Below, piece by piece: positions 1-39,414 of a stretch of 39,414 nt of DNA. Under the pieces are notes generated by a model. It was not told the DNA's origin. It did not search any database and saw only the letters and a program-made list of their open reading frames with translations. Location of the stretch: positions 1 to 39,414 of the forward strand of contig JAFAYA010000020.1 in the NCBI GenBank assembly GCA_019240635.1, given 5' to 3'. Origin of the DNA: Acidisphaera sp. Its GTDB lineage: Bacteria; Pseudomonadota; Alphaproteobacteria; Acetobacterales; Acetobacteraceae. A program made the translations under genes and the position numbers. Numbering within the stretch: the stretch's first letter is position 1; each line of letters begins with the position of its first letter.

Positions 1-157
1 CCGGCTGCTGGTGTTCGCGATCGAGCACCACGACCTGCCGCTGCTGCAGGCCGGCATGATGGTGGTGACCGCCATCTACGCGCTCGCCAACCTGCTCGCC
101 GACCTGCTGTACGCCGTGCTGGATCCGCGCATCCGCATGGGCCGCGCCGTCGCATGA
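1..157 (+). CDS. ABC transporter permease, DppB/OppB type, C-terminal end only
   Basis: Only the last 51 codons are in the window; the gene starts upstream. The visible part has one hydrophobic segment followed by LYAVLDPRIRMG, the usual C-terminal tail of the first inner-membrane permease of dipeptide/oligopeptide/nickel ABC importers (DppB/OppB family). The stop TGA overlaps the ATG of the next permease by ATGA, so the two are translationally coupled. The gene order permease, permease, ATPase matches a Dpp-type importer. The substrate cannot be read from this fragment. Confidence 0.85.
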   Translation, partial: RLLVFAIEHHDLPLLQAGMMVVTAIYALANLLADLLYAVLDPRIRMGRAVA

Positions 158-1008
158 GCGGGCAGATCGCCGAGCGCCTGCCGCGCGCCCGCAAATGGCC
201 GCCGGTGCTGCTGATCGGCGGCGTGGTCGTGACGGCGATCGTGGTGCTGGCGCTGCTGGGTCCTGCCATCGCGCCGTACGACCCGACGGCATTCGCGGTG
301 CGCGCGCGCTTCGCTACGCCCTCCCCGGCGCACTGGTTCGGCACCGACGAGTTCGGCCGCGACGTGCTCTCCCGCGTGCTGGCCGGCGCGCGCTACTCGC
401 TGGTCATGGGGTTCGGCGCGACGGCGATCAGCTTGGCACTCGGCGTGCCGCTCGGCCTGCTCGCCGCGTTGCATCGCGGGCTGGTCGAAGAGGCGATCAT
501 GCGCGTCGTCGATCTGCTGATCTCGATCCCGCCGGTGCTGCTCGGCCTGCTGATCCTGGCGGTGACGCCGCCCAGCCTGTGGAAGACGGTTGCCGCCGTC
601 GGGCTGGTGTACATCCCGATCATGACCCGGCTGACGCGCTCAGTGGCGCTCGGGCTGCTGGAGGAGGATTTCGTGCAGGCGGCGCGGGCCCGCGGCGAAG
701 GCGCCGTCTCCATCCTGGCGCGCGAAGTGCTGCCCAACGCCTGGCCGCCGATCATCGTCGAGAGCGGCCTGCGCGTGACCTTCGCCATCCTGCTGGGCTC
801 CTCGCTCTCGTTCCTCGGCCTCGGTCCGCAGCCGCCGAGCAGCGAGTGGGGGCTGATGATCGCCGAGAGCCGGCAGTTCATCGACCAGGCGCCGTGGATC
901 GGCCTCGCTCCCGGCCTTAGCCTGTGCGTGCTGCTGATCGCCGTAAACCTGTTCGGCGAGGGACTGCGCGAGGCGCTTGATCCGCGGCTGCACGCGCGTG
1001 CCGGCTGA
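154..1008 (+). CDS. ABC transporter permease, DppC/OppC type
   Basis: Second inner-membrane permease of a peptide-type ABC importer, 284 aa, the usual DppC length. A first membrane segment lies at about residues 18-38. The family hallmark HWFGTDEFGRDVLSR is at 60-74. Further membrane segments follow near 84-106, 120-137, 145-160, 205-225 and 250-268. The cytoplasmic EAA-type coupling loop, which contacts the ATPase, is at about 173-196 (QAARARGEGAVSILAREVLPN region). ATG overlaps the upstream stop, and the gene runs into the ATPase start by about 11 bases. The C-terminus LREALDPRLH is typical of the family. The exact substrate (peptide, nickel or opine) is not deducible. Confidence 0.92.
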   Translation: MSGQIAERLPRARKWPPVLLIGGVVVTAIVVLALLGPAIAPYDPTAFAVRARFATPSPAHWFGTDEFGRDVLSRVLAGARYSLVMGFGATAISLALGVPLGLLAALHRGLVEEAIMRVVDLLISIPPVLLGLLILAVTPPSLWKTVAAVGLVYIPIMTRLTRSVALGLLEEDFVQAARARGEGAVSILAREVLPNAWPPIIVESGLRVTFAILLGSSLSFLGLGPQPPSSEWGLMIAESRQFIDQAPWIGLAPGLSLCVLLIAVNLFGEGLREALDPRLHARAG

Positions 1009-3016
1009 CGCGCGCGCGGTCCTCGCCGTCGAGGCGCTGTCGGTGCGCTACGCCACGCCGCGCGGCTGGCTGCACGCGCTCGACGACGTCTCGCTCGGGA
1101 TCGCCCGCGGCGAGGCGCTCGGCCTGGTCGGCGAGTCCGGGTCGGGCAAGTCGACGGTCGTGCTGGCGGTGCTCGGCCTGCTCGGCGCCGGCGCGCGCGT
1201 GCAGGCGCGGCGGCTGGAGTTCGCCGGCCGCGACCTGACGCGCGAGGCGGGGTCGCTGCGCGGCCGGCGCATCGGCGTGGTGTTCCAGGATCCCGCGGCT
1301 GCGCTGAACCCGGCGCTGCGCATTGGCTTGCAGGTCGCCGAGCCGTTGCTGGCGCACAGCGACTTGCCGCGATCGGAAATCTTTGCCCGCGCGACGGCGC
1401 TGCTCGCCGAGACCGGCATCCGCGATCCCGCCGAGGTGATGCGCGCCTACCCGCACCAGCTCTCCGGCGGCATGAAGCAGCGCGCGGTGATCGCCACTGC
1501 ACTCGCCGCCGATCCCGACCTGCTGTTGCTCGATGAGCCGACGACGGCGCTCGACGTCACCGTGGAGGCGCAGATCCTCGATCTGCTGGACGGGCTCCGC
1601 CGGAACCGTGGCCTGTCGATGCTGCTGGTCAGCCACAATCTCGGCATCGTCGATCGGCTGTGCGACCGGGTCAGCGTGCTCTATGCCGGCCGCACGGTGG
1701 AGACGGGGCCGGCGGCGGCGGTGCTGGCAGACCCGCAGCACCCCTATGCGCGCGGCCTGCTGGCCGCCCTGCCGCGGCCCGACCGCGTCCATTCCGGCCG
1801 CCTCGCGCCGATTCCGGGCGGGCTGCCCGACCTTGTCGCACCCGACCCCGGCTGCATTTTTCGTCCGCGCTGCGCCTTTGCGGCGGATGGCTGCGCAGCG
1901 CCGCAGATGATGGTTCCGGCCGGTCCCGGGCGGGCGGCGCGCTGCCATCGGCTGGCGGCGATCGAGGGCCTCGGCTGGCCGGTGACGGCCGCGCCGGCCC
2001 CGGTGCGGCGGGCGGCCGCCGGCGTGCTCGTCGGGGCCGAGGGGTTGCGCCGCAGCTTCGGCCGCAGCGGGCGGCTCGCGCGGCTGTTCCGGCGGCGCTC
2101 GGCGGCGGTGGTCGCGGTGGACGGCGTCTCGCTCGCGATCGCGCCGGGCGAAATCCTCGGCCTGGTGGGCGAATCCGGCTGCGGCAAGTCGACGCTGGGC
2201 CGGCTGCTGCTGCGCCTGATCCCTGCCGATGACGGGCGCATCGCCTTCGACGGAACGACCGTGCCGCCGCGCCCCGGCACCGCGTTCCGCCGACGCGCGC
2301 AGATCGTGTTCCAGAACCCCGACAGCTCCCTCAATCCGCGCAAGACCGTGCAGCAGGCGCTGCGCCGGCCGTTGGCGCGGTTCCGCCTCGCGCGGGGGAT
2401 GGCGGCGCGGCAGGAGGTCGCGCGCCTGCTCGACCGCGTGCGCCTGCCCGAAGGCTACGCGGCGCGCTATCCGCACCAGCTTTCCGGTGGCGAGAAGCAG
2501 CGGGTCGGCATCGCCCGCGCGATCGCCAGCCGCCCGGACTTCCTGGTGTGCGATGAGGCGGTCTCGGCACTCGACGTGTCGGTGCAGGCGGCGGTGCTGA
2601 ACCTGCTGTGCGACCTGCGCGACGAACTCGGCGTCGCCTACCTGTTCATCAGCCACGACATCGGCGTGATCGCGCACGTCGCCGACCGCGTGCTGGTGAT
2701 GTATCGCGGCCGGGCGGTGGAAGAAGGCCCGGTCGCCGACGTGCTGCATCCGCCCTACCATCCCTACACGGAGGCGCTGCTCTCGGCGGTGCCGGTGCTC
2801 GGCGCGCGCGGCCGGTCGGCGGCGCGGGTGCGGCTGGCCGGTGATCCCGGCGCCGGTCCGGCCGGCGCCGGCTGCTGCTTCGCCGGACGCTGTCCGCGCA
2901 AGCTCGGCCCGGTCTGCGATGTCGAGCCGCCGCCCTGGCGGTTCCCGACGCCTGGCCATCGCCTGGCCTGCCACATTCCGCTCGCCGAGCTGAACGCCGT
3001 GCCGCCGCTGCTTTGA
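998..3016 (+). CDS. Fused two-domain ABC ATPase, DppD-DppF type
   Basis: Supplies both ATPase subunits of the importer in one 672-residue chain. First nucleotide-binding domain: Walker [10 protein letters not shown] at 45-53, signature LSGGMKQR at 155-162, Walker B LLLLDE at 175-180. It is followed by the Cys-rich peptide-ABC extension (C286, C292, C299, C316). Second domain: Walker [10 protein letters not shown] at 391-399, signature LSGGEKQR at 495-502, Walker B FLVCDE at 515-520, and a second Cys-rich tail (C626, C627, C632, C640). Both domains look catalytically complete. I chose GTG at 998, which overlaps the permease stop; a TTG at 977 is possible but less likely. DppD and DppF are usually separate genes, but such fusions are known. 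Start confidence is moderate, function high. Confidence 0.9.
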
Positions 3017-3032
3017 ACGAGGAGATTTTTTG

Positions 3033-4004
3033 GTGCCGAAAATCGTGCTCTCCGCCGGCCCGCTGCACGACCCTGCCGTCGCCCGTTCGCTCGCGCCGGC
3101 CGGCTTCGAGCTGGCCGTGGTCCCGCCCGCCAGCGCCGCGCTGCGCGAGGCACTCGCCGACGCCGAGTACCTGATCGGCGCCGCCGAGCCGTGGATGGAC
3201 GATGCGTTCTATCGGGGCGCGCCGCGGCTGCGGCTCATCCAGCTGGTCAGCGCCGGATATGACCGCGCGGATATCGAGGCGGCGCGGCGTGCCGGCGTGC
3301 CGATTGCCAACAACGGCGGCGCCAATGCGGTGGCGGTGGCCGAGCACACGCTGCTGCTGATGCTGGCGGTCAGCCGCCGGCTGGTCGTCCAGCACGTCAA
3401 CGTCGCCGCCGGCCGCTGGCGCGGCAACGACCCGGCGTCGCTGTCGCTCTCCGAACTCGCCGGCAAGACGCTCGGCATCGTCGGCCTCGGCACGATCGGC
3501 AAGAAGGTGGCGCGGCTGGCGCGCGCCTTCGGCATGGACGTGCTCTACTACGACACGGCGCGGCTGAGCGAGGACGCTGCGGATGCGCTCGGCGTGCGCT
3601 TCCGGCTGTTCGGCGAGGTGCTCGCGGGGTCCGATATCGTGTCGCTGCACGTGCCGCTGAACGCGGCGACGCGCGGCATGATCGGCGCGGCGGAGTTCTC
3701 GCTGATGCGCCCCGGCGCGATCCTGATAAACACCTGCCGCGGGGCGGTGGTGGACGAGGCGGCGCTGCACGATGCGCTCACCGCCGGGGCGCTGGCCGGC
3801 GCCGGGCTCGACGTGTTCGCCCAGGAGCCACCGCCGGCCGACAACAAGCTGCTCGCGCTCGACACGGTGGTGCTGACCGCGCACCTGGCGGGGCCGACGC
3901 GCGACAACCAGTACACCCGCTTCCGCAACGCTTTCGACAACATCGGGCGCGTCGCCCGCGGCGACCGGCCGCTCTGGGTCATCCCGGAGCTGCGGGAGGG
4001 CTGA
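3033..4004 (+). CDS. D-isomer-specific 2-hydroxyacid dehydrogenase
   Basis: NAD(P)-dependent oxidoreductase of the D-2-hydroxyacid dehydrogenase family, 323 aa. The nucleotide-binding loop GLGTIG is at 151-156. The catalytic set is R236 (in NTCRG), E265 and H284. The histidine motif reads AHLAG, a small change from the common PHxAG. NNGGANAVAVAEH at 93-105 is the usual substrate-side loop. GGAG at 3021-3024 sits 8 bases before GTG 3033, which favours GTG 3033 over TTG 3030. The gene follows the ABC ATPase by 16 bases and is probably in the same operon, so the importer may feed a hydroxy- or keto-acid pathway; that link is inference. The specific substrate is unknown. Confidence 0.88.
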   Translation: MPKIVLSAGPLHDPAVARSLAPAGFELAVVPPASAALREALADAEYLIGAAEPWMDDAFYRGAPRLRLIQLVSAGYDRADIEAARRAGVPIANNGGANAVAVAEHTLLLMLAVSRRLVVQHVNVAAGRWRGNDPASLSLSELAGKTLGIVGLGTIGKKVARLARAFGMDVLYYDTARLSEDAADALGVRFRLFGEVLAGSDIVSLHVPLNAATRGMIGAAEFSLMRPGAILINTCRGAVVDEAALHDALTAGALAGAGLDVFAQEPPPADNKLLALDTVVLTAHLAGPTRDNQYTRFRNAFDNIGRVARGDRPLWVIPELREG

Positions 4005-4013
4005 ACCGAGCAA

Positions 4014-4742
4014 TCAGTCCGGCAGCAAGCCGAGCCGGCGCAAGAAAATCCCGGCGGTCGGCACCAGCGCCGGGCCGAGTGCGGCGACCCGCGCCGGCAG
4101 CTCGGCGAGCGGCACGATTTCCAGCGGATCGTACTCCGCCGCGTGGCTCGCGCCCGCGCGCAGCGCCAGCACCGCCGCCGCGTCGAGCCCGATGCGCAGC
4201 GCAAAGCCGAGATCGAGCACGTGGCTGCCGGCGTGCTCGACGAGGCAGATCGGCCGCAGCGCCGTCACGCTGTCCGCCGCCAGGCCGAGCTCCTCGTGCA
4301 GCTCGGTCAGCACCTGGCCGCGCAGATCGACCGCGCCGTCCGCCGCCACCGCGCCCGCATCGACGCTGCCGGCCGGCGGCAACTGCCAGAGCCCGGCCTG
4401 ATAGACCATGCGCGGGTGCCGGCGGCCGAGCACGACCCCCTCCGGGCACAGCACCACGCCGCAGACCGCCATCGGCCGCAGCCCGAGCGCGCCGAACAGT
4501 GGCGGCCGGTCCATCTGCGCGACGATGCGCCGGAACTCCGTCAGATGCCCGACCAGCAGCCCCGGGCCGATCCGGTCGGCGCTGAACACGCGGCCGTTGA
4601 ACAGCACCCCGCCGGTGTGCGCCTGCGCCTGCCGCCAGAGCGCCTCGATCTTGGAATCGAGGGCGGCCGGCAAAGCCGGCATCGCGCGCACCACCCGCGC
4701 GCGCACATCCGGCGTGACCTCGTGGACCGTCGGGGCGGTCAC
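4014..4742 (-). CDS. Nudix-fold protein with degenerate Nudix box
   Basis: 242 aa. An N-terminal helical region (1-85) precedes a Nudix-like fold (about 90-215). The box region runs from about 125 to 154 and ends TELHEELGL, where the consensus is REUXEEXGU: the leading Arg is Thr146 and the upstream Glu is not at its usual spacing. The metal-binding Glu residues E147, E150 and E151 remain. It may therefore still hydrolyse a nucleoside-diphosphate-linked compound, but the altered box makes this uncertain. The start is a GTG 7 bases downstream of the methyltransferase stop, so the two are co-transcribed. It converges on the dehydrogenase with a 9-base gap. Confidence 0.75.
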   Translation of the reverse strand: MTAPTVHEVTPDVRARVVRAMPALPAALDSKIEALWRQAQAHTGGVLFNGRVFSADRIGPGLLVGHLTEFRRIVAQMDRPPLFGALGLRPMAVCGVVLCPEGVVLGRRHPRMVYQAGLWQLPPAGSVDAGAVAADGAVDLRGQVLTELHEELGLAADSVTALRPICLVEHAGSHVLDLGFALRIGLDAAAVLALRAGASHAAEYDPLEIVPLAELPARVAALGPALVPTAGIFLRRLGLLPD

Positions 4743-4749
4743 CGCGTGG

Positions 4750-6027
4750 TCAGCTCAGGCGGGGCTCGATCCAGCGCGCCCAGGCATTCGCGTTGCTGAC
4801 CGCCTCGGGCGCCATCTCGGTCTGCAGGGTCAGCTCGTGCGGCCCGTTGAGCAGGGGCGTGCGCTCCGACCAGGCGAGCGGCGCGCCCTGGCGCACCCGG
4901 CGGGACGCGTCCAGCAGCACCGCCCCGTCGGCCACCCGTCGGATCGCGACACGGAACAGCACGTCGTCGCAGGGCGGCCCGGCCAGCAGGATGTCGGCGG
5001 AAAAACCGCTCTGGCCGTCGCAGGTTTGGGTGAAGACCGCGCGCGCCGGCGGCCGGTTCGGCGGGTTCGGATGCAGCTGCAGGCCACGTTCGTCGAACAG
5101 GAAGAAGGCCCAGGGCGCCTGCGCGACGTTCTCCAGCCGGAGCGCGCCCACTCCGACATCGGACTGCGCGAGCGCGATGGCGCGTGGGGCGGGCGCGCCG
5201 GTGCGCGGCGAACGGCGCAGCCAGACATCCACGGCACCCTGCCGGGTGTGGGCGTACTGCGCGGGATCGAAGCAGGCCGCCACCGTGCCGCTGCAGTCCG
5301 GCACCAGCCGGTCATGCGTCTCCACCGCGAGCGCGTCGATGCCGGAAATCCAGTCCTGCGCCGGATCGGCGAACACCGCCTTCTCCGATCCCTGGATGCT
5401 GCACTTGACGGTGTCGGCGCGCTCCCAGCCCTGGATGCGCAGCATGTCGGCGACCGAATAGCAGGGAAAGGCGCCGAGGCCGCTCTCGCCGGTGGCCGCG
5501 AGGATGCTTCCCCAGTCGCCGGTGAGGTCGGTGCGCGCGAGCCGCCCGGTGCTGCGCCAGGCCGCCGCGTTCAACGTCGCGATGCCGCGGTACGGCAGCG
5601 TGTTGAGCAGCAGCAGGCGATGGTTCGCCGGCACCGGCTCGACGCAGAGGATGCGCGCGGCGGGATGGCGGCTCGCCAGGAACACCGCGGCGTAGCCGAC
5701 ATAGGCGCCGAGATCGAGGATGTGCGCCGGCGCGTGGTTCGGCGCCAAGGCGTATTTGCCCTCGGCGAACACCTGATGCAGGCTCGCCGCGTCGGTGGTG
5801 CCGCAGCGCAGAAAGAGCGGCGCGCGCAGCTCCGGCAGGTGAACGGCGAGCAGCCCGGTCCGCGCACCGGCGATGCGCTGCAGCAGGCTGAAATAGAGGC
5901 GGCGTGTGGCGTCGTCCCCCGGCGTGCCGCGCAGCGCGGCCTCCAGGCCGGCTTTCAGCCGGATCTCCCCGTCCTGCATGGGCGGCGTGTGAGGGGGTGC
6001 GGCGGGCACGGCTTGCATCGCATCCAT
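4750..6027 (-). CDS. FkbM-family methyltransferase with extra C-terminal domain
   Basis: 425 aa. An SAM-dependent methyltransferase domain lies at about 80-275: the SAM loop is ILDLGAYVG at 103-111, and VEP at 129-131 ends the second strand. The FkbM-type motif appears as VKCSIQGSE at 207-215, whereas most family members have KxDxxGxE, so the expected Asp is Ser210. Residues about 290-425 form a separate Pro- and aromatic-rich, strand-like region ending WARWIEPRLS, which I cannot assign. ATG 6027 is preceded on its strand by AAGGAAG, and the open frame continues upstream only opposite the cupin gene. Acceptors in this family are usually sugars or lipids; the target here is unknown. It is operonic with the Nudix gene and divergent from the cupin. 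Confidence 0.82.
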   Translation of the reverse strand: MDAMQAVPAAPPHTPPMQDGEIRLKAGLEAALRGTPGDDATRRLYFSLLQRIAGARTGLLAVHLPELRAPLFLRCGTTDAASLHQVFAEGKYALAPNHAPAHILDLGAYVGYAAVFLASRHPAARILCVEPVPANHRLLLLNTLPYRGIATLNAAAWRSTGRLARTDLTGDWGSILAATGESGLGAFPCYSVADMLRIQGWERADTVKCSIQGSEKAVFADPAQDWISGIDALAVETHDRLVPDCSGTVAACFDPAQYAHTRQGAVDVWLRRSPRTGAPAPRAIALAQSDVGVGALRLENVAQAPWAFFLFDERGLQLHPNPPNRPPARAVFTQTCDGQSGFSADILLAGPPCDDVLFRVAIRRVADGAVLLDASRRVRQGAPLAWSERTPLLNGPHELTLQTEMAPEAVSNANAWARWIEPRLS

Positions 6028-6105
6028 CGGCGGGCTTCCTTTGCCGCCAGTGTTCCCGAAGCCGCCGGAAATGGCGAGGGCCGGGACGTACGGGGAGAGT
6101 GCCGA

Positions 6106-6579
6106 ATGAACGAGGAGAATGCGCCGGCCTGGCGCGACGACGGCGTGCGGGTGATCAAGGGCGACCGGCTCGACAGCAACACGCCGCAGACGCCGGGGAT
6201 GCACCGGGCGGCGGCGATCAACGCGGCGCGGGTGGGGGCGCAGAAGATCTGGGCCGGCACGGTGCACATCCACCCGGACGCCAAGACCGGCGCGCACCAC
6301 CACGGCGCGCTGGAGAGCGTGATCTACGTCGTGCGCGGCCGCGCGCGCATGCGCTGGGGCGAGCACCTGGAGTACGTGGCGGAGGCCGAGCCCGGCGATT
6401 TCATCTACGTGCCGCCGTACGTTCCGCACCAGGAGATCAACGCCAGCGCCGAGGAGGTGCTGGAATGCGTGCTGGTGCGCAGCGACAACGAGGCGGTGGT
6501 GGTGAACCTCGACATCGAGCCGGTGGAGAAGCCGGAATCGGTGTACTGGGTCGATCCCATCCACCGCCATCCCGGCTAG
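6106..6579 (+). CDS. Small single-domain cupin protein
   Basis: 157 aa beta-barrel protein. Both cupin motifs are intact: motif 1 has H64, H66, E70 and G78, and motif 2 has G97, P103, H108 and N112. The His/His/Glu/His metal site is therefore complete, consistent with a metal-dependent enzyme or a small-ligand sensor. GGGGAG lies about 8 bases before the ATG. It is transcribed away from the methyltransferase/Nudix pair across a 78-base gap, and converges on the aldo/keto reductase across a repeat. Substrate not deducible. A larger open frame extends upstream, but it is antisense to the methyltransferase and is not coding. Confidence 0.85.
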   Translation: MNEENAPAWRDDGVRVIKGDRLDSNTPQTPGMHRAAAINAARVGAQKIWAGTVHIHPDAKTGAHHHGALESVIYVVRGRARMRWGEHLEYVAEAEPGDFIYVPPYVPHQEINASAEEVLECVLVRSDNEAVVVNLDIEPVEKPESVYWVDPIHRHPG

Positions 6580-6613
6580 TACCCGGAATCACAGGAGAGC
6601 CCAACGGCATTGT

Positions 6614-6730
6614 CCGTCATCGCGAGGAGCGAAGCGACGTGGCGATCCAGGGGGGCGCGATCCCAGGGCCGCTGCACATGCCGAGTGTCCCTGGATCGCC
6701 ACGCCGCCAAGAGGCGGCTCGCGATGACGG
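6614..6730. repeat. Interrupted palindromic intergenic repeat (REP-like)
   Basis: A 117-base inverted repeat with two matched arm segments. CCGTCATCGCGAG (6614-6626) pairs with 6718-6730, and CGTGGCGATCCAGG (6638-6651) pairs with 6690-6703. A short CCGCC/GGCGG hairpin lies at 6704-6717. The arm type (TCATCGCGAGGAGCGAAGCG, GGCGATCCAGG) is a familiar dispersed intergenic motif of many proteobacterial genomes. It fills most of the 196-base gap between the convergent cupin and aldo/keto reductase genes, where it could act on transcripts from both sides. No coding potential. Confidence 0.85.
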
Positions 6731-6775
6731 CCAGCCTCCGCGACTCGCGGATCAGCGACAGGAAGCATTCGCTGT

Positions 6776-7717
6776 TCAAGGGGCGCAGATGGCGTCGATC
6801 TCCTGGCGCTCCGCGTCGTCCAGGCTCCAGTCGCCGGCCCTGACGTTCGCGTCCAGTTGCTCGGGCCGGGTGGCGCCCGCGATGACGCTGGCGACCGGCG
6901 GGTGCGACAGCAGCCAGCTGAATGCCAGCTCGAGCAGCGTCCTGCCGCGCTCCGTCGCGAAGCGTTCCAGCCGCTCGACGATCGCCCAGTTGCGCTCGCT
7001 GATGTAGCGGTCGGCGAGCCGCTGGGTCTTGGTCAGGCGCGCGCCCTCGGGCATCGCGGCGTCGCGCCGGTACTTGCCGGTCAGCAGGCCGCTGGCCAGC
7101 GGGAAATACGGCAGCAGGCCGAGGCCGTACGCCTGCACGGCGGGCAGCAACTCGCGCTCCAGCCCACGCACCAGCAGGCTGTACTCGTCCTGGCAGGAGA
7201 CGAAGGCGTTCAGCCCAAGCTGGCGCGCCGTCCACTGCGCCTCCACGACCTGCCAGGCCGGCAGGTTCGAGCAGCCGACGTAGCGCACCTTGCCGGCCCT
7301 GATCAGGTCGTCGAGCGCGCGCAGCGTCTCCTCGATCGGGGTGCGCGGATCGGGCTGGTGCATCTGGTAGAGGTCGATCCAGTCGGTGCGCAGCCGGCGC
7401 AGGCTGTCCTCGACGGCTTGCATGATGTAGCGCCGCGAGGCGCCGATCTTCACGTCGACGTCGTCCATCGCCATGCCGAACTTGGTCGCCAGCACGATGC
7501 CCTTGCGCGCATCGCCGAGGATCTGGCCGAGGCACGTCTCCGACCCGCCGCGCTCGCCGTACATGTCGGCGGTGTCGAGCAGCGTGATGCCGAGATCGAG
7601 CGCCTTGTGCACCACGCGCCGGCTCGCCTCCAGGTCGATGCGGCCGCCGAAATTGTTGCAGCCCAGCCCGATCGCCGAGACGCGCAGGCCGGAGCGTCCG
7701 AGGTTGCGAAGCTGCAT
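6776..7717 (-). CDS. Aldo/keto reductase
   Basis: 313 aa NADP-dependent (beta/alpha)8-barrel oxidoreductase. The catalytic tetrad is visible: D48 (in LLDTAD), Y53 (DMYGE), K79 (ATKFG) and H120 (YQMHQPD). GCNNFGGR near the N-terminus and the late VASVIAGATRPEQL segment (cofactor-binding loop) fit the AKR family with YccK/Tas-like members. ATG 7717 has GGGAGA about 7 bases upstream on its strand. A small inserted element separates it from the upstream DUF1194 gene; before that insertion the two would have been about 21 bases apart. Substrate unknown, probably a small aldehyde or ketone. Confidence 0.92.
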   Translation of the reverse strand: MQLRNLGRSGLRVSAIGLGCNNFGGRIDLEASRRVVHKALDLGITLLDTADMYGERGGSETCLGQILGDARKGIVLATKFGMAMDDVDVKIGASRRYIMQAVEDSLRRLRTDWIDLYQMHQPDPRTPIEETLRALDDLIRAGKVRYVGCSNLPAWQVVEAQWTARQLGLNAFVSCQDEYSLLVRGLERELLPAVQAYGLGLLPYFPLASGLLTGKYRRDAAMPEGARLTKTQRLADRYISERNWAIVERLERFATERGRTLLELAFSWLLSHPPVASVIAGATRPEQLDANVRAGDWSLDDAERQEIDAICAP

Positions 7718-7738
7718 CGCGGGGTCTCCCTGTCGCGC

Positions 7739-7891
7739 CTAGTGGTCCGATCGCTGCAGTCGGTTAACCGACTGCAGCGCGAATCGGCCACAGGCAGACT
7801 CTCTGGTGGTGCGATTCACGATGCAGATGGCGCACCGGCCGATGCTCGGGCCCGCGATACGGGGAGCCATCCGCATCGATCGCACCACTAG
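7739..7891. mobile_element. Small MITE-like element with inverted ends and CTAG borders
   Basis: About 150 bases, too short to encode anything. The ends CTAGTGGTCCGATCG (7739-7753) and CGATCGCACCACTAG (7877-7891) are inverted repeats with 14 of 15 positions matching. Both borders read CTAG, which fits a TA target duplication as made by IS630/Tc1-type transposases; that family assignment is inference. Inside are a perfect 28-base palindrome (7752-7779) and a second inverted repeat (7806-7831 against 7866-7888) that makes up the right half. The right border supplies the TAG stop of the DUF1194 gene. A transposase in trans would be needed; none is in this window. Confidence 0.75.
7752..7779. repeat. 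Perfect 28-base palindrome inside the inserted element
   Basis: The left half-site is CGCTGCAGTCGGTT and the right half is its exact reverse complement, with the centre TTAA at 7764-7767. It has no spacer, so it forms a cruciform rather than a looped hairpin. It lies just inside the left terminal repeat of the 7739-7891 element. Confidence 0.9.
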
Positions 7892-8643
7892 AGCCGGCTC
7901 GGCGGCGGCAAGTCGAGGGCGGCGATCTCGCTGATCAGCTTGCGCGTGATCGCTTCGCCGAAGCTGTGGAAGTCGTGCACCTCCAGCACGAAGCTGCCGG
8001 TGCCGCCGGTCACGTTCTGCCGATAGTAGTTGGCGAGCCCGCCCTGCGGCTGGACGTGCGCATAGGTCCAGGAGACCGGGTGGTCGTTGATGATCGCCAG
8101 CCCGTTGATGGTGATGCCGGACCGCACCGCGTCGTCGCGCGCGGTGTTGACGTCGCGGCCGGCATTGTTGGTGCCGTCGCCGCAGACGTCGATCACCCGG
8201 CGCGGCGTGGTGAAGCCGCTCTCGGCCAGACTCTGTACCGCGCGGTCGATGCCGGCGCCGATCGCCGTGCGCCCGTAGTAGGAGCGCGGCGCGGCGACCA
8301 GGCGGTTGACGAAGTCCCGGGCGGTGGCTTCGTCGCGGATCACCGTCCAGTCGAGCACGGTGCGCACCTCGCCCTCGCTCGCGAACTCGATGTAGCTCAC
8401 CGCGATCGCGCCGACGGTCCCGCCGTGGATGGCGGCGAGCACCTGCTGATCGGTGAACGCCGCCGCGTAGCCCTGCTTCTGCAGCTCGAACTCGCTGTCG
8501 TCGATGCTGCGCGAGACGTCGGAAACCATCGCCAGCGTCATGTCCACCGGCTCCGCCGCGCGCAGCGGCGAAGTGCTGACGAGGCAAAGGGCCGCGAGCA
8601 GAACGCCGCAGCGGTTGGCGGCGCGGCGGGATAATGCGCGCAT
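7888..8643 (-). CDS. Secreted von Willebrand factor A-type protein, DUF1194
   Basis: 251 aa. A signal peptide (about 1-30, ending PLRAA) sends it to the periplasm or outside. The mature protein is a single vWA domain. The metal-ion-dependent adhesion site begins DVSRS at 42-46 (DxSxS), followed by a conserved Thr/Gly region (GRTAIGAGID) and VIDVCGDGTNN, the usual DUF1194 run. vWA domains bind partner proteins through a bound metal. No function is established for this family that I can name. ATG 8643 is chosen because GGGAGG stands 8 bases upstream and the signal peptide starts there. The TAG stop lies within the border of the 7739-7891 element. Confidence 0.88.
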   Translation of the reverse strand: MRALSRRAANRCGVLLAALCLVSTSPLRAAEPVDMTLAMVSDVSRSIDDSEFELQKQGYAAAFTDQQVLAAIHGGTVGAIAVSYIEFASEGEVRTVLDWTVIRDEATARDFVNRLVAAPRSYYGRTAIGAGIDRAVQSLAESGFTTPRRVIDVCGDGTNNAGRDVNTARDDAVRSGITINGLAIINDHPVSWTYAHVQPQGGLANYYRQNVTGGTGSFVLEVHDFHSFGEAITRKLISEIAALDLPPPSRL

Positions 8644-8836
8644 CGGCCGGACCTCCCGTGACATGCCGGCGGATTGTCCGGCGCGGCATGCCCGGCGTCA
8701 AAGCGGAAATGCCGTGCCGCTTCGCCGTAAGCCGGCCGCGCCTTCAAGTCTGCGGGAGAGGCGCCCGGCAACCGGGACCTAGGACATTGCGTTGGCGTAT
8801 CCGCCTCCGGCCGAAGTGGACCCAAGGAGTGGACCG

Positions 8837-10063
8837 ATGAGCGCCACCACCACCCGTCAGCAGCAACAGCACGTGGTGGCGGCCTGCTACCTCGGCTGGA
8901 CGCTGGACGCCTTCGACTTTTTCATCATGGTCTTCGTGTTCGCCGACGTCGCGCGTGAGTTCGGCACGACGATCACGGTGGTGACCTGGGCGATCACGCT
9001 GACCCTGCTGATGCGCGCGCTGGGTGCGTTCCTGTTCGGCCGCTTCGCCGACCGCTTCGGCCGCCGCCCGGCGCTGATGGCCTCGATCCTGGGCTACTCC
9101 GTGCTCGAGTTCGCGTCCGGCTTCGCGCCCAGCCTGACGGTATTCCTGATCCTACGGGCGCTGTTCGGCATCGCGATGGGCGGCGAGTGGGGCATCGGCG
9201 CCTCGCTGACGATGGAGAGCATTCCGGCCCGCTGGCGCGGCCCGGTCTCCGGCATGCTGCAGGCCGGCTATCCGACCGGCTATCTGCTGGCCTCCGTCCT
9301 CAACGGCCTCGCCCATGAATCGCTCGGCTGGCGCGGCATGTTCATGGTCGGCGCACTGCCGGCGCTGCTCGTGCTCTACATCCGCAGCTCGGTGCCGGAG
9401 AGCCCGGACTTCGTGCGCATGGCGCAGCGGCCGCGGCCGGGCGTGGTGGAGACCGTGCGGGCCAATCTCGGCCTGACGATCTATGCCGTGATCATGATGA
9501 TGGCGTTCAACTTCTTCAGCCACGGCACGCAGGATCTGTATCCCACCTACCTGACGGTGCAGCGCCACCTGCCGCGCCCGACGCTCACCACGATCGTCGT
9601 CATCTACAATATCGGCGCGATGATCGGCGGGGTCGGCTTCGGCTACCTGTCGCAGCGCATCGGCCGGCGCGTGGCGATCGTCATCGCCGCCCTGCTGGCG
9701 ATCCCGGTGATCTGGCCCTGGGCGTTCGGCGGCGACGCCCTCACGCTCGGCATCGGCGCGTTCCTGATGCAGATCTGCGTGCAGGGCGCCTGGGGCGTCA
9801 TCCCCGCCCACCTCAACGAGCTGTCGCCGCCGGCGGTGCGCGCCACCTTCCCGGGCGTCACCTACCAGGTCGGCAACTTCCTGGCCGCCGCCAACGCCAC
9901 CATCCAGAGCAGCATCGCCGACAGCATGGGGCACGATTTCCGCTACGCGCTGGCCGGCACCGCGGGTGTGGTCGCGGTGGTCATCGCGCTGCTGGTCGGC
10001 TTTGGCCAGGAGGCGCGCGACCGGCAGATGGGCGACGAAGCCGAACCGGCCGGCGTGCACTGA
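8837..10063 (+). CDS. MFS transporter, carboxylate/sialate:H+ symporter-like
   Basis: 408 aa inner-membrane protein with about twelve hydrophobic segments. The N-terminus GWTLDAFDFFI (20-30) and motif A GRFADRFGRR (68-77) match the lactate/pyruvate/sialate symporter group of the major facilitator superfamily. The repeated second-half motif is GYLSQRIGRR. AAGGAG lies 9 bases before ATG 8837; an upstream in-frame extension to 8792 lacks such a site. Substrate is probably an organic acid, by family only. It stands alone on the plus strand between the DUF1194 gene and the repressor, with a 193-base upstream gap in which I see no clear promoter. Confidence 0.9.
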   Translation: MSATTTRQQQQHVVAACYLGWTLDAFDFFIMVFVFADVAREFGTTITVVTWAITLTLLMRALGAFLFGRFADRFGRRPALMASILGYSVLEFASGFAPSLTVFLILRALFGIAMGGEWGIGASLTMESIPARWRGPVSGMLQAGYPTGYLLASVLNGLAHESLGWRGMFMVGALPALLVLYIRSSVPESPDFVRMAQRPRPGVVETVRANLGLTIYAVIMMMAFNFFSHGTQDLYPTYLTVQRHLPRPTLTTIVVIYNIGAMIGGVGFGYLSQRIGRRVAIVIAALLAIPVIWPWAFGGDALTLGIGAFLMQICVQGAWGVIPAHLNELSPPAVRATFPGVTYQVGNFLAAANATIQSSIADSMGHDFRYALAGTAGVVAVVIALLVGFGQEARDRQMGDEAEPAGVH

Positions 10064-10073
10064 ACGGCGCTCG

Positions 10074-10110
10074 CCGCTACTGGCTCGCCCAACCGCTACT
10101 GGCTCGCCCA
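10074..10110. repeat. Tandem 19-base duplication over the repressor stop codon
   Basis: CCGCTACTGGCTCGCCCAA at 10074-10092 is followed directly by a second copy at 10093-10111 with one end mismatch. On the minus strand each copy encodes the last residues WASQ and the stop TAG of the S24 repressor. The stop in use is that of the copy at 10093; the other lies in the 3' gap toward the MFS gene. Confidence 0.9.
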
Positions 10111-10740
10111 CACGATGCGGTGGATCCAGGCGATGTCTGTAAGGTCGAAGCTGCGATCGGGGTGCGCCGGGTTGAGGCTGCGCAGCTCCACCCGGCGGGC
10201 GGAGCGCCGGGCGAGCTGCTTGGCCATCACCTCCCCCTCCAGGCTGCGGACCACCACGCGGTCGCCGCGCCGGATCGGCGCCGAGGGAGAGACGATGACC
10301 TGATCGCCGTCGCGGAACACCGGCTCCATCGAATCGCCTGATATTTCCAGCGCGTAAGCGTGCGGATCGCCGATCTCCGGCATGCTCACCTCATCCCAGC
10401 CACCGCCGACCGGATAGCCGCCGTCGTCGAAAAACCCGTCGCCGCCGGCCTGGGCGAGGCCGATCAGCGGAATGCGCCGGGTCGCCGAGGGCGGCCGGCC
10501 GGGCAGCGCGCGCGCGCCGGTGACCAGCGCCGTGAACGCCTCCAGGCTGGCGCCGGTCGCGTCCAGCACCTTTGCGATGCTCTCGGTGCTGGGCCAGCGC
10601 TCCCGCCCGTCGCCCATGGCGCGCTTGGAGCGGTTGAAGGTCGTCGGGTCGAGCCCGGCGGAGCGCGCGAGGCCGGAGGCTGACAGGCCGTTCTCGGCGG
10701 CCAGGGTGTCGAGCGCGCGCCAGATGTCGTGGTGCTTCAT
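10096..10740 (-). CDS. XRE/S24 family LexA-like repressor
   Basis: 214 aa. An N-terminal helix-turn-helix is at about 18-40 (SASGLARSAGLDPTTFNRSKR) and a C-terminal S24 autoprotease domain at about 90-210. The predicted self-cleavage bond is A98-G99 (QAGG), the nucleophile is S137 in SGDSMEP, and the general base is K174 in VMAKQ. All three elements of LexA/CI-type self-cleavage are present, so RecA-triggered induction after DNA damage is likely by family. It is divergent from the 10918 gene across a 177-base AT-richer gap with candidate operators. This arrangement is typical of phage-derived or SOS-linked switches. It is not the chromosomal LexA, whose N-terminal fold differs. Confidence 0.9.
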   Translation of the reverse strand: MKHHDIWRALDTLAAENGLSASGLARSAGLDPTTFNRSKRAMGDGRERWPSTESIAKVLDATGASLEAFTALVTGARALPGRPPSATRRIPLIGLAQAGGDGFFDDGGYPVGGGWDEVSMPEIGDPHAYALEISGDSMEPVFRDGDQVIVSPSAPIRRGDRVVVRSLEGEVMAKQLARRSARRVELRSLNPAHPDRSFDLTDIAWIHRIVWASQ

Positions 10741-10808
10741 GTCGATGCCGTCGGCGGATGGCCGGACCGGGCCGCGGCCCGATTCGGCGGGGCGCCAGTG
10801 AGCCTAGG

Positions 10809-10879
10809 ATTTTCGCCACGTGCAATAGGAAAATGTGCCTGGCAGCGCTTGCGCTCCGGTCTAAACCAGTGGTTAATGA
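10809..10879. promoter_or_regulatory. Divergent promoter region with two candidate operators
   Basis: This AT-richer stretch lies between the S24 repressor and the 10918 gene. Operator candidate 1 is ATTTTC (10809-10814) against GAAAAT (10829-10834). Candidate 2 is AACCA-G-TGGTT at 10864-10874. A possible sigma-70 promoter for the 10918 gene is TTGCGC (10849-10854), an 18-base gap, then TTAATG (10873-10878). Operator 2 would overlap its -10 box, as expected for repression. The assignment to the neighbouring repressor is inference. Confidence 0.45.
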
Positions 10880-10917
10880 TTCCTGTTCTGTTTTTCTACC
10901 CGGAAGGAAGCCGCACC

Positions 10918-11319
10918 ATGGCCAGCGTCGCCCATCTGCACTCCCGTTCCCGTCTGCCCGCGCCCCTCTGCGCCGCGCGTCCGGCCCAGCTTGCCCGGCC
11001 GGAGCCGTTCCGCAGCGCCGAGGAGGCGTGGTTCTGGACCTACGCCGCGCTGACCGCGCGGCGGGACGGCGCGCGTTACGTCGCCAATCTAGGTCGGGTG
11101 CGCCGGCCTTGCGAGCCGGACGACGTGGTGAAGTGCCTGGACACGCTCTACCGGCAGCGGCGCATCGATCTCGTGCACGCCCGCATTCTGCGCATCTGGG
11201 GCGAGCGCGGCTACGCGCCGAACCCCGGCTATGCCGGCGAGCGCTCGGACTGGCGCCTGTGGCGCGAGGCGCTGGACCGGCTGGAGTGGCCGCTCCGGGT
11301 CAAGGGCATCGTGGGCTGA
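10918..11319 (+). CDS. Small conserved protein of unknown function, repressor-linked
   Basis: 133 aa, no signal peptide or membrane segment. After a basic, Pro/Ala-rich leader of about 35 residues comes a compact region rich in W, R and aromatic residues (FRSAEEAWFWTYAALTARR, then CEPDDVVKCLDTLYRQRRID and SDWRLWREALDRLEWPLR). It gives the impression of a small helical domain. I recognise the style as a conserved alphaproteobacterial small protein but cannot name a function. ATG 10918 has GGAAGG about 10 bases upstream. It is divergent from the S24 repressor and likely under its control. Confidence 0.7.
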   Translation: MASVAHLHSRSRLPAPLCAARPAQLARPEPFRSAEEAWFWTYAALTARRDGARYVANLGRVRRPCEPDDVVKCLDTLYRQRRIDLVHARILRIWGERGYAPNPGYAGERSDWRLWREALDRLEWPLRVKGIVG

Positions 11320-11339
11320 GCGGCATAGGCATATTTTCC

Positions 11340-11368
11340 TTGACCGCGCGGATATCCGCTCCTACAGT
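11340..11368 (+). promoter_or_regulatory. Sigma-70-type promoter upstream of the 77-aa gene
   Basis: TTGACC at 11340-11345 and TACAGT at 11363-11368 are separated by exactly 17 bases. The match to the consensus is good for a GC-rich genome. It begins 20 bases after the 10918 gene stops and drives a roughly 100-base leader into the 11477 gene. Confidence 0.65.
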
Positions 11369-11378
11369 CCTCCGGCCA

Positions 11379-11463
11379 ACGGGCAAGACGCGCCCGTCGG
11401 CTTCCTCCTCCTCCCCAACTCGAAGGGCCGTCTGCCTTGCCGCGGACGGCCCTTCGCCTTTTC
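11379..11463 (+). promoter_or_regulatory. Structured 5' leader with two hairpins, terminator-like second stem
   Basis: Hairpin 1: ACGGGC (11379-11384) with GCCCGT (11392-11397). Hairpin 2: GAAGGGCCGTC (11422-11432) with its exact complement at 11445-11455, a 12-base loop, then GCCTTTTC. Between them is an unpaired pyrimidine-rich stretch. It lies between the 11340 promoter and ATG 11477, so it is transcribed as leader RNA. The second stem plus T-run could be an intrinsic terminator used for attenuation, or could simply shield the start region. No known riboswitch class is recognised. Confidence 0.6.
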
Positions 11464-11476
11464 AGGGACAGCGACG

Positions 11477-11710
11477 ATGGCCTTCCGCATTCGCGATCTT
11501 TCGGTCCTGGCCTACGCGCAGGGTTTTACGCTCTGGCATTACAAGGCGGCGGGCGATGGCCTCGAGACTGTGGCCGCGCCGGGCTTCTTCGACCACGCGG
11601 CGGAGATGCTGGCCGGGGGCGACATGATGCTGGTTTCCGCAGCGGAGGGCGGCCGCGTGCTCGTCGTCACCCCGAAAGCGGGCCGGGTAGCGACCGCGCC
11701 GCTCGCGTAA
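11477..11710 (+). CDS. Small phage-accessory-like protein of unknown function
   Basis: 77 aa, acidic to neutral, no signal peptide or membrane segment. It starts MAFRIRDLSVLAYAQGFTLWHYKA and continues as alternating hydrophobic strands (DMMLVSAAEGGRVLVVTPKAG), which suggests a small beta-rich fold. Small proteins of this style occur among phage-type structural or accessory genes in Acetobacteraceae and relatives; this recollection is not tested here. It has its own promoter at 11340 and a structured leader. It lies two genes from the S24 repressor, supporting a small phage-derived module, and is followed by a dispersed palindromic repeat. Confidence 0.7.
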   Translation: MAFRIRDLSVLAYAQGFTLWHYKAAGDGLETVAAPGFFDHAAEMLAGGDMMLVSAAEGGRVLVVTPKAGRVATAPLA

Positions 11711-11735
11711 AGGATTGCAAAGGCTCTGCCTTTGC

Positions 11736-11815
11736 CGGGGTCCAGGGGCGGAGTGGGCCAAGGTTCCACCGGCGAAGCCGGTGGAATTACCCACGGAGGG
11801 AGCGACCCTGGCCTT
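11736..11815 (+). repeat. Dispersed nested-palindrome repeat, copy A
   Basis: Outer stem CCAGGGGCG (11742-11750) with CGACCCTGG (11803-11811), one mismatch. Inner perfect 10-base hairpin TTCCACCGGC (11764-11773), loop GAA, and its complement at 11777-11786. A second copy lies in opposite orientation at 25795-25875. Both lie between convergent genes, here the 77-aa gene and the 64-aa zinc-binding gene, so the element may serve as a two-way transcript end. Confidence 0.85.
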
Positions 11816-11821
11816 CCCCGT

Positions 11822-12016
11822 CTAAGCCCCACCGATGACCCGGGTGATCCGCCCGCTGCCGGCGCAGCGGTCGCACTCCTTGCCCTCGCGGCGGCCGCTG
11901 CCGTGGCAGGCCGGGCAGACATCCTCGCCGGTTCCCGGCGTCCCCGGTGCCGCTTCGTCCCCGGGATTGCGGCTGCTCTCGTCCGGCTTGGGCTTGCCGC
12001 CCGTCTTCTCACCCAT
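11822..12016 (-). CDS. Small zinc-finger-like protein with DnaJ-type CxxCxGxG motifs
   Basis: 64 aa. A Gly/Pro/Asp-rich, probably disordered N-terminal half (1-32) is followed by two repeats of the DnaJ Cys-rich motif: C34xxC37HGSG and C48xxC51AGSG. The four cysteines can bind one zinc ion. Such lone motifs occur in small bacterial proteins of unknown role, possibly protein-protein or chaperone contacts. Both motif halves are intact, arguing for a real gene. It converges on the 77-aa gene across repeat copy A. The next gene upstream on the same strand starts 45 bases from the other side. Confidence 0.75.
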   Translation of the reverse strand: MGEKTGGKPKPDESSRNPGDEAAPGTPGTGEDVCPACHGSGRREGKECDRCAGSGRITRVIGGA

Positions 12017-12061
12017 GCGTGCCTCCCGCGGGCTGTCCGTCCGTCAACGGCCGGCGGCAGG

Positions 12062-12298
12062 TCACGTTGCAGGCGCCGCGGCGTGCCGCCGCCCCAGGAT
12101 TTCCAGCCGATGCCGCGCCAGCCCCGCCGGCGTCGCTTCGTAGCGTCCGTCGGCGCGCTGCCGGGCCAGGCCCATCGATTCGAGCCGCGCCAGGCAGGGA
12201 CCGTCTTTCAGCGCGGGCGGCCGGCCCACCGGCGCGCACAGCGTCAGCCGGTGCAGCGCCGAGCGACAGCAGGTTTCCAGGTACGGTTCGTCCCACAT
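12062..12298 (-). CDS. Small winged-helix-like hypothetical protein
   Basis: 78 aa. The N-terminal part is helical (YLETCCRSALHRLTLCAP). The C-terminal part, LARLESMGLARQRADGRYEATPAGLARHRLEIL, reads like the recognition helix and wing of a winged-helix fold (helix, then DGRY-x-xT-x-xG). It could bind DNA, but with no clear dimer region this stays open. ATG 12298 has no strong Shine-Dalgarno. It is divergent from pyrD across an 80-base gap and lies upstream of the zinc-finger gene on the same strand, so the two may be co-transcribed. Confidence 0.6.
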   Translation of the reverse strand: MWDEPYLETCCRSALHRLTLCAPVGRPPALKDGPCLARLESMGLARQRADGRYEATPAGLARHRLEILGRRHAAAPAT

Positions 12299-12378
12299 GC
12301 GGGGAGTCTCAGGCTCCGGCCGGGCGCGCGCAAGCCCGCCTCGCTTGACCCCGGCGCGCCGGCGGTGTGGAAAGCCGC

Positions 12379-13449
12379 ATGCCCGGCCCGCTGCCCCGCC
12401 TCGCGATGCCGGTGCTGCGTCGCCTGGACCCCGAACGCGCGCATCGACTGGCGCTGGCCGGGCTTCGCCTCGGCCTGGCCGGCGCGTCCGGCACGGCCGA
12501 CGATCCCGCCCTCGCGGTGACCGCGCTCGGCCGGCGGTTCGCCAACCCGATCGGCCTGGCCGCCGGCTTCGACAAGGACGCCGCGGCGCTGCGGCCGCTG
12601 ATGCGTCTCGGCTTCGGCTTCGTGGAGGCCGGCACCGTCACCCGGCTGCCGCAGCCCGGTAATCCGCGTCCGCGGCTGTTCCGCCTGCCGCCCGACGCGG
12701 TGATCAATCGGATGGGCTTCAACGGTGCGGGCCTCGAGCGCTTCCTCCGCCGGATTGCGCGGCTGCACGATCGACCGGCGCCGCTCGGTGTGAATGTCGG
12801 CCTGAACAAGGCGGGCGCGGACCCCGAGCGCGACTATGCCGCGCTGATCGCCGCAGTCGCGCCGCACGCCGACTACGTGGCGCTCAACGTCTCCTCGCCG
12901 AATACACCCGGGCTGCGCGACCTGCAGCAAGCCACCCGGCTGCGGGCCATCCTGGCCGCCGTAGCGGACGCCACCCCCCGGCGCCCGCCGCTGCTGGTGA
13001 AAGTGGCGCCCGACCTCGACGACGACGGCCTCGCCGCCATCGTGCAGACCTGCATCGAGGGTGCGGTCGACGGGCTGATCGTCGGCAACACCACACTGGC
13101 CCGGCCGGCCGGGCTGCGCGGACCGCATGCGAGCGAAGCGGGCGGCCTTTCGGGCGCGCCGCTGTTCGCCCGCTCAACCGCGATGCTGGCCCGCGCCGCG
13201 CTGCTCGCGCGCGGGCGGCTGACGCTGATCGGCTGCGGCGGCGTCTTCTCGGGCGCCGACGCGCTGGCGAAGATCCTCGCCGGCGCGAGCCTGGTGCAGG
13301 TCTATACCGCCTTCGCCTATGCCGGCCCGGCCCTGCTCCCGCGGCTCAAGCACGAGCTGGCCGGCGCCCTGCGCGCGCGCGGCTTCGCCGGTGTGGCGCA
13401 CGCCGTCGGTTCCGATGCCGCCGCCATGCAGCACCTATGCAGCACCTGA
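12379..13449 (+). CDS. pyrD: Dihydroorotate dehydrogenase (quinone), class 2
   Basis: Fourth step of de novo pyrimidine synthesis: oxidises dihydroorotate to orotate and passes electrons through FMN to membrane quinone. 356 aa, the usual class 2 length. An N-terminal membrane-contact helix region is at about 1-45. Then come NPIGLAAGFDKD (57-68), NRMGFNG (110-116) and NVSSPNTPGLR (170-180), with catalytic Ser173 as in class 2 enzymes. LLVKVAPDL (205-213) carries the FMN/substrate Lys, and DGLIVGNTT follows at 231-239. ATG 12379 follows GGAAAG closely; GTG 12367 is an alternative. The 3' end overlaps the HAD gene by 13 bases through an 11-base duplication. Confidence 0.93.
   Translation: MPGPLPRLAMPVLRRLDPERAHRLALAGLRLGLAGASGTADDPALAVTALGRRFANPIGLAAGFDKDAAALRPLMRLGFGFVEAGTVTRLPQPGNPRPRLFRLPPDAVINRMGFNGAGLERFLRRIARLHDRPAPLGVNVGLNKAGADPERDYAALIAAVAPHADYVALNVSSPNTPGLRDLQQATRLRAILAAVADATPRRPPLLVKVAPDLDDDGLAAIVQTCIEGAVDGLIVGNTTLARPAGLRGPHASEAGGLSGAPLFARSTAMLARAALLARGRLTLIGCGGVFSGADALAKILAGASLVQVYTAFAYAGPALLPRLKHELAGALRARGFAGVAHAVGSDAAAMQHLCST
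13426..13447. repeat. Tandem 11-base duplication at the pyrD/HAD junction
   Basis: ATGCAGCACCT at 13426-13436 is repeated at 13437-13447. The first copy is read in the pyrD frame as MQHL near its C-terminus; the second gives the start codon and MQHL of the HAD gene. Eleven is not a multiple of three, so the second copy shifts the frame by two bases. With one copy the two genes would form one continuous frame. Confidence 0.92.
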
Positions 13450-14285
13450 CCGGCTTCGCCCCGCTCGCCCAGCGTTACCAGGGGTTCGTCGTCGACCTCT
13501 GGGGCGTGATCCATGACGGCGTCACGCCCTATGCCGGCGCGGTGGACTGCCTGGAGCGGCTGGCGCGGGCCGGCAAGCCGGTGGTGCTGCTCTCCAACGC
13601 GCCGCGGCGGGCCGGCGTGGCGCGCGAGGGAATGCGGGCGATGGGCATCGCCGATCGTCTGTACACGGACCTGCTGACCAGCGGCGAGGTCACCCACCGC
13701 TTGCTGCGCGACCGCGGCGATCCGTGGTTCGCGAGCCTCGGCCGGCGCGTGTTCCATCTCGGCCCGGCGCGGGACCGCAACGTGATGCACGGGCTGGACC
13801 TCGAGCCGGTGGCAGAGCCCGGCGCGGCGAGCTTCGTGCTGAACACCGGGCCCGACGATCATCGCAGCCCGACCGACATCGCCGAGTACGAGCCGGTGCT
13901 GCGGGACTGCGCCCGCCACCGCCTGCCGATGGTCTGCGCGAATCCGGACCTCGAGGTGATCCGCGGCGGCAAGCGGGTGATCTGCGCCGGCGCGCTGGCA
14001 CAGCGGTACCTGACGATGGGAGGGGCGGTGCGCAGCATCGGCAAGCCGGATCCGGCGGTCTACGTGCCGGTCCTGGCGGCACTCGGGCTCCCTACCGCGC
14101 GGGTCCTGGCGGTCGGCGACGCGCTGCGCACCGACATCGCCGGCGCCGCGGCGGCGGGCATCGATGCGTGCTGGGTGCTCGGCGGTATCCATGCGGGATT
14201 CAGCGGCGATCCGGCCGAAGCCGAGCGCGCCGCTGCCTCCGCCGGGCTGTCGCCGGTCGCCACGGTGCCCGCCTTCGTCTGGTAG
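13437..14285 (+). CDS. HAD-superfamily hydrolase, class IIA, TIGR01459-like
   Basis: 282 aa cytosolic phosphatase-type enzyme of the NagD/CECR5-like HAD group. Motif I is DLWGVIHDG with nucleophile D20; the usual second Asp is W22, as is typical for this subfamily. Motif II is S53-N54 (LLSNAPRR), the motif III Lys is in IGKPDPAVY, and motif IV is VGDALRTDI with its metal-binding acidic residues. A class IIA cap lies between motifs II and III. The physiological substrate is unknown. It follows pyrD with a 13-base overlap and is co-transcribed. The first residues MQHLTGFAPLAQRY match the usual subfamily start, so ATG 13437 is likely correct. Confidence 0.88.
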   Translation: MQHLTGFAPLAQRYQGFVVDLWGVIHDGVTPYAGAVDCLERLARAGKPVVLLSNAPRRAGVAREGMRAMGIADRLYTDLLTSGEVTHRLLRDRGDPWFASLGRRVFHLGPARDRNVMHGLDLEPVAEPGAASFVLNTGPDDHRSPTDIAEYEPVLRDCARHRLPMVCANPDLEVIRGGKRVICAGALAQRYLTMGGAVRSIGKPDPAVYVPVLAALGLPTARVLAVGDALRTDIAGAAAAGIDACWVLGGIHAGFSGDPAEAERAAASAGLSPVATVPAFVW

Positions 14286-14304
14286 GCTCCCTTCGCCTGG
14301 TCGC

Positions 14305-15066
14305 TCAGGGGCCCTTGACGCTGTTGGCGACGCCGTTGCCGGTTCCGGTGGCGGCCGCGCCGGGTACCTGGCCGGTGGCGGAACTGCCGGGGGTGACTTG
14401 GCCGGGCACGCCGGCGACGTAGCCTGTCGAGGTCCCGGCCGAGCCGGCCAGCCCACCGGAGCCGGGCGCGCCGCTCGTCGTGTTGACCATGCTGGGCGTG
14501 CTGCTCGGCGCGCCGCCGTACGTGCCACCACCCGCCGCGCCGGCGCCGCGCGCGGACGCCGCGCTGCCGGTCGATGCCCCCGCCCCGGAGGCGCCGCCGG
14601 TCGAGCCGTTGCTGCCCCGGCCGGCGACCGCGCCCGCGCCGGTGGCCCCGCCGGTCGCCGCGCCGGTGCCCCCGGCTCCCGCCACGCCGGGCAGCGACGT
14701 GGTCGAAGGGGTGCCGGTCAGGCCAGGGCCGGTTAGCCCAGTGCCGGTCAGGCCAGTGCCGGTCGGGCCAGTGCCGGTCAGGCCAGTGCCGCCGACCCCT
14801 GTGGTGCCGACCCCGGTTCCGCCGATCCCCGCCCCACTGGTGCCGCCCACTCCGCCGACCCCACCGGCGCCGGCCCCGGCGGTTCCCGCGGCTCCGCCTG
14901 CAGCGCCGGCCCCGCCTGCACCGCCGCCGGCGCCGCCTGCGCCACCGCCACCGCCACCACCACCACCACCACCGCCACCGCCACCTCCGCCACCTCCGCC
15001 GCCGGCAGCCAGGCAGGGCCCGGCCAGCGTCAGGACGGCGACGGTCGCCAACAGGATTCTGCGCAT
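14305..15066 (-). CDS. Secreted glycine-rich repeat protein
   Basis: 253 aa. A signal peptide (MRRILLATVAVLTLAGPCLA) is followed by a run of about 21 glycines and then a low-complexity body of Gly, Ala, Thr and Ser. Residues about 95-125 form a G-L-T-G-T repeat encoded by near-identical 15-base units. No enzyme domain and no Cys in the mature part; it is likely disordered or a surface/matrix filler. AGGAGG stands 6 bases before the ATG, and the signal peptide is well formed, so it is very likely expressed. Low-complexity coding in a GC-rich genome gives open frames on all strands; the signal peptide and ribosome site decide for this one. Confidence 0.78.
   Translation of the reverse strand: MRRILLATVAVLTLAGPCLAAGGGGGGGGGGGGGGGGGGGGGAGGAGGGAGGAGAAGGAAGTAGAGAGGVGGVGGTSGAGIGGTGVGTTGVGGTGLTGTGPTGTGLTGTGLTGPGLTGTPSTTSLPGVAGAGGTGAATGGATGAGAVAGRGSNGSTGGASGAGASTGSAASARGAGAAGGGTYGGAPSSTPSMVNTTSGAPGSGGLAGSAGTSTGYVAGVPGQVTPGSSATGQVPGAAATGTGNGVANSVKGP
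14711..14785. repeat. Five tandem 15-base units in the glycine-rich gene
   Basis: The unit GTGCCGGTCAGGCCA occurs at 14711, 14741 and 14771 exactly, with two variants at 14726 and 14756; a degenerate sixth unit follows. Each unit encodes five residues (G-L-T-G-T type) on the minus strand. Unit length is a multiple of three, so copy number can change without frameshift. Confidence 0.9.
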
Positions 15067-15174
15067 CTTCTGCCTCCTCTGCCCGGCTTCATCGGGCCCG
15101 GCGGGGCAACGGCGCGTGCGAGCCCTGGGTTCGTGGCCGGCGCCGCCGGCGCCGATCAACAGCGCGATGACCGC

Positions 15175-15765
15175 TCAGGCGTGCCCGGCACTGCCGGAGA
15201 GCAGCAGCGGGTCGATGCGCAGCTTGGCCAGCGCGCGGCGCCACTTTGTTTCATGCCCGGAATCGAACAGCAGGCGCTCGTCGGCCGGCGCCGAGAGCCA
15301 GCTGTTCTGCTGGAACTCCTCGTCGAGCTGCCCAGGTCCCCAGCCGACATAGCCGAGCGCCAGCAGGCATTCGCGCGGTCCGCCGCCGCCGGCGATCGCC
15401 TTGAGGATGTCGAGGCTCGCGGTCAGCGCCAGCGCCTGATCGACGCGCAGGCTGCCGTCGCCGGTCCAGTCGGCGGTGTGCAGCACGAAGCCCCTGGCGT
15501 TGTCCACCGGGCCGCCCGAGCACAACCGGATATGCCGCGCCGGCGGCAGCGGCTCGACGTCCAGCTGGCGCAGCAGGTCCTGGAAGCTCGGACGCGCCAG
15601 CGGCCGGTTGACCAGGATGCCCATCGCCCCCTCGTCGGTATGCGCGCACATGTAGATCACGCTCTGGGCGAAGCGCGGGTCCGCCATCGCCGGCATGGCG
15701 ATCAGCACCTGCCCGGTGAGGAAGGGCGCCGCGGTCTCGTCGGGGTGGGCTCCGGAGGAGGGCAT
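15175..15765 (-). CDS. YqgE/AlgH family protein (UPF0301)
   Basis: 196 aa from ATG 15765; an upstream in-frame TTG at 15801 would add 12 residues, and neither start has a strong ribosome site. Family features: FLTGQVLIAMPAMADPRFAQSVIYMCAHTDEGAMGILVNRP region near the N-terminus, then SGGPVD, and later LALGYVGWGPGQLDEEFQQNSWL in pieces, which is diagnostic. The protein is cytosolic; the family is linked by name to alginate regulation (AlgH) in Pseudomonas, but its biochemical role is not established. It lies upstream of, and on the same strand as, the glycine-rich gene, and is divergent from the peroxiredoxin. Confidence 0.92.
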   Translation of the reverse strand: MPSSGAHPDETAAPFLTGQVLIAMPAMADPRFAQSVIYMCAHTDEGAMGILVNRPLARPSFQDLLRQLDVEPLPPARHIRLCSGGPVDNARGFVLHTADWTGDGSLRVDQALALTASLDILKAIAGGGGPRECLLALGYVGWGPGQLDEEFQQNSWLSAPADERLLFDSGHETKWRRALAKLRIDPLLLSGSAGHA

Positions 15766-15943
15766 TTCCGGGAAGTTGGGGGTTCGGCCGGTGGCGCGCA
15801 AGCGGCTTGCGAGCCTCGCCGCCCCTCGCCCGCGCGGGCGTGACTCCCCGCGGGGCCGGCGCTACAGAACGGCGCGGCCGCGACCGGTCGCGTTCATCCC
15901 ACGCGCCCGTCAGCCCGGGCGCCAGCAACAGGCGAGCCAGCGC

Positions 15944-16429
15944 ATGACGATCAAGGTCGGCGAGACGATCCCGAGCAGCAAGCTGATGATGGTGACGCCG
16001 GAGGGGCCGAAGGAGGTTTCAACCGAGGAGATCTTCCGGGGCAAGAAGGTGGTCCTGTTCGGCGTGCCCGGCGCGTTCACCCCGACCTGCAGCATCCGCC
16101 ATCTGCCGGGCTTCGTGCAGCACGGCGAGGCGATCCGCGCCAGGGGCGTCGATACGGTCGCGTGTATGGCGGTGAACGACGCCTTCGTGCTGGGCGCCTG
16201 GGCCCAGCAGCAGGACGTGGGCGACAAGCTGGTGTTGCTGGCCGACGGCTCGGCCGTCTTCACGCGGGCGATGGGGCTCGAGCTCGATCTCGGCGCGCGC
16301 GGCCTTGGCACGCGCTGCCAGCGCTTCGCGCTGGTCGCCGAGGACATGAAGGTCACGCACCTGGCGATCGAGCCGCCCGGCGGCTTCGAGGTCAGCAAGG
16401 CCGAGTCCGTGCTCGCGGCGCTTCAGTAG
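15944..16429 (+). CDS. Peroxiredoxin, Prx5 type
   Basis: 161 aa thiol peroxidase that reduces hydrogen peroxide and organic peroxides. The peroxidatic Cys49 lies in PGAFTPTC (42-49), the active-site loop of the Prx5 group, followed by HLPGF. The conserved Arg of the site is in GTRCQRF near 123-129. No glutaredoxin domain is fused, so electrons come from a separate thiol donor. ATG 15944 follows AGGCGAG by about 8 bases; the frame extends upstream without similarity. It is divergent from the YqgE gene across a gap of about 180 bases with no clear promoter. Confidence 0.93.
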   Translation: MTIKVGETIPSSKLMMVTPEGPKEVSTEEIFRGKKVVLFGVPGAFTPTCSIRHLPGFVQHGEAIRARGVDTVACMAVNDAFVLGAWAQQQDVGDKLVLLADGSAVFTRAMGLELDLGARGLGTRCQRFALVAEDMKVTHLAIEPPGGFEVSKAESVLAALQ

Positions 16430-16512
16430 TCGGGCATTACGCGGCCGAACCGCGGCACCAGGTTGGAAGGCTTCCGCGCAGCCGCGCCGGCGAGCAGGTT
16501 GACGGGGCCGGA

Positions 16513-17859
16513 CTACGCCGGTGCGGGGGTGCCCGCGCTGAAATCGCCGGAATGGCCGCGGCGCGGGGCGGTCTCGCCGAGTGCCACGATGCAGGCGAAG
16601 CTCAGCACGCAGGTGAGAATGATGTAGCCGGCGAGCAGCCAGGGGGCGCCGCCGGCGGCCTGCAGCAGCCAGCCCGCCCCGAGCGTGCCGACCGAGCCCA
16701 CCATGCCGCCGATCTGCTGCACGAAGGAGACGCCGCTCGACCGCATGCCCGTCGGGAACAGCTCAGCGAAATAGGCGGCCTGCGGGCCGTACATCGCGCT
16801 GTGGCCGATCGCCAGCATCGCCGTCAGCAGCAGCCACAGCACGCCCGTCGCGCCGTAATAGACGCAGGCGAACACCGGCACGGTCAGCGCCGCGCTGACG
16901 GCCACGCCGAGCAGATAGACCGGCCGGCGGCCCAGCCGATCCGACAGCAGGCCGAACGCCGGCAGTGTCGCCAGCTCGACCAGGATGCCGATCAGCGTCG
17001 CCGTGGTCATCACTGAGCGGGCGACGCCGCGGCTGGCCGCATAGGCGGTGACGATGACGGCGAAGCAGGTGAACACCGTGCTCTCGGCGATCTTCGCCCC
17101 GCAGCCCAGCGCCAGCGCCCTCGGATGCTCGCGCAGCACGCGGCCGAGCGGATGCCGCTCGCCGTGCGCGCGCTCGCGCAGCCGAGTGAACAGCGGCGAT
17201 TCCGTCAGGTTGAGCCGGATATAGAGGCCGATGCCGACGAGCAGCAGGCTCAGCAGGAACGGAATGCGCCATCCCCAGGCCAGGAACTGCGCGTCGGAGA
17301 GCAGCCAGCCCAGCACGGCAAAAATGCCGAGCGGCAGCACGAACCCGGCGGGCGCGCCGAGCTGTACCCAGGAGCCGTAGAAGCCGCGCCGCGCGGCGGG
17401 TGCGTGCTCGCAGGTGATCAGGATGGCGTTGCCCTGCTCGCCGCCGATGCCGAAGCCGTGCAGCAGGCGGATGAACAGCAGGGTCAGCGGGGCGGCGATG
17501 CCGATCGTCGCGTAGGTCGGCATCACGCCGATGACGAACGTGGCGATGCCGACGATCAGCAGCGTGGTGACGAGCGCGGTCTTGCGGCCGTAGCGGTCGC
17601 CGATCGAGCCGAACAGCAGGCCGCCGATCGGCCGCGCGACGAAGCCCACGGCGTAGGTGCCGAGCGCCACGAGCGAGCCGATCAGCGGGCTGACGGTGGG
17701 GAAGAACAGCCGGTTGAGCACGAGCGCGGACGCCGTCGCGTAGATGAAGAAGTCGTACCACTCGACCATCGAGCCGATGCAGGAGGCGTAGGCGACTTTC
17801 CGCAGCATCTGCGGGGATACGATCTGCGGCAAGGCTGCGGGCTGCTGCATGCCGGACAC
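16513..17859 (-). CDS. MFS transporter, metabolite:H+ symporter (MHS/ShiA-KgtP) family
   Basis: 448 aa inner-membrane protein with about twelve membrane segments. The N-terminal signature MVEWYDFFIYATASALV and motif A GSIGDRYGRK are typical of the MHS group (ShiA, KgtP, ProP relatives), as is RLLHGFGIGGEQGNAIL. The second-half repeat is GLLSDRLGRR. Substrates in this group are organic acids or osmolytes; none is deducible here. GTG 17859 is chosen because GGGGAG lies 7 bases upstream; ATG 17850 is in frame three codons later. It follows tyrS on the same strand by 106 bases with a GC hairpin between. Confidence 0.92.
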   Translation of the reverse strand: MSGMQQPAALPQIVSPQMLRKVAYASCIGSMVEWYDFFIYATASALVLNRLFFPTVSPLIGSLVALGTYAVGFVARPIGGLLFGSIGDRYGRKTALVTTLLIVGIATFVIGVMPTYATIGIAAPLTLLFIRLLHGFGIGGEQGNAILITCEHAPAARRGFYGSWVQLGAPAGFVLPLGIFAVLGWLLSDAQFLAWGWRIPFLLSLLLVGIGLYIRLNLTESPLFTRLRERAHGERHPLGRVLREHPRALALGCGAKIAESTVFTCFAVIVTAYAASRGVARSVMTTATLIGILVELATLPAFGLLSDRLGRRPVYLLGVAVSAALTVPVFACVYYGATGVLWLLLTAMLAIGHSAMYGPQAAYFAELFPTGMRSSGVSFVQQIGGMVGSVGTLGAGWLLQAAGGAPWLLAGYIILTCVLSFACIVALGETAPRRGHSGDFSAGTPAPA

Positions 17860-17905
17860 GTCGGTGCTCCCCTCGATTGGAACGCCTCGCGCGTCGGGCG
17901 CCCTT

Positions 17906-17932
17906 GCCGGCCGGATGATCGGCCCGGCCGGC
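17906..17932. other. Perfect GC hairpin between tyrS and the MHS transporter
   Basis: GCCGGCCGG (17906-17914), a 9-base loop, then the exact complement at 17924-17932. There is no T-run after the stem on the minus strand, so it is not a standard intrinsic terminator for tyrS. It could pause polymerase or protect the 3' end. Confidence 0.5.
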
Positions 17933-17965
17933 CGTTTCAGCTTGCCATCGAAGTGATCGGGCCGG

Positions 17966-19225
17966 CTAGCCCGCGTGCACCAGCCGGTGCTGCTTGCGCC
18001 CGGCCGAAAGCTTGATCGAGCCGCCGATCAGGTCCTCGCTGGTGATCAGCCGCGCCTCGTCGGCGATCGCCGCGTCGTTCACCCGCGCGCCGCCGCCGCG
18101 GATCAGCCGCCGCGCCTCGCCGTTGCTGGCGGCGAGCCCGGCCTCGACCAGCAGCCGGAAGGCGGGAATGCCGGCGGCGAGCTGCTCGACGCGCACGGTG
18201 ATGCCGGGCAGCGTCTCCGCCGCCTCGCCCTGCTCGAAGGTGCGGCGCGCCGTTTCCGCCGCCTGTTGCGCCGCCGCCTGGCCATGCGCCAGCGCCGTGG
18301 CCTCGGTCGCCAGGGTCTTCTTCGCCTCGTTCAGCTCCGCCCCGCCCAGCGCCTCCAGCCGGGCGATCGCGTCGAGCGGCAAGTCGGTGAACAGGCGCAG
18401 GAAGCGGCCGACATCGGCGTCCTCGGTGTTGCGCCAGAACTGCCAGTACTCGTAGGGCGAAAGCCGGTCGGCGGTGAGCCACACGGCACCCTGCGCCGTC
18501 TTGCCCATCTTCGCCCCTGAGGCGGTGGCGATCAGCGGCGTGGTGAGGCCGAACACCGTCCGCCCCTCGGTGCGCCGCACCAGGTCGGCGCCGGCGACGA
18601 TGTTGCCCCACTGGTCCGAGCCGCCCATCTGCAGCACGACGTTGAGGCGGCGATGGAGCTCGCGGAAATCGTAGCTCTGCAGGATCATGTAGTTGAATTC
18701 GAGGAAGGTCAGCGGCTGCTCGCGATCGAGCCGCAGGCGCACGGAATCGAAGGTCAGCATGCGATTGATGGTGAAATGCGGGCCGATCTCGCGCAGCAGA
18801 TCGATGTAGCCGAGCCGGTCCAGCCAGTCGGCGTTGTTGGCGGTGACGGCGTCGCTGACGCCGCCCGCCTCGCGCCCGTCGCCGAAGCGGATGAACGGCT
18901 CGAACACCCGGCGGATGCCCTCCATGTTGGCGGCGATCTGCGCATCGGTCAGCAGCTGGCGGCTCTCGTCGCGGCCGCTCGGATCGCCGATGCGCGTGGT
19001 GCCGCCGCCCATCAGCACGACCGGGCGGTGGCCGTGGCGCTGCATCAGCCGGAGCAGCATGATCTGCACGAGCGAGCCGACGTGCAGGCTGTCGGCGGTG
19101 CAGTCGAAGCCGATATAGCCGGCGATCGGGCCGGCGTGCAGGCAGGCATCGAGCGCCTCGGCATCGGTGCACTGGAAGACGAAGCCGCGCTGCGTGGCCT
19201 CGTGCAGGAAATCGCTGGTCGGCAT
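17966..19225 (-). CDS. tyrS: Tyrosyl-tRNA synthetase, TyrRS bacterial type
   Basis: Charges tRNA-Tyr with tyrosine. 419 aa, normal length. Class I signature HVGS at 48-51 (HIGH equivalent) and KMGKT at 239-243 (KMSKS equivalent). The tyrosine-binding core [13 protein letters not shown] (36-48) and [11 protein letters not shown] (199-209) are present. A C-terminal S4 RNA-binding domain is at about 355-415 ([18 protein letters not shown]). ATG 19225 gives the family N-terminus; the open frame runs further upstream into anmK but without similarity. It is divergent from anmK, sharing a gap of about 56 bases, an arrangement common in alphaproteobacteria. Confidence 0.96.
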
Positions 19226-19281
19226 GGCGGCCCGTCGGTCACAGGGGGCGCCCCGGGTAGCATGGAACGGGTGAACGAAGA

Positions 19282-20358
19282 ATGCTGCGCACCATCGGGC
19301 TGATGAGCGGCACCTCGCTCGACGGGGTGGACGCGGCGGCGATCGAGACGGACGGGGAGCGCATCGCCGGCTTCGGCCCGGCACTCACGCTGCCCTACGA
19401 TGCGGCGCTGCGGGCCGACCTGCGCGCGCTGCTGGACCGCGCGCCGGGGCTCGCGCCGGACGACGCGTTCCTGGCCGACGTCACGGCACGGCTGACGGCG
19501 CGGCACGCCGAGGCGGTGGCGGCCCTCGCCTGGCCGGCCGGGCTGATCGGCATGCACGGCCAGACGATCCTGCACCGGCCGGAGCGGGGCCGCACCTGGC
19601 AGATCGGCGACGCCGCGCGGCTGGCGCGCGCCACGGGCCTTCCGGTCGCGCACGATTTCCGCTCGGCCGACATGGCGGCGGGCGGCCAGGGCGCGCCGCT
19701 GGCGCCGGTGTTCCACGCGGCGCTGGCGGCGCCGCTGGAGAAGCCGCTGGCGGTGCTGAACATCGGCGGGGTCGCCAACGTGACCTGGATCGGCGAGCCC
19801 GGGATGCTGGCCTTCGATGCCGGCCCGGGGAACGGACCGCTCGATGATCTCGCGGCGCGGCATGGGCTGGACTGCGATCGCGACGGGGCGCTCTCGACAC
19901 CCGGGCGCGCCGATCCGGGCGTGCTCGCCCGCCTGCTGGCCGAGCCCTACTTCGCCCGGCCGGCGCCGAAGTCGCTCGACCGGCTGGACTTTTCCCGTGC
20001 CCTCGCGGCGAGCGGCATCGACCGGCTCGGGGTCGCGGATGCCGCGGCGACCCTGGTGGCCTTCATCGCCGGGGCGGTCGGGTCGGCGCGGCTGCCGGCG
20101 CCGCCGCGCCGCTGGCTGGTCGGCGGCGGCGGCCGGCGCAATCCGTCGATCATGGCGGCACTGCGCGCCGCATTGCCGGCGCCGGTGGCCGCGGTCGAAG
20201 CGGTGGGCTGGGACGGCGACGCGCTGGAAGCGCAGTGCTTCGGCTTTCTCGCCGCCCGCGTCGCCGCCGGCCTGCCGCTCAGCTTCCCCGGAACGACCGG
20301 GGTGGCGCGGCCGCTGCCGGGGGGCGCGATCGCGCGCTGCGACGACCCCTGGCGATGA
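19282..20358 (+). CDS. anmK: Anhydro-N-acetylmuramic acid kinase
   Basis: Phosphorylates and opens 1,6-anhydro-MurNAc from cell-wall turnover to MurNAc-6-phosphate, feeding peptidoglycan recycling. 358 aa. The N-terminal phosphate-binding loop [14 protein letters not shown] (6-19) is the family hallmark. Further marks are [14 protein letters not shown] (residues 87-100), [28 protein letters not shown] in pieces, NIGGVANVT (165-173), DAGPGN (180-185) and [10 protein letters not shown] near 276-285. The ATG lies close to a ribosome-site-like GAACG. It converges on the long acyl-assembly gene with a 12-base gap. Confidence 0.95.
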
Positions 20359-20370
20359 GGTCGGTCGAGG

Positions 20371-23300
20371 TCAGGCGTCTTTGAGGCAGCGTGTCAGGGC
20401 GGCCGCGAGAACCTCGGCGTTCGGTCGCGCGATCATGCTGTCGTGGTCGCCGGGGATGACGTGCACCGCCACGCCGCCGCGCGCGACCTTCCGCCAGATG
20501 CTCACCGGGTCGAAGCCGACGCGCTCGCCGGTCATCGCGCGGAAGAAGGTGATCTTCCCGGGATAGCGGCGCGGCCGGTAGCGGGCGGTCGCGGCGATCA
20601 CGCCGGAGCGGATGCGCTGCAGGGCGGGCGGCAGCTCGGCGTGCGAGCGGTCGCGCTCCGCCGCACCCGCGCGCACGCCGAGCCGTGGGGCGCAGCGCTC
20701 GGCCAGGTAGGCGAGCCGGCGCGCCGCGGAGAGGCCGCGCAGCGCCGCTACGTGGTGCAGCGCGCGGGTGCGTTGCAGGCGCAGCCACTCGCCGATCGGC
20801 AGGAAGCGCTTGTCGACCTTGGTGTCGAGCAGAGCGAGGAAGCTCACCGTCTCGCCCATCCGCCGGAGGCGCTGGGCGATCTCGAAGGCCACCAGGCCGC
20901 CGAAGGAGAAGCCGCCGAGAGCGTAGGGTCCGCGCGGCTGCACGGCGCGGATCAGCGCGAGATACTCGCCCGCCATGTCCTCGACGCGGCCGTGCGGCTC
21001 TTCCCCGGCGTTCAGCCCGCGCGCCTGGATGCCGTACACCATGCGCTCGCAGGTGAGCGCGCGGGCCAGCGCCCACATCTGCAGCACGCTGCCGGCCATG
21101 CTGTGCACGAAGAAGAAGGGCCGGCTCGGGTCGCCGCCGCGCAGCTCGATCAGGCGGGAGGCGGCGGCCGGGGCGTGGTCGCGGATCGCCGCCGCGAGCA
21201 GGCGAATCGTCGGCGCGTGCAGCAGCGTGGCGAGCGGCAGCTCGCGCCCGGTGGTGCGGCGGATTTCCGCAAGCATGCGGGCGGCCAGCAGCGAATGGCC
21301 GCCGAGCTCGAAGAAGTCGTCGTCGAGGTCGATCGGCGCGTAGCCCAGCAGCGCCTGCCAGAGCGCCTGGAGATAGAGGTCGAGGTCCTGCCCGACCCCC
21401 TGGCCCGCGAGCAGCGGCGCGGAGGCGGGGCGCAGCGCCGGGTGGCGCCGCAGCGCATCGAGGCAGGACGGGTTGCGCAGCGCCGCGGCATTGCGCAACG
21501 GCCGGCCGCTCACCGCGTCGGCGGCGGCCGCCTCGGACAGCTTGCCGCTATGCGTCACCGGCAGTGCGTCGAGCTGGATGATGGCGTCCGGCACGTGCGC
21601 GGCCGAGCCGTGCTGTGCCAAATCCCGGCGGATGCGCGCGGCCAGTGCGGCGTCCAGCGCCGCGCCCGGGCGGAGTGCGACCAGCAGCACCATGCGCTCG
21701 CCCTCCGCCTGCCCGGCGTGCTGCTCGACCGCCAGCGCCTCGCGGATATCGGGGATGCCCTGCAGGATGCGGTAGATCTCCGCCGGGCCGACGCGGATGC
21801 CGCGCACGTTGAGCACGCCGTCGCAGCGCCCGTGCAGCCGCGCGCCGCCGGAAGGCGTGAACTCGACGAGGTCGCCGTGCGTCCAGACGCCCGGCCGCGC
21901 GGCGAAATACGCCGCGTGGAAGCGCTTGCCGTCCGGGTCGTCGAACAGGCCGAGCGGGCGCGAGGGGAAGGGATTGGCGCAGATCAGCTCACCCACGCTT
22001 CCCTCGGCGTCGCCAGCCGGCGCCGCCTGCACGTCGAGGCCGAGGCTTCGGCTCTGACACTCGCCGGCATGGACGGGCAGGTTCGGGTTGCCGAGCAGGA
22101 AGCAGCCGATGATGTCGGTGCCGCCGGAGACCGACTGCACCGGCATCGGCTTCACGCAGTCGCGCAGCCAGCGGAACTGCTGATCGTAGAGGATCGATCC
22201 GGTGGACAGCGCGGCGCGCAGCGCGCCGAAATCGAGCTCGGCGTTGGGCACGTAGCCGGCGGTTTCGCAGAGGCGCAGATAGGGCGGGCTGGTGCCGAAC
22301 ACCGTCACCCGCTCCTCCGCGACGATCCGCCACAGGGTCGCCGCCGTGTCGATCGGCCCGTCATAGAGGACGATCTCGACGCCGGAAGCGAGTGCGGAGA
22401 GCTGCCAGTGCCACATCATCCAGGCGCAGGAGGTGTGGAAGAACAGCTTGTCGCCTGGCCGCAGGTCGCAGTGCAGCCGATGCTCCTTGACGTGCTCGAG
22501 CAGGGTGCCGCCAGCGCCGTGCACGATGCATTTCGGCCGTCCGGTGGTGCCCGAGGAGAACATGATGAAGAGCGGATGGTTGAAGGCGAAGTGCGGCAGC
22601 GCCGGTTGACGGCTCCGCCCGCGCCTGGCCAGCGCCTCCATCCGGTGCAGCGGTACCACCATCGCGGCGTCCGGCCGCCCGTCGTCGAGCGCCACGACCA
22701 GTTCGAGCGAAGGCAGCGCGGCGGCGATGGCGGCGACGCGCGCGGCGAGCGGGGCGCCGGTGTCGTGCGGGGCGGCCTCGAGATGGGCGATCAGCAGGCG
22801 TGGGGCGAGCGGCGCGAAGCGGGCGATGATCGTCTCCGCGCCCAGTTCCGGCGCGGCGGTGGCGAGCACCGCGCCGGTCGCCGCGACGGCGAGCGCCGCG
22901 GTCACCGCCTTCGCGTCGTTGCGGGTCACCGCGACCACCCGGTCGCCCGGCGCCAGCCCGAGCCGGGTCAGCGCGCCGGCCAGCGCCATCACGTTCTCGC
23001 GCAGCGCGCCGCGCGTCAGCCGCGTGCGCTCGCCGCCGGCGCGGCAGGCGGTGATCGCCGGGCGTTCGGCGTCGCCGGACCCGGCCAGCGCGAGCAGGTT
23101 TTCGGCATAGTTCAGCGACAGGTTGGGGAAGAAGGTCGCAGCCTCGCAGCTTTCGCCGGTGCAGACCGGATCGGCGCTGCCCCCGACCAGCAGGCCGGAC
23201 TGGCGGAGGACGCTTTGCCAGAAGGTCGGGAACTCCCGGACCGAAAAGTCGTGCAGCGCGGCGTGCGACGCGAAGCGCTGCCCCGTGCTCGCCTCGAGCG

Positions 23301-23415
23301 CGCGGGTGAAGGCAGTGAGCTGCGAGCGTTCCACCGTCGCGCGTGCGGGCGTATGGATGGGGTCCGCCGAGACGGGCTCGGGCCGGAGCTGGACATCGAC
23401 GGCGTTCAGCGGCAA
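20371..23415 (-). CDS. Acetoacetyl-CoA synthetase-like ANL enzyme fused to carrier and thioesterase domains
   Basis: 1014 aa single-module assembly enzyme. Residues about 27-640 are an ANL adenylating domain of the acetoacetyl-CoA synthetase type, with its N-terminal cap (HDFSVREFPTFWQ). The ATP loop MFSSGTTGRPK is at 285-295, CAWMMWHW near 330-337, GGTD at 431-434, HGDLV at 513-517, and the acyl-transfer Lys625 in PVTHSGKLS. A phosphopantetheine carrier domain, about 675-745, has Ser708 in ELGGHSLL. A type I thioesterase, about 760-1014, has Ser837 in GFSFG, Asp864 and His991. There is no condensation domain. TTG 23415 follows GGGGAGG by 5 bases; an earlier TTG at 23514 lies inside the predicted -35 box. 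The divergent phosphopantetheinyl transferase should activate Ser708. Product unknown. Confidence 0.88.
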   Translation of the reverse strand: MPLNAVDVQLRPEPVSADPIHTPARATVERSQLTAFTRALEASTGQRFASHAALHDFSVREFPTFWQSVLRQSGLLVGGSADPVCTGESCEAATFFPNLSLNYAENLLALAGSGDAERPAITACRAGGERTRLTRGALRENVMALAGALTRLGLAPGDRVVAVTRNDAKAVTAALAVAATGAVLATAAPELGAETIIARFAPLAPRLLIAHLEAAPHDTGAPLAARVAAIAAALPSLELVVALDDGRPDAAMVVPLHRMEALARRGRSRQPALPHFAFNHPLFIMFSSGTTGRPKCIVHGAGGTLLEHVKEHRLHCDLRPGDKLFFHTSCAWMMWHWQLSALASGVEIVLYDGPIDTAATLWRIVAEERVTVFGTSPPYLRLCETAGYVPNAELDFGALRAALSTGSILYDQQFRWLRDCVKPMPVQSVSGGTDIIGCFLLGNPNLPVHAGECQSRSLGLDVQAAPAGDAEGSVGELICANPFPSRPLGLFDDPDGKRFHAAYFAARPGVWTHGDLVEFTPSGGARLHGRCDGVLNVRGIRVGPAEIYRILQGIPDIREALAVEQHAGQAEGERMVLLVALRPGAALDAALAARIRRDLAQHGSAAHVPDAIIQLDALPVTHSGKLSEAAAADAVSGRPLRNAAALRNPSCLDALRRHPALRPASAPLLAGQGVGQDLDLYLQALWQALLGYAPIDLDDDFFELGGHSLLAARMLAEIRRTTGRELPLATLLHAPTIRLLAAAIRDHAPAAASRLIELRGGDPSRPFFFVHSMAGSVLQMWALARALTCERMVYGIQARGLNAGEEPHGRVEDMAGEYLALIRAVQPRGPYALGGFSFGGLVAFEIAQRLRRMGETVSFLALLDTKVDKRFLPIGEWLRLQRTRALHHVAALRGLSAARRLAYLAERCAPRLGVRAGAAERDRSHAELPPALQRIRSGVIAATARYRPRRYPGKITFFRAMTGERVGFDPVSIWRKVARGGVAVHVIPGDHDSMIARPNAEVLAAALTRCLKDA

Positions 23416-23485
23416 TCGGGCCTCCCCGTCCCTGATCTCGGCGGCCGGCCGATCCAGGCTGGTCTCTACTATCGAGAATTCATTA

Positions 23486-23514
23486 AAAATAGAGATTGGG
23501 ACGAGTCCTGGCAA
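23486..23514 (-). promoter_or_regulatory. Sigma-70-type promoter for the ANL-carrier-thioesterase gene
   Basis: On the minus strand TTGCCA (23509-23514) and TATTTT (23486-23491) are separated by exactly 17 bases, in a local AT-rich patch unlike the coding DNA around it. It places transcription start near 23479 and rules against translation from TTG 23514. A weaker plus-strand pair, TTGGGA (23496) and GATTAG (23519), also 17 apart, overlaps it and could serve the divergent transferase gene. Confidence 0.65.
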
Positions 23515-23588
23515 ATGGGATTAGCGAGCCCCGTCGCTCTACTTACGGTTGATGGAAGGGTCTCCAGCCCGACCCGTCGCGCACAGCC

Positions 23589-24296
23589 GTGGTGATTGCG
23601 GTCGACTATGTGGTGTTGACCCAAACGCCCGGCGAGGTGGCGGGTCTCCTGGCCGGGCTGACGCCGGAGGAAAAGGCGCGCGCGGCGCGGCTCAAGCGAA
23701 TGGAGGACCAGGCGCTCTACGTCGCCGCCCACGCGCTGCTACACGCCGCGGTATTCCAGGCGACAGGCCAGCGGCCGCGTGGCTTCCGGCGCGGGGAGCA
23801 GGGCAAGCCGGAGCTCGATCCCGGCTTCGGCGATCCGCCGCTCGCCTTCAGCCTGGCGCACGCCCGTGGCCTGGTGGCCTGCGCGCTGGCTCCCGGCATG
23901 GCGCTCGGCGTCGATGTCGAGCGGATCGAGCCCGGCGTTGACGGCGCCGGCATCGCCGCCATGCAGTTCGCCGCGTCGGAGCGCGCGGCGCTGGCGGCGG
24001 CCCCAGCGGCACGACGCGCCGAGCTGTTCCATCGCATCTGGACGTTGCGCGAAGCGGTGGCGAAGGCGCTCGGCGAGGGCCTGGGACGCGGCGCGGCGTT
24101 CGCGGTCGCGCTCGACCCGCTCGCCCTCGACCGGGCGGCCGAAGACGCGGCGCGCGGGCTCGCCTGGCACCTCGAGGAGTGCGCGGCCGTGCCGGGCTGG
24201 CGGATGGCGCTCGCCGCGCGCCACCCGGCATCGCCGCCGCCGGCGGTCTGCTGGCGCGAGATCGGCCTGGCCGAACTGGCGGCTCGGCTGCCCTGA
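23589..24296 (+). CDS. Sfp-type 4'-phosphopantetheinyl transferase
   Basis: 235 aa. Transfers the phosphopantetheine arm from CoA to a Ser of carrier domains. Family motifs: FSLAH at 87-91 (FSLSH equivalent), GVDVER at 107-112 with Mg-binding D109 and E111, and WTLREAVAKALGEG from 151 with E155 and K159; the canonical KEA is REA here. Length and layout fit the Sfp/HetI/EntD group rather than AcpS, suiting it to secondary carrier domains. Start is GTG 23589 or GTG 23592; neither has a clear ribosome site. It is divergent from the carrier-bearing synthetase, with 173 bases between their starts. The amidase follows 74 bases downstream. Confidence 0.9.
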   Translation: MVIAVDYVVLTQTPGEVAGLLAGLTPEEKARAARLKRMEDQALYVAAHALLHAAVFQATGQRPRGFRRGEQGKPELDPGFGDPPLAFSLAHARGLVACALAPGMALGVDVERIEPGVDGAGIAAMQFAASERAALAAAPAARRAELFHRIWTLREAVAKALGEGLGRGAAFAVALDPLALDRAAEDAARGLAWHLEECAAVPGWRMALAARHPASPPPAVCWREIGLAELAARLP

Positions 24297-24370
24297 GATC
24301 CGGCCCCGGCTTTCCCGGGCCCGGCTTCCGCGCGATGCTGGGCGAACCAGGGCATGGCGGGAGGGACGAC

Positions 24371-25783
24371 ATGAACCAGGAGGATCTCTGCTTCCTGCCG
24401 GCGACCGAGATGGCCGCGCAGATCCGCCTGAAGAAGCTCTCGCCGGTCGAGATCGTGCAGGCGGTGCTGCAGCGCGTGGCGGCGCTGGAGCCGCAGGTGA
24501 ACGCCTTCGCCACGCTCACCGCGGAGCAGGCGCTCGATGCGGCGCGCACGGCGGAGGCGGCGCTGATGGCGGGCGACCCGCTCGGCCCGCTGCACGGCGT
24601 GCCGGTCACCATCAAGGACCTGGTGGTGACGCGCGGCATTCCGACCGAGCGCGGCTCGTTCATCTGCAAGGGCCAGGTGCCCGACACCGACGCGCCGGTG
24701 GTCACCCGGCTGAAGCAGGCCGGCGCCATCGTGCTCGGCAAGACCACGACCTCCGAATTCGGCTGGAAGGGGGTGAGCCAGAGCCCGCTGACCGGCATCA
24801 CCCACAACCCCTGGAAGCACGGCTTTAATGCCGGCGCCTCCTCGGCCGGCGCGGGGGCGGCGGCCGCCGCGGGCTACGGGCCGCTGCACCAGGGCTCGGA
24901 CGGCGCGGGCTCGATCCGTATGCCCGCGCATTTCTGCGGCGTGTTCGGCCTGAAGCCAACCTACGGCCGCGTGCCGTACTACCCGACGCCGAACAACGAC
25001 TACACCTCGCATATCGGGCCGATGACGCGCAGCGTCGCCGATTCCGCGCTGATGCTGCGCGCGATGGCCGGGCCGCATCCCTGGGACCACACCTCCTGCG
25101 AGGCCTGGCCGCTCGACTATCCGGCCCGGCTGCACGAGGGGATGAAGGGCAAGCGCGTCGCGTTCAGCCCCGATCTCGGCCATGCCCGAGTCGATCCGGA
25201 GGTCGCGCGCCTGGTGCGCGAGGCCGTCGCCGCGATCGCCGAGCTGCCGGGCAGTGCGGTGGAGGAGGTGACGCCCGAATGGGGTAAGGATGGCCCCGAG
25301 CTGATCCGCTTCACCTGGCCGGCGCATATGAGCGGCCACGCCCGGCACTTCGCCGAATACGAGGACCGCATGGACCCTGGGCTGGTCGCCTGCATCAAGG
25401 AAGGGCAGCGCGCTTCGGCCGCGGACTATCAGGCGGTGCGCGAGCGCAAGCTGGCCTATTGCGCGGCCATTGGGCGCTGGTTCGAGGATTTCGATTTTCT
25501 GCTCACGCCCAGTGTGTCCGTCGCCGCATTTCCGGCCGATCGGCTGCAGCCCGAGGACTGGCCGCAGCATGCGTGGGATTGGGTGAGCTGGGCGGAGTTC
25601 TCCTATCCCTTCAACTTCACCGGCATGCCCGCGGCGAACGTGCCGTGCGGCTTCACCGAAGCGGGGCTGCCGGTCGGATTGCAGATCGTCGGCCGCCGCT
25701 TCGACGACCTGAGCGTGCTGCAGGCGTCGGCAGCGTTCGAAGCGGCGCGACCGTGGGCGCAGCACCGGCCGGCGCTCGGCTGA
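24371..25783 (+). CDS. Amidase, amidase-signature family
   Basis: 470 aa Ser-cisSer-Lys hydrolase. Catalytic K82 is in VTIKDL, cis-Ser157 in GASSAG and nucleophile Ser181 in GAGSIRMPA, with the exact 24-residue Ser-Ser spacing of the family. An N-terminal helix region and a variable C-terminal half with LLTPSVSVAAFPAD and NFTGMPAANVPCGFTEAGLPVGLQ in pieces are typical. It is not GatA: no gatB or gatC is adjacent. GGGAGGG stands about 7 bases before ATG 24371. It runs in the same direction as the phosphopantetheinyl transferase and may share its transcript, so it could process the product of the synthetase; that is inference. Repeat copy B follows. Confidence 0.93.
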   Translation: MNQEDLCFLPATEMAAQIRLKKLSPVEIVQAVLQRVAALEPQVNAFATLTAEQALDAARTAEAALMAGDPLGPLHGVPVTIKDLVVTRGIPTERGSFICKGQVPDTDAPVVTRLKQAGAIVLGKTTTSEFGWKGVSQSPLTGITHNPWKHGFNAGASSAGAGAAAAAGYGPLHQGSDGAGSIRMPAHFCGVFGLKPTYGRVPYYPTPNNDYTSHIGPMTRSVADSALMLRAMAGPHPWDHTSCEAWPLDYPARLHEGMKGKRVAFSPDLGHARVDPEVARLVREAVAAIAELPGSAVEEVTPEWGKDGPELIRFTWPAHMSGHARHFAEYEDRMDPGLVACIKEGQRASAADYQAVRERKLAYCAAIGRWFEDFDFLLTPSVSVAAFPADRLQPEDWPQHAWDWVSWAEFSYPFNFTGMPAANVPCGFTEAGLPVGLQIVGRRFDDLSVLQASAAFEAARPWAQHRPALG

Positions 25784-25794
25784 GCGGCAAAAGA

Positions 25795-25875
25795 CAAGGC
25801 CAGGGGCGCTCCCTCCGCGAGCATTCCACGGGCTTCGCCCGCGGAACCTTTGCCCGCTCCGCCCCTGGACCCCGC
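25795..25875 (-). repeat. Dispersed nested-palindrome repeat, copy B
   Basis: Outer stem CCAGGGGCG (25800-25808) with its exact complement at 25860-25868. Inner hairpin arms lie at 25824-25833 and 25837-25846 around a 3-base loop. It is the inverted counterpart of copy A (11736-11815). Relative to copy A, one inner-stem pair is swapped C-G to G-C and one A-T pair has become G-T, so pairing is kept. It sits between the convergent amidase and the 302-aa gene. Confidence 0.85.
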
Positions 25876-25896
25876 TGGGGCAATGCCCCAGGCCCC

Positions 25897-26805
25897 TCAA
25901 TGCGCGGCAGGCGGTGGAGACAGGCTGGGGAACGGAGCGGTCTGCGGCGGTGCGGGCGGCGGCACCAGCGGGGGCACCCAGGCGAACGGCAGCCGGTTCT
26001 GTTCGCAATGCGTCAGCGCGGACAGCCAGGCCAGGTTCTGTGCCCGGAGCACGTTGGTCGTGCTGCCGAGATTGAACGGCTGGATCATCTGCATCGACTG
26101 GCCGAAATGCCGGCTGGCGTCGGCGCAATCGGTGAGCGCGGTCGAACGACCCCACACGAGCTCGGTCTGCGCATTGGTGTACGCCAGCTCCGCCGCGTTG
26201 CGCGCCACCTCCGGGTATCTGTCGCCGATGCGCAGCGCGCGTTCGAAGTCCTGCGCGCCCTGCTCGCGTTCGGCCTGGTCTTCGGCGAAGCGCGTCTCCA
26301 GGTCCGAGAGCTGGCGCAGCGCGCCGATCTCGTCGAAGAAGTTGTCGGCGACCGCCACCGCCTGGTGCGCCATCCGCTTTGCCGCGGTGTAGCGTTCGAG
26401 GTTGACCATGCTGTTGGCGATCGCCACGAGTTCCTGCGTCGAGGTGTTGCCGCCGAGCGAGGTGGCGAGCAGATAGGCCTGCTGCGTCGTCAGGCTCAGC
26501 TCGCTGCTGAACTGGTCCGAAAACGTCACGTAATCGGCGCCGGCCTGCTTCAGCGCGATCTGGGTGGAGACCGGATACAGCAGGATCTTCTCGGTCAGGC
26601 GCGACAGCTCCGCCCGCTGGTCGTTGATGTCCTTGTTGCGCGCGGTGTAGATCGACAGCCCGGCCGTGAACAGCGACAGCGCGAAGGCGAGCGCCGGCAC
26701 GGAGGCGGAGGCGGCCTTCCACCAGGGCTCGCTGGTGTCGGCCTTCGAGTCTGCGCGGGCGCCGGCTTCTGCCGCCGGCTCGCCGGACCGCTCCGGTGCT
26801 TCCAT
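25897..26805 (-). CDS. Single-pass membrane protein with helical repeat-like periplasmic domain, unknown function
   Basis: 302 aa. An acidic, probably disordered N-terminal segment of about 28 residues precedes one membrane helix at about 33-53 (ASVPALAFALSLFTAGLSIYTA region). Then comes a helical region of about 200 residues with TPR-like spacing (ANSMVNLERYTAAKRMAHQAVAVADN, REQGAQDFERALRIGDRYPEVARNAAELAY in pieces). The end is a Pro-rich tail. The N-in signal-anchor layout suggests a domain on one membrane face; orientation is uncertain. ATG 26805 has GGAG 8 bases upstream; the longer open frame covers the divergent oxygenase gene. I do not recognise the family. It converges on the amidase across repeat copy B. 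Confidence 0.78.
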   Translation of the reverse strand: MEAPERSGEPAAEAGARADSKADTSEPWWKAASASVPALAFALSLFTAGLSIYTARNKDINDQRAELSRLTEKILLYPVSTQIALKQAGADYVTFSDQFSSELSLTTQQAYLLATSLGGNTSTQELVAIANSMVNLERYTAAKRMAHQAVAVADNFFDEIGALRQLSDLETRFAEDQAEREQGAQDFERALRIGDRYPEVARNAAELAYTNAQTELVWGRSTALTDCADASRHFGQSMQMIQPFNLGSTTNVLRAQNLAWLSALTHCEQNRLPFAWVPPLVPPPAPPQTAPFPSLSPPPAAH

Positions 26806-26919
26806 CCCCACCGCTCCGTCAACGCGTTCCGGCAGCCGAATGAGCGGAAAGTAGCGGCGGGCGACAATGCCCGCAACAAGCGGCAGGCGCGGCAAGGTGC
26901 CGGCGGCTATGGTCGAAGC

Positions 26920-27639
26920 ATGCGAACCGACGGAAAGGCCGCGACGGCGGTGGAACGCGTGGACTGGGCCGGGATCGGCGCGGCACTCGATCGCGTCGGC
27001 TACGCGGTCACGCCGCCGCTGCTGGACGCCGCGGCGTGCCGGGCGCTGGCGGCGCTTTACGCCGGGGAGGCGGCGTTCCGCAGCCGCGTTGTCATGCAGC
27101 GCCATGCCTTCGGCCAGGGCGAATACCGGTATTTCCGCTATCCGCTGCCGGAGGCGGTCGCGCAGCTCCGTCACGCGATCTATCCGCGGCTCGCGCCGGT
27201 CGCCAATGCCTGGCGGACGACGCTGCGCGAAGCCGGACGCTTCCCGCCCGCACTCGACGCGTTCCTCGCGGAGTGCCACGCCGCCGGCCAGACGCGGCCG
27301 ACGCCGCTGCTGCTGCAGTACGGGCCGGGCGACTACAATTGCCTGCATCAGGACCTCTACGGTCCGCTGGTGTTCCCGCTGCAGCTCACGCTGCTGCTCA
27401 GCGCGCCGGACGATGATTTCACCGGCGGCGAGTTCGTGCTCGTCGAGCAGCGGCCGCGTGCCCAGTCGCGCGTCGAAGTGGTGCCGCTGCGCCAGGGCGA
27501 GGCGGTGATCTTCCCGGTGCACCACCGGCCGGTCGCCGGCGCGCGCGGGCCGTATCGGGTCAACCTGCGCCACGGCGTCAGCCGCGTCCGCTCGGGCCGG
27601 CGCCACACGCTCGGCATCATCTTTCACGACGCCGCCTGA
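26920..27639 (+). CDS. 2-oxoglutarate/Fe(II)-dependent oxygenase
   Basis: 239 aa double-stranded beta-helix enzyme. Iron ligands H143 and D145 (CLHQDLYG) and H218 (NLRHGVS) form the facial triad; R228 ten residues on is the likely 2-oxoglutarate anchor. FTGGEFVLVEQRPRAQSR follows the HxD strand as in prolyl-4-hydroxylase-like members (P4Hc type). The last strand is HTLGIIFHDA. It would hydroxylate a substrate with 2-oxoglutarate and oxygen, giving succinate and CO2. Substrate unknown; small proteins, amino acids or lipids are possible. The start ATG 26920 has a weak ribosome site. It ends 6 bases from the convergent kinase gene. Confidence 0.87.
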   Translation: MRTDGKAATAVERVDWAGIGAALDRVGYAVTPPLLDAAACRALAALYAGEAAFRSRVVMQRHAFGQGEYRYFRYPLPEAVAQLRHAIYPRLAPVANAWRTTLREAGRFPPALDAFLAECHAAGQTRPTPLLLQYGPGDYNCLHQDLYGPLVFPLQLTLLLSAPDDDFTGGEFVLVEQRPRAQSRVEVVPLRQGEAVIFPVHHRPVAGARGPYRVNLRHGVSRVRSGRRHTLGIIFHDAA

Positions 27640-27645
27640 GGCGGT

Positions 27646-28707
27646 TCAGCCGATCGCCTGCGCGTACTCCCAGGCGCGCTGCGCGAGGTCGCGGAAGGCG
27701 GCGCCGCGCTCGATCGCGCGCGCGTCGGCGGCGTTGCCGTCGAGCGCGCGGCGATAGACGCCGGCGACGATCGCCGCCAGGCGGAACATCGCGAAGACGA
27801 TCATGAACTCGAGCCCGGGCGCGTCGGCCCGGCCGGTGCGTCGGCAATAGGCGGCGGCGTACTCCGCCTCGCCGGGAATGCCGAGCGCCACCAGTTCGGC
27901 CTCCGCCACCCCGCCCGATGACTCCGGAAGCCGCGCGGTGAGCAGGTTGTAGGCGAGGTCGGCGAGCGGATCGCCAAGCGTCGCGAGCTCCCAATCCAGC
28001 ACGGCGACGACGCGCGGCTCAGCGGGATGGAACAGCAGATTGCCGAGCCGGTAGTCGCCGTGCACGATGCTCGCCTGCGCGTCCGGCGGCACGCGTGCTG
28101 GCAGCCATTCGATCAGCCGCTCCATCGGCGGAAACGCCTCCCAGCGGCAGGCGGCGTACTGGCGCGACCAGCGCGCGACCTGGCGGGCGACGTAGGCCTG
28201 CGGGCGGCCGAAATCCGTCAGGCCGCGTGCCCGCCAGTCCACCTGATGCAGGGCGGCCAGCACGCGGTTCATGTCGTCATACATCGCCCGGCGCTCGGCC
28301 GGCGCGCAGCCCGGCAGCCGGCGGTCCAGGAATACGCGGCCGGGCACGTAGTCCATGATGTAGAACATCGTGCCGATCACGCCGGGATCGCGGCAGAGCA
28401 GGTGCACACGGGGCACCGGGACCGCGGTGCCGGCGAGCGCCTGGATCACGCGGAACTCCCGATCGACGGCGTGCGCCGAGGGCAGCAGGTGGCCGGGCGG
28501 CTGCTTGCGCAGCACGTACTCGCAGCCGGCGGCCGCGAGGTGGAAGGTCGGGTTGGACTGGCCGCCCTGGAACTGCCGCACCGCGATGCGCTCGCCGGCG
28601 CCGGGAAGCTGGCCGCGCAGATAGCGCGCGAGCGCCGCTTCGTCGAAGCGATGGGCGGGCAGCACGGCGACGAGCTCGGGGCCGCCTGGCGCGGCACCGG
28701 CGGACAC
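27646..28707 (-). CDS. APH-type phosphotransferase (ACAD10/11 or LvaA-like kinase)
   Basis: 353 aa protein-kinase-like phosphotransferase. K68 (YVLRKQP) is the ATP-binding Lys. The Brenner motif HGDYRLGN is at 216-223 with catalytic D218, and the metal motif LDWELATLGDP is at 237-247. This variant of the aminoglycoside-phosphotransferase fold occurs with acyl-CoA dehydrogenases (human ACAD10/11; Pseudomonas LvaA), where it phosphorylates a 4-hydroxyacyl-CoA rather than a drug. GTG 28707 starts 4 bases after the SDR stop, so it is translationally coupled. The neighbours (SDR, acyl-CoA dehydrogenase) support a catabolic role, not resistance. Confidence 0.9.
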   Translation of the reverse strand: MSAGAAPGGPELVAVLPAHRFDEAALARYLRGQLPGAGERIAVRQFQGGQSNPTFHLAAAGCEYVLRKQPPGHLLPSAHAVDREFRVIQALAGTAVPVPRVHLLCRDPGVIGTMFYIMDYVPGRVFLDRRLPGCAPAERRAMYDDMNRVLAALHQVDWRARGLTDFGRPQAYVARQVARWSRQYAACRWEAFPPMERLIEWLPARVPPDAQASIVHGDYRLGNLLFHPAEPRVVAVLDWELATLGDPLADLAYNLLTARLPESSGGVAEAELVALGIPGEAEYAAAYCRRTGRADAPGLEFMIVFAMFRLAAIVAGVYRRALDGNAADARAIERGAAFRDLAQRAWEYAQAIG

Positions 28708-28711
28708 GCGA

Positions 28712-29497
28712 TCAGTCCGGCGGCAGCGCGGGCGAGCCGATCGTCACGCCGCCGTCGATCACCAGGGTCTGCCCGGTGACGAAGCGGCCGGCTTCCGCGG
28801 CGAGGAAGATCGCCGCGCCGGCGATCTCGTCGGGCTCGCCGATGCGCATCAGCGGCGTCTCGCGCGTGCGCCGGCGGTAGAGGTCCGGGTTCTCCCACAG
28901 CGCGCGGGCGAAATCGGTGCGGACCAGGCCGGGGGCGATGCAGTTCACGCGGATGTTCTTCGGTCCCCACTCGCAGGCGAGGTTGCGGGCGAGCTGCATG
29001 TCCGCCGCCTTCGACAGCGCATAGACCGGCAGGTTCACCGAGCCGCGCAGCCCGCCGATCGAGGAGACGATGATCGCGGCACCCCCGCCGCGCGCCGCCA
29101 TCTGCGGCAGCACCATGTTGCACAGCCAGAGATTGCTGCGCACGTTGGAGTTCATGATGCGGTCGTAGGCGTCGTCCGGCACTTGCAGCGACGGGCCGTA
29201 GTACGGATTGACCGCCGCATTGCAGACCAGGACGTCGATGCCGCCCCAGTGCCCGAGCGTCACGTCGACCAGCGCCTGCAGATCCTCCTTGCGGTTAATG
29301 TTGCAGGTCCTGACCCACGCCTCCCCGCCGCGCGCGGCGATCGCCTCGGCCACCGCCTCACACGCCGCCTGCTTGCGGCTGGAGACCACCACTTTTGCGC
29401 CGTGCTCGGCCATGCGCTCGGCGATCGCCCGGCCGATGCCCTTGCTGGAGCCGGTGATCACGGCGACCTTGCCGGTCAGGTCGAACAGCGTGCTCAT
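28712..29497 (-). CDS. SDR-family oxidoreductase
   Basis: 261 aa classical short-chain dehydrogenase. The cofactor loop TGSSKGIG is at 15-22, NAA at 93-95, and the catalytic set is N118, S146, Y159 and K163 (YALSK). R41 soon after the second strand suggests NADP(H). The C-terminal IAPGLVRTDF and TGQTLVIDGGVT are standard. The middle gene of a three-gene minus-strand operon: 11 bases after the acyl-CoA dehydrogenase, 4 bases before the kinase. GGAG lies 6 bases before ATG 29497. In the Lva comparison it corresponds to LvaD, an SDR in 4-hydroxyacid breakdown. The actual substrate is unproven. Confidence 0.93.
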   Translation of the reverse strand: MSTLFDLTGKVAVITGSSKGIGRAIAERMAEHGAKVVVSSRKQAACEAVAEAIAARGGEAWVRTCNINRKEDLQALVDVTLGHWGGIDVLVCNAAVNPYYGPSLQVPDDAYDRIMNSNVRSNLWLCNMVLPQMAARGGGAAIIVSSIGGLRGSVNLPVYALSKAADMQLARNLACEWGPKNIRVNCIAPGLVRTDFARALWENPDLYRRRTRETPLMRIGEPDEIAGAAIFLAAEAGRFVTGQTLVIDGGVTIGSPALPPD

Positions 29498-29508
29498 GCG
29501 TTGCTCCG

Positions 29509-30744
29509 CTATGCATTGCTCCGGGGCGGCCGGTATTTCGCCAGTTCCAGCCGGCCGATCTGGTGGCGGTGTACCTCGTCCGGACCGTCGACGATGCGCA
29601 TGGTGCGCGCGGTCTTGTACATCTGCGCCAGGCCGAAATCGGTGGTGACGCCGGCCGCACCGTGCGCCTGGATCGCCCAGTCGATCACCCGGCAGGCCAT
29701 GGCCGGCGCCGCCACCTTGATCGCGGCGATCTCGCCGCGCGCCGCCTTGTTGCCGACCGTGTCCATCTTCCACGCGGCGTGCAGCACGAGCAGTCGCGCC
29801 TGATCGATCAGGATGCGCGCCTCGGCGATCCGCTCGACGGTGACGCCCTGCTCGGCCAGCGGCTTGCCGAACGGCCGGCGGTCGAGCGCGCGGCGGCACA
29901 TCATCTCGAGCGCGCGCTCGGCGAGGCCGATCGTGCGCATGCAGTGATGGATGCGCCCCGGCCCGAGCCGGCCCTGCGCGATCTCGAAGCCCCGGCCTTC
30001 GCCGAGCAGGATGTTCGCCGCCGGCACCCGCACATCGTCGAAGACGATCTCGGCATGGCCGTGGGGCGCGTCGTCGAAGCCGAACACCGGCAGATGCCGG
30101 ATGATGCGGACGCCCGGTGTGTCGCGCGGCACCAGGATCATCGATTGCTGGCGGTAGCGGTCGATGCTGTCCGGGTCGGTCTTGCCCATCACGATCAGCA
30201 GCCTGCAGCGCGGATCGAGCGCGCCGGAGGACCACCATTTGCGGCCGGTGATGACGTAGTCCCCGCCGTCGCGCCGGATGCGGCACTGGATGTTCGTGGC
30301 ATCGGACGAGGCGACGTCCGGCTCGGTCATGCAGAAGCACGAGCGGATTTCTCCGGCCAGCAGCGGCGCCAGCCATTCGCGCTTCTGCGCCTCGCTGCCG
30401 TAGCGGTCGAGCGTCTCCATGTTGCCGGTATCGGGGGCGGAGCAGTTGAACACTTCCGACGCCCAGGCGACGCGGCCCATGATCTCGGCGAGCGGGGCAT
30501 AATCGAGATTGCTGAGCCCGGCGCCGCGTGCGGAGTGCGGCAGGAACAGGTTCCACAGGCCGGCTTCGCGGGCCCGCGGCTTCAGCGCCTCGACGATCGG
30601 CACCGGCTGCCAACGGTCGGCCATCGCCGCCTGCTGGCCGTGATAGACGGATTCGTTCGGATGGATGTGCTCGTCCATGAACGCCTGCAGGCGCGCGCGG
30701 AACGCATTCACCGCATCCGAAAAGGCGAAGTCCAACGACGGCAT
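29509..30744 (-). CDS. Acyl-CoA dehydrogenase (ACAD10/11- or LvaC-like)
   Basis: 411 aa flavoenzyme. Marks: [15 protein letters not shown] (FAD-side loop of the middle domain), [14 protein letters not shown], and the C-terminal helical domain with [35 protein letters not shown] in pieces. NVWWSSG-like variants with GRKWW and SSGALDPR occur in the ACAD10/11/FadE2 subgroup that partners with APH-type kinases. It may remove phosphate or oxidise at the alpha/beta carbons, depending on substrate. ATG 30744 gives the family start [10 protein letters not shown]; an upstream in-frame TTG at 30762 is less likely. First gene of the operon with SDR and kinase. Confidence 0.92.
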
Positions 30745-31049
30745 CCTTTGTGTGACGGCCAAGTGTAGGGCGTTGCGCGCGCCGGCCGGAAGCGGCCTTG
30801 ACGCGGCACGCGGGCAAAGCTATCGAGCGGGTTGCTCACGCAGTGGTGATGCTGCCGGCCTGCGGGCCGAGTGTTACCGCAGCGCGTCCAGGCGCGCCGG
30901 CGGGCGGTGCGCCCTTCGCCCGCGCGGCCTCGTCGCTCGGCATCGTCAGTCAGGCACCGGCAGTTGAGCGGCACAGTCAACAGGCGAAGCAACCGCGTAG
31001 CGCCACCCGCGCGCGCGTCCGGCGCCGCGCCGGCTCGATAGGGGCGGAG
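30745..31049. other. 305-base divergent intergenic region
   Basis: It separates the acyl-CoA dehydrogenase operon (minus) from the DedA/ATP-grasp/uppP genes (plus). It holds a good plus-strand promoter (separate entry) and a weak minus-strand candidate: TTCCGG and TACACT, 18 bases apart, at 30786-30791 and 30762-30767. The plus-strand frame open back to 30798 has no family similarity and a basic, low-complexity look, so I do not count it as coding. The transcript from the promoter would carry a leader of about 215 bases. No other gene seen. Confidence 0.6.
30798..30826 (+). promoter_or_regulatory. Sigma-70-type promoter upstream of the DedA gene
   Basis: TTGACG at 30798-30803 and TATCGA at 30821-30826 are exactly 17 bases apart. 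It points toward the DedA/ATP-grasp/uppP genes, 224 bases before ATG 31050. It could also drive the closely spaced genes beyond, down to 36870. Confidence 0.6.
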
Positions 31050-31646
31050 ATGCTCGACACCTCTGTCGCCTCGCTGCTGCGGCTCGCCGGGCAGCAAAAG
31101 CTGCTGCAGGCGCTGACGATCATCCTCGGCACCTTCATCTTGGAGGATGCGGCCACGGTGCTGGCCGCGATGCGCGCGCAGACCGGGGGAATCCCGATCT
31201 GGTTGGCGCTGGTCGCACTCTACATCGGCATCGTGCTCGGCGATCTCGGCCTCTACGGTCTCGGCCGGCTCTCGGCCATGGTGCCTTGGGCCAGGCGGTG
31301 GGTGCCGCCGCATCGCATCCGCTCCGGGCAGGACTGGCTCGGTCAGCGGGTCTTCAAGGTGGTGCTGGTGAGCCGCTTCCTGCCGGGCATGCGGCTGCCG
31401 ACCTACACCGCCTGCGGCTTCCTCTCCTGCAATCTGCGCCAGTTCGTGCTGGCGGCGATCGTCGCGACGCTCGCCTGGACGTCGCTGCTGTTCGGCGTGT
31501 CCTTGCGGATCGGCCAGTTCCTGATGGACCATTTCGGCGCGTGGCGATGGGCCGGAGCGGTCGGGTTCGCGATCGGCATCGTGCTGATCGGCCGCGTCGC
31601 CGCCCGCCTGCAAGGAGTGAAGCCGATGAGCGGAGTGGAGCGGTGA
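31050..31646 (+). CDS. DedA-family membrane protein
   Basis: 198 aa polytopic inner-membrane protein of the DedA/VTT superfamily. Family residues: an acidic re-entrant start FILEDAATVLAA (E32, D33 region), GDLGLYGLGR (64-73), and SRFLPGMRLPTYTACGF (110-126) with the conserved Arg and Pro. DedA proteins act as lipid transporters or flippases; some members (UptA) return undecaprenyl phosphate to the cytoplasmic face. ATG 31050 follows AGGGG by about 6 bases. The stop overlaps the GTG of the ATP-grasp gene (GTGA), so the two proteins are coupled, and uppP follows. This context favours a role with a polyprenyl carrier; that is inference. Confidence 0.88.
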   Translation: MLDTSVASLLRLAGQQKLLQALTIILGTFILEDAATVLAAMRAQTGGIPIWLALVALYIGIVLGDLGLYGLGRLSAMVPWARRWVPPHRIRSGQDWLGQRVFKVVLVSRFLPGMRLPTYTACGFLSCNLRQFVLAAIVATLAWTSLLFGVSLRIGQFLMDHFGAWRWAGAVGFAIGIVLIGRVAARLQGVKPMSGVER

Positions 31647-32761
31647 AGGGTCTGGACGCGACGCTCGGCGCCCGCCCGATCGACGCCGGCCCGAGGCCGC
31701 GCCGCGGCGACCACGCCGTGAGCTTCTTCGAGTACTGGCCGGGCTGGCTGTTCTACACGCCGATCGTGCTGCAATGGATGGCACTTGGCCTGCGGCACGG
31801 CGACATGAGCCTGCCGACCGCCGCCAACCCGCGCATCGAGACCGGCGGGCTGTGCGGCGAATCCAAGAGCGCCATTCTCGATCAGCTTGCGCCGCCGCAG
31901 CGGCATTGGCTTGCGCCTTTTACGGTGTTCGCCGTGGGCGAGAATCCCGCGCGTCATTTGGCCGAGGCGGAGCAACGGATGCACGAGGCGGGATTGGACT
32001 ATCCGCTCGTGGTCAAGCCGGATATCGGCTGCAACGGCGCCGGTGTCCGGCTGCTGCGCGGCACCGACGATCTCCTGCGCTATCTGCGGGAGTTTCCGGC
32101 CCATCTGCGCGTGATGCTCCAGGAATTCGTATCGTACGAGGGCGAGGCCGGGCTGTTTTATGTGCGCCACCCCGACCAGCGGCGGGGGCGCATCACCTCC
32201 ATGACGCTGAAATCCTCGCCCGTGGTGGTGGGCGACGGGCGCTCTACGTTGCGCTCGCTGATCCTCGCTCACCCGCGTGCGGGGCACGTGCCGCAGCTCT
32301 ACTTCCCACGCCTCGCCGACCGGCTGGATTCGGTGCCGGCCTCCGGTGAGCACGTGGCCCTGGTATTCGTGGGCAATCACTGCAAGGGAGCCACCTTCGA
32401 GAACGGCGCCGACCACGTCACAGAGGAGCTGACGCAACGCATCGACGAAATCGCCCAGGCCATCCCGGATTTCTACTTCGGGCGCTTCGACGTGCGCTTC
32501 CGTTCGCTGCCGGAGTTGCGGCGCGGCACCGGGTTCACGCTGATCGAGGTGAACGGCGTCGGCTCGGAGGCCACGCATATCTGGGACCCCCGGACCACGC
32601 TCGCGCAGGCCTACGCCGCGCAGTTCTTCCACTACCGCGCCGCTTTCGAGATCGGCCGCAAGAACCGCGCAGCCGGCCACCGGACGTCCGGGCTGCGCGC
32701 GATGATCCGTCTGTGGCGGCTGCAGAAGCGCGTGCTCGCGGCCTATCCGCTGAACGATTAA
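31643..32761 (+). CDS. ATP-grasp enzyme with N-terminal membrane segment
   Basis: 372 aa. A hydrophobic stretch at about 33-50 (PGWLFYTPIVLQWMALGL) may anchor it to the membrane. The ATP-grasp domain spans about 85-345: K125 in YPLVVKPDIGCNGAGV, the adenine-side LQEFVSYEGEAG (159-170), D283 in GRFDVRF, and the magnesium residues E302 and N304 in IEVNGVGSE. The catalytic elements look complete, so it probably ligates a carboxylate to an amine or similar nucleophile through an acyl-phosphate. Its substrate is not known to me; homologues are often labelled D-Ala-D-Ala-ligase-like. GTG 31643 overlaps the DedA stop. The pairing with DedA and uppP points to an envelope or lipid-carrier substrate. 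Confidence 0.85.
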   Translation: MKGLDATLGARPIDAGPRPRRGDHAVSFFEYWPGWLFYTPIVLQWMALGLRHGDMSLPTAANPRIETGGLCGESKSAILDQLAPPQRHWLAPFTVFAVGENPARHLAEAEQRMHEAGLDYPLVVKPDIGCNGAGVRLLRGTDDLLRYLREFPAHLRVMLQEFVSYEGEAGLFYVRHPDQRRGRITSMTLKSSPVVVGDGRSTLRSLILAHPRAGHVPQLYFPRLADRLDSVPASGEHVALVFVGNHCKGATFENGADHVTEELTQRIDEIAQAIPDFYFGRFDVRFRSLPELRRGTGFTLIEVNGVGSEATHIWDPRTTLAQAYAAQFFHYRAAFEIGRKNRAAGHRTSGLRAMIRLWRLQKRVLAAYPLND

Positions 32762-32794
32762 GCAAAACCTGTCCTTGGCGGTCGGGCCGGCGGC

Positions 32795-33628
32795 ATGACA
32801 TTTCTCCAGGCCATCGCGCTCGCCGTGCTGCAGGGTGCCACCGAGCTGTTCCCGGTGAGCAGCCTCGGCCACGCCGTCGTGCTGCCGGCGCTGCTGGGGT
32901 GGCGCATCGACCAGGCGGCGCCGGCCTTCCTGCCGTTCCTGGTGATGCTGCACGTCGGCACCGCGGCCGCGCTGCTCGGCTATTTCTGGCGCGACTGGCT
33001 GGCGCTGGCGCTTGGCGTGCTCGGCATCGGCGATGCGCACCGGGTGCGCGAGAGCCGGCGGGTGCTCGGGCTGATCGTCGTGGCGACGATTCCCGCGGTG
33101 ATCGTCGGGTTCGCGCTGGAGAAATTCTTCCGCGGGCTGTTCGCCTCGCCGCTGGCCGCGGCCGCCTTCCTCGCCGTCAACGGCGTGCTGCTGCTGGTCG
33201 GCGAGCGGCTGCGCGGCCGGACCCACCGGCCGCTCTCGACGCTGACGCTGGGCGATGCCGTGAGCGTCGGCGTGTGGCAGTGCACGGCGCTGATCCCCGG
33301 CATGTCGCGGTCGGGGGCGACGATCGTCGGCGGCCTGCTGCGCGGCGTCGATCATGAGGGTGCCGCGCATTTCTCCTTCCTGATCGCCACACCGGTCATC
33401 CTGGGTGCCACGGTGCTGGAGGTGCCGAAGCTGCTGCGCGCGGGCGTGCCGCCCGGTGCCTTCGGGCAGGCCGCCGCGGCGGCAGCGGTGGCCGGGGTCA
33501 CGGCGCTCGCCAGCACCGCGTTCCTGATGCGCTATTTCCGCCGGCACGACACGCAGTCGCTCGATCCCTTCGCGTACTACTGCCTGGCGGTCGGGCTGGG
33601 CTGCGTCGGCTACCTGCTGCTCGCCTGA
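32795..33628 (+). CDS. uppP: Undecaprenyl-diphosphatase
   Basis: Dephosphorylates undecaprenyl diphosphate to the monophosphate carrier used for cell-wall and surface-glycan synthesis; also gives bacitracin tolerance (BacA). 277 aa polytopic membrane protein. First active-site segment QGATELFPVSSLGH (13-26) with E17 and H26; the canonical form is QGxTEFLPVSSxGH, so LF for FL is a small change. Second segment PGMSRSGATI (168-177) with R172. It starts 33 bases after the ATP-grasp stop in the same direction. There may be another copy elsewhere in the genome; this one belongs to the DedA cassette. Confidence 0.94.
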   Translation: MTFLQAIALAVLQGATELFPVSSLGHAVVLPALLGWRIDQAAPAFLPFLVMLHVGTAAALLGYFWRDWLALALGVLGIGDAHRVRESRRVLGLIVVATIPAVIVGFALEKFFRGLFASPLAAAAFLAVNGVLLLVGERLRGRTHRPLSTLTLGDAVSVGVWQCTALIPGMSRSGATIVGGLLRGVDHEGAAHFSFLIATPVILGATVLEVPKLLRAGVPPGAFGQAAAAAAVAGVTALASTAFLMRYFRRHDTQSLDPFAYYCLAVGLGCVGYLLLA

Positions 33629-33672
33629 CCCCGCCGGCCGTGCCATGCTTGGCGCGGCGGGGGAGCATGCAT

Positions 33673-34830
33673 ATGGCCGCGGCGGCGCTCGACGGCGTGC
33701 GGGTGATCGATACCACCAACAACGTGCTCGGCCCGCTGGCGACGCAGCTGCTCGGCGACATGGGTGCGGACGTGATCAAGATCGAGCCGCCGCAGGGCGA
33801 CCCGATCCGCAAGATCGGGCCGTCGCGCACGCCGGGGATGGGCTCCTACTTCCTCAACCTGAACCGCAACAAGCGCAGCGTGGTGCTCGACCTCAAGCGG
33901 CCGGCGGCGCAGCAAGCGCTGCTGGCGCTGATCGGACGCGCCGACGTGCTCGTGCTGAATATGCGCGCGGTCGCCGCGGCGCGGCTCGGGCTCGACTATC
34001 CGACGCTGCGCGAACGCTTCCCGCGGCTGATCCACGCCGCGGCCGGCGGCTTCCGGCCCGGCAGCCGGCTCGGCGATCGCCCGGCCTTCGACGACATGAT
34101 CCAGGGCATGAGCGGCATGGCCGCGCTGAACGGCACCGGCGGCGCGCCGCGCTTCGTGCCGACGGTGCTGGCCGACAAGCTGTGCGGCCACGCGCTGGCC
34201 TATGCCGTGGTCTGCGCGCTGCTGCACCGCGAGCGCAGCGGCGCGGGCCAGGCGGTGCACGTGCCGATGCTCGACACGATGATCGCCTTCGCGATGGTCG
34301 AGCATCTCTGGGGCGCCACGATCGGCGAGCCGGCGCGCGGCCTCGGCTATCCGCGCATGCTGACGCCGCATCGCCGGCCGTACGCGACGAAGGACGGATA
34401 TCTCTGCGTCATCGCCTCCACCGACGACCAGTGGGAGCGGCTGCTGCCGGCGATCGGGCGGGCGGAGCTGGCGAGCGACCCGCGCTTCGCCCGGCTCGAG
34501 CAGCGCAGCGAGAATATCGACGCCCTCTACGGCGTGCTCGCCGAGGCGATGCGCGAGCGCGGCACGGCGGAGTGGCAGCGCCGGCTTGACGCGGCCGACA
34601 TCCCGAACGGGCCGGTGAACGACATCGCGGACCTGCTGGACGACGACTACCTGCGCGAGGTCGGCTTCTTCGAAGCGTGGCAGCACCCAACCGAGGGCGG
34701 CCTGACCGTCATGCCGACCCCGACCTCGCTCTCCGGCTCGCCGCCGGTGGTGCGCCGCCTGGCACCCACGCTCGGCGAGCACACGCGCGAGGTGCTGGCG
34801 GAGATCGGGCTGGATGAGGGCGTGGCCTGA
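33673..34830 (+). CDS. CaiB/BaiF family CoA-transferase (class III), copy 1
   Basis: 385 aa. Family III CoA-transferase that moves CoA between carboxylic acids through an Asp-acyl anhydride. VIDTTNNVLGPLATQLLGDMGADVIKIEPP (11-40) is the usual start, and catalytic D140 lies in AFDDMIQGMSG. The later segments DGYLCVIASTDDQWERLL and PNGPVNDIADLLDD are standard. ATG 33673 has GGGGAG 7 bases upstream; ATG 33667 is too close. It follows uppP by 44 bases, so it may share a transcript, though the function is unrelated. It could activate an acid for the nearby acyl-CoA dehydrogenase operon; inference. Confidence 0.93.
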   Translation: MAAAALDGVRVIDTTNNVLGPLATQLLGDMGADVIKIEPPQGDPIRKIGPSRTPGMGSYFLNLNRNKRSVVLDLKRPAAQQALLALIGRADVLVLNMRAVAAARLGLDYPTLRERFPRLIHAAAGGFRPGSRLGDRPAFDDMIQGMSGMAALNGTGGAPRFVPTVLADKLCGHALAYAVVCALLHRERSGAGQAVHVPMLDTMIAFAMVEHLWGATIGEPARGLGYPRMLTPHRRPYATKDGYLCVIASTDDQWERLLPAIGRAELASDPRFARLEQRSENIDALYGVLAEAMRERGTAEWQRRLDAADIPNGPVNDIADLLDDDYLREVGFFEAWQHPTEGGLTVMPTPTSLSGSPPVVRRLAPTLGEHTREVLAEIGLDEGVA

Positions 34831-34880
34831 CGGGCGGCGCCCCGTCTATACCGTCGCAGCCCGCCGGACGAGGAGCCCTC

Positions 34881-35666
34881 ATGCGATCGAGTCGCCTGCT
34901 GTTCCTGGCCGCTGCGCTGCTGCTCGGCGGCGCCGCCAACGCGCCGCCGGGCCCGCGCGTGGCGCTCGCCGCGACGCCGATCGCGCGTATGGACCTGCCG
35001 TGGTGGCGCGCGCGTTTCGAGCAGAAGCAGGCGGAGCTGCGCGCCCATACCGTCGATCTCGTGTTCTACGGCGATTCCATCCTGCAGGACTGGGAGAAGG
35101 ACGGTCCGGCGCCCTGGCTGCGATTCCGGCCGGTCTGGTCGGCCTTCTATGGCGACCGCAACGTCGTCGAACTCGGCTTCCGCGGCGACACCACCGCCAA
35201 CCTGCTGTGGCGGCTGCAGCACGGCGAAGCCGAGGGCATTGCCCCGAAAGTGGCGGTGGTGCTGATCGGCGCCAACAATCTCGGCCGCGTGCACTGGTCC
35301 GCCGAGGAGACGCTGGCCGGCATCGACGCCGATGTGGCCGAACTGCGTCGCCGGCTGCCGCGCACGAAGATCGTGCTGCTCAGCATCCTGCCGAGCCGGC
35401 GTTCGGCATGGGTGGATGCGACCACCGAAGCGGTGAACCGCACGCTCGCCGGGCGCTACGGGAACGGCGGCGAGGTCACCTACATCGACCTCACGCCGGT
35501 CTTCGTGCGGCACGGCGCGCTCGACGAGAGCCTGTTCCTCGACGGGTTCCTCACGCCACCCGACCCGCTGCTGCACCCGACGCCCGAGGGGCAGGCGCTG
35601 ATGGCGCAGGCGATCGAGCCGACGCTCGCGGCGATGCTGGGCGACCGGCCGCATAGCTGGCACTGA
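34881..35666 (+). CDS. Secreted SGNH/GDSL-type hydrolase
   Basis: 261 aa with a signal peptide of about 20-31 residues. SGNH blocks: nucleophile S66 in FYGDSI, G102 in GFRGDTT, N133 in LIGANNLG, and H232 in PDPLLHPT. The usual DxxH is stretched to D228-xxx-H232, with D221 as an alternative acid. The overall look is like platelet-activating-factor acetylhydrolase-type esterases acting on acetyl or acyl esters outside the cytoplasm, for example on glycans or lipids. GGACGAGGAG precedes ATG 34881. It lies between two CoA-transferase genes, spacings 50 and 28 bases, all on one strand. Confidence 0.9.
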   Translation: MRSSRLLFLAAALLLGGAANAPPGPRVALAATPIARMDLPWWRARFEQKQAELRAHTVDLVFYGDSILQDWEKDGPAPWLRFRPVWSAFYGDRNVVELGFRGDTTANLLWRLQHGEAEGIAPKVAVVLIGANNLGRVHWSAEETLAGIDADVAELRRRLPRTKIVLLSILPSRRSAWVDATTEAVNRTLAGRYGNGGEVTYIDLTPVFVRHGALDESLFLDGFLTPPDPLLHPTPEGQALMAQAIEPTLAAMLGDRPHSWH

Positions 35667-35694
35667 CACACCGGCCGATCACGGGAGAACTCCG

Positions 35695-36870
35695 ATGCCG
35701 AACCCGCTGCCGCTGTCGCGCATCATCGTGCTGGACCTGACGCTCGCCCGCGCCGGGCCGACCTGCGTGCGCCACCTCGCGGACTGCGGGGCCGACGTCA
35801 TCCGCATCGAGCCGCCCGGCCAGGCTGAGGAGATCACCGGCAACCGGCACGGCTTCGACTTCCAGAACCTGCACCGCAACAAGCGGATGATACGCCTCAA
35901 CCTCAAGGACCCGGACGGGCACGCCGCGTTCATGCGGCTGGTGGCGCGCGCCGACGTGGTGGTCGAGAACATGCGCGCGGCGGTGAAGCACCGGCTCAAG
36001 GTGGCCTGGGAGGATGTGCGGGCGGTCAATCCGCGCATCGTCTACGGCAGCATCAGCGGCTTCGGCCAGACCGGGCCGTACGGCCACCGGGCGGGGGTGG
36101 ATCAGATCGCCCAGGGCATGGGCGGGCTCATGTCGATCACCGGCCTGCCCGGGCAGGGGCCGGTGCGCGTCGGCATTCCGATCGCCGATCTCACGGCGGG
36201 CAACCTGCTGGCGCTCGGCATCATGGTGGCGCTGTTCGATCGCGAGCGCACCGGTGAGGGCCGCTGGGTGCAGACGAGCCTGCTCGAGGCGCAGGTGTTC
36301 ATGCTGGACTTCCAGGCCACGCGCTGGCTGATGCAGCGCGAGGTGGCGCCGCAGGCCGGCAACGACCACCCCACCGGCATTCCGACCGGCGTGTTCCCGA
36401 CCAGCGACGGCCACATCAACATCGCCGCCAGCTCGGCGCGGCTGTGGGAGCGCTTCTGCGACGCCGTCGAGCGGCCGGACTGGAAGGCGCGGCAGGGCTG
36501 GACGACCCAGGAAGGGCGCAGCGCCCACCGGCAGGCGATCAACGCGGCGATCGCCGAGATCACCAGTGACAAGCCAGCCGCCCACTGGATCGCGCTGTTC
36601 GAGGCGGCGGGTATTCCGTGCGGGCCGATCAACACGATCGACCAGGTCTTCGCCGACCCGCAGGTGCAGCACCTGCGCATGGCGCGCCCGGTCGAGCACC
36701 CCGTGCTCGGGCAGACCGAGCTGGTGGGCTCGCCGATCACGCTCGAAGGCGTGGCCAAGGACATCCGCACGCCGACGCCCGAGGCCGGCGCGCACACCGA
36801 GGAGGTGCTGCGCTGGGCCGGCTACGACGACGCGGCGATCGCCGGGCTGCGGGTCAGACGCGTCATCTGA
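35695..36870 (+). CDS. CaiB/BaiF family CoA-transferase (class III), copy 2
   Basis: 391 aa, the second such enzyme in this stretch and clearly divergent from copy 1. The N-terminus is IIVLDLTLARAGPTCVRHLADCGADVIRIEPP in pieces; catalytic D136 is in AGVDQIAQGMGGLMS, and IVYGSISGFGQTGPY (115-129) is typical. The family end EEVLRWAGYDDAAIAGLR is present. CGGGAGAA lies before ATG 35695. Different substrate-side residues from copy 1 (HGFDFQNLHRNKRM against MGSYFLNLNRNKRS) suggest they serve different acids. It is not possible to name the CoA donor or acceptor. Confidence 0.93.
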   Translation: MPNPLPLSRIIVLDLTLARAGPTCVRHLADCGADVIRIEPPGQAEEITGNRHGFDFQNLHRNKRMIRLNLKDPDGHAAFMRLVARADVVVENMRAAVKHRLKVAWEDVRAVNPRIVYGSISGFGQTGPYGHRAGVDQIAQGMGGLMSITGLPGQGPVRVGIPIADLTAGNLLALGIMVALFDRERTGEGRWVQTSLLEAQVFMLDFQATRWLMQREVAPQAGNDHPTGIPTGVFPTSDGHINIAASSARLWERFCDAVERPDWKARQGWTTQEGRSAHRQAINAAIAEITSDKPAAHWIALFEAAGIPCGPINTIDQVFADPQVQHLRMARPVEHPVLGQTELVGSPITLEGVAKDIRTPTPEAGAHTEEVLRWAGYDDAAIAGLRVRRVI

Positions 36871-36936
36871 AGCGGCGGCTTCAGGCCGCTGGCGTCGGTG
36901 GCCATCACCGGCGCGGCCCGGCGCTCCGCGTCGGGG

Positions 36937-37479
36937 TCACCGCGCCGGGCGCTGGCGGTTGGTCGCCAGCTCGGCGGGCGAGAGCTGGAAGCCGGCAAGC
37001 ACCGTATAGGCGGCGCCGGAGAGTGTCGCGGAGGTCGGGATCGCCAGCGCCACGGGATCGCCGGTCAGGTGCACTTCGTCGGTGTTCGGCGGGAACTCGA
37101 CGTGCAGGGGGTAGGTCTGCTTGTCCAGGATGGCCTGCCCGCGGGTGACCGCGACGAAATAGGTGGCATCCGCGACCCGCCCCCGCGCGGCCGGGCCGCG
37201 CGTCAGGCTCATCGACACCTTGATCGTGGTGTTCAGCGTGCCGTGATCGCCTTGCGAGCAGGCGCCGGAAATGCCTGTTATGCGCCCGCCCAGTACCATA
37301 TCGGTGATGTCGTGCGGACCGGGCGTGGCCGAGCGGTAGCGGGCGAGATCGGCCGCCTCCCCGAGGATGGCGGCGCGGGGACAGTCGGGCGCGAATTGCG
37401 GGGAACTGCTGGCGCAGCCGGAGACGGCGAAAAGCAGGGCCAGCGCCGCCGGGCGGAGGGATCGAGCGGATGGGGGCAT
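36937..37479 (-). CDS. Small lipoprotein of unknown function
   Basis: 180 aa. A lipoprotein signal peptide with lipobox AVSGC (18-22), Cys22 being the lipidation site; CASSSPQ follows, with no Asp at +2, so outer-membrane sorting is likely. The mature part has two further Cys (in PDCPRA and SGACSQG) and beta-strand-like segments (TTIKVSMSLTRGPAARG, TYFVAVTRGQAIL, TYPLHVEFPPNTDEVHLTGD). It ends ELATNRQRPAR. It resembles small Rhodospirillales envelope lipoproteins, but I cannot name the family. It converges on the second CoA-transferase and is divergent from ispH. Confidence 0.82.
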   Translation of the reverse strand: MPPSARSLRPAALALLFAVSGCASSSPQFAPDCPRAAILGEAADLARYRSATPGPHDITDMVLGGRITGISGACSQGDHGTLNTTIKVSMSLTRGPAARGRVADATYFVAVTRGQAILDKQTYPLHVEFPPNTDEVHLTGDPVALAIPTSATLSGAAYTVLAGFQLSPAELATNRQRPAR

Positions 37480-37539
37480 GTGCGGCTCGGCCAGTGACCC
37501 GGCGGTGACCCGGCGGTCGTTGAGGAGGGGGACGCGCGG

Positions 37540-37545
37540 TATACT
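37540..37545 (+). promoter_or_regulatory. Candidate -10 box for ispH
   Basis: TATACT, one mismatch from consensus, stands out in GC-rich sequence 57 bases before the ispH ATG. No good -35 lies at 16-18 bases (TTGAGG at 37520 is 14 away), so it may be a weak or activator-dependent promoter. Confidence 0.4.
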
Positions 37546-37602
37546 GCGCGGTGTTCCGGCCCGGGACAACCGCCTGCCGGATCGCCCGCGCCCGGCGTCG
37601 CC

Positions 37603-38562
37603 ATGAGACCACAGCCGAGCCTGCGCATACTGCTGGCCGGCCCGCGCGGCTTCTGCGCCGGCGTCGATCGGGCGATCCGGGTGGTCGAGGAGGCGCTGCG
37701 GCGGCACGGCGCGCCGGTCTATGTTCGCCACGAGATCGTCCACAACCGCACCGTCGTAGAGCAGCTCGAGCGCCAGGGGGCGGTGTTCGTCGAGGACCTG
37801 GCCGAGGTGCCGGCGCAGGCGCACGTCGTCTTCTCCGCCCACGGCGTGCCGAAGTCGGTGCCCGCGGAGGCGCGGCGGCGGCGGCTCAGCTATTTCGACG
37901 CGACCTGCCCGCTGGTCAGCAAGGTGCACCGCGAGGCCGAGCGGCACTACGCCGGCGGTGGCGCGGCGGCGCGGCACATCCTGATGATCGGCCACGCCGG
38001 CCACCCTGAAGTCGAGGGCACGATGGGCCAGCTGCCGCCCGGGGCGATCACCCTGGTGCAGGACGAGGCGGCGGCGCGGCGCGTGGCGCCGCCGGATCCG
38101 GGCCGGGTCGCCTTCATCACCCAGACCACGCTCTCGGTGGACGACGCCGCGGCGATCGTCGCCGTGCTGCGGGGGCGCTTCCCCGGGATCGAGGGGCCGC
38201 GCCACGAGGACATCTGCTACGCGACCACCAACCGCCAGGCGGCGGTGAAGGCGATCGCGCCGGGCTGCGATCTCGTCGTGGTGATCGGCAGCGCCAATTC
38301 CAGCAACTCGCTGCGCCTGCGCGAGGTCGCCGAACGGGCCGGCGCCCGCCGTGCGATCCTGCTGCCGCGGGCCGAGGCGCTGGACTGGGCGGCGCTCGAC
38401 GGCGTCGGCACGCTCGGCGTGACCGCCGGGGCTTCGGCGCCGGAGGCGCTGGTCGAGGCGCTGCTGGCGCGGCTCGCCGGGCGCTTCGAGCTGCGCATCG
38501 AGGAAAGACGCGTGACGCAGGAGGATATCAGCTTCAAATTGCCGGCGGCGCTCTGCCCCTGA
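37603..38562 (+). CDS. ispH: 4-hydroxy-3-methylbut-2-enyl diphosphate reductase
   Basis: Last step of the MEP isoprenoid pathway: reduces HMBPP to IPP and DMAPP with an iron-sulfur cluster. 319 aa. Cluster cysteines C18 (GPRGFCAGV), C102 (DATCPLV) and C205 ([11 protein letters not shown]). Substrate residues H47 (EIVHN), H80 (SAHGV), E138 (VEGTMGQ) and the SANSSNS loop are present. ATG 37603 is the first good start. The presence of the MEP pathway fits an alphaproteobacterium. thrB follows by 19 bases in the same direction. Confidence 0.97.
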
Positions 38563-38581
38563 AGCGATCCCTCCTCGCCCG

Positions 38582-39414
38582 ATGGCCGTCTATACCGACG
38601 TATCCGACGACGCGCTGGCCGCGTTCCTCGCCGACTATGCGATTGGCCGCGTGGTCGCATTCCGCGGCATCGCCGAGGGCGTCGAGAACAGCAATTTCTC
38701 CCTTCGCACCACCGGCGGCGATTTCATCCTCACCCTCTACGAGAAGCGGGTCGATCCGGCAGAGCTGCCCTGGTTCCTCGGCCTGATGGAGCATCTCGCG
38801 GGCCGGGGCATCGTCTGTCCGCAGCCGGTGCACGGGCGGGACGGCGCGGCGCTACGCCAACTCTGCGGGCGGCACGCCGCGATCACCACCTTCCTCCCGG
38901 GTGTCTGGCCGCGGCGCGTCGCGCCGGGGCACTGCGCGGCGGTCGGCGAGGCGCTGGCCGGGCTGCACCTCGCCGGCCGCGGCTACGCAAGCGAGCGCGC
39001 CAACGCGCTCGGTCCGGCAAGCTGGCGGCCGCTGCTCGAGCGCTCGCGCCTGCGGGCGGAAGAGGTGCATCCCGGCCTCGACGAGGAGCTCGACGCGGCG
39101 CTCGCCCGCATCCTCGGCGGCTGGCCGGCGGGCGGCGCGTTCCCGCGCGGCCATATCCACGCCGACCTGTTTCCCGACAACGTGTTCTTCCTGGAGGGGC
39201 GGCTGTCCGGCCTGATCGACTTCTACTTCGCGGCGACCGACCTGCTGGCCTACGACGTCGCCGTCTGCCTCAACGCCTGGTGCTTCGAGCCCGACTACCA
39301 GTTCAACGTCACCAAAGCCCGCGCCCTGCTGCGCGCCTACGCCGAAACCCGGCCGTTGCTGCCCGAAGAACGCCGCGCCCTGCCCATCCTCTGCCAAGGC
39401 GCTGCCATCCGCTT
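38582..39414 (+). CDS. thrB: Homoserine kinase, APH-fold type, 3' end outside the window
   Basis: Phosphorylates homoserine in threonine synthesis. At least 277 codons are present; the window ends before the stop. The N-terminus MAVYTDVSDDALAAFLADY and GVENSNFSL are typical of the alphaproteobacterial ThrB type, which has the aminoglycoside-phosphotransferase fold and is not the GHMP-kinase type. Catalytic HxDxxxxN occurs as GHIHADLFPDN, and the metal motif as LIDFYFA. The ispH-thrB order is common in Rhodospirillales, where rnhA usually follows. An ATG directly after ispH gives the family start. Confidence 0.93.
   Translation, partial: MAVYTDVSDDALAAFLADYAIGRVVAFRGIAEGVENSNFSLRTTGGDFILTLYEKRVDPAELPWFLGLMEHLAGRGIVCPQPVHGRDGAALRQLCGRHAAITTFLPGVWPRRVAPGHCAAVGEALAGLHLAGRGYASERANALGPASWRPLLERSRLRAEEVHPGLDEELDAALARILGGWPAGGAFPRGHIHADLFPDNVFFLEGRLSGLIDFYFAATDLLAYDVAVCLNAWCFEPDYQFNVTKARALLRAYAETRPLLPEERRALPILCQGAAIR

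Follow-up and report, generated by a model that had tools for sequence, protein, structure and literature searches.

The 153-bp element that lies between the DUF1194 gene and the aldo/keto reductase gene of this Acidisphaera sp. contig is best explained as a non-autonomous, MITE-like repeat of Acetobacteraceae, which would be mobilised in trans, inserted at CTAG and retained mainly at stop codons and intergenic CTAGs. We assign this reading as a whole a probability of about 0.86. The relevant features of the window, which is the entire stretch of 39,414 nucleotides that was analysed, are as follows.

7739-7891, no strand assigned: the whole element, 153 bp including both CTAG borders, non-coding.
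7739-7753, plus strand: left terminal inverted repeat CTAGTGGTCCGATCG, matching the right end at 14 of 15 positions.
7877-7891, minus strand: right terminal inverted repeat CTAGTGGTGCGATCG (read on the minus strand), matching the left end at 14 of 15 positions.
7742-7791, plus strand: hairpin A, predicted from the fold and from the covariation that this hairpin shows in other genera, with a foot of GTGG/CCAC and CCGAT/ATCGG and imperfections in between.
7801-7893, plus strand: hairpin B, predicted from the fold, with arms at 7801-7837 and 7860-7893.
7888-8664, minus strand: DUF1194 gene, encoding a VWA-like protein of 258 aa (Pfam DUF1194, 6.7e-65).
7888-7890, minus strand: TAG stop of the DUF1194 gene, lying inside the right CTAG and thus supplied by the right-hand border of the element.
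6776-7717, minus strand: aldo/keto reductase gene, 313 aa (Pfam Aldo_ket_red, 6.6e-73), downstream of the element as the genes are read.
7726-7730, minus strand: likely ribosome-binding site GGGAG of the reductase, judged from the sequence, intact between the element and the ATG.

Direct reading of the sequence placed CTAG borders at 7739-7742 and 7888-7891, and comparison of the two ends revealed 14 matches over the first 15 bases and 24 over the first 32, which confirms the bordered architecture with matched inverted ends described in an earlier sequence-only reading. For a given pair of ends, a 14/15 match has a chance of ~4e-8 if equal base frequencies are assumed. The transcribed strand of the element is predicted to fold into two adjacent hairpins, with a free energy of -101.9 kcal/mol compared to a mean of -61.1 kcal/mol for shuffled sequences (z -9.4), and the apical palindrome of hairpin A (7752-7779) is a perfect one of 14 bp. 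An Rfam scan of the element gave two matches, both far below the gathering score, and no curated model fits.

The sequence-only reading had proposed a search of the genome for the same ends, and these do recur across it. When this genome (2.39 Mb, 72% complete) was searched by BLAST with the element as query, 32 matches at 18 distinct places were obtained, and the element is therefore not a chance palindrome. Ten of these copies are full length (152-156 bp), one is shortened, four are cut by contig ends and three are partial; the family consensus adds two weak fragments. Three further full-length copies are found in the one congener compared, Acidisphaera sp. CP_BM_RX_R8_15 (G001), whose DUF1194 locus matches the record of that name without a difference over 3,288 bases. 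With the whole element as the query, only two of 40 relatives gave a match, both belonging to this genus. The 15-base end CTAGTGGTSCGATYS is present in 29 of 397 Acetobacteraceae genomes, representing 18 of 102 genera, compared to two genomes (read from the table) for a reversed-pattern control. The search called 105 elements, 72 of them with both ends located; as they were gathered by the exact CTAG-bearing end, which left out own-genome copies with altered ends (e.g. L005 and L011), statistics on the borders are biased. Among the 72 two-ended elements, 19 measure 110-113 bp, 24 measure 122-123 bp and 11 measure 152-156 bp.

A search of plasmids with the consensus of this genome found nothing, and one with typed ends of other genera gave weak matches. 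A 102-bp, CTAG-bounded repeat with related ends is present on pMNOD03 of Methylobacterium nodulans (L391:3001-3102), and one-ended related copies occur on rhizobial plasmids of Rhizobium, Sinorhizobium and Mesorhizobium (L396-L401), all outside Acetobacteraceae. The phage collection searched gave no match. One contig catalogued as viral, IMGVR_UViG_3300031758_009995, carries a full-length 123-bp element of the type found in genus g118 (L395:10700-10822). In another, IMGVR_UViG_3300021060_000040, two inverted ends related to those of the family, CTAGTGGTC.AAATC.RACGCTTGGTA.CC, bracket ~2.96 kb (L394:5732-8691) that encodes a TPR protein of 504 aa, with a weak match to a TIR effector in PADLOC, and a protein of 173 aa. 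No transposase was recognised between these inverted ends, nor was one seen between paired ends in the regions read.

Other copies of the family support mobility. In genus g118, a 123-bp copy lies between CTAGs at the stop codon of a gene in genomes G346, G388 and G218, and G282 has the same flanks without the element, with a single TAG, reading GCCGAAATAG-AGGCGC. G412 also has a bare TAG, but is rearranged downstream. The gene thus ends in a TAG stop in both the empty and the occupied state. The base preceding the TA is A in the empty genomes (ATAG) and C in the occupied ones that were read (CTAG), so that one substitution must be assumed on a branch. At a second locus, a tandem pair (237 bp) is present in G388 and absent from G282, with an untidy junction. 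Moreover, one copy in the genome of the window (L003) sits inside a gene for a CorA-type transporter. Once its flanks are joined at a single CTAG, the reading frame stays open for at least 635 codons and runs off the start of the locus. Of 11 loci from other genera, 10 hold homologues with which the joined frame can be aligned across the junction without a gap there; two of the homologues were tested and both match Pfam CorA. Copies also decay in place, because at another g118 site all three genomes compared contain diverged copies, and that of G388 has lost the half that contains hairpin A.

At the window site, the reductase ATG lies 21 nt beyond the left CTAG of the element, with GGGAG 8 nt ahead of it. 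The repeat family, the empty site of the other copy and the CorA-type copy together support the proposal that the element inserted in the TAG stop of the DUF1194 gene and that target duplication rebuilt this stop. The reductase adjoins DUF1194 in the same orientation in 43 of 82 DUF1194 loci; once the locus in the window and five duplicate genomes are set aside, there remain 37 distinct relatives, in which the gap, measured from the end of the protein match, is at most 100 nt in 14 (smallest 25), 0.7-1.3 kb in 16 and between these ranges in seven. As 14 of the 37 keep a gap of at most 100 nt, gene order suggests that an ancestral DUF1194-reductase unit with a short junction is likely, though not universal, in support of the two-gene operon that had been postulated. 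None of the 18 DUF1194-reductase gaps read among relatives holds an end like that of this element. In the congener G001, the junction is free of the element, and a different palindrome-rich sequence of about the same length occupies it (CCAGGGCTCTGCCCTGG..., L311 about 1330-1480), and hence it is no clean empty site. The look for empty sites in relatives thus succeeded at other copies and gave a mixed outcome at the window site itself, where the sole congener compared lacks the element. A similar-looking palindrome-rich sequence was noticed by eye at the DUF1194-reductase junction of another relative (L275), and the sequences at both junctions may be other repeats. The 17-base core of the congener's sequence was not found in 438 kb of this genome or in the G104 and g118 stretches.

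The hairpins follow a recurring layout, as read from the ends of 89 loci (L083-L171): hairpin A, a short linker and then hairpin B, which ends in CCACTAG. Throughout the family, hairpin A has a GTGG/CCAC foot, a mismatch, a CCGAT/ATCGG segment and a variable apical stem, in addition to a TGA bulge on the 3' side. When the 72 two-ended elements were folded alone, 47 formed two separate stems of at least 12 pairs each, 24 formed one and a single element formed three; some of the one-stem elements are full length and others are single hairpins of 59-82 bp. In the apical stem of 26 hairpin A sequences from many genera, 10 of 12 pairs show changes on both sides. The covariation score over the whole hairpin is 0.391, compared to 0.145 after shuffling, and the signal is lost when the partner is slid by one to three columns; the shuffle figure is not a probability, because related copies share history.

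These sequences were chosen because they carried the 5' foot and, by a loose criterion, the 3' foot, a selection that favoured the bulge side and left the apical stem unbiased, so that the foot pairs and the bulge say little in this alignment. Five of the 31 representative hairpins were left out of it, namely the B hairpins L033, L057 and L058, and L086 and L104 of other length. L086 is a perfect hairpin with neither mismatch nor bulge, and therefore speaks against strict conservation of these features. When no selection was made on the 3' side, the mismatch-plus-bulge fold was found in 55 of 157 distinct ends, the remainder of which includes the B ends, one per element. The paired changes could also arise from palindrome repair by template switching. 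Nevertheless, the recurrence of the same mismatch and bulge in several genera suggests that the fold of hairpin A may itself be under constraint.

Removal of nine orthologous repeats and of 12 elements lying too near a contig end reduced the 105 elements to 84 unique copies, of which 41 have an end that forms a TAG stop for a called gene. Genes were called by a home-made codon-score script, which placed zero elements inside genes, a figure that is not exact since L003 lies inside one. CTAG is ~15-fold depleted in 438 kb of this genome (79 observed against 1163 expected from composition), and 24 of the 77 CTAGs scored there resemble element ends. In the background controls, from which such end-like CTAGs were set aside (14 in G104 and 24 in this genome), the CTAGs outside called genes that serve as stops number 16 of 45 in G104 and 11 of 38 in this genome, or 27 of 83 pooled. 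Fisher's test gave p 0.04 for the elements against the pooled background and p 0.19 against G104 alone. A control drawn from the flanks of the elements, with six stops among 60 CTAGs (16 of them within genes) and seven more set aside, would look stronger, but its loci are biased. Most of the stop-codon pattern is explained by a rare CTAG target together with loss of gene-breaking insertions. Targeting specific to stop codons was considered and found not to be needed, as the difference from background is small.

Several borders show arrangements of their own. At L010 (1502-1657, G000:C112), the element lies between a gene ending in GTC TAG and an ATG 4 nt past its other end, and a Shine-Dalgarno-like GGGAG is separated from that ATG by the element, at a distance of about 150 nt; the flanking genes resemble glycolate oxidase subunits on inspection by eye. 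The start of a called gene likewise falls no more than about 1 nt from the far end at L031, L032, L149 and L170. Two called genes that converge on the L169 element each take their stop from one of its ends, as though a CTAG that served both genes as a stop had been divided, and L009 nearly shares this arrangement, with a second stop in another CTAG just past its right border. At the right end of a related element, L057 (G064:C22), an apparent IS5-type insertion sequence, recognised by eye, starts exactly at the CTAG border.

Altogether, we propose that the element, which contains no gene, owes its movement to a transposase supplied in trans, which would recognise the ends GTGGTSCGATYS and probably the hairpins too. 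Insertion at the rare tetranucleotide CTAG would leave a CTAG on each side, by duplication of either TA or CTAG. Where this target contains a TAG stop, both ends of the element would spell TAG, and the interrupted gene would keep its stop and its length. Insertions inside genes would mostly be lost, and for this reason copies would survive at stop codons and intergenic CTAGs. In the window, the insertion would separate the DUF1194 stop from the reductase, which appears to retain its own ribosome-binding site, and co-transcription probably continues through the two mRNA hairpins, with a possible effect on expression.

The borders bear on the length of the duplication and on the parent transposase. 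The 85 listed pairs with TA at both ends, in which some elements are counted from both ends, comprise 78 with CTAG on both sides and seven that differ at one end only. With CTAG on either side of almost all copies, a duplication of 2 bp (TA) and one of 4 bp (CTAG) both fit the borders; one copy in the genome of the window, which has a left border of CTAG and a right border of CTAC, leans towards TA. We call the element MITE-like.

A parent of the IS630 family, with a 2-bp TA duplication and a preference for CTAG (an IS630/Tc1-type MITE), may be considered a tentative candidate. It agrees with the TA found at both borders of nearly all copies and accounts for the CTAG/CTAC copy without mutation; IS630 itself has a CTAG preference, and IS630-type genes are present in the congener and in nine of 10 other carriers. 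However, no DDE_3 gene was found in the 72% complete genome of the window, and paired ends of this kind were absent from the 34 loci examined of 59 IS630-type matches, some of which are cut by contig ends. The IS630/Tc1 parent with matching inverted repeats that the sequence-only reading had inferred is thus not supported. Nor was a transposase with these ends seen among the end matches read, and inspection by eye found none among the open reading frames of long elements with the same ends (L107, L108 and L111, which are single-ended, and L103, with two copies).

An IS5-type MITE that duplicates 4 bp (CTAG/YTAR), in the manner of MITEPsy1 from Pseudomonas syringae, is unlikely, yet it is a live rival because MITEPsy1, for which its authors give 'IS5?', has a duplication of CTAG or YTAA (PMC3189936). 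The 78 pairs with CTAG on both sides and the single TAG at the empty site fit such a duplication, whereas none of the 85 listed pairs has matching YTAA or TTAR borders at both ends. Both repeats are short and non-coding, with inverted ends and insertion at CTAG (or YTAA for MITEPsy1; PMC3189936), but the ends themselves differ, and the 4-bp duplication shown for MITEPsy1 compares to either TA or CTAG here. Moreover, MITEPsy1 was shown to move in the laboratory, whereas the Acetobacteraceae family is known here from sequence alone.

It seems improbable that the enzyme mobilising the family is a transposase of neither the Y1/RAYT nor the IS630 type which recognises DNA hairpins in their folded form. 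Under this explanation, the foot, the mismatch and the 3-base bulge would be kept while compensatory change rewrites the apical stem. If true, a hairpin-reading enzyme would amount to a route of mobilisation not described before, one that targets CTAG and finds a natural landing place in stop codons.

Still less probable is a repeat of the REP/BIME kind, mobilised by a RAYT (Y1) transposase which recognises hairpins in single-stranded form. The bulged and mismatched hairpins kept through compensatory change would suit such an enzyme, and GTAG REP elements, which form hairpins, often give flanking genes their TAG stop, so that stop-codon supply has a precedent (PMC3733652). In comparison with the GTAG REP elements described there, the present elements share the hairpins and the frequent supply of TAG stops, but are longer and carry inverted CTAG repeats on both sides rather than GTAG at one end. 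In addition, Y1_Tnp was found in only one of 12 carrier genomes and not in the other 11, and on these grounds a RAYT parent was rejected. Finally, it is very improbable that the element is not mobile and represents a conserved structure for regulation or termination at the ends of genes. The strong hairpins at the 3' ends of genes and their covariation would fit such a structure, but are set against many unrelated loci, empty sites, the insertion inside a gene (L003) and decaying orthologous copies in one genus; the element may still have regulatory side effects.

RIME elements are intergenic repeats with large palindromes, as are the elements of this family, the likeness being one of architecture. 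They are named, as intergenic mosaic elements of rhizobia, in PMC2573895. The Correia/NEMIS, ERIC and RUP repeats are about 107-155 bp long, with TA termini and stable stem-loops in transcripts (PMC2229807); our family resembles them in size, in the TA at its termini and in its stem-loops, but differs, by that description, in its unrelated hosts, in the two adjacent hairpins that it commonly forms and in its near-strict CTAG target. Among the matches listed, literature listings covering titles and the starts of abstracts, with most subscription journals lying outside them, gave no description of the family. The repeat family therefore appears to be undescribed in Acetobacteraceae, although its kind, MITE-like, is already known.

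The finding adds an apparently undescribed repeat family, the end of which is present in at least 18 genera of Acetobacteraceae, and provides a clear example of a CTAG-targeting element that uses TAG stop codons as low-cost landing sites. It also raises the question of what enzyme mobilises a hairpin element with a CTAG target in genomes that mostly yielded no Y1 transposase. Furthermore, insertions at tight gene junctions represent natural experiments on the translation of a second gene that lies behind as many as 150 bases of hairpin.
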